Assembly: GCA_001825665.1 (NCBI GenBank) | Contig: MHXZ01000075.1 | Location: 1-32,587, forward strand | Length of the DNA stretch: 32,587 nucleotides | Direction of reading: 5' to 3' | Source: Planctomycetes bacterium GWF2_41_51 | Lineage (GTDB): Bacteria > Planctomycetota > Phycisphaerae > Sedimentisphaerales > UBA12454 | Shown: positions 1 through 32,587 of the stretch, in pieces | How the letters are laid out: every line of letters begins with the position of its first letter | Numbering within the stretch: position 1 is the first letter of the stretch | Program-made: the position numbers and the translations under genes | Notes under the pieces: model-generated | The model's input: only the letters and a program-made list of their open reading frames with translations | Database searches by the model: none | What the model was told of the DNA's origin: nothing

Positions 1-16
1 CTTTGTTATCACTCAT
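1..16 (-). CDS. partial CDS, first codons only
   Basis: An ATG at 16 reads leftward as M-S-D-N-K and leaves the window after five codons. An AAAGG Shine-Dalgarno-like sequence lies about 8 nt upstream, and a plausible promoter lies at 55-84, which is why I call a gene start on so little sequence. Nothing can be said about its function. Confidence 0.35.
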
Positions 17-54
17 ATTGCCGACCTTTGTTTTGCGAAAAATAATAGCCGAGC

Positions 55-84
55 ATTTTATCACGGTGCTGATGTAAATTTCAA
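55..84 (-). promoter_or_regulatory. putative sigma70-type promoter for the leftmost partial gene
   Basis: On the minus strand TTGAAA (79-84) and TAAAAT (55-60), each matching the consensus at 5 of 6 positions, are separated by 18 nt. They sit between the end of the mgtC-like gene and the start codon at 16, with the correct orientation. Confidence 0.4.
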
Positions 85-119
85 AGGAAAATTTTATATT
101 TTTTACAGAAGCCTGTCCC

Positions 120-566
120 TCAATGCTTATTTTGCTCGTCCGGGACACTCGAAGTGAGTCTTTTGCTGATAACTTTCTCTAAAAAAGGAAGGAATACCAA
201 TACAATTAACGACAAAATTGTCGAGAAACCTGCCAGCAGGTACATTCTCGCGCCGCACGCCATGCCGATACTGGCTACAATCCATATACCGGCGGCGGTA
301 GTAAGGCCGTGAACGCCGATTCCACTATGAATTATTGCTCCAGCCCCCAAAAAACCAATACCGCTTACAACTTGTGCTGCTATTCTGCCCGGTTCAGCGT
401 TGGCAAGAGTTGTTGAAATGATGGTAAAAATACAGGAACCAAGGCAAATCAGTATGTTTGTCCTGACTCCCGCTGCTTTTCCTCGAAGTTCCCTTTCGAT
501 GCCTATTGCGCTGCCGAGAACTAAAGCTATCGTTAGTGAAATAAAATCCAGCCAGTCAAATTGCAT
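120..566 (-). CDS. MgtC/SapB family inner-membrane protein
   Basis: 148 residues, almost wholly hydrophobic, with four to five predicted membrane helices. Family hallmarks are visible: GIERELRGKAAGVRT after the first helix, GFLGAGAI in the middle and HGLTTAAGIW before the last helices. The length matches the short bacterial form that has only the membrane domain, without the C-terminal ACT-like domain of Salmonella MgtC. Known family members act in the inner membrane in Mg2+ limitation and acid tolerance and can modulate the F-type ATP synthase; whether this one does is not shown by the sequence. AAAGGG lies 9 nt before the ATG. It stands alone, divergent from the aminotransferase gene. Confidence 0.88.
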   Translation of the reverse strand: MQFDWLDFISLTIALVLGSAIGIERELRGKAAGVRTNILICLGSCIFTIISTTLANAEPGRIAAQVVSGIGFLGAGAIIHSGIGVHGLTTAAGIWIVASIGMACGARMYLLAGFSTILSLIVLVFLPFLEKVISKRLTSSVPDEQNKH

Positions 567-642
567 AAAATACCCTTTAAAAACCTTAATATTGTACTTA
601 ATATGCGACAGTAAACAAGCATTTATATAGTAAGTTTAAGTG

Positions 643-671
643 TTGACCCGTCCGGTAATTTGTGATTTAAT
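643..671 (+). promoter_or_regulatory. putative sigma70-type promoter of the aminotransferase operon
   Basis: TTGACC (643-648) and TTTAAT (666-671), each 5 of 6 to consensus, have an ideal 17-nt spacer. Expected transcription start is near 678, about 37 nt before the ATG, with GGAGAAAG as ribosome binding site. It would drive the run of overlapping or abutting genes to alr. Confidence 0.55.
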
Positions 672-714
672 GTTTGGCTGTACAAGGTTTTAACTTTTTT
701 TGGAGAAAGAATAA

Positions 715-1902
715 ATGAAAGTCAGTAAAAGGGCACAGTCTGTTCCCCCATCAGCAACAATGGCAGTTGACACAAAAGCAAAAGAACTCAAAGCGAAAGG
801 CATCGATGTAGTAGGTTTCGGCGCAGGTGAGCCGGATTTCGACACTCCGCAATATATAAAAGATGCAGCAATAGCTGCTATCAAAGCAGGAAAAACAAAG
901 TACACGGCGACACCGGGTATTCCGGAACTTCGAAAAGCTATCGCAGAAAAACTTCTGAAAGAAAATAATCTTAATTATAAACCTGAACAAATCATTGTAA
1001 ATATCGGTGCAAAGCATTCTGTTTATGAGAGTATGCAGGCAGTTCTTGATGATGGTGATGAGGTTATCGTGCCTACGCCTTATTGGGTAACTTATCCAGA
1101 AACGATAAAGCTGGCCGGCGCGGTAATGAAGCTGGTGCAGACCGACCCAAAAAATGATTACAAGATTACACCTGAGCAGGTTAAAAAAGCGATAACCACG
1201 AAAACCGCAATGATAATCATTAACAGCCCGAATAATCCGGGCGGCTTTACATATACACCTGATGAACTCAGGGCAATAGCAAAAGTGCTCGAAGGCACGA
1301 ATGTAATGGTGCTCAGCGATGAGATTTATGAACGGCTCGTTTATGATGGTACGAAATTTATCAGTTTTGCCGCTTTGAGCGAAGACGCTTATAAACGAAC
1401 TATAACAATAAACGGTTTCAGCAAGGCTTACGCGATGACCGGCTGGAGATTGGGTTATGTCGCAGGTCCGATAGAAGTAATTAAAGCAATGGACAGACTT
1501 CAGGGGCACATGACACAAAACCCGGTGAGCTTTGTTCAGCAGGGCGGATTAGTTGCGTTCACAGAACCTAACGGCGAAGTTGAAAAAATGAGAATCGAAT
1601 TTGAAAAACGCGCAAAATTTATGGCGGATAAATTAAACGCAATCGAAGGCGTTAAATGTCCAAAGCCGACCGGTGCATTTTATTGTTTCCCTGATGTTTC
1701 GGCGCATTTCGGCAGGACAATCGGCGGCGTGAAAATCAATAACAGTATGGATTTCGCGGCAGCTCTTTTGGAACAGGCAAATGTTGCTCTTGTTCCGGGC
1801 GGGGCTTTCGGCTGTGATAATAATGTCCGGCTGAGTTTCGCGACGTCTGTGGAACTAATTACAAAAGGGATTGATAGATTGGAAAAATGGCTCAAGAGCT
1901 AA
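715..1902 (+). CDS. aspC: aspartate aminotransferase (class I, subgroup Ib)
   Basis: 395 residues, the usual length of the Bacillus/Thermus-type enzyme. It transfers the amino group between aspartate and 2-oxoglutarate in the cytoplasm using pyridoxal phosphate. Visible hallmarks: FGAGEPDFDTP (34-44), KYTATPGIPELR (62-73), INSPNNPGG (169-177), LSDEIYE (200-206, with the cofactor-binding Asp202), GFSKAYAMTGWRLGY (234-248, with Schiff-base Lys237) and NVRLSFATS near the C terminus, whose Arg binds the substrate carboxylate. The start is supported by GGAGAAAG 7 nt upstream. The last 16 nt overlap the next gene, a membrane glycosyltransferase-like protein, suggesting co-transcription without an obvious metabolic link. 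Prephenate or other aromatic specificity within the same fold cannot be excluded. Confidence 0.92.
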   Translation: MKVSKRAQSVPPSATMAVDTKAKELKAKGIDVVGFGAGEPDFDTPQYIKDAAIAAIKAGKTKYTATPGIPELRKAIAEKLLKENNLNYKPEQIIVNIGAKHSVYESMQAVLDDGDEVIVPTPYWVTYPETIKLAGAVMKLVQTDPKNDYKITPEQVKKAITTKTAMIIINSPNNPGGFTYTPDELRAIAKVLEGTNVMVLSDEIYERLVYDGTKFISFAALSEDAYKRTITINGFSKAYAMTGWRLGYVAGPIEVIKAMDRLQGHMTQNPVSFVQQGGLVAFTEPNGEVEKMRIEFEKRAKFMADKLNAIEGVKCPKPTGAFYCFPDVSAHFGRTIGGVKINNSMDFAAALLEQANVALVPGGAFGCDNNVRLSFATSVELITKGIDRLEKWLKS

Positions 1903-4628
1903 CGAATCAGAATTCGGAATTGCCGCTTTTCAAGCATCGTCAGCCGATGAGCGGCTGGATAATGCTGATTTTCTGGTGGGCGATGATTTTAGTCGCTCTG
2001 CATGCATCGACGCATATGGTCGGCGCGGGCGATACCTGGGTTGCGATGGCCTGCGGAAGACATTTTATAAATCACGGCGTTGATACAGTTGAACCGTTCA
2101 GTGCCAATTCGCATAAAGCAGGCCCAACCGAAGCCGACATAGAAAAATGGCCGAATTGGGCGCAATGGATTACTGATAAAGTTGGATTGGAAACGGTGCA
2201 AAAATGGCATCCGACCGGTTGGGTCAATCAAAACTGGCTGACGCACGTTTTCTTTTATTGGCTGACGCACGATTCGCCGATTGCGGATGCTGAAACTTTT
2301 GACAAACCAATCGTTGAACAAGACATCAGTTACAACAGCCTTGTTTACTGGAAATATGCGCTTTATATAGTAACGATCATAGTGGTTTATTATACAGGCA
2401 GAGTGCTGGGCGCCAATATGGCTCTTTCCGCGACTTTCGCTTGCTTTGCTCTGTTTATCGGAAGAACTTTTTTCGATATTCGACCTGCGGGTTTCTCAAA
2501 TATGCTTACGGCAGTGCTTTTGTTTATATTTGTACTGGCTGTTTATAAAAATTATCTTTATATCTGGCTGATAGTGCCTCTAACCGTTTTGTGGTGCAAT
2601 CTGCACGGCGGTTATGTATATGTTTTCATTGTTCTTGTGCCGTTTATTGGTCTGCATTTGCTGACATTACTGCCGAAAAGAATTTCATTAGCAGTTTATT
2701 TCAGTCTCGGCTGGCTTTTCTTTTACGCATTGTCGGTAAAATTCCACTCACACGAAAATCTTGAAGCAATAAAAGCATCTTCAGATGTGCTGCTGTTTTT
2801 TGTTTTAATCGCAGCGGCGATTAGTTTGGTGATGGGTTTCGTGAAAAATTTACATGCAGGAGCTTTTTACGGATATCATCTTTTTATATCTCTAATCGTT
2901 TTCATTGCAGCGGCCGCGAGGTTTTATCCCGCCGGTATCGAGAGATATATCTCTTACAATTCCCTTTTCGCAGAATATGTCTCCGACAGCAGGCAATCCT
3001 TCTTTGTTGCTTTTATAGGTTTCACCATAATAGCGATGCTGCTAAGTGCTTTCAGACAAATGCTCCAAACCATAAGCGTTAAAGCCTGGGGACATACAGT
3101 TGCAGCCGCGGCTGTGGCGTTCGTTGCCATGATAATTTTCAATCCATTTCATCTTACTAACCTGACGCATACTTTTGAAGTCAGTGTAAGTGAACATGCC
3201 AAGATGTGGAAAACGGTAAACGAATGGCATCCTGCTTTCGAATGGAGCAATCCTGTCGGCGATGAAATTCCATTTTTGATTATGTACATAGCTGCATGGC
3301 TGCTGCTTGTATTCTGGGGAATTTTCCTGCTGCTTAAACCTAAAATTGTCGTAAAGAAGGGCAAACAGCAGTCTGAAACTCCTGATACCCAACAATATCA
3401 ATGGCCAAAGATAGATTTGCCGCTTCTGGTCATTGCGGCACTTACGATATATATGGCAATCGGCTCGCGTCGTTTTATTCCAATTGCCGCGATTGCCGCC
3501 TGCCCGATTCTGGCGATGTTTATCGATAGCAGTATAAGAATGTTTGTCGCAGGTTCGAATTTGAAATGGAAAGGCAAAGCTGTATTGAGTCCATTTCCAA
3601 TCGGGGCACAAAGAGCACTTGCGGCGGCTGCTTTGGTGATTGTCATATTACTGACGTTATGGTGGGGATATTGGTACAAGCTCATTTATCTCAATCCCTG
3701 GCCGGACAGTAATTTTCTTACAAGTGTTTTTATGCGAATGAGCGCATCTTACGCCAAGCCTTTCAAAGCATGTCAGTTTGTCCGCGATAACGAAATGAAA
3801 GGCACGGTTTTTAATTACTGGACGGAAGGCGGGTTTATCGCTTACGGCCAAATCCCGGACCCGAACACCGGTAAAACACCTTTGCAGCTTTATATGGATG
3901 GCAGAGCACAAGCAGCCTACAATACCGAAGCTTATCAGCGGTGGATGTACATAATGAGCGGCGGCGATCCTGTGCGTGCTGCTGAAAGAGCGGGCAGGGA
4001 ATTGACTCCTTCGGATTATGAAAAAGTTGGATTATGGCTCGAAGAACAATTCAAAAAGGAAAATGTATGGGTTGTTTTTATGCCGGCTGCACAATTCGAT
4101 TCAGTGTTAATCAGAGGACTTGCGACAAATCAAAACTGGCGTCCTGCATATATTGACGATGAGCAGGAAATTTATGTCGATGTGAACACTCCTCAGGGTA
4201 GGCAGCTTTATACCGGAATTTTCAATGGCCAGACAAAATTTCCCGATGAATTCTCAAAATTGCTGACCACCGGTTACAATCTGCCGCGTCTTCAGCAAGG
4301 TGATGCAAATACTGCGTTTAATGCTTTAAACAATGCTCTTAAGTTAAAGCCTTCGAATACCGCTGCTATTGAACTAATTCGATTGACGCAGTATCAGTCG
4401 GAATTTCGTCCCAAAGTTACGGAGATTTTTACTGAATACTTCAACGATTATCGTGCAAATAAAGATAAATATAAGAAACAGGATGGCTATCGTGACAGAC
4501 TCATGGTTACGATGATTGTCGGTAATTATCTCGCGAATGTAAATCCGGCATTTAAACAGGAATATCAGGAATATACGGTTGAATTTAATCGGGAATTGCA
4601 GAGAATTAGTGAAACTTCCCGGTGGTGA
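1887..4628 (+). CDS. GT-C-like multispanning membrane protein with C-terminal soluble domain
   Basis: 913 residues with roughly twelve hydrophobic helices in the first 580 and a soluble C-terminal part with one TPR-like helix pair (around 815-845). The first periplasmic loop carries GAGDTWVAMACGRHF (46-60, acidic Asp49) followed by WVNQNWLTHVFFYWL; further on are DIRPAGFSN and WCNLHGGY (236-243). This order (GD.W in loop 1, NW near helix 2, RP, N-HGG) is that of uncharacterised bacterial GT-C proteins, which use polyprenyl-phosphate-linked sugars on the outer face of the membrane. The following gene encodes a DPM1-like GT2 that could make such a donor, which supports the reading. The ATG lies inside the end of aspC (16-nt overlap); its ribosome site is weak. 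Substrate and product are unknown. Confidence 0.7.
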   Translation: MAQELTNQNSELPLFKHRQPMSGWIMLIFWWAMILVALHASTHMVGAGDTWVAMACGRHFINHGVDTVEPFSANSHKAGPTEADIEKWPNWAQWITDKVGLETVQKWHPTGWVNQNWLTHVFFYWLTHDSPIADAETFDKPIVEQDISYNSLVYWKYALYIVTIIVVYYTGRVLGANMALSATFACFALFIGRTFFDIRPAGFSNMLTAVLLFIFVLAVYKNYLYIWLIVPLTVLWCNLHGGYVYVFIVLVPFIGLHLLTLLPKRISLAVYFSLGWLFFYALSVKFHSHENLEAIKASSDVLLFFVLIAAAISLVMGFVKNLHAGAFYGYHLFISLIVFIAAAARFYPAGIERYISYNSLFAEYVSDSRQSFFVAFIGFTIIAMLLSAFRQMLQTISVKAWGHTVAAAAVAFVAMIIFNPFHLTNLTHTFEVSVSEHAKMWKTVNEWHPAFEWSNPVGDEIPFLIMYIAAWLLLVFWGIFLLLKPKIVVKKGKQQSETPDTQQYQWPKIDLPLLVIAALTIYMAIGSRRFIPIAAIAACPILAMFIDSSIRMFVAGSNLKWKGKAVLSPFPIGAQRALAAAALVIVILLTLWWGYWYKLIYLNPWPDSNFLTSVFMRMSASYAKPFKACQFVRDNEMKGTVFNYWTEGGFIAYGQIPDPNTGKTPLQLYMDGRAQAAYNTEAYQRWMYIMSGGDPVRAAERAGRELTPSDYEKVGLWLEEQFKKENVWVVFMPAAQFDSVLIRGLATNQNWRPAYIDDEQEIYVDVNTPQGRQLYTGIFNGQTKFPDEFSKLLTTGYNLPRLQQGDANTAFNALNNALKLKPSNTAAIELIRLTQYQSEFRPKVTEIFTEYFNDYRANKDKYKKQDGYRDRLMVTMIVGNYLANVNPAFKQEYQEYTVEFNRELQRISETSRW

Positions 4629-4633
4629 TAAAT

Positions 4634-5344
4634 ATGGAAACTGGGGCAGTAAGTTCATTGTCCGTTTTTTTTCCCTGTTATAACGAACAGGAAAATATCG
4701 AAAGAGTTGCAAAGTCCGCAATCGATGTGCTAGAGCCTTTGAATGTCGATTATGAAATTATTATTGTCGATGATGGCAGCAAAGACAAGACCGGTCAAAT
4801 TGCTGACAAACTCTCAGCAGAAAATAAAAGAATAAAAGCAGTTCACCATTCTCCAAATCTCGGTTATGGCTCGGCGCTGCAAAGCGGGTTTAAAGCCTCC
4901 ACAAAAGAATACGTTTTTTATACCGATGGCGATGGTCAATTCGATATTAAAGAATTGCCTTTGCTGTTCAAATATACTCCGGAGTACGATATTGTTACAG
5001 GCTTCCGCATTAACAGACAGGATAATCTAATTAGAAAAATCAACGCTTTCTGCTGGACAACACTTGCAAATTTTTTGTTTGGAATGAAAATAAAAGACAT
5101 GGACTGCGCTTTTAAGCTTTACAAACGCAGCATATTTGGCAATATAAAGATGAAAAGCACCGGCGCTTTAATTAATACGGAAATTTTCGCGCGTGCGAAA
5201 AATAAAGGTTATAAGATATATCAGCTCGGCGTTCATCATTATCCGAGAACCGCAGGTACGCAGACCGGTGCAAAGCTGAGCGTGATTTTGCGTGCGTTTA
5301 AAGAGCTTTTCGCTCTCTATAAACAAATTAAAAGTGATAAGTAA
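4634..5344 (+). CDS. family 2 glycosyltransferase, DPM1-like
   Basis: 236 residues from the ATG at 4634, which has GGTGGT 8 nt upstream; a GTG at 4622 overlapping the previous stop is the alternative. GT-A fold signature: FFPCYNEQENI near the N terminus, IIIVDDGSKDKTG (nucleotide-binding DDGS), NLGYGSALQSGF and YTDGDGQFD (metal-binding DxD region). No hydrophobic helices follow the catalytic domain, so it is the soluble, short dolichyl/undecaprenyl-phosphate mannose synthase type. Such enzymes move a sugar from GDP or UDP to polyprenyl phosphate at the cytoplasmic face. Its place directly behind the GT-C-like gene suggests donor synthesis for that protein. The sugar is not predictable. Confidence 0.85.
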   Translation: METGAVSSLSVFFPCYNEQENIERVAKSAIDVLEPLNVDYEIIIVDDGSKDKTGQIADKLSAENKRIKAVHHSPNLGYGSALQSGFKASTKEYVFYTDGDGQFDIKELPLLFKYTPEYDIVTGFRINRQDNLIRKINAFCWTTLANFLFGMKIKDMDCAFKLYKRSIFGNIKMKSTGALINTEIFARAKNKGYKIYQLGVHHYPRTAGTQTGAKLSVILRAFKELFALYKQIKSDK

Positions 5345-6493
5345 ATGGAATTACAAGTAATCAATCAGTACACACGGGACGACCAGAAGATTCATATTTA
5401 TTCGCAGGCGTTTTTGAATAATCTCAAGGCCGTCAAAACTTTATGCAAACCGGAAACCAAATTGTGCGCTGTAATCAAAGCCAACGGCTACGGTCACGGA
5501 ATTCGCGAGATTGTGAAAATTCTCAAGCAGGGGCAAGTCGATTTTTTTGCTGTCGCAAATGTTTATGAAGCGGCCTACATTGCTGATATTGTGGGTGAAG
5601 CAAAAATTCTTGTCCTCGAACCTGTTCATACTTCCTACAGTCCGGAAGCTGTTAGATTATGCGCAGCAAAAGGCATTCATTGCGCAATTGTCGATGTTGA
5701 AGCTTTGAAATTCGTCCAGGATTGTCTTAAGGACTCCAATGACATTTTGAACGTTCACATAAAAGTTGAAACAGGAATGGGACGCTGCGGCATTGATGCC
5801 AAAAAAGCCGCGCAATTAATAAAAAAAATTCAAACATTAAAGAATTTGCGTCTGGCGGGAGTATATACTCATTTTTCTACTGCGGCTGAAAAAAACCTGA
5901 CATACGCCGAGTACCAGCTCCAGAATTTTCAAACATTTCTTTCAAGTCAGTCGCTTTTGGCGTGTAAAGATGTCATTATTCATTCCGCCAACAGTGCCGC
6001 AATGCTCAATATGCCGCAGGCTCATTTCGATATGGTTCGCTGTGGTATCGCGTTGTTTGGCTGGGTAGAGCACCCGGATTTGCTGAAGATAAAACTTGAA
6101 CCTGCGATGAAGTTTGAGGTGCCTGTCGTACAATTAAATCATTATAAGAAAGGACAGCCCATCGGTTATGGCAGAACGTTTTCCGCATGGCGGGATATTG
6201 TCGGCGCAATTGTGCCTATCGGCTATGCGGATAATTACTGGCGGGTGTATTCAAATAACGCGTTTATGAAAGTTGGAGATAAATTCGCGCAAGTCATTGG
6301 AAGAGTGAGTATGGATAAAACCATCATTGATGTTACAGATATACCCGATGTGAAAGTTGGCCAGTATGTTACAGTAATCGATAACGACCCTCAAAGCCTT
6401 TGCAGCGTTTACAGGCAGGCCGAAATGGCTGATACAATTTGCCACGAAGTTTTAACTTCGCTTCCAGCAAGAGCGTTGAGAATTATTCATTAA
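5345..6493 (+). CDS. alr: alanine racemase
   Basis: 382 residues, full length for the family. Interconverts L- and D-alanine in the cytoplasm for peptidoglycan. The N-terminal TIM barrel contains AVIKANGYGHG (42-52) with the pyridoxal phosphate lysine Lys45. Further family motifs are HIKVETGMGRCG, YTHFSTA, SANSAAML, RCGIALFG, YGRTF, PIGYADNYWR and GRVSMDKTIIDVT in the C-terminal beta domain; the usual GYADGY is GYADNY here. The ATG directly follows the stop of the glycosyltransferase gene with no gap, so translational coupling is likely. The end overlaps a convergent Nudix gene by 11 nt. Confidence 0.93.
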   Translation: MELQVINQYTRDDQKIHIYSQAFLNNLKAVKTLCKPETKLCAVIKANGYGHGIREIVKILKQGQVDFFAVANVYEAAYIADIVGEAKILVLEPVHTSYSPEAVRLCAAKGIHCAIVDVEALKFVQDCLKDSNDILNVHIKVETGMGRCGIDAKKAAQLIKKIQTLKNLRLAGVYTHFSTAAEKNLTYAEYQLQNFQTFLSSQSLLACKDVIIHSANSAAMLNMPQAHFDMVRCGIALFGWVEHPDLLKIKLEPAMKFEVPVVQLNHYKKGQPIGYGRTFSAWRDIVGAIVPIGYADNYWRVYSNNAFMKVGDKFAQVIGRVSMDKTIIDVTDIPDVKVGQYVTVIDNDPQSLCSVYRQAEMADTICHEVLTSLPARALRIIH

Positions 6494-6935
6494 GGTTTTT
6501 GAATTTCTTTATCGCTAAACTTGCGACATTTTGATGATCGAAAGCCATATTTTCGGGTAAGCTGTCAATTTCAAACCATTTTGCTTCAGCGGCATCGTCT
6601 CCGCCCTTGATTTTTTCATTTTTTGTAACACCAATGTATGCGACAGTAATATTTCTGCCGCGGGGGTCTCTGCCGCATTTGCCGAATGTATAAAATTGCG
6701 CTAATTTTACGCCGGTAAGGCCTGTCTCTTCCTCAAGCTCTCTTGCAACGGCATGCTCCAGCTCCTCATCCATATCTACAAACCCGCCGGGGAAAGCCCA
6801 TTTGCCTTTATACGGTTCGCTGCCACGTTTTATCATCAATACCCTGGGCTTGTCGCCGCTGGTGTTGAAAATTATAGCGTCAACTGTAACCATCGGCCTT
6901 GGCCATTCGTAAATATATTTTCCTTTTTCAGCCAT
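6483..6935 (-). CDS. Nudix hydrolase
   Basis: 150 residues from the ATG at 6935; an upstream in-frame TTG at 6962 would add nine residues but nothing family-like. A complete Nudix box, G-x5-E-x7-REUxEExGU, is present as GFVDMDE followed by ELEHAVARELEEETGL, which binds the catalytic metal. The start YEWPRPMVTVDAI and the GKWAFPGGFV strand preceding the box resemble ADP-ribose pyrophosphatase/ADPR-like and NrtR-domain Nudix proteins. It cleaves some nucleoside diphosphate-X compound; the substrate cannot be deduced. It converges on alr and diverges from the kinase-like gene at 7020. Confidence 0.88.
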   Translation of the reverse strand: MAEKGKYIYEWPRPMVTVDAIIFNTSGDKPRVLMIKRGSEPYKGKWAFPGGFVDMDEELEHAVARELEEETGLTGVKLAQFYTFGKCGRDPRGRNITVAYIGVTKNEKIKGGDDAAEAKWFEIDSLPENMAFDHQNVASLAIKKFKNLNE

Positions 6936-6982
6936 CGCATAAAGTTTATCGAAATAACACAAAAAATAAAGATAAAAGACCT

Positions 6983-7010
6983 TTGATAAACTTTTGTTTT
7001 TGATTAAAAT
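6983..7010 (+). promoter_or_regulatory. putative promoter giving a near-leaderless transcript
   Basis: TTGATA (6983-6988) and TAAAAT (7005-7010) are separated by 16 nt and each match consensus at 5 of 6 positions. Transcription would start around 7017, only a few bases before the ATG at 7020, and no Shine-Dalgarno sequence is present there. Confidence 0.4.
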
Positions 7011-7019
7011 ACCGCTCTA

Positions 7020-7844
7020 ATGGAATCACAAAGGATTATAAAACTTAAACTTACGCAAAACTGGAACGCCGTCGCGGATGACAAATGGTCTGATCTTTCA
7101 TTCAATCCCGAGGGGCTGACCCTCAATCCTCTCCAAATATTCAAGTCTGAAAATGGCAATTTCACTATTTTAAAAGAAATTCAAAAGAGAAAAGTCGTCG
7201 TTAAAAAAACAGCCAATAGAACCGGCGTGCGGGGTATTGTTGATGCAATCAGAACGCCCAAATCGCTGCGGAATTTTAAAACCGCGCAAGTTTTGAAACA
7301 AAAAAATATTGAAGCAGCTGAACCTGTTGCCGCTCTTTGGCACAAAAGTTTGGGAAATATTTACGTTACAGAGTATATCGAAAATAGTTTGAACCTTTAC
7401 GAAATAGCTTTTGGCAAAAACCCCGAAATACTTAATTCGTTTTCTGCGAGAAAATCGATTATAAAAGAGACTGCCGAATTAGTGGCAAAATTGCACAAGG
7501 CGGGTCTTTGGCACAGAGACCCTAAAGCCGGGAACTTTATTGTGTATAAAGACAACGGAAACTATAAAGTAAAACTTATCGACCTTGACGGAATAAAGCC
7601 AAATATTATTGACAGCAGGGAAAGACGAACCAGGACGCTTGCGAATCTCGCAAAGACGCTTACACGCTTTAAAACCGTTAATCTTGCGGATTTATATCGC
7701 GGGCTGAAAATATACTGCGATAAAATGGAAATTAACGGTGTCAGGAGTCTTTTTCATAAATTAGAACGTACAACAGTGGCGATGCGACTATTGACAGTGC
7801 TCGAAGAATCAAAGAAATTCAAAGAACAATGCCGGAGCAAATAA
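7020..7844 (+). CDS. lipopolysaccharide-kinase-like protein (WaaP/Kdo kinase fold)
   Basis: 274 residues with a protein-kinase-like fold. The catalytic loop is HRDPKAGNF (His165, Asp167, Asn172) and the metal-binding motif is LIDLDG (Asp188 or Asp190), in place of the DFG of protein kinases, as in WaaP, InaA and Kdo kinases that phosphorylate lipid A-core sugars at the cytoplasmic side. KRKVVVKKTANR (around 56-67) likely carries the ATP-binding lysine. The 3' end overlaps the following heptosyltransferase-like gene by 16 nt, which supports an LPS-core function. No ribosome binding site precedes the ATG (see promoter at 6983). The exact acceptor sugar is unknown. Confidence 0.75.
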   Translation: MESQRIIKLKLTQNWNAVADDKWSDLSFNPEGLTLNPLQIFKSENGNFTILKEIQKRKVVVKKTANRTGVRGIVDAIRTPKSLRNFKTAQVLKQKNIEAAEPVAALWHKSLGNIYVTEYIENSLNLYEIAFGKNPEILNSFSARKSIIKETAELVAKLHKAGLWHRDPKAGNFIVYKDNGNYKVKLIDLDGIKPNIIDSRERRTRTLANLAKTLTRFKTVNLADLYRGLKIYCDKMEINGVRSLFHKLERTTVAMRLLTVLEESKKFKEQCRSK

Positions 7845-8860
7845 ATAAAATTCTGATAATAAAGCCAAGCGCTTTGGGCGATGTCGTTCAGACAATGCCT
7901 GCGGTCTGCTGTCTGAAGAAAAATTTTCCAGATTCGAAAATCCACTGGTTCATCAGGCCGGAATTTGCGCCCCTTGTTGAAAATCATGGTTGCGTAGATG
8001 ATATTGTGATTTTCGACCGCAAAAAACTGGGCAAATGGTGGTGCAATCTTGATGCTTTCAGGGAATTTGTCAGGCTGATTAAAAAGCTTAGAAGCGAAAA
8101 ATACGATTTGGTTTTTGACTTACAGGGCAGGTTCAGAAGCGCGATTTTTGCATGGCTTAGCGGCTGCAAAATTAGAATCGGAATGTCCGGCACGCAGGAA
8201 TTGACCGGCTTTTTCTATACCAAAAGAGTCAAACAATCCAGCCTGCATGTAGTCGATCATCTTCTTGATATTGTCAGCAGCATTTGTGCAAATAAAGAAA
8301 ATGTCGAGTTTGGCTTAAAACCTGATTTGCAGGCAAGTTCTGAAATCAAAAAAACGCTTTCAGAGAACGGAATCAACATAAATAATTATGCAGTTTTTGT
8401 GCCTGGCGCAAGTCTTGAAGAAAAAAGATGGTCAACAGAGAATTTTGCCGCTCTTGCTGATAAAATTCACGAAAAATACAAGTGCGGTATTGTTGCCGCA
8501 GGTGTAAACTCTGAAAGTCCAATAGTTGAAAATATTAAGCAAATTACCAAAGTTCCCTTATTGAATCTTGCGGGCAAAACCACTATTCTGCAATTAGCAG
8601 CACTGTTTGCAGGAGCAAAAATGGTCGTCAGCAATGATACAGGGCCGGGACACATAGCTTCGGCGTTGGGAATGCCGATTGTTATAATTTACGGCTATAC
8701 CAATCCTTTAAGATTACATCCTTATGCAAGGCCGTGGACGATTGCGGCTCTCGACATAGAAAATCGGGGCAGTGTTGTTGACAGTAAAATTGCTAAGTAC
8801 AACATACAAAATATTTCTGTTGAAAGCGTCTTTGAATTAATTAGCAAGCAAATGAACTGA
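7829..8860 (+). CDS. family 9 glycosyltransferase (heptosyltransferase-like)
   Basis: 343 residues, two Rossmann-like halves of a GT-B fold. N-terminal signature KILIIKPSALGDVVQTMPA places a glycine-aspartate pair in the acceptor-binding loop as in WaaC/WaaF; DLQGRFRSA follows at about 95. The C-terminal half has VPGASLEEKRW and the donor-binding SNDTGPGHIASALGMP (270-285 region). Heptosyltransferases add ADP-heptose-derived residues to the LPS inner core on the cytoplasmic face of the inner membrane. It overlaps the kinase-like gene by 16 nt and is followed 10 nt later by a DUF2062 gene. Planctomycete GT9 proteins may use other donors, so only the family is firm. Confidence 0.85.
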   Translation: MPEQINKILIIKPSALGDVVQTMPAVCCLKKNFPDSKIHWFIRPEFAPLVENHGCVDDIVIFDRKKLGKWWCNLDAFREFVRLIKKLRSEKYDLVFDLQGRFRSAIFAWLSGCKIRIGMSGTQELTGFFYTKRVKQSSLHVVDHLLDIVSSICANKENVEFGLKPDLQASSEIKKTLSENGININNYAVFVPGASLEEKRWSTENFAALADKIHEKYKCGIVAAGVNSESPIVENIKQITKVPLLNLAGKTTILQLAALFAGAKMVVSNDTGPGHIASALGMPIVIIYGYTNPLRLHPYARPWTIAALDIENRGSVVDSKIAKYNIQNISVESVFELISKQMN

Positions 8861-8870
8861 ATCCCGTACA

Positions 8871-9440
8871 ATGGCTAAAATAAGAAATAATATTAAAATA
8901 AAAAAGAATATACTGCTTCGTTGTCTCGAATATAGAATTTTTCATATACAAGATTCACCGCATAAAATAGCTTTAGGGCTTGCCCTTGGTTTATTCATCG
9001 GATGGACACCTTTGATTGGACTGCATATTTTTATTGCGGTTATTGTCAGTTTTCTTCTTCGCGCAAATAAATTTGCCGCGTTTGTAAGTGTGTGGGTATC
9101 GAACGTGTTTACTTTCGTTATTATCTATTATCCGAGTTATCTTTTCGGCAGGTTTATTCTTAATTTCTTTGACCCTGAAAGGACTTTGACCAGCAGGCAG
9201 GTTTTAAGTGCGATGAATAATCTGTTTTCGCCGTCAAATCTTTTGGCAGGTTTTTATACTAAAGAATACTGGCAGCAGTTCTGGGTGCTGACGAAATCGA
9301 TTGGTCCTGAACTTTGGCTCGGCAGCATTATCATCGGAGGAGTCGTTGCAGTCGGGTCATATTTTATTTGTCTGAATATAATAAAAGCACATCGCGCAAA
9401 AAATCCCCACCGCAGATACAGAATTCTGATAACGAAGTAA
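8871..9440 (+). CDS. DUF2062 membrane protein
   Basis: 189 residues. Family pattern: SPHKIALGLALGLFIGWTP then a long helix, WVSNVFTF with a following membrane span, and a C-terminal helix around 155-175; about four membrane helices in all. DUF2062 proteins are inner-membrane proteins of unknown biochemical role, often encoded beside lipid, glycosyltransferase or LPS genes as here (10 nt after the GT9 gene). The start ATG has no strong ribosome site, in keeping with translational coupling to the preceding gene. Confidence 0.85.
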   Translation: MAKIRNNIKIKKNILLRCLEYRIFHIQDSPHKIALGLALGLFIGWTPLIGLHIFIAVIVSFLLRANKFAAFVSVWVSNVFTFVIIYYPSYLFGRFILNFFDPERTLTSRQVLSAMNNLFSPSNLLAGFYTKEYWQQFWVLTKSIGPELWLGSIIIGGVVAVGSYFICLNIIKAHRAKNPHRRYRILITK

Positions 9441-9599
9441 GGTTTTTTCCTATTTTAGAGATAGGCATTTCTGTCCCTATTATCGCAAATCCTTTTTCAT
9501 AAAGTTCTTATAAAAAGTGGCAAATCTTTGTGAAAATTAGTAGAACTGCTGCCAATCTGTTTGTTAAGTATAAACTAATAGATCTGAAAGGAGACAACA

Positions 9600-9839
9600 A
9601 TGAAATTTGCAAAAACTATAGATGTTATTGTTTGGGTGCTGCTGATAATCGGAGGCCTTAATTGGGGACTTGTAGGGCTGTTTGAATTTAATCTTGTTGC
9701 AGCTTTATTCGGAGAAATGAGCATACTAAGCAGAATTATTTATGTCTTAGTTGGTTTTGCTGCGCTCTATGATATATTCGCGATAAAAGCGATTACGCGA
9801 AGATGGGGAGCGCACGAAGTTACACCTGCCCATGCTTAG
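9600..9839 (+). CDS. DUF378 (YuzA-like) small membrane protein
   Basis: 79 residues with two membrane helices. The signature VLLIIGGLNWGLVGLFEFN and the later ILSRIIYVLVGFAALYDI match the DUF378 family. A strong GAAAGGAG sits 8 nt before the ATG. Function of the family is not known. Single gene between the envelope operon and ileS, its 3' end facing the ileS 3' end. Confidence 0.9.
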   Translation: MKFAKTIDVIVWVLLIIGGLNWGLVGLFEFNLVAALFGEMSILSRIIYVLVGFAALYDIFAIKAITRRWGAHEVTPAHA

Positions 9840-9849
9840 TTGTAAACGT

Positions 9850-12690
9850 CTAAAGCGATTTAATAACTGATGAGCAACGCTCACAAAGCTCGGGATTGTC
9901 GGAATTTTTGCCGACAGATGGCCAGTAGTTCCAGCACCTTGCGCATTTTTGATGAGAACTCTTCTGTGCGGTAACGAGTTTTTCTGATTTTTGATTATTA
10001 AGCTTTATTTCGCTTACAATGCAAAGGGCTGCGAAATTCTTTGTGCCGAACTGTTCTATTATATTTATCAATTCTGCATCATCGGTTGAGATGGTAACGG
10101 AAGATTCCTGATTACTTGCGATAACTTCATTTTTTCGCAAGTTTTCGAGTTCTTTTAGAACTTCGTCACGCAAATGCATCAGCTTTTCCCATTTCGGCTG
10201 TTCTTTTTGCCATTCGATTGATTTGTTAAGTTCAGGCATTTTCAGAAGATGCACGCTTTCGGCAGTTTCGGATTTAGCGGGCATTGCTTCGTAAATTTCT
10301 TCGGCGGTATGAGCAAGAACAGGCGCAAGTAATTTTGTGAGAGCATCCAGAATTTTAAACATCGCAGTTTGTGAACTTCGCCTTGATGGTGAATCCTTGG
10401 CATCGCAGTAAAGCCTGTCTTTTAGCAAATCCATATAAATACTGCTCATCTCGACAACACAGAAATTATAAACAAGTCCGTAAACGCGATGGAAAAGGAA
10501 ATTCTCGTAAGAGTCTGTTACTTCACTGATTAGCTTTTCCAACTGCTGAACTGCCCAGCGGTCAATCTCAAACATTTTTTCATAAGGTACAGCGTTTTTC
10601 GCAGGGTCGAAATCGTAAGTATTGCCCAGCAAATAACGTATGGTGTTTCTAATCTTCCTATAAGCATCCTGCAATCTGCCGATGAGCGTATCGCTGCAAC
10701 GCATATCTTCCTGATAATTTACGCTGGAAACCCAAAGACGCAAAATGTCAGAACCATATTTTGTAATTTCTTCCTGAGCGTTGACATAATTGCCAAGCGA
10801 TTTGGACTGTTTTTTACCTTCCGCATCGACTGTAAAACCATGCGTAAGTACCGTTTTGAAGGGTTCTGTGCCTTCTGCGCCTAAAGCTGGTAATAACGAA
10901 AGCTGGAACCAGCCGCGATGCTGGTCTGAACCTTCGAGATATAAATCGACAGGGATTTGCCAACCTGCGTTTTTTGCTACGCTGTGCCAACTGCAGCCTG
11001 ATTCGAACCAGACATCAAAAATGTTTTCTTCTTTTTGTAAGTCATCCAAGCTGAAACCTGCGGGCAGTTGGAAGTTTTCGCCGAGGATTTCTTTCGGGGA
11101 ATCTATAAACCAGCTATCGGAACCCTTTTGGCGGAAATGATTTGCGACGGCCAAAACCGATTCTTTTGTCAAAAGTCTGTCGCCATTGGAATTATAGAAA
11201 ACGGGAATCGGCATACCCCAGCTTCGCTGGCGGCTGATGCACCAGTCGGGACGGGATTCAAGCATTCCGGTGATTCGTTTTTCGCCCCAGGCTGGAATCC
11301 ATTTAACTTTAGGTAAACGCTGGAGTGCTAAGTTACGGAGGCTAATACCGTTAGGCATTGGCCGATCAACACTTATAAACCATTGCTCGGTTGCGCGGAA
11401 AATTACTGGTGTTCTGCTTCGCCAGCAGTGCGGGTAACTATGCGAAATCTGGCTTTCTGCAAAGAGAAAACCTTTGTTTTTCAAATGCTCATTTACCTCT
11501 TTATCGACTTTCAAAACTTTTTTGCCCGCGAGCCACTGGGGAACTGTAACATCATAGCTGCCATCATCTTGCACGGGGGAATAAACGGCCAAACCGTTTT
11601 GCTGGCCTGCCATATAATCCTCTAAACCGTGGCCGGGGGCAGTATGCACTAAACCTGTGCCGTCTTCGGTGGTTACGAAATTTGCACTGATGACTTTCCA
11701 GATGTCCTTTTCGGTAGGGTTGGTTTCGATATACGGATGATGATAACGCAGGGCGATTAGTTCTTTACCCTTTACAGAAGCATCACTTACGGTGTAATCG
11801 GTCAGTTTTCCGGCGGCAATGACTGCATCGAGGCGAGCCTGGGCAACGATTGATGTAACTTGTTTGCCATTAAGGTTATAGCTAATTGATTTATAATCGA
11901 GGTCGGGATGGACGGAAATCGCTAAATTCGCGGCCAAAGTCCATGGGGTTGTCGTCCAAATCATAAAATGAACATTGTCGTTAGTTTTGGCCAAACCAAG
12001 ACTTACGAGCTTTTCGGCGGATTCTTTTGTTACGGGAAAATTGACGTAAATGCTCGGAGATGAAATATCTTCGTATTCAAGCTCGGCATCGGCAAGGGCG
12101 GTTTTGCAATCGGCGCACCAGTGAATCGGCTTTAACTGCTTATAAACCAAGCCTTTAGAAACAAGCTCGGCAAAGACTTCGCACATGCCGGCTTCGTACT
12201 GCGGTTTTAAGGTCAGATAGGGATTTTCGAAATCGCCGAAGATGCCTAAATCCTTAAATTGCTTTGACTGGAGCTTGACATATTTGCTGGCATATTGTTT
12301 GCAAAGCTTTCTGATTTCAAGCTTTGTGAGCGTTTTTGCCTTGTCGCCAAGCTCTGTAAATACTTTGGCCTCAATGGGTAAGCCATGACAATCCCAGCCG
12401 GGGATGTAGGGTGTCTGGAAACCTTTCATAGTTCTATACTTAAGAACGATGTCTTTTAGAACTTTATTGATGACGTGGCCCATGTGGATATCGCCATTGG
12501 CATAAGGGGGGCCATCGTGGAGAATATATTTTGGAGAGTCGGAGCGAGAGTCTAAAATTTTATGATATAAGTCCTGCTTTTCCCATTGTTTACGCATTTG
12601 CGGTTCGCGCTGGGTGAGGTTGGCTTTCATGGCGAAAGCGGTTTGGGGAAGATTTAAAGTCTTGCTGTAATTTTTATTATTATCAGTCAT
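9850..12690 (-). CDS. ileS: isoleucyl-tRNA synthetase, bacterial type
   Basis: 946 residues, full length for the bacterial (mupirocin-sensitive) type. Class I catalytic core with PPYANGDIHMGH (61-72, the HIGH motif as HMGH), WDCHGLPIE, an inserted editing domain (WTTTPWTL; TAPGHGLEDY) and an anticodon-binding domain. The C terminus has a zinc-binding CxxC pair (CARCW and CERC, about 17 residues apart), typical of bacterial IleRS. Odd: the second signature reads KKQSKSLGN where the family normally has KMSKS. It charges tRNA-Ile in the cytoplasm. The ATG has AGGA about 10 nt upstream and a good promoter at 12719-12747. Confidence 0.95.
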   Translation of the reverse strand: MTDNNKNYSKTLNLPQTAFAMKANLTQREPQMRKQWEKQDLYHKILDSRSDSPKYILHDGPPYANGDIHMGHVINKVLKDIVLKYRTMKGFQTPYIPGWDCHGLPIEAKVFTELGDKAKTLTKLEIRKLCKQYASKYVKLQSKQFKDLGIFGDFENPYLTLKPQYEAGMCEVFAELVSKGLVYKQLKPIHWCADCKTALADAELEYEDISSPSIYVNFPVTKESAEKLVSLGLAKTNDNVHFMIWTTTPWTLAANLAISVHPDLDYKSISYNLNGKQVTSIVAQARLDAVIAAGKLTDYTVSDASVKGKELIALRYHHPYIETNPTEKDIWKVISANFVTTEDGTGLVHTAPGHGLEDYMAGQQNGLAVYSPVQDDGSYDVTVPQWLAGKKVLKVDKEVNEHLKNKGFLFAESQISHSYPHCWRSRTPVIFRATEQWFISVDRPMPNGISLRNLALQRLPKVKWIPAWGEKRITGMLESRPDWCISRQRSWGMPIPVFYNSNGDRLLTKESVLAVANHFRQKGSDSWFIDSPKEILGENFQLPAGFSLDDLQKEENIFDVWFESGCSWHSVAKNAGWQIPVDLYLEGSDQHRGWFQLSLLPALGAEGTEPFKTVLTHGFTVDAEGKKQSKSLGNYVNAQEEITKYGSDILRLWVSSVNYQEDMRCSDTLIGRLQDAYRKIRNTIRYLLGNTYDFDPAKNAVPYEKMFEIDRWAVQQLEKLISEVTDSYENFLFHRVYGLVYNFCVVEMSSIYMDLLKDRLYCDAKDSPSRRSSQTAMFKILDALTKLLAPVLAHTAEEIYEAMPAKSETAESVHLLKMPELNKSIEWQKEQPKWEKLMHLRDEVLKELENLRKNEVIASNQESSVTISTDDAELINIIEQFGTKNFAALCIVSEIKLNNQKSEKLVTAQKSSHQKCARCWNYWPSVGKNSDNPELCERCSSVIKSL

Positions 12691-12718
12691 TTTAAGTAAA
12701 ATCCTTTTAAAACCAATT

Positions 12719-12747
12719 ATGATAAATACTTAGTAGTCAAGAGTCAA
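12719..12747 (-). promoter_or_regulatory. putative ileS promoter
   Basis: Minus strand: TTGACT (complement of 12742-12747) and TATCAT (complement of 12719-12724), each 5 of 6 to consensus, with a 17-nt spacer. Transcription would start near 12712, giving a leader of about 20 nt, too short for a T-box or other riboswitch. Confidence 0.5.
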
Positions 12748-13370
12748 TAGTTAGTAGTTAATAGTTGGTAGTTTTCCACATCTAATACGAAAAATTATGT
12801 TTTCCACACAAAATAAAGACTTATGGCAGTTTTTTTAATGTTAAGTCTCTGTATAACAAGAAATTATAACGAATTTAATGAAAATGAACAATTTTGCAAA
12901 AATTTGATTCGATTTCGATGAAAAATTGAAAAAAATGGTGAAAAAAGTATATCAAAATGAAGCGTTTTATATAGATGTTCAGGGTCTTTAATAGGCCGCT
13001 TTTGACGCAATCTGGTGATTTTTGACGCAGATTGCGCACGGACCGCAATGAGCCACCCCGATACGAATTGACAAGGTCAATTCAACAGGGCAGGCGCCGG
13101 TACAAAGGCACTTAAAAGTTTTTTTAAGTCACATTATTTAATCGCAGTATTGGATAAGTTATTATTGTTTTTGTTTGAATCTATATAATGTAAGAAGTAT
13201 AATCGAAAATGACTTAGAGGTGCTACTTTTGTAAAAAGGTTGCGGAAGAAAATCGCATTATTTAAAAAAGGATTTTAAAAAATCCACAGGATAAATTTAA
13301 AATTATGGATGATGAAAAGAATCATGGGTCAGCAAAATCAATTTTGAATCTCACAATAGGTATATAAAAA
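12748..13370. other. AT-rich intergenic stretch with short repeats, no clear gene
   Basis: No convincing long gene. Contents: degenerate TAGT/AGTT words at 12730-12775; two copies of TTTGACGCA at about 13010-13030 whose following bases form the inverted pair GCAATCT/AGATTGC; the hairpin repeat at 13056-13090; an ACTTAAA/TTTAAGT inverted repeat at 13110-13129 with a T-rich loop; a GGATTTT/AAAATCC palindrome near 13271-13286; a TATAAT at 13184-13189 without a good -35. A 20-codon reading frame at 13305-13367 (M-D-D-E-K-N-H-G...) ends 3 nt before the next gene and could be a coupled leader peptide, but I would not annotate it as a gene. Confidence 0.6.
13056..13090. repeat. hairpin repeat of the CCCYGATAYGA family, unit 1
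   Basis: CCC (57-59 of the 13000s) pairs with GGG (13088-13090) around an inner stem GAATTGAC (13065-13072)/GTCAATTC (13076-13083) with loop AAG. The flanks CCCGATACGA and ACAGGGCAGG are shared with the units at 14762-15056, while the inner stem differs. Confidence 0.7.
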
Positions 13371-14045
13371 ATGGGAGATACTGAACAAAAACTAAAGACC
13401 GTAAATGAAATGCATGAATCACCTTGTCGAACCGAAGTTAAAAATATGATTTTGGAAGCTAAATTGGATGTAGCAAAGTGGAAGATAACATTTTTACTTG
13501 CCTTGCTTGCTTTGTTAGGCGTTATACTTCCATTTATTTTATCTTTAAGGTCAGAATCTCGGGTAAATGATGCGATTTCGTTTATGGAAAAAAGATTTAA
13601 TGAAATTGTTGGTAAACAATTACAAAAACCAGAAATTGTGTGTAAAGGCCTTAACAACGAATTGTTGCAAAATAGTGTATTTCAAAAATCTATTTCATTA
13701 AACGCAATAGATTGCATAAATATTCTTAACCAAGGAGACGGGCTAGCCGGCCCAATAGATGCGTATATCTATTTTAAAGATGATAAAAAACTCTTAGAAT
13801 CCGATGTGTTTGATTATTACGGATGGAGAAAGAGATACAGCGAAGATAAAAATTATACAATTAAATATTTTATAGGTAGTTGTGACCATATCTCACCACA
13901 TGATATTTTTCCAATCCCTGTACGTATAGATAATTTTTATTTTCCGTCAGATTCCGATACTTATCAAATTCCTGCATTACTCAAAGTTTATTATGGCGAA
14001 CCAGAGCCTATTTCTGTGCCATTTACATTCAGATTGATAAAATAA
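13371..14045 (+). CDS. unrecognised membrane-anchored protein
   Basis: 224 residues, not recognised. A soluble N-terminal 35 residues precede one hydrophobic helix (about 39-60, TFLLALLALLGVILPFILSL), then a short coiled-coil-like stretch (SRVNDAISFMEKRFNEIVGKQL shortened to about 63-85) and a 130-residue domain rich in aromatic and acidic residues without repeats or known motifs. The topology suggests a single-pass inner-membrane protein with an external domain. Start codon choice is uncertain: no Shine-Dalgarno is seen before 13371. Base use is more AT-rich than in neighbouring housekeeping genes. It pairs with the exported protein gene 39 nt downstream and both lie between repeat clusters. 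Confidence 0.6.
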   Translation: MGDTEQKLKTVNEMHESPCRTEVKNMILEAKLDVAKWKITFLLALLALLGVILPFILSLRSESRVNDAISFMEKRFNEIVGKQLQKPEIVCKGLNNELLQNSVFQKSISLNAIDCINILNQGDGLAGPIDAYIYFKDDKKLLESDVFDYYGWRKRYSEDKNYTIKYFIGSCDHISPHDIFPIPVRIDNFYFPSDSDTYQIPALLKVYYGEPEPISVPFTFRLIK

Positions 14046-14084
14046 GAATTTTGATTTTACTGTTTGAAACAATAGGAGCTTTGT

Positions 14085-14525
14085 ATGAAAAAGATTATAA
14101 TCATAAATTTTATACTATTTAATTTTATATGTTGCTTTGCTTACTGTGCTACGAATGGGAAAGTCTTGAAAGTTTTACAGGAAGGAGATTATAGGGTTTA
14201 TAAATACGTAGTTGATAACAATATGACAGATAACGAGACTTTTGCTTTTTATTTTACCGGCAGTATATATAGGATTGTGATTGATGCGAATACGACCGAT
14301 CCAGATGGCGAATTTGTAATGGAGGATATTTCTGAAGCTAATTACGTGGATTGGAAACATGTTTTAGCTTCAAAATCAAATGTAGGTTATGTTCTTGAGT
14401 GTAGCACAATAAATGGCAATATCGGCTTGAGTTATCCGGTTGCAGGGCAGCAGAAAGGCACTCTTAGAAACATGGCCGGAGCTGCACCTTTAACGATATG
14501 GATTTACTGTAACGGTGTTAATTAA
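14085..14525 (+). CDS. unrecognised small exported protein
   Basis: 146 residues. A classical Sec signal peptide (KK at 2-3, hydrophobic 4-18, then CFAYCATNG) is followed by a 120-residue domain with alternating hydrophobic residues, probably beta-rich, and two cysteines near the end (about 113 and 143) that could form a disulphide. No lipobox of the strict L-x-x-C form is convincing. AGGAG lies 6 nt before the ATG. Function is unknown; co-occurrence with the membrane-anchored protein just upstream suggests a common cell-surface role. Confidence 0.65.
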   Translation: MKKIIIINFILFNFICCFAYCATNGKVLKVLQEGDYRVYKYVVDNNMTDNETFAFYFTGSIYRIVIDANTTDPDGEFVMEDISEANYVDWKHVLASKSNVGYVLECSTINGNIGLSYPVAGQQKGTLRNMAGAAPLTIWIYCNGVN

Positions 14526-14735
14526 AATCAAAAGAATAATTAATTTTTCTTTCAATAAAGCAGGAGAGAACTGACGGATTTGAAATCATTGGTCAGGTCG
14601 GGGACAGGTTTAAAAATTTCACCCATTCGGCTTCGCCCCCAGGGGGCAGGGATTGAAAATTTACCAATCGCTAACGCTCATGGCTCTGACACCTGCACAG
14701 AATAACAGATAAAACAAATGGCGGCGGGTGGGTTG

Positions 14736-14760
14736 AGATTGCCACGCTGCGCTCGCAATG
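14736..14760. repeat. palindromic dispersed repeat
   Basis: GATTGC and GCAATG arms flank CACGCTGCGCTC. Translating it in the reverse frame gives H-C-E-R-S-V-A-I-S, a string familiar from spurious ORFs in many genomes, so it is a common dispersed palindrome and not a gene. Confidence 0.55.
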
Positions 14761-14761
14761 A

Positions 14762-14820
14762 CCCGGTATGATTGACAAAGTCAATCTTACCCTGATATGA
14801 TGTAACGGCATCTTACAGGG
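14762..14820. repeat. two tandem hairpin repeats of the CCCYGATAYGA family
   Basis: Unit A: GGTA(14765-14768)/TACC(14888-minus-100, i.e. 14788-14791) closes an inner stem GATTGAC/GTCAATC (14770-14776 with 14780-14786, loop AAA). Unit B, sharing the CCC: CCCTG (14790-14794)/CAGGG (14816-14820) closes GATG/CATC. Unit B and its flanks (14784-14825) are identical over 42 bp to 14982-15023. Confidence 0.75.
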
Positions 14821-14960
14821 CAGGCAGGGCAGGTAATGGCGGGAATTAACAGGTAAAAACATTGACGAAATGTACCGATGAGATAAGCAAGATAAAAACA
14901 AAGAAGCAGTTGGAGAGGCAAATAATGAAACAAAGTTAAAATTTTACGATCTAAATCCCA

Positions 14961-15056
14961 CCCCGATATGATGTGAAACACATCTTACCCTGATATGATG
15001 TAACGGCATCTTACAGGGCAGGCCCCGATACGAATTGCGAAACACAATTCTACGGG
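14961..15056. repeat. three tandem hairpin repeats of the CCCYGATAYGA family
   Basis: Unit C: inner stem GATGTG (14970-14975)/CACATC (14979-14984), loop AAA. Unit D: 14988-15018, identical to unit B at 14790-14820. Unit E: CCCCGATAC (15023-15031), inner stem GAATTGCG/CACAATTC with one mismatch and loop AAA, then TACGGG. The outer flanks are constant and the inner stems change on both sides together. Confidence 0.75.
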
Positions 15057-15222
15057 ACAAGCGGGGTAAACTATCGCATCTTATAAATTGATAGATTAAT
15101 AACCAATAACAAGTAAATAACCAATGACCAAGATACAAATTACAAATAAATGTAGGGGTTACAAATAAATAACCAATACCAAGGGTGCAAATTCCAGGCA
15201 GATAGGGGATTTTGGTTTTTTC

Positions 15223-15250
15223 TTGCGGGATTGGTTTGAAATGCTAAAAT
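15223..15250 (+). promoter_or_regulatory. possible promoter of the methyltransferase-E2 gene pair
   Basis: TTGCGG (15223-15228) and TAAAAT (15245-15250) with a 16-nt spacer; the -35 match is modest. It lies 25 nt before the chosen TTG start and downstream of the repeats. Confidence 0.35.
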
Positions 15251-15275
15251 TCTCGTTTTGATAAAGGAGTATAAA

Positions 15276-16118
15276 TTGGCGGAAAGTAAAAGGCATATAT
15301 CGCGTGAAATAGGGCTGGAAATCGGCCATGTAGTCGGAAAAGGACTGTTTAAACTCGACCATCTGCATTATGGGCTTTGGAAAAAGGGACTTGAGCCTTG
15401 CATTCTCAATCTGCATATCGCGCAGGATGAATATTGCAAATTTATTATCTCGCATATACCGGCGGAAGTGAAATCTATTCTCGATGTCGGGTGCGGGGCG
15501 GGGGCGTTTTCAAGGAAACTCGCGGATATCGGATACAAAGTCGATTGTGTAAGTCCGACAGAATATCAGAATAAAATTGTCGAACAGGTGATGGGAAGCG
15601 ATTGCGAAGTTTTCAAATGCAAGTTTGAAGATATTCAAACCACAAAAAAATACGATATGATTCAGTTCTGCGAAAGTTTTCAGTATATCGATATTGACAG
15701 AGTGATTGATATCGCAGGGGGACTTTTGAATGACGGCGGGTATCTGCTGATTTGCGATTTTTTCAAGATTAAGGCACAGGATAAATACGGACTCAAGGGC
15801 GGGCATAAATTCGATAAGTTTATGAGCGTTATGCAGCAATCTCCTTTCAAGATTCTGGAAGATATCGATATTACGGCTGAGACTGCACCGAATATGGATA
15901 TCGTTGACAAGGCAACTAAGGAAGTGATGATTCCTATCGCTGATGCGGCGGACAGATTTTTGATGAGCAGAAGTCCATTGATTACGAAACTGGTAAAATG
16001 GAAATACAGGAAAAAACTTCAGCAGGCTCAGGATAAATATTTGAACGGCAAACGGACTGGTAAAGATTTTGCCGAGACTAAAACGTACAGATTCTTTTTG
16101 TGTAAGAAGGGTAAATAA
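15276..16118 (+). CDS. class I SAM-dependent methyltransferase
   Basis: 280 residues from a TTG at 15276, chosen because AAAGGAG sits 7 nt upstream; an upstream TTG at 15258 would include that ribosome site in the coding region. Rossmann methyltransferase motif I is ILDVGCGAGAFSRKL (about 76-90), followed by VDCVSP (acidic-loop region) and a motif with CESFQYI and LLNDGGYLLICDFF. The N-terminal LDHLHYGLW resembles the substrate-side HYGxW of small-molecule and lipid methyltransferases. It methylates an unknown, probably small or lipid, substrate in the cytoplasm. The next gene starts 3 nt after its stop. Confidence 0.82.
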   Translation: MAESKRHISREIGLEIGHVVGKGLFKLDHLHYGLWKKGLEPCILNLHIAQDEYCKFIISHIPAEVKSILDVGCGAGAFSRKLADIGYKVDCVSPTEYQNKIVEQVMGSDCEVFKCKFEDIQTTKKYDMIQFCESFQYIDIDRVIDIAGGLLNDGGYLLICDFFKIKAQDKYGLKGGHKFDKFMSVMQQSPFKILEDIDITAETAPNMDIVDKATKEVMIPIADAADRFLMSRSPLITKLVKWKYRKKLQQAQDKYLNGKRTGKDFAETKTYRFFLCKKGK

Positions 16119-16121
16119 GCA

Positions 16122-17099
16122 ATGGCACGAGAAATAAAACTTCCACAAATGGGGCAGACGATGGAAGAAGGAACTATCGTAAGCTGCAAAATAAAGCCGG
16201 GACAGAAAATAAGTAAAGGCGAAGTGATTTTTGAAGTTGAAACTGATAAAGCGACACTTGAAATGGAATCGCCGGCGGAAGGGATTGTGAAAGAGATTGT
16301 TGTTGCGGAAGGGCAGACTGTGCCGGTTGGCGAAGTGCTTGTAACGCTTGAAGATGAAGTTAAGGCGGCGCCTGCGGCTGTGAAAAAAGCAGAGGCGGCG
16401 AAGGCGGTTGAACCTGCGTATAAGCCGGGGCAGAAAGTTCCGCTGAGCAAGTTCATGAAAATTATCGGTGAAAAGATGGTGCAGTCGAAACGCGAGATAC
16501 CATGTTTTTATCTTAATGTTGCGGTTGACGTGACGGAGCTTGTTTTGTTTCGTGAGAAGCTGAATAAGACAGCGAGCGTGAAAATATCGTTTAATGATTT
16601 GATTATTAAAGCGATTGCGCTTGGGATGGCGAAGTGGCCGATAATGAGCGGCAGGTTCGAAGGGGATTCGATTCAGATTGCGGATTCAATCGGAGTCGGG
16701 CTTGCGATTTCGGTCAAGGGCGGATTGGTTGCGCCGATTGTAAAAGATGTCGACAAGAAAAGCATTCAGGAAATTGCGCAGTATAGTACCGTTCTTATTG
16801 AACGAGCGAAGTCAGGGAAATTAGCGCCTGGTGATCTTGAAGGCGGATGCATAACGGTGAGCAATCTTGGAGCGTTTGGAATTGAGTCGTTTATTCCGAT
16901 TGTCGTGCCGGGGCAGTGCAGTATTCTCGGAGTGGGGAAAATTGCGGATACGTGCACGGCAAGTGATGGCAATACGGTGATTCGCAAGATGATGAAAATG
17001 ACGCTTGCGGTTGACCATCGGATTGCAAACGGAGCAGAAGTGGCTCAGTTTTTAGATTTGACGGCGAAGATGCTGGCGGATCCGGAGAAACTAGTTTAG
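16122..17099 (+). CDS. dihydrolipoamide acyltransferase (E2)-like protein lacking the subunit-binding domain
   Basis: 325 residues, shorter than typical E2 (400+). An N-terminal lipoyl domain (1-80) has the lipoyl lysine in [11 protein letters not shown] (Lys43). An Ala/Lys/Glu linker (about 80-105) leads directly to the catalytic domain ([19 protein letters not shown] onward) with [38 protein letters not shown]. The roughly 35-residue peripheral E1/E3-binding domain that normally lies between is absent. The active-site segment reads [14 protein letters not shown]: His299 is present but the position usually Asp is Asn303. No E1 or E3 gene is nearby. It may be an E2 of a 2-oxoacid complex assembled from distant genes, or an acyltransferase with another partner. 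Start codon follows the methyltransferase stop by 3 nt. Confidence 0.82.
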
Positions 17100-17108
17100 C
17101 GATTTTAT

Positions 17109-17182
17109 GTCCCCGTAGCTCAATTGGATAGAGTGCCGGCCTCCGAAGCCGGAGGTTACAGGTTCGACTCCTGTCGGGGACG
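17109..17182 (+). tRNA. tRNA-Arg (anticodon CCG)
   Basis: 74-nt cloverleaf: acceptor GTCCCCG/CGGGGAC with discriminator G at 17182, D arm AGCTCAATTGGATAGAGT region, anticodon stem CCGGC/GCCGG (17136-17140/17148-17152) with loop CTCCGAA and anticodon CCG at 17143-17145, T arm ACAGG/CCTGT with loop TTCGACT. No CCA is encoded, in line with a CCA-adding enzyme gene at 26258. Located 9 nt after the E2 gene. Confidence 0.93.
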
Positions 17183-17232
17183 ATCATTTTTGAATTTAAA
17201 AAGTTACTGTTTAAAATTTAATATTTTATTTT

Positions 17233-17335
17233 GTCCCCGCAGCTCAATTGGATAGAGTGCCGGCCTGGCGAAGCCGGAGGTTACAGGTTTCCCAAAGGGA
17301 TTTGCGCTACGCTTCAACGACTCCTGTCGGGGACG
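17233..17335 (+). pseudogene. disrupted second copy of tRNA-Arg(CCG)
   Basis: Same acceptor, D and anticodon stems, T stem and discriminator as the intact gene 50 nt upstream, but 103 nt instead of 74. The anticodon loop is CTGGCGAA (17265-17272), eight bases instead of seven and without the CCG reading position, and 28 nt (17290-17317, beginning TCCCAAAGGGA) are inserted in the T loop between TT and CGACT. All helices remain intact. As written it should not be a working arginine tRNA; it is either a decayed duplicate or a processed or repurposed tRNA-like RNA. Confidence 0.75.
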
Positions 17336-17425
17336 ATTGGCCTTTTTAACCAAAATTACATTTCTGTAATCATCCTCAGAAGTCCTATAACTATATTTTA
17401 AAACAAAAGTTGAAGCGGTTAATCT

Positions 17426-17444
17426 GTTATTTTCACAAAATAAC
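17426..17444. promoter_or_regulatory. perfect palindrome, probable operator of the porin operon
   Basis: GTTATTTT-CAC-AAAATAAC, 8-bp arms with a 3-nt centre. It covers the -35 element at 17432-17437 of the putative promoter, the classical place for a repressor or an activator binding as a dimer. It does not look like a Pho box. Confidence 0.5.
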
Positions 17445-17460
17445 GTATTCTTTTTCTAAT
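17432..17460 (+). promoter_or_regulatory. putative promoter of the porin-binding protein-kinase operon
   Basis: TTCACA (17432-17437) and TCTAAT (17455-17460), each 5 of 6 to consensus, with a 17-nt spacer. Transcription would begin near 17467, about 80 nt before the ATG at 17549. Confidence 0.5.
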
Positions 17461-17548
17461 CAGGGTAAAGGCAATAGATGTTATAGTCGAAAAATAAATA
17501 TAGTTGTATGTGAAGATTGTACAGAAAGTATCTTTGACGAGCGAAAAA

Positions 17549-18910
17549 ATGGAAAGATATCAAATAAAAACAAATGTAATTTGTGTAATGGTAATATTCT
17601 GTCTTGCCGGGATGGTATTTTCTGCGTCAAACGAAACCGACAATGCAGGCGATAGATGGAGATCGCTGTTAAGAAATCCGACCGACTGGCTTGAGATCGA
17701 AGCGGATTTGCGCTTACGCGCGGAGTATGATAATAACAGGAGACTTGACAAAGAAGCAGTTGGACACGAGCGAGTAGTTTTCCCGCGATATCGAGCGCGA
17801 ATAGGTGCGAAAATAAAATTAACTGACGATGTAAATTTCAATGTTCGGTTTGTTACAGAGCCGAGATATTATATCAAACCAAAGACACAGGACCCGCCAT
17901 TTATCAGAAATGAAGTGCTGCCGGATAAATTGAATCTTGAGATTCACAACGCATTTGATTTGCCTTTGACAATTGTCGCAGGCAGACAGGATATTCTCCT
18001 TGGCAGCGGATGGCTGATAAGTGATGGGACTCCGCTGGATGGAGGCAGGTCAGCATTTTTCGATGCGCTGAGATTCAAATATGAGATAGCATCGCAGGAT
18101 GCGACGTTTGATTTTGTATTGATTGATAATCACGCAGACAGCGCGAAATATTTTGAACCTTTTCATGACAGGGATGATGACTTAATCGAACAGGATGAGC
18201 AGGGCGCGATATTTTATTTGGCGAAGAGAACGGGTGAGAGGAGCGGAATTGATTTATATTTAATTTATAAACTGTATAGCGAGAGGGCTGTTGCCAACGG
18301 TTTTGAGGGCGAAGTATATACGCTGGGTCTGAGGAAATACGGTGCGCTGAGCGACAAGTGGGAATACAGTATGGAATTCGCACCACAGTTCGGGCATAAG
18401 AACGGCAACAATATTCAGGCGTTCGGAACAAATAATCAGCTTATATATAATTTCAAAGATGAGAAAAAGAATAAAGTCATTCTTGGATATGAATATCTAT
18501 CGGGCAATGACGACAGAGAGAAACATTTCGATAAAGGTTTCGGCAGAGTCGATACGTGGAGTGTTTTGTACCAGGGGAATCTCGACGCGATTGATGGCAG
18601 GGCGTATGACAGCGCAAACCTGCACAGATTATATGTTGACTGGAAAACGAACCTGACGGAAAAGACGGAACTGCTGAGCGGATATTCTCTTTTGTTCGCG
18701 GACGATAATACATCGGCCGGCGGAACGGGCGGAATGAGCAAAAGCGGGTTATTTAAAGGACAATTGCTGCGTTCTATGCTGAGATATAAAGTAAGTAAAA
18801 ATATCGAGCACCGGCTCGAAGGTGAAGTATTTTTGCCGGGCGATTTTTATAATAATGACAGAAATGATGTCGCAGTGTTTTTCAGATATGGTTTTTATTT
18901 AACTCTTTAA
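17549..18910 (+). CDS. alginate-export-type outer-membrane porin
   Basis: 453 residues from the ATG at 17549; an upstream TTG at 17504 would place 15 charged residues before the signal peptide, so I reject it. Signal peptide about 1-27 (hydrophobic VICVMVIFCLAGMVFSA). The mature part is a beta-barrel: alternating strands such as IEADLRLRAEYDN, VVFPRYRARIGAKIKL, FNVRFVTEPRYY, LTIVAGRQDILLGSGW and a terminal aromatic residue pattern FFRYGFYLTL. The GRQ..LG.GW and early RYRARIG patterns fit the alginate-export (AlgE-like) family. Passive outer-membrane uptake or export of an anionic solute is likely; the linked PstS-like protein suggests an anion. A 78-nt leader carries promoter and operator. 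Confidence 0.75.
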   Translation: MERYQIKTNVICVMVIFCLAGMVFSASNETDNAGDRWRSLLRNPTDWLEIEADLRLRAEYDNNRRLDKEAVGHERVVFPRYRARIGAKIKLTDDVNFNVRFVTEPRYYIKPKTQDPPFIRNEVLPDKLNLEIHNAFDLPLTIVAGRQDILLGSGWLISDGTPLDGGRSAFFDALRFKYEIASQDATFDFVLIDNHADSAKYFEPFHDRDDDLIEQDEQGAIFYLAKRTGERSGIDLYLIYKLYSERAVANGFEGEVYTLGLRKYGALSDKWEYSMEFAPQFGHKNGNNIQAFGTNNQLIYNFKDEKKNKVILGYEYLSGNDDREKHFDKGFGRVDTWSVLYQGNLDAIDGRAYDSANLHRLYVDWKTNLTEKTELLSGYSLLFADDNTSAGGTGGMSKSGLFKGQLLRSMLRYKVSKNIEHRLEGEVFLPGDFYNNDRNDVAVFFRYGFYLTL

Positions 18911-18921
18911 AGGTGAGAAAA

Positions 18922-19740
18922 ATGAAAAAATTATCGCTTATGACAATCATAGCAGCTGTTCTTATTACAGTTTCCGCGAAAGCCAATGAACCGAACAATT
19001 TAAATAAAATAATAATAAGCGGGACCGGAGATAGTTTTGAACTCTTTCAAAATCTTGCCGAAGCTTTTGAGGCAAAATACAGCGGGTGCAAGATAGAAAT
19101 TCCGGAAAGTGTCGGTTCTACCGCAGGGATTAAGGCTGTTATAGGGGGAAAAGCAGATATTGCGCGTGTGGCGCGTCCTCTGAAAGATAATGAGAAAGCA
19201 GCGGGGCTTACCGAGCAGGTGTTTGCGAATACGCCGGTGGTTTTTGCTGTAAGGCCTGATACAAATGGCATAGATAATATTACAACCGAGCAGGTGCTTG
19301 GGATATATAAAGGAGAAATTAAGGATTGGAGCCAGCTTGGCGCAACGGCGGGTAAAATATATCCGTTAACCAGAGAGCAGGGGGATTCGGCACTGAGGAT
19401 TCTTGTCGAAAATATGGCGGGTTTTGCAGATATCAATAGCCCAGCGGGCAAGGTGATGTATCTTACGCCTGAAGCAGTTGCTACGATGCTTGAGCATAAA
19501 CAAACAATCTGCTATTTGCCTTTATCAGCGGTTGTAAATACTGAATTGAAAGTATTGAAAATCGATGGTGTCGAGCCGACAAATAAAAAAGTACTAAGCG
19601 GCGAATATAAGTATTTAATTCCTCTTGGAGTCGTCTGCAAAGGAGAGCCGAAGGGACTTGTTAAGAAGTTTATAGACTTTCTTTACAGTTCGGATGCGGG
19701 GAAAATCATAATGAGTATGGGGGCTGTCCCTGTGCAATAA
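18922..19740 (+). CDS. PstS-like periplasmic substrate-binding protein
   Basis: 272 residues from the ATG at 18922 with AAAGG about 8 nt upstream. Signal peptide 1-22 (cleavage after AKA). The periplasmic binding fold of the phosphate family is visible: IIISGTGDSF at the start of the mature protein, VGSTAGIKAVIGGKADIARVARPL (shortened; about 60-85) and PLTREQGDSAL, where phosphate-binding PstS normally has R-x-x-G-S-G-T. The ligand loop is therefore altered, so phosphate is not certain. No PstC, PstA or PstB gene follows; instead there is a sensor kinase, so a role in ligand presentation to the kinase or capture after the porin is likely. Confidence 0.8.
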   Translation: MKKLSLMTIIAAVLITVSAKANEPNNLNKIIISGTGDSFELFQNLAEAFEAKYSGCKIEIPESVGSTAGIKAVIGGKADIARVARPLKDNEKAAGLTEQVFANTPVVFAVRPDTNGIDNITTEQVLGIYKGEIKDWSQLGATAGKIYPLTREQGDSALRILVENMAGFADINSPAGKVMYLTPEAVATMLEHKQTICYLPLSAVVNTELKVLKIDGVEPTNKKVLSGEYKYLIPLGVVCKGEPKGLVKKFIDFLYSSDAGKIIMSMGAVPVQ

Positions 19741-19770
19741 ATTACAGCAGAACAGGATTTTCGAAACGAG

Positions 19771-21657
19771 ATGTTCAGGTCAATAAGAACAAAAATAATG
19801 GTATTGCAGATTGGACTTGTCCTTGCTGTGACAGTAAGTCTGGGCATTATTTCTTATATGCTGACATTTTCCTCGCTTAGAGAAAGCCAAAAGCAGAATC
19901 TTGAATATATGTCCGAATATGTAGAGGGACAGATAAAAGCCGCATTAGACAATAAAGAACAATTACTTGAGAAAATCGGTCATTCAGAAACAATGACGAA
20001 TTATTATAAGAAACAGCAGGAGAATTTTCTGGCGGGCTATCTCGAGAAGTTTAAGCAGGAATTCGAAATACTTTCATACGTAAATGAAAGCGGGCGTGAG
20101 GAGCTAAAATTAATAAACGGACGGGTAAGTACAAACTATTACAATGTAAGTAATTCACTGGTTTTTCAACGTGCAATCAGCAATGCCAATAAAGCTTTCA
20201 GTTGGTATAACCCTTATTCGTCCGAACTAAAGGGGCCATGCATAGAGTTCGGTATTTGCGACAAAGACTTTTTCGATGATTTTACAGGTTTTATTCTGGG
20301 CAAGATTTCTGTACCGCAATTGACGCAGGACATTAAAGAATTTGAACAGAAGGAGAATGCGTTAGTTCTCCTTGTCGATTCTGACCGTACAATTCTGGCG
20401 TGTCCGGATAAGGGCAAGGAGCTTAAAAAGTTTGAAATAAAAGGAAAAGAAGGGTTAAGAATTTTAGCGGAAATCAAAATGGCGAAAACCGGCTACGGCC
20501 GAGCAGATATTTTGGGAAACGACAGTTTCGTTTCGTACACACCAGTTGAGGGGCAGGATTGGTCTGTTGTATTGGCTCTTCCTTATCATATTTTCAGCGC
20601 AAAACTGGATGCACTCCGGAACACAGTTGTTCTTATCGGTTTTACAATACTTGTTATCGGTGTTATGCTGTCATTGTACGTGTCAGTGGATATAACCAAA
20701 CCTATTTTGGAGCTGCTGAAATCAACGAGCTTAATAGCAACAGGCGATTTTTCCCAGAGAGTAAATACCAATTCAAAAGATGAACTTGGAAAACTGGCGA
20801 CAGCATTTAACCAGATGACCGAAAATCTTCAGAATACGACGACATCGATGGTGAACCTGAACAGAGAAATTATCGAACGTCAAAAAGCAGAAGCATTGCA
20901 GCACAGCCTTAATGAAAAGCTGGAAAAGAGCATTAAGAATCTTACGGTTGTTAACAGGGAGCTTGCTGATTTCGCACACGTAGCCGCACACGACCTTAAA
21001 GCTCCTTTGAGGGCGGTAGGCAGTCTTGCGGGAATATTAATGTCCGACTACGGAAATAAGCTGGACGAACGCGGGAAATACTATCTGGATACGCTTGTCA
21101 GAAGAACGGAACGCATGAGCGAACTTATCAGCGGCATCCTGACTTATTCAGAACTCGGACGCGATACCGAAATTTCGCCTGTTAGTATAAATGCAATTGT
21201 GAGGGAGACAATTACAAATCTCGAAGTGCCTGAGAATATCGAAATAATACTTGAAAGCGATTTTCCAACTGTTTTGTGCGGCAAAACTCATATGCAGCAG
21301 GTGTTCGGTCATTTACTGGGTAATGCAATAAAATATATAGATAAACCAAAGGGAACAGTAAAAGTAAAATGCACAGAAGACGGGGACTACTGGGTATTCA
21401 GTGTTTCCGATAACGGATGCGGAATAGAAGAGAAATATTTCGAGAGGATTTTCAAAATATTCCAAACGCTTGTCAGACGAGATGAAGAAGAAAGCACGGG
21501 AATCGGTCTTTCTGTAGTCAAAAGAATAGTCGAAAAATATAACGGTAAAATCTGGGTAGAATCAAAACCAGGAATAGGCAGTACGTTTTTTTTCACTTTA
21601 AGAAAGGAAAAGAAGGTGGTTAATAATGAGAAATTACAAGCCAATTTTGTTAGTTGA
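19771..21657 (+). CDS. membrane sensor histidine kinase (extracytoplasmic sensor, HAMP, HisKA, HATPase)
   Basis: 628 residues. Membrane helix 1 at about 11-33, periplasmic sensor of about 240 residues (33-275; dCache-like length), helix 2 at about 285-310, HAMP domain (KPILELLKSTSLIATGDFS onward, 311-362), a short coiled coil (365-395), then the dimerisation box FAHVAAHDLKAPLRA with phospho-accepting His407 and the ATPase domain: GNAIKYI (N box), SVSDNGCGI (G1), STGIGLSVVKRI (G2). The HisKA box AHDLKAPLR and the partner with a long receiver loop are of the phytochrome/Rcp1 type. Its stop overlaps the response regulator start by 32 nt. It most likely senses the ligand handled by the porin and binding protein. 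Confidence 0.9.
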   Translation: MFRSIRTKIMVLQIGLVLAVTVSLGIISYMLTFSSLRESQKQNLEYMSEYVEGQIKAALDNKEQLLEKIGHSETMTNYYKKQQENFLAGYLEKFKQEFEILSYVNESGREELKLINGRVSTNYYNVSNSLVFQRAISNANKAFSWYNPYSSELKGPCIEFGICDKDFFDDFTGFILGKISVPQLTQDIKEFEQKENALVLLVDSDRTILACPDKGKELKKFEIKGKEGLRILAEIKMAKTGYGRADILGNDSFVSYTPVEGQDWSVVLALPYHIFSAKLDALRNTVVLIGFTILVIGVMLSLYVSVDITKPILELLKSTSLIATGDFSQRVNTNSKDELGKLATAFNQMTENLQNTTTSMVNLNREIIERQKAEALQHSLNEKLEKSIKNLTVVNRELADFAHVAAHDLKAPLRAVGSLAGILMSDYGNKLDERGKYYLDTLVRRTERMSELISGILTYSELGRDTEISPVSINAIVRETITNLEVPENIEIILESDFPTVLCGKTHMQQVFGHLLGNAIKYIDKPKGTVKVKCTEDGDYWVFSVSDNGCGIEEKYFERIFKIFQTLVRRDEEESTGIGLSVVKRIVEKYNGKIWVESKPGIGSTFFFTLRKEKKVVNNEKLQANFVS

Positions 21658-22084
21658 TGACGATGATGTCGATGCAATCATCACACAGCGGGCAGTTAAT
21701 GAACTTAAAATTACAAATGAACTGGTGCGTAAGGTGGATGGCGAAGATGCTCTTAATTATTTGAGAGACGAAGGCAATCCCAAGCCATGTGTAATTCTGC
21801 TCGATTTGAATATGCCTCGAATGAACGGGTTCGAATTTCTGAAAGTTATAAAAAACGACAGCGAACTAAAACGACTGCCAATTGTTGTTCTTACCACGTC
21901 GGATGTGGATCAGAATATTCTGGACAGTTTCGATTTGGGCGTGGCGGGTTATATAGTAAAGCCTGTTGACTATAAGCAGTTCGTCGAGGCGATGAAAACA
22001 ATCAATATGTATTGGACGCTGAGCCAATTACCAACTGAAACAGGTAATTCGGCCGCTTTAAACCCTCAAACGCAGAACGCATAG
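21626..22084 (+). CDS. stand-alone response regulator, Rcp1-like
   Basis: 152 residues forming a single receiver domain: acidic pocket DDDD (11-14), phospho-acceptor Asp60 in LLDLNMPRMNG, Thr90 in VVLTTSD and Lys112 in VKPVDY. No DNA-binding or enzymatic output domain follows; the last 25 residues are polar and probably disordered. Rcp1-like single-domain regulators act as phosphate shuttles or by protein binding. AAGGTGG precedes the ATG, which lies inside the kinase gene (32-nt overlap), so stoichiometric production with the kinase is expected. The downstream effector is not in the window. Confidence 0.9.
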   Translation: MRNYKPILLVDDDDVDAIITQRAVNELKITNELVRKVDGEDALNYLRDEGNPKPCVILLDLNMPRMNGFEFLKVIKNDSELKRLPIVVLTTSDVDQNILDSFDLGVAGYIVKPVDYKQFVEAMKTINMYWTLSQLPTETGNSAALNPQTQNA

Positions 22085-22090
22085 AGGCTA

Positions 22091-22117
22091 AAAGAACTTC
22101 AGCAATTGAGGTTCTTT
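22091..22117 (+). terminator. hairpin, probable terminator after the two-component operon
   Basis: AAAGAACTTC (22091-22100) pairs with GAGGTTCTTT (22108-22117) through ten pairs including one G-T, loop of seven. It starts 6 nt after the response regulator stop. The T tail is short, so termination strength is uncertain. Confidence 0.5.
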
Positions 22118-22213
22118 AAATAGAAAAGTAATGGGGAGAATCCTGCCAGCAGGGAGAGTTGTGCTGCGCCCGGAAGGGCTTGTAAAAACATATCTTTTGC
22201 ACTTTTTAAATTA

Positions 22214-22241
22214 TTGACGACTGGTGTAAATTGCATATAAT
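22214..22241 (+). promoter_or_regulatory. strong putative promoter for ykgJ-like/hisS
   Basis: TTGACG (22214-22219) and a perfect TATAAT (22236-22241) with a 16-nt spacer. Transcription near 22248 gives an 80-nt leader that contains the GC-rich hairpin at 22285-22303. Confidence 0.6.
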
Positions 22242-22284
22242 TGCGGGTCTGTATATTTAAAACATAATTGGTATTTTAGTGAAA

Positions 22285-22303
22285 CCCCGGCTAAAAGCCG
22301 GGG
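22285..22303. repeat. GC-rich hairpin repeat (CCGGC type), copy 1
   Basis: CCCCGGCT (22285-22292)/AGCCGGGG (22296-22303) with loop AAA, followed by CTAAATGACT. Copy 2 at 24062-24080 has the same architecture and following sequence but a different loop. It lies in the leader of the YkgJ-type gene, 28 nt before the ATG. Confidence 0.7.
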
Positions 22304-22330
22304 CTAAATGACTCGAATAAAGAATTCAAT

Positions 22331-22747
22331 ATGAAAAAAAAGAACGCAAAAAAACAAAAAATACAATGCAGTAAATGCGCAGGACTTTGCTGCCGATACG
22401 TGGCACTTCCGATTGAAACGCCAAAGACACGCGGCGACTACGACGATATCCGGTGGTTCCTGACGCATAAACACGTAACGGTTTTCGTTGAAAACAGAAG
22501 CTGGTATTTCAGCGTCGATAATACGTGCAGACATCTGTCGAGCAAAGATCATCGATGCAAAATTTATGAGACTCGGCCGAGGATTTGCCGAGGTTATAAA
22601 AATGTCGATTGCGAGCTGAGCAAAGATGCTTATGACTATGACCTGTATTTCACAAACGACAGGCAGATGGAAGAATATATGAAAGTGAAATTCGATAATA
22701 ATAAAATCGACAGACTGGCTAAAGTCAGGAAATACAAAAAAAAATGA
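22331..22747 (+). CDS. YkgJ-type CxxCxxxCC metal-cluster protein
   Basis: 138 residues. The N-terminal CSKCAGLCC (Cys13, 16, 20, 21) and later single cysteines in DNTCRHL, HRCKIY and RICRGY match the YkgJ/Fe-S-or-zinc-binding family (formerly UPF0153), whose biochemical role is poorly defined. The YETRPRICR segment is highly typical. Basic tail. The TGA overlaps the hisS start (ATGA), so it is translationally coupled to histidyl-tRNA synthetase; no functional link is known to me. Confidence 0.85.
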   Translation: MKKKNAKKQKIQCSKCAGLCCRYVALPIETPKTRGDYDDIRWFLTHKHVTVFVENRSWYFSVDNTCRHLSSKDHRCKIYETRPRICRGYKNVDCELSKDAYDYDLYFTNDRQMEEYMKVKFDNNKIDRLAKVRKYKKK

Positions 22748-24036
22748 AGATACAAGCGGTAAAAGGCACGAGGGATTTTTATCCGGAAGATATGGCAAGA
22801 CGGAACTTCATTATCGACGGCTGGAAAACAGCATCGATAAGAAACGGGTTCGCTGAGTTTGACGGGCCAATCTTCGAATATCTTGCGATGTATCAGCAAA
22901 AAAGCGGAGATGAAATAGCATCACAGTTGTTCGCTTTCGAAGACAGGGGGGAACGGATGCTTGCTATCCGGCCTGAGATTACACCGACGCTGGCGAGAAT
23001 GGTAAATCAACGTATAAATACTCTGCCGAGACCTATAAAGTGGTTTTCTGTGCCGAGGCTTTGCAGGGCAGAGAGGCCGCAGAAAGGGAGACTGCGGGAG
23101 TTTTTTCAATGGAATGTGGATATAATCGGCGTTGATGATTGTCTTGCGGATGCGGAAGTGATTTTCTGTGCGGTTGATTACCTGATGGCGGCGGGACTGG
23201 GGAGCGATGATATTATTGTGAGGATTTCGAGCAGGAGACTTCTTGCGTCACTGCTGGAATATTTTGGGATTGAAGAATCGCAGCTCGATAAGGTTTATGC
23301 AGTTCTCGATAAGAAAGCTAAGGTACCGGCAGAAGCTTTTGAGAAGATGCTTGAAGAGACAATTAGTGATGCCGACAAACGCGAAAAAGTTTTGAAGCTT
23401 ATGGCGGCGGAGTCGCTGGTTGAGCTTGAAGAGTTTGCGGGCAATGATGAGAAGGCGAAGCTCGCGGTTGATGAACTTAAGAGGCTGTTTGAATATCTTA
23501 ATGTGATGGGGATTACGGAATTTTGCAAATTCGATATCGGGATCGTGCGCGGGCTGGCGTATTATACGGGTATCGTGTATGAGATTTATGATAAGTCGCA
23601 GCAGCTTCGTGCGATTTGCGGGGGCGGCAGATATGATAATCTTCTTGCGGATTTCGGCGGGCCGAAGATAAGCGCAACGGGGATGGGGATGGGCGATTGT
23701 GTGCTGGGGATTGTGCTGGAAGAGAAAGGGATTTTCAGTAAAGTCGGCGTGTATGGAGCCTGCGAATATTTTGTTGCGTATGCGGATGATTCGCTTCGGA
23801 ATGATGCGCTTAATATTGTTGCGAAATTGCGGAAGGCCGGAAAGGTAACGGATTTCAGCTATAAAGGCGGGGGACTCGGTAAACAATTGAAACAGGCATC
23901 GACGGTCGGCGCAAAGGAGTGCGTGCTTGTCGGGCAGGAGTTTGCGGAAAAAAAGCAATTGATAATTAAGGATATGGCAAGCGGTGAGCAGAAGGCCGTT
24001 AGCGATGCAGATTTTTTTGCGTTAATAAAACGATAA
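22744..24036 (+). CDS. hisS: histidyl-tRNA synthetase
   Basis: 430 residues, class II synthetase. Motif 1 region near 20-60, motif 2 as RAERPQKGRLREFFQWNVD (about 107-125), the histidine-specific GLAYYTGIVYEIYD (about 270-283), and motif 3 with GGGRYDNL and GMGMGDCVLGI. A C-terminal anticodon-binding domain (about 335-430; FVAYADD, AGKVTDFSYKGGGLGKQLKQA shortened, CVLVGQ) is complete, which favours HisS over the truncated paralogue HisZ. ATG overlaps the previous stop by 4 nt. Confidence 0.93.
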   Translation: MKIQAVKGTRDFYPEDMARRNFIIDGWKTASIRNGFAEFDGPIFEYLAMYQQKSGDEIASQLFAFEDRGERMLAIRPEITPTLARMVNQRINTLPRPIKWFSVPRLCRAERPQKGRLREFFQWNVDIIGVDDCLADAEVIFCAVDYLMAAGLGSDDIIVRISSRRLLASLLEYFGIEESQLDKVYAVLDKKAKVPAEAFEKMLEETISDADKREKVLKLMAAESLVELEEFAGNDEKAKLAVDELKRLFEYLNVMGITEFCKFDIGIVRGLAYYTGIVYEIYDKSQQLRAICGGGRYDNLLADFGGPKISATGMGMGDCVLGIVLEEKGIFSKVGVYGACEYFVAYADDSLRNDALNIVAKLRKAGKVTDFSYKGGGLGKQLKQASTVGAKECVLVGQEFAEKKQLIIKDMASGEQKAVSDADFFALIKR

Positions 24037-24061
24037 AACGTTTAGAGTATTCGGAAGAAAA

Positions 24062-24080
24062 CCCCCGGCAGAGCCGGGGG
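24062..24080. repeat. GC-rich hairpin repeat (CCGGC type), copy 2
   Basis: CCCCCGGC (24062-24069)/GCCGGGGG (24073-24080), loop AGA, followed by CTAATAGACT. It lies between hisS and the HYExAFE gene, 14 nt before the ATG, so it occupies the ribosome binding region. It could also act as a transcription terminator but has no T tail on the plus strand. Confidence 0.7.
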
Positions 24081-24093
24081 CTAATAGACTGCG

Positions 24094-24621
24094 ATGAATG
24101 AAAATGGCAATCACTATGAAAGAGCGTTCGAGGGGTGGTTGAAGGATAATGGGGTAGGGTATCTTGCGATTGACCAGCATAAGCGAGCGGCTTTTTCGAG
24201 GAGTAAAATCAAGAGTTTCGATTTTCTTTTTTATTCGGCGGATATGCGGGCGTATATCGCGGAAGTTAAAGGGAGAAAATTTGGGGGCAGGAATTTCGCG
24301 GCGTTCGGAAATTTACAGAATTGGGTGACTGACGATGATATTTGCGGGCTTGAAAACTGGATTAAAATTTTCAGGGGGCAGTATCTGGGACTGTTTGTTT
24401 TTGCATACGATTTGGCGAATATCGATGTTGAGACGGACGGCAGGGAAATTTTTGAGTATCGGGGGAAGAGATATGTATTTACGGCGGTTCGGCTTGTCGA
24501 TTATCTGCAAGGTGCGACGGTTCGAAGCATAAAATGGAAAACGCTGCATTTGTCGGCGGAATATTATAAGCAATGCGTTATTAATATTGATGAATTAATT
24601 TTGAAGAAAGCACGATTGTGA
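24094..24621 (+). CDS. HYExAFE family protein
   Basis: 175 residues. The N-terminal HYERAFEGWL fits the HYExAFE family name, which I recall as a planctomycete-enriched family of unknown function. The segment SFDFLFYS ... AYIAEVKGRKFGG has the D-(x)n-E-x-K arrangement of PD-(D/E)XK nucleases (Asp about 50, Glu and Lys about 66-68), so a nuclease-like fold is plausible but unproven. The TGA overlaps the bioB GTG start (GTGA), so the two are coupled. A GC-rich hairpin precedes its ATG. Confidence 0.8.
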   Translation: MNENGNHYERAFEGWLKDNGVGYLAIDQHKRAAFSRSKIKSFDFLFYSADMRAYIAEVKGRKFGGRNFAAFGNLQNWVTDDDICGLENWIKIFRGQYLGLFVFAYDLANIDVETDGREIFEYRGKRYVFTAVRLVDYLQGATVRSIKWKTLHLSAEYYKQCVINIDELILKKARL

Positions 24622-25598
24622 ACGAAAAAATCGCATCAATTGCGAATGAAATATTAAATGGGAAACTTATTGAAAGAAGCGATATAGAATTTTTGTTTTC
24701 GCTTGATGATAGCGCTTTAGAAGATTTGATGTATTGGGCGAATCAGATACGCGAAAAATTCTTCGGCAAAAAAGTTAAGGTATGTTCGATAATTCCGGGC
24801 AGGCTCGGGGGATGCAGTGAAGATTGTAAATTCTGTGCGCAATCTTCGAGATACGAGACGGAATTTAAAGAAGTACAAACGCTGAACGATGAGCAAATAA
24901 TCGAAGGGGCAAAACAGGCCAGGCAAAAAGGAATACAGCATTTCGGGATTGTTTATAGCGGGAAAACTATTAGTGAAAAAGAACTGGTGCGGCTGGAAAA
25001 ATTAATTCCGAGAATCAAAAATGAAGTCGGGATAGATGTTTGCGGCGGGTTTGGGATTATAAATTACGAGCAGGCGAAACGGCTGGCGGATGCGGGGATG
25101 AGCAGGTATAATCATAATCTCGAGACTTCGGCGAATTATTTTAAAAAGATTGTAACGAAACACGATTATCAATCGCGAATTGAGACGGTTTTGGCGGCGA
25201 AAAAAGCGGGACTTGGTTTATGCACCGGTGGAATTTTCGGGATTGGTGAAGAAGATTCGGACAGAATCGATATGGCGTTGCAGGTTCGGGAACTTGGTGC
25301 GGATATGGTTCCGATGAATTTTCTGCATCCGATTACGGGAACGCCTTTGGGCGATATGCCTGTGATGCGGCCGAGGGAAATTCTGCGGCTGATTTCGCTA
25401 TACAGGTTTATACTGCCGAGAGCCGGTATTAAAGCTGCGGGCGGAAGGGTTCTGAATCTTGGCGATATGCAGAGCTGGATTTTTTATGCCGGCGCTACGG
25501 CGATTATCAGCGGCAATTATTTGACAACTGCGGGAAGAGCGGTTGATGAAGATGTGCGAATGATAAAAGACCTTGGGTTGGAGCCGGAAATAAATTAA
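24618..25598 (+). CDS. bioB: biotin synthase, radical SAM
   Basis: 326 residues from a GTG overlapping the previous stop. Inserts sulphur into dethiobiotin. Radical SAM cysteines Cys66, Cys70, Cys73 in GCSEDCKFCAQS; SRYNHNLET and the final NYLTT.GR are BioB hallmarks. Cys142 (DVCGGFG) and Cys202 (LCTGGIFG) align with E. coli Cys128 and Cys188. Odd: the position of E. coli Cys97 is Gly (QHFGIV) and that of Arg260 is Lys272 (GIKAAGG), and there is an extra Cys56 in VKVCSIIPGR. These changes affect the auxiliary iron-sulphur cluster and recall the BioB group of anaerobes for which a different auxiliary cluster has been reported. No other biotin genes are nearby. Confidence 0.9.
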   Translation: MNEKIASIANEILNGKLIERSDIEFLFSLDDSALEDLMYWANQIREKFFGKKVKVCSIIPGRLGGCSEDCKFCAQSSRYETEFKEVQTLNDEQIIEGAKQARQKGIQHFGIVYSGKTISEKELVRLEKLIPRIKNEVGIDVCGGFGIINYEQAKRLADAGMSRYNHNLETSANYFKKIVTKHDYQSRIETVLAAKKAGLGLCTGGIFGIGEEDSDRIDMALQVRELGADMVPMNFLHPITGTPLGDMPVMRPREILRLISLYRFILPRAGIKAAGGRVLNLGDMQSWIFYAGATAIISGNYLTTAGRAVDEDVRMIKDLGLEPEIN

Positions 25599-25686
25599 TC
25601 ACGAATTAACGCTAATTAACACTTGTTATTTAAGATTGAAGATTGAAAATTTAAAATGTTTGGAACTGCCTTCGGCAGACTGAAAT

Positions 25687-26304
25687 ATGAGAATAATAGC
25701 GGGAACGAAAAAAGGAATGAATATATTGCCGCCGAAAGGGAACAAGACTCGGCCGATTACAGATAGAGTTAAAGAATCCATATTCGATGTACTCTATAAA
25801 TATAATTTGATAGAAGAGAGGTTTGTAGCGGATTTGTTTTGCGGGACGGGGTCGTTCGGGCTTGAGGCTTTGAGCAGGGGCGCGAAAGAGGCTGTGTTTG
25901 TCGATCAGGACAGGAGAGCGATTGAGATATTAAGAAATAATATTGCCAAGGCGAATTTTGTTTCTCAATCGAAAGTGGTTTGCGGAAACGCATTTAAAAT
26001 CGGAGCGCCAATCGGGGTGGGCCGTAAATGCTCGCTTGTTTTTGTTGACCCGCCTTATGAGTTGAGCAAGGACATGGGTTCGAGGTCGCGGCTTGCGGAG
26101 CTTTTGAAAATTCTGGCGGAGCAGATAACGGAAGACGGACTGGTAGTCGTCAGAACAGAAAAAAGAGTAAATCTTCTCGACAGTTACGGTTCTTTGAAGA
26201 TAATAGATAAACGAATCTGGAGTACAATGGCAGTTGCGTTTTTTGCGATGAAGAAAAATGACGAACAAACAGGCGGCAATACAGATAATTCGCAGTCTTC
26301 GTAA
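25687..26304 (+). CDS. rsmD: 16S rRNA guanine-966 N2-methyltransferase
   Basis: 205 residues. MRIIAGTKKGMNI and TRPITDRVKESIFD at the N terminus, ADLFCGTGSFGLEALSRGA (about 48-66, SAM-binding motif I) and the catalytic VFVDPPYE (about 117-124) are the RsmD pattern. It methylates the 30S subunit during assembly. The extra 20 C-terminal residues are polar. No Shine-Dalgarno is seen; a small hairpin CTGCC/GGCAG (25666-25678) ends 8 nt before the ATG. The 3' end overlaps the next gene by 47 nt. Confidence 0.9.
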   Translation: MRIIAGTKKGMNILPPKGNKTRPITDRVKESIFDVLYKYNLIEERFVADLFCGTGSFGLEALSRGAKEAVFVDQDRRAIEILRNNIAKANFVSQSKVVCGNAFKIGAPIGVGRKCSLVFVDPPYELSKDMGSRSRLAELLKILAEQITEDGLVVVRTEKRVNLLDSYGSLKIIDKRIWSTMAVAFFAMKKNDEQTGGNTDNSQSS

Positions 26305-27469
26305 GGAGGGATTCGAGGCACTGCTGGCGGGAGGATGCGTGCGCGATATGCTGCGCGGCAAGGAGCCGAAGGATTACGATGTCGCGACGGATGCCAAACC
26401 TAATGAGATATGCAGAATTTTCCGCAGAACGATAAAAGTCGGCGCGAAGTTCGGCGTGATTATCGTGATGATGGACGGTCATCAAATTGAGGTGGCGACG
26501 TTCCGGGCTGAAACGGGGTACAGCGATGGGAGACGGCCGGATAAAGTAAGTTTTACATCCGCGGAAAATGATGCACTTCGCAGAGATTTCACAATCAACG
26601 GAATGTTTTATGACCCATTGAAAAAAGAAGTGATTGATTATGTGGGCGGGCAAAAAGATTTAGAGAAAAAGATTATTCGAACAATCGGAGAGGCTGACGA
26701 AAGATTCAGTGAAGATTATCTTCGAATGCTGCGGGCGGTTCGGTTTGCGGGGCAGCTTGATTTTAAAGTCGAGAAAAAAACGCTGGCTGCTGTAAAGAAA
26801 CATCACGAGCTGATAAAGAAAATCAGCGGCGAGCGAATCGCGATGGAACTCGAATCGCTGCTGGCGGCGGCAAAGCGGATGAAGGGGATAAAACTTTTGA
26901 TTGAGACGGGGCTTGCTGAAAAGATTTTCCCGATTTTGAAGGAGAAAAAAAATACGCAATTCGCTGTTAAGGTTTTTAATTATCTGCCGAAGGATACGAC
27001 GTTCGAACTTGCAATAGCGGCATTATTTTCCGGATGCGAGACTGCCGAGGCTATGGAAAACCTGGAGATATTGAAACTCAGCGGAAATAAAATGAAGTAT
27101 ATAAATTTCCTGCTGGAAAAAAGAGATTTTCTTTTAGAGGATTTGCCGCTTGCACAACTTAAAATGATTGTTTCGCAGCCTTATTACGATGATTTGTATT
27201 CGCTGCAAAAGGCGATTTTGATGGCGGAACGTAAAAAACTTTCTGCACTGGTTTCAATCGACAAGAGGGCAAAAGCGCTGGCAGGTAAGGAATTGAGGCC
27301 GAAGCCTTTGCTTAACGGTCATGAAATTATGGAACTTGGCGCGGCGGCGGGGCCGCAGGTTGGGCACATCGGGAAAGAGCTTTATATCGAACAGCTTTCA
27401 GAAAAGATCAGTACGAAAAAAGACGCGGCGGATTGGGTCAGGGAATGGCTTAAAAAACATAATCAGTAA
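26258..27469 (+). CDS. CCA-adding enzyme / poly(A) polymerase family protein
   Basis: 403 residues. Nucleotidyltransferase head: LLAGGCVRDMLRG (23-34) and PKDYDVAT (37-44) with metal-binding Asp39 and Asp41; then ATFRAETGYSDGRRP, RRDFTINGMFYDP and EDYLRMLRAVRFAGQL of class II enzymes, followed by a helical tail. Class II sequence alone does not separate CCA-adding enzyme from poly(A) polymerase. The tRNA genes here encode no CCA, so a CCA-adding enzyme must exist in the cell; this gene is a candidate. Starts within rsmD with a 47-nt overlap. Confidence 0.88.
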   Translation: MTNKQAAIQIIRSLRKEGFEALLAGGCVRDMLRGKEPKDYDVATDAKPNEICRIFRRTIKVGAKFGVIIVMMDGHQIEVATFRAETGYSDGRRPDKVSFTSAENDALRRDFTINGMFYDPLKKEVIDYVGGQKDLEKKIIRTIGEADERFSEDYLRMLRAVRFAGQLDFKVEKKTLAAVKKHHELIKKISGERIAMELESLLAAAKRMKGIKLLIETGLAEKIFPILKEKKNTQFAVKVFNYLPKDTTFELAIAALFSGCETAEAMENLEILKLSGNKMKYINFLLEKRDFLLEDLPLAQLKMIVSQPYYDDLYSLQKAILMAERKKLSALVSIDKRAKALAGKELRPKPLLNGHEIMELGAAAGPQVGHIGKELYIEQLSEKISTKKDAADWVREWLKKHNQ

Positions 27470-27633
27470 TTAAATAATTTACTGTCAAAAAATGCTGCAA
27501 GATTGTTGAAACCGCTGATTGAATTCGTAGTCCAGAACATGGTGGGACTAGAACAATGGAGCCAACAGGAGTCGAACCTGCGGCCTCTTGCATGGCATGC
27601 GCATTGCGATTGCAAACCCTTGTTTTTTGCCAT
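27463..27633 (-). pseudogene. gene start truncated at the left island boundary
   Basis: Directly after the kaiB-like stop on the minus strand, AAAGGA and an ATG at 27633 start a frame M-A-K-N-K-G-L-Q-S-Q that after about 15 codons enters the tRNA-derived repeat (27549-27589) and then AT-rich DNA, ending at 27463. The start site looks genuine and resembles the starts of the other genes of the operon, but everything after residue 15 is tRNA antisense or intergenic sequence. I read it as the first codons of a further operon gene cut off by recombination; a spurious frame is possible. Confidence 0.4.
27549..27589. repeat. left copy of 41-bp direct repeat: tRNA 3' part (probable attachment site)
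   Basis: Identical over 41 bp to 32547-32587. On the minus strand it contains acceptor 3' strand TGGCTCC plus A73 (27557), T stem ACAGG/CCTGC in complement with loop TTCGACT, and the variable loop AAGAGGCC. The similarity to a tRNA-Ala continues for a few bases (CTTGCATG in complement sense) and then stops near the anticodon loop; no 5' half is present. This is the displaced 3' fragment expected at the far end of a tRNA-integrated element. Confidence 0.75.
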
Positions 27634-27643
27634 TTTTTTTCCT

Positions 27644-27970
27644 TTAAGTTCTTTGTCTAAGGTCAAGCCCGACAAGGACGCGTTCTTTATTTGAAAGGTC
27701 TCCGATTATTTTTCGCACGGGCACGGGAAATTTCCGCACAAGAGTGGGGACGGCGATAATCTGGTCACCGCCTACTAATTGCGGATGCTTGAGCAAATCA
27801 ATAACTTCGATATGGTACTGGCCGGGCACATGCTCTTCGCAAATCTTTTTGAGATTGTCCAAGGCTGTAGCCGCTCTTGGGGTTAGGCCGGCGACGTAGA
27901 GGCGCAGTTCCCATTCTTTTTTGACGGCCGTGGTCTTTTTAGTTCTATGTTTACTTTTCACAGTTTGCAT
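27644..27970 (-). CDS. kaiB: KaiB-like protein 1
   Basis: 108 residues. After a basic 18-residue N-terminal tail comes the thioredoxin-like KaiB domain: [19 protein letters not shown] (22-40), [37 protein letters not shown] and [19 protein letters not shown]. All the conserved KaiB segments are present. In cyanobacteria KaiB switches fold and binds the KaiC CI ring; here partner KaiC is encoded 12 nt upstream. It is the last intact gene of the minus-strand operon; a truncated start follows (27633). Confidence 0.92.
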
Positions 27971-27982
27971 AAATACTTTCCT

Positions 27983-29677
27983 TTAGTCGGGGTTTCTTAA
28001 CCGAGACATTTCTTTTTTTTGCTGAATAATCATTGCCTCTTTTCGGCGATTGTTATCTGCAATAAGTTTCATCTCTGTATTTATCGCTTCAGTTTGAGCC
28101 TTTAAGGATGCAATTTGCGCGTCGATTGCCAATTGCTGCTGGCGCAACTCAAGCTGTTTACGCTGGGAAGACTGGCTGTCGGAAAGTTCCATCGAGCGAT
28201 CTTTAGCCTCCTGAACCAGCCGGGCTGAACCGGTCAGGACCATTCCTGACCCGACATAGACGTTTCGAAGCTGGATACCATTATCGCTTAGGATAAATTC
28301 CCTGACCTGGTTTGAGTGCGCCATTCCGCGCGATTTAAGAATATAGAGCAGGCGATTTCGTTCGCCATCGGTTTCGATATTGCGAAGTAAAAGCCAGGTG
28401 TCCATCAGCGATGAAATTCCAACTTCGCTCTGTTCAGAAGCAGCGCCGCCACCTGTCAAACTGGTAAAAATAGTTGTAATCTGATTATTCTTCAAAAAAT
28501 CAATCAGCCGAGTCATCATCGCCTTGATTTCATCGGTTTCGCCGATTGCGTTCAGGTTTGTTATCGGGTCCACAACCACCACCCTGGGTTTGAAATCATC
28601 TACAAGTTTGTGAATGCTGACAAGGTGCGTTTCAAGACCGTATAAAGTAGGACGAACTGACCGGAATCTCAAAAGATCTTTTTTGGTCCATTTGGAGAGG
28701 TTAATGCCGATAGAATTCATGTTTCTAAGGATTTGTTCCGGCGATTCCTCGAAGGAAAGATAGAGGCATTTTTCTTCTCTGCTGCATGCGCTGTCTGCAA
28801 AGGCAGCAGCCACACTTGATTTGCCGCTGCCGGCGGTGCCGCTGATAAAGACACTGGTGCCGCGGAAATAGCCCTTGCCTCCGAACATTGTGTCTAATCT
28901 TGGAATACCGGTCGAAATCCTGGCGTTACTGACCGGATAAATCAGACCTAATGCGCTTATTGGCAAAACAGACAAGCCTGTTTCATCAATCAGCGTTGGA
29001 TATTCATTTGTACCGTGCTGCGAGCCGCGATATTTAATAATGCGCAGCCGCCTGGTCGCCACCTGGTTAATAACGCGATTGTCCAGAAATATTACGCAAT
29101 CGCTAACATATTCTTCAAGCCCGTGACGCGTAAGTGTCATTTCACCCTTTTCGCCTGTGATTATAGCAGTGACGCCTTTGGTCTTGAGCCAGCGGAATAA
29201 TCGTCTAAGCTCTGCTCGCAATATTGCTTCGTTAGGCAGTCCTGCGAACAGCGCCTCTACGGAATCCAGCACCACTCGTTTAGCGCCGATACCGTCAATC
29301 ATACTGCCAAGTCGAACGAAAAGTCCTTCGAGGTCATATTCGCCGGTCTCTTCGACTTCGCTTCGTTCGATATGGACGTAATCGACGGCCATTTTCTTTT
29401 GCCGGACAAGCTCTTTTACGTTCATTCCAAGCGACGCCACATTGACGGCCAACTCATCGGCGTTTTCTTCGAATGCCATAAAGATGCCCGGCTCATTATA
29501 CTCTGTGATGCCGCGGACAATAAATTCCATCGCCAGAAGTGTTTTGCCGCAACCGGCAGAGCCGCAAATTAAAGTGGGCCTTCCTTTGGGCAAACCGCCA
29601 TTTGTAATTTCATCCAGTCCGCCAATTCCTGTTGGACATTTTTCCAGCGCTTTTATCTTGCTTTTTTGATTTGCCAT
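27983..29677 (-). CDS. kaiC: KaiC-family double ATPase/autokinase
   Basis: 564 residues from the ATG at 29677, which has AAAGGA 9 nt upstream; an ATG at 29698 has none. Two RecA-like halves: CI with P-loop GSAGCGKT (39-46), FEEN (catalytic Glu 70-71) and VVLDSVEAL; CII with P-loop GTAGSGKS (280-287), SFEES (310-311) and VVVVDPIT. The phosphorylation region reads GISSLMDT, so Ser422-Ser423 would correspond to Ser431-Thr432 of Synechococcus KaiC. The C terminus (about 490-560) is a long Gln/Lys/Glu-rich coiled coil in place of the cyanobacterial A-loop and KaiA-binding tail. Hexameric ATPase with slow autokinase activity expected. Lies between a histidine kinase gene and kaiB. Confidence 0.93.
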   Translation of the reverse strand: MANQKSKIKALEKCPTGIGGLDEITNGGLPKGRPTLICGSAGCGKTLLAMEFIVRGITEYNEPGIFMAFEENADELAVNVASLGMNVKELVRQKKMAVDYVHIERSEVEETGEYDLEGLFVRLGSMIDGIGAKRVVLDSVEALFAGLPNEAILRAELRRLFRWLKTKGVTAIITGEKGEMTLTRHGLEEYVSDCVIFLDNRVINQVATRRLRIIKYRGSQHGTNEYPTLIDETGLSVLPISALGLIYPVSNARISTGIPRLDTMFGGKGYFRGTSVFISGTAGSGKSSVAAAFADSACSREEKCLYLSFEESPEQILRNMNSIGINLSKWTKKDLLRFRSVRPTLYGLETHLVSIHKLVDDFKPRVVVVDPITNLNAIGETDEIKAMMTRLIDFLKNNQITTIFTSLTGGGAASEQSEVGISSLMDTWLLLRNIETDGERNRLLYILKSRGMAHSNQVREFILSDNGIQLRNVYVGSGMVLTGSARLVQEAKDRSMELSDSQSSQRKQLELRQQQLAIDAQIASLKAQTEAINTEMKLIADNNRRKEAMIIQQKKEMSRLRNPD

Positions 29678-29745
29678 TTTTGGTGTTCCTTTTACCATTA
29701 AAAAAACTATAACTACATTATTGTAAAGTACTTATATTGTCATAG

Positions 29746-31584
29746 CTAATCAGGAATAGTGAAGAAGAACGTCGAGCCTATATCGGGCTGCGATTCAAGC
29801 CAGATTTTGCCACCATGGCGTTCGACAATTCTTTTGCAGACGGCAAGACCGATGCCATCACCTTCACTGTTGCTTTTTTTATGCTCGCGCTGAAAAAGAG
29901 TAAAAATACGTATTTTGAAATCTTCACTGATGCCGATGCCATTATCACTAACGGAAAAGACCCAATATTTTTCTCTTCGCTTGCATGCAATATGAATTTT
30001 CGGATTTTGATTTTCTTTTTTAAATTTAAGGGCGTTATGAATAAGATTCTGGAATAACCTTAAAATCTGTACTTCATCGGCTTTAACTTCAGGCAATTTA
30101 TCGCAGGTGAATTCTGCTTTATTTTCAGTAAGGCTTTTATCAAGATTACGAACTACAGCAGTAATAATTTTATTCAGATCAATAGAGACAAAACTTTGGC
30201 CTTGGGACTGAACCCGTGAATATTCAATTAGCCCGAGAATCATATTTTTCATAGTTTGGGCACCGCTAACAGAAAAATTTATATATTCATTTGCAGTCTC
30301 ATCGAGTTTATCCTTGTACTTCATTCTTAAAAGCTCAACAAAACCGGAGATGGCGCGCAGAGGCTCTCGCAAATCATGACTGATAACATTTGCAAATTGT
30401 TCAAGTTCCTGGTTTGAGCGCTGAAGCTCGGTACTTAGCTGCTTTAATCGGTCCTGGTCTTTTTCGCGATCGATTTTAGACCTCAAAGCTGCAATACCGA
30501 AGGACAGGTCATTTGCCAGTTCCTGAAGCAGTTTTACTTCATCCTGCGAAAAGGGGTCGAGCTCGTCAGAATATAAAACCAAAGAGCCAAAAATATGTTC
30601 ATTTTCTTTTAATGGAAAACCAATGGCCGAGCCATAATGCCTTTTTAATTTTTCGAAGCGCCAATGTTCAAAACGGGGGTCAGAGGGAATATTTCTGAAT
30701 ATTTCAACTTTACCGGTTCGAATGGCGATTCCCGAAGGACCCTGACCGTATTTATCATCAGCCCACGAGATTTTTAATTTTTCCATAAAATTCACATCGT
30801 ACCCGGCGTAGGCGACAGGTTTGACGGTTTTTTCTTCATCATCCCGAGCATAGTTGATGGTGACCATAGCATAGCCGCAATCGGTATTTATAATATTACA
30901 AATTTCTTTAAGAAAATCAGTTTCATTTTGCGTTTTCATCATTGCCTGATTAGAGTTGCTAAGCGCCCTTAAGATGCGGTTAAGCTTTTGAAGTTCCAGG
31001 GCTCTTTTCTGGAGTTCTGATTTTTGCTCATTAATCTGCCGGATAACTTCTTCTGAAGCTTCAAGCAGGGACATATCTGTGGCAACGAAGCAAATGCTTG
31101 CAGAATCTGGCTCTTTAAGGGGACTGGCAGAAACCAAAGCAGGGACAAATGAACCATCGGAGGCGAGAAAAACGAGCCTTTTCTTTACAGGTTCAACTAA
31201 AGCGATATTGAGGAGGGAAGTCATTTCCTCATATTGCGAGCTGATAATAAATTCTTCAAGATGATGTCCTATGATATCTTCCATAGGCTTTTTGAGCATT
31301 TGACTCAATCTATTGTTACAAAATAGTATTTGGCCCCGTGGATTGGCAGTGAAGCCTCCTTCATTCATTGTTTCGACGAGCAGGCGATAAATGCGTTCTT
31401 CGCCTGTAAGTGTAAAGATTTGCTGGCCGGCCGGGCCTGTAACGACTAAAGCATCTACGGAGCCGCTGCGGATGGCATCAAGGGCTTCTTCGGCTTCCTG
31501 AAGACGAATTTTGAGTTCCTCGAGTTCGTTTCGAAGTTTCTGATTTTCATTCTGCAGTTTTTTTGATTTATCTTCGTTTTTCAT
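29746..31584 (-). CDS. PAS-GAF histidine kinase of the Kai cluster
   Basis: 612 residues, no membrane helix, hence cytoplasmic. Order: N-terminal coiled coil (1-45), PAS domain (about 60-180; YRLLVETMNEGGFTANPRG, then IGHHLEEFI), coiled coil, GAF domain (about 215-375; GYAMVTINYA, SAIGFPLKENEHIFGSLVLY), HisKA with FANVISHDLREPLRAISGF (phospho-acceptor His403), and HATPase with LIHNALKFKK (N box), SVSDNGIGI (G1) and GDGIGLAVCKRI (G2). Its ATG overlaps the upstream kaiB-like stop (ATGA). In cyanobacteria SasA is a KaiB-like domain fused to a kinase; here the two parts are separate but coupled genes, so it is the likely output kinase of the KaiC module. No response regulator is adjacent. Confidence 0.9.
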   Translation of the reverse strand: MKNEDKSKKLQNENQKLRNELEELKIRLQEAEEALDAIRSGSVDALVVTGPAGQQIFTLTGEERIYRLLVETMNEGGFTANPRGQILFCNNRLSQMLKKPMEDIIGHHLEEFIISSQYEEMTSLLNIALVEPVKKRLVFLASDGSFVPALVSASPLKEPDSASICFVATDMSLLEASEEVIRQINEQKSELQKRALELQKLNRILRALSNSNQAMMKTQNETDFLKEICNIINTDCGYAMVTINYARDDEEKTVKPVAYAGYDVNFMEKLKISWADDKYGQGPSGIAIRTGKVEIFRNIPSDPRFEHWRFEKLKRHYGSAIGFPLKENEHIFGSLVLYSDELDPFSQDEVKLLQELANDLSFGIAALRSKIDREKDQDRLKQLSTELQRSNQELEQFANVISHDLREPLRAISGFVELLRMKYKDKLDETANEYINFSVSGAQTMKNMILGLIEYSRVQSQGQSFVSIDLNKIITAVVRNLDKSLTENKAEFTCDKLPEVKADEVQILRLFQNLIHNALKFKKENQNPKIHIACKRREKYWVFSVSDNGIGISEDFKIRIFTLFQREHKKSNSEGDGIGLAVCKRIVERHGGKIWLESQPDIGSTFFFTIPD

Positions 31585-31934
31585 TCGTCTTTTTTTGATC
31601 TAATATCCAAACCCAGAAGAACTCTTTGTTTATTAGCCAAATTGCCAATGAGCTTTCGCAACGGCGGCGGCAGTTTTCTAATAAGTGTTGGGACAGCGAT
31701 AATCTGCTCACCTTTTGCAAGAGGCGGGTGCTGGTAAATATCGAAAATTTTAAGGTCATATCTGCCTTTAAGGTTTTCTTCACATATCCGTGTAATGTTC
31801 CTAATCGCGGCTGAGGATTTGGAGTTAATTCCAGCCACATAAAGTTTAAGTACGTATTTTTGTTTGGCGCTTTGCTTAGCTTTTTTGGTCAATTCCTTTT
31901 CGATGCTCGAACTATTTTTTATTTTTTTAGCCAT
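31581..31934 (-). CDS. kaiB: KaiB-like protein 2
   Basis: 117 residues: a 26-residue Lys/Ser-rich N-terminal tail, then the KaiB domain with [56 protein letters not shown] and LIGNLANKQRVLLGLDI. It is clearly related to, but diverged from, the copy at 27644 (the ID of the second beta segment and the NSKSS loop differ). TAAGGA is 7 nt upstream of the ATG. Its stop overlaps the kinase start by 4 nt. One of the two KaiB copies may work as the SasA-type sensor domain in trans. Confidence 0.92.
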   Translation of the reverse strand: MAKKIKNSSSIEKELTKKAKQSAKQKYVLKLYVAGINSKSSAAIRNITRICEENLKGRYDLKIFDIYQHPPLAKGEQIIAVPTLIRKLPPPLRKLIGNLANKQRVLLGLDIRSKKDE

Positions 31935-31948
31935 AAAAGATTCCTTAA

Positions 31949-32131
31949 TCAGATTTTCCTTATAGATTTGAGCATAAGCCCGTGGTTGGACTGATGTTTA
32001 TTAATCGCGTCGTGGATGAGTTTCTCTATTGCAGCCATATCTTTTTTCAACATAGTATGATGTTGCTCTTTTAGGCAGTCGAGCAAATCTGTTATTGAGG
32101 AAGTCGTCCAATTATCTGAAAATGTCTGCAT
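31949..32131 (-). CDS. small helical protein at the head of the Kai operon
   Basis: 60 residues, not recognised. After a polar start, two amphipathic helices: SITDLLDCLKEQHHTMLKK and DMAAIEKLIHDAINKHQ. The LKEQHH pattern superficially recalls the first helix of hemerythrin-like domains, but the chain is too short for a four-helix bundle. No strong Shine-Dalgarno precedes the ATG. Support for a real gene comes from position: it lies between a good promoter and kaiB2 (14-nt gap). If it is not translated, the kaiB2 leader would be about 270 nt long. Confidence 0.5.
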   Translation of the reverse strand: MQTFSDNWTTSSITDLLDCLKEQHHTMLKKDMAAIEKLIHDAINKHQSNHGLMLKSIRKI

Positions 32132-32213
32132 TGATTAAAATATATATCTATAAACATCCAAAATAAATTAAAAATGAATAAAAAAAATAAAAAACAAATA
32201 AATGAGATTTAAT

Positions 32214-32222
32214 ATTATACCA
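32214..32222 (-). promoter_or_regulatory. extended -10 promoter of the Kai operon
   Basis: On the minus strand TGGTATAAT forms an extended -10 element (TG-N-TATAAT) with no good -35, which is normal for this class. Transcription would begin near 32207, giving a very AT-rich leader of about 75 nt to the ATG at 32131. Confidence 0.5.
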
Positions 32223-32246
32223 AGCTAAATGCTTTCCCTGATGACA

Positions 32247-32445
32247 TCACTTTGTATCGAAATATTTTATATAATCTTCAGGCGGTTTCAATGGCGCGGT
32301 TGCGACCTCTTCTTCTGACAGGAAGATATTGCGACAAGCACCAACGAAACATGATCTGCCATTAAGTACAACATAGCCCAGCCTGATGCTTTGTGGAGAC
32401 GTACTTGGGGATGAAGCTGTGTTTGTTTTTTTGTGAAATTTTCAC
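32247..32445 (-). pseudogene. small gene interrupted by a 1-nt shift in an A7 run
   Basis: AAAAGGAG 6 nt before a GTG at 32445 starts M-K-I-S-Q, which enters a run of seven A (32426-32432 on the opposite strand). Reading on in this frame stops after 26 codons, but removing one A gives a continuous 65-residue protein with ordinary composition: ...SPQSIRLGYVVLNGRSCF, VGACRNIFLSEEEVATAPLK, PPEDYIKYFDTK, ending at TGA 32247-32249. No family recognised. A frameshift mutation, a sequencing error in the homopolymer or programmed slippage would all fit. It overlaps the stop of the upstream fragment (GTGA). Confidence 0.45.
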
Positions 32446-32546
32446 GGTTTACTCCTTTTAAAAAAGTAATTGACTGCTTTTTCAACAAGAGTTACAACCG
32501 CGCCGCCGCATGGCAGATATTCATAGGTATCGAATTCAGCGTAACT

Positions 32547-32587
32547 TAGAACAATGGAGCCAACAGGAGTCGAACCTGCGGCCTCTT
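32547..32587. repeat. right copy of 41-bp direct repeat (probable attachment site)
   Basis: Identical to 27549-27589 and running off the window, so the true length is unknown. It includes 8 bases beyond the tRNA 3' end (TTGTTCTA in minus-strand sense) and the tRNA T arm and variable loop. Confidence 0.8.
32555..32587 (-). tRNA. 3' part of a tRNA gene, probably tRNA-Ala, cut by the window edge
   Basis: Minus-strand sense: variable loop AAGAGGCC, T arm GCAGG/CCTGT with loop TTCGACT, acceptor strand TGGCTCC and discriminator A at 32555. U at position 70 would allow the G3-U70 pair of tRNA-Ala. No CCA is encoded. The anticodon and 5' half lie outside the window, so both identity and integrity are inferred. 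Confidence 0.5.

Follow-up and report, generated by a model that had tools for sequence, protein, structure and literature searches.

Cyanobacterial SasA joins a KaiB-like thioredoxin domain and a histidine kinase in one chain, and KaiC stimulates its phosphotransfer to an RpaA-type regulator. KaiB and SasA are rivals for the CI site on KaiC, and in Synechococcus a free KaiB sitting on KaiC recruits a separate histidine kinase, CikA; the fold-switched cyanobacterial KaiB on KaiC holds both KaiA and CikA via its strand beta2 (PMC6378743). Outside the cyanobacteria, KaiC timers must use an output pathway other than SasA-RpaA, as a survey of 2017 concluded (PMC5520375). Operons of kaiC, kaiB and a kinase are already known: kaiC-kaiB-PAS/histidine kinase operons were known in 2016 in Rhodopseudomonas palustris and Rhodobacter (Cereibacter) sphaeroides (PMC4794148; operons also in PMC5520375). 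The R. sphaeroides operon kinase was proposed to relay redox signalling to KaiBC (PMC5520375), and the extended tail of the KaiC of this species forms a coiled-coil dodecamer (PMC10076222). According to a 2011 paper, genes for histidine kinases or GGDEF/EAL proteins follow kaiC or kaiB in most non-cyanobacterial clusters (PMC3164672). In addition, the KaiB of Legionella was crystallised in the fold-switched state and is implicated in stress, not in rhythms, and the roles of multiple KaiB copies were called not yet fully understood in a paper of 2023 (PMC10808063).

This report discusses a kai locus in Planctomycetes bacterium GWF2_41_51, carried by a stretch of 32,587 nucleotides of contig MHXZ01000075.1, which as a whole is called the window. 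It resembles the operons of R. sphaeroides and R. palustris in being KaiA-less and in having KaiB and a downstream kinase, and it shares with R. sphaeroides a KaiC with an extended C-terminal tail and a kinase beginning with a conserved module, here named NTM (58 bits in R. sphaeroides). However, the R. sphaeroides cluster has one KaiB, of the clade called KaiB1 below, and an HWE kinase, whereas in the window a second KaiB clade is present, the kinase is of the HisKA kind and the genes stand in a permuted order. The RtaNt kinases of Ramlibacter are similar in that kaiC has a dedicated kinase next to it whose N-terminal domain is conserved, but they accompany kaiB-less genomes, whereas NTM accompanies kaiB (PMC3164672).

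Gene organization of the kai locus

The genes are read on the minus strand in the order KaiB2, kinase, KaiC and KaiB1, and the features are as follows.

27549-27636, no strand: direct repeat of 88 nt with the 3' part of a tRNA-Ala; other copy at 32547-32587
27644-27970, minus strand: KaiB1, 108 aa, the KaiC-side KaiB (E=9.7e-25), in the clade of R. sphaeroides KaiB
27983-29698, minus strand: KaiC, 571 aa, double ATPase with the phospho-site pair S429-S430 and a C-terminal tail extended as in R. sphaeroides
29746-31584, minus strand: soluble PAS-GAF sensor histidine kinase, 612 aa
29752-30405, minus strand: HisKA (residues 394-460) and HATPase_c (503-611) core of the kinase, Pfam
30493-30930, minus strand: GAF domain of the kinase, residues 219-364, Pfam
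31075-31389, minus strand: PAS domain of the kinase, residues 66-170, Pfam
31357-31536, minus strand: NTM, kinase residues ~17-76, consensus EAEEAL.AIR.G.VDALVV.G..GQQIFTL.G.E..YR
31581-31584, minus strand: ATGA in which the kaiB2 stop and the kinase start overlap, read from the sequence
31581-31934, minus strand: KaiB2, 117 aa (Pfam KaiB, E=1.6e-24), the kinase-side paralogue, with the signature DIYQ.P and an N-terminal extension

A sequence-only reading of this DNA had described a separate KaiB gene overlapping a soluble kinase by 4 nt and a second KaiB after KaiC, and the coordinates bear out both: kaiB2 and the kinase gene share the ATGA, and KaiB1, 44% identical to KaiB2, lies behind KaiC. 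The products of kaiB2 and the kinase gene are probably made together via translational coupling; an overlap of 4 nt has little meaning by itself, and its recurrence beside the same protein families in many phyla exceeds chance. Both KaiBs pass the cut-off of Pfam PF07689 (27 bits; KaiB1 86.6 and KaiB2 85.9 bits) and miss that of TIGR02654, the cyanobacterial clock KaiB equivalog (145.3 bits; 97.0 and 89.7 bits). The boxes SHDLREPL, DNGIGI and GDGIGL are recognized by eye in the HisKA/HATPase_c core, and a domain and family profile search found no receiver domain in the window kinase.

KaiC of the window scores 725 bits against NF006799, the family of KaiCs of KaiBC systems (cut-off 408), and has two features of the R. 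sphaeroides-type KaiBC timers, in that its C-terminus is extended and two residues open to phosphorylation stand side by side; a dodecamer and ATP/ADP-driven timing further define this type. All 68 KaiCs compared keep the Walker lysines and the catalytic glutamates, the pair corresponding to S429-S430 is SS in 61 of 63 KaiCs of NTM loci, and the tail at these loci has a median of 80 residues past position 505, with 4 of the 63 being without it. By analogy with the R. sphaeroides protein, these tails may also form coiled coils.

The N-terminal module and its association with KaiB

The NTM makes up the first ~75 residues of the kinase and appears by eye as a coiled-coil helix, then a probable beta-hairpin and then the entry helix of PAS. 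No Pfam domain of its own was found for it in a Pfam search of the window kinase and 74 NTM proteins. It is the most conserved part of the set of kinases, with a mean majority-residue frequency of 0.76 (residues 25-76) compared with 0.51 for PAS and 0.34 for the catalytic part, although part of this contrast comes from the placing of the search patterns within the NTM and from the differences in effector among the proteins. Behind NTM-PAS, the 74 proteins carry HATPase_c in 52 cases (HisKA in 30, HisKA_3 in 12 and HisKA_2 in 4), sigma-54 activators in 12 and GGDEF/EAL in three. For example, the NTM-PAS protein after KaiB2 in genome G088 (L046, 8636-10615, plus strand) is a sigma-54 activator with AAA+ and a Fis-type HTH and no kinase. 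A kinase adjoining KaiB in another genome (G444) has a diverged NTM-like N-terminus, and NTM may shade into a wider family.

NTM is nearly exclusive to genes adjoining kaiB. Comparison of gene coordinates in 582 whole genomes of three groups placed 57 of 60 strong NTM matches beside KaiB, and the KaiB-kinase gene pair is widely conserved, as the sequence-only reading would have it. In the phylum of the window all nine strong matches in 294 genomes lie beside KaiB, partly by construction, since the profile (A1) was made of eight NTMs taken from beside KaiB; the real test in this set is that the 294 genomes contain no further strong match. Two independent sets gave 25 of 28 in the order of Geomonas (141 genomes) and 23 of 23 in the order of Lamprocystis (147 genomes); of the three exceptions, two are at the edge of a contig, and the third follows another kinase on a contig of 6.1 kb. 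Co-occurrence of NTM and KaiB in genomes gave p values of about 1e-24 and 2e-16 by Fisher's test, uncorrected for shared ancestry.

A scan of a genome collection with NTM alone as the query confirmed 217 relatives. Among the best 80 of these 217, KaiB lies at most 350 bp upstream in 72, and with one fusion (L133) and one second NTM in tandem (L121) the total comes to about 74; two further NTM genes are 1.7-5 kb downstream of a KaiB1, one locus is cut, and three NTM genes are without KaiB nearby (L077, L101 and L148). Hosts of these best 80 loci belong to at least ten phyla and also to methane-cycling archaea; they include Planctomycetota, Nitrospirota, Desulfobacterota and relatives, Acidobacteriota, Verrucomicrobiota, Lentisphaerota, Chloroflexota, Bacteroidota, Spirochaetota and Pseudomonadota among the bacteria, and Methanoperedens and other Methanosarcinales among the archaea. 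The fusion, from a member of the Methylococcaceae, is natural and reads KaiB2-NTM-PAS-GGDEF-EAL in one frame, on one incomplete MAG contig with its 5' end cut. Long frames also hinted at KaiB-kinase fusions in two genomes (G108 and G179), which proved on inspection to be separate genes.

Two old clades of KaiB

KaiB1 and KaiB2 are two old, well-supported clades which follow gene position. In a tree of 165 KaiB and SasA domains (91 columns, inner forks poorly resolved), all 67 NTM-side KaiBs fall in the KaiB2 branch (SH-aLRT 97), together with 14 single KaiBs adjoining NTM, and the KaiB1 branch (SH-aLRT 99) holds 67 of the 68 KaiC-side KaiBs, three single ones and the R. sphaeroides KaiB. The sole KaiC-side exception, the middle KaiB of one locus (L092), lies upstream of an NTM. 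These separate branches rule out that the two KaiBs are recent duplicates, which would have told against the sequence-only reading.

KaiB2 is marked by Y67-Q68 (98 and 95%), L61 and the N-terminal extension, in which the motif [ST]xx[FYLCW][ED] is found in 42 of 75 KaiB2s versus 1 of 30 KaiB1s. Several of the positions most different between the clades lie in and directly after strand beta2, and KaiB2 retains residues in common with KaiB1. Two Geomonas genomes have a single KaiB each, a KaiB2 adjoining KaiC and NTM, so KaiB2 can serve as the sole KaiB. KaiB2 is not obligatory for the pairing, because NTM kinases adjoin KaiB1 alone in R. sphaeroides, in Falsirhodobacter and at a small number of further loci. 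On plasmid pB of R. sphaeroides (L156, 6267-7703, plus strand), the HWE kinase of the kaiBC operon has NTM, although the sole KaiB beside it belongs to the KaiB1 clade. An Acidobacteria MAG carries KaiB1 and KaiB2 fused in one frame of 245 aa (L129, 7245-7982, plus strand).

AlphaFold2 models from 37-row alignments are ground-state KaiB-like for KaiB2 and ground-state-like for KaiB1, both of low confidence (pLDDT 61 and 71, respectively); a permanently fold-switched KaiB2 is not seen in them, and the best Foldseek matches of the KaiB2 model are ground-state KaiB crystals. Variation of KaiB2 follows KaiC beyond the share of KaiB1 and NTM (partial r 0.42), and a mirror-tree comparison did not tell the co-evolution of KaiB2 and NTM apart from that of KaiB1 and NTM (difference 0.10, interval -0.29 to 0.50).

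Proposed mechanism

The reading preferred here, with a probability of roughly 0.55, is that the four genes make up a KaiC timer that lacks KaiA and has an output arm of its own, in which KaiB2 couples the state of KaiC to the kinase. KaiC with its extended tail would cycle or switch its phosphorylation with KaiB1 as the regulator, and KaiB2 would bind KaiC when the latter is in its KaiB-binding state. A surface specific to KaiB2, comprising the N-terminal extension and the DIYQQP region behind strand beta2, would then hold or release the NTM-PAS front end and so set kinase or phosphatase activity; by analogy with cyanobacterial KaiB, KaiB2 may sit on CI with its beta2 region turned towards NTM-PAS. 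At other loci this KaiB2/NTM-PAS front end would drive sigma-54 activators or GGDEF/EAL proteins. That KaiB2 binds KaiC and NTM, and through which surfaces, is inferred here, as are output as the direction of signalling and any daily timing. Output is favoured because effectors are swapped behind the same NTM-PAS front end; the conserved KaiB-kinase pairing itself would look alike were the kinase an input. The wider proposal, of a widespread modular output system of KaiA-less KaiC timers in bacteria and archaea with KaiB2 as the adaptor from KaiC to NTM-PAS and with interchangeable kinases, sigma-54 activators and c-di-GMP enzymes, is put forward tentatively, at a little under even odds.

In the literature searched, mostly without subscription journals, neither NTM nor a division into KaiB1 and KaiB2 was found described, and the available text of PMC3164672 names neither two KaiB types nor NTM. 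The conserved pair of KaiB2 and an NTM-PAS effector is one concrete and testable answer to the questions of output and of multiple KaiBs, and the recurrence of KaiB-kinase pairing in many bacteria and some archaea points to a widespread output of KaiC timers outside the cyanobacteria. Cultured hosts with the KaiB-NTM pairing include Geomonas and R. sphaeroides.

Alternative explanations and the relationship to SasA

The sequence-only reading interpreted the pair as a split SasA. The old division of the KaiBs, the conserved pair and the KaiB2-NTM fusion speak for it; descent from the SasA thioredoxin domain or close likeness to it is without support. Both systems link a KaiB-family domain to a histidine kinase, and function by analogy would suit a KaiB2 derived from, or giving rise to, the KaiB-like domain of SasA and serving the kinase as a permanent, thioredoxin-like sensor of KaiC. 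With the KaiB2 profile, SasA domains gain about 12 bits over their score with the KaiB1 profile, although the KaiB2 profile is the more diverse one, and one reduced tree joined KaiB2 and SasA. However, the two SasA sequences in the KaiB tree have such long branches that alternative positions suit the data equally well or better, and the KaiB2 model, of low confidence, resembles ground-state KaiB. KaiB2 is KaiB-like, not SasA-like in sequence: among solved structures it matches R. sphaeroides KaiB best (6e-26) and SasA far less well (0.07). SasA is one chain with a thioredoxin-like domain, whereas here two genes, parted by a stop codon, encode two proteins, the kinase carries NTM, PAS and GAF, and against the SasA family NF006800 (cut-off 342 bits) the kinase reaches 145 bits and KaiB2 26. 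A true split SasA is thus very improbable, and KaiB recruiting the separate kinase CikA is the better analogy, although CikA binds via a pseudo-receiver domain instead of NTM-PAS and shares the single KaiB of the clock.

Domains such as PAS and GAF typically sense ligands or redox state, and the kinase might be an input, its front end sensing redox or a small molecule and acting through KaiB2 on the state of KaiC. The R. sphaeroides kinase with the suggested redox role (PMC5520375) has NTM too. Against this, the same front end is joined to effectors with a downstream action, namely, sigma-54 activators and GGDEF/EAL enzymes, and the input reading appears unlikely, though it is the strongest competitor. 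Less probable still is a KaiC-independent stress pathway of KaiB2 and the kinase, with kaiC and kaiB1 merely co-inherited neighbours. Legionella KaiB offers a precedent (PMC10808063), and some KaiB2-NTM pairs have no KaiC nearby (L052, L053 and L073); however, most sit with KaiC of one kind, KaiB2 keeps the residues held in common with KaiB1, and its partial correlation with KaiC also argues for a KaiC-linked role.

Other features of the host genome

The host genome (4.83 Mb, 138 contigs) has exactly four KaiBs, two in the window and two on contig C93, where the order is kinase-KaiC-KaiB1-KaiB2-kinase. The second kinase there, cut by the contig end, shares its N-terminus with the window kinase, and the KaiC of 475 aa is without the extended tail. 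The kinase before kaiC in this second cluster (L011, 2936-5713, minus strand) is a PAS histidine kinase of 925 aa with a hydrophobic N-terminus.

The two direct repeats, 83 of 88 nt alike, bracket the kai genes of the window. The copy at 32547-32587 runs on into contig C71 through an overlap of 66 nt, the contig break lying inside the repeat; an intact tRNA-Ala(GGC) copy is found at the end of contig C111, and the repeats hold the 3' part of this tRNA. The bracketed genes look like an island or cassette of ~5 kb at a tRNA site, in which there is no recombinase gene. Directly upstream of kaiB2, a frame of 60 aa (31949-32131, minus strand) weakly matches (9e-5) part of the RIC family of FeS-cluster repair proteins and is possibly a remnant.
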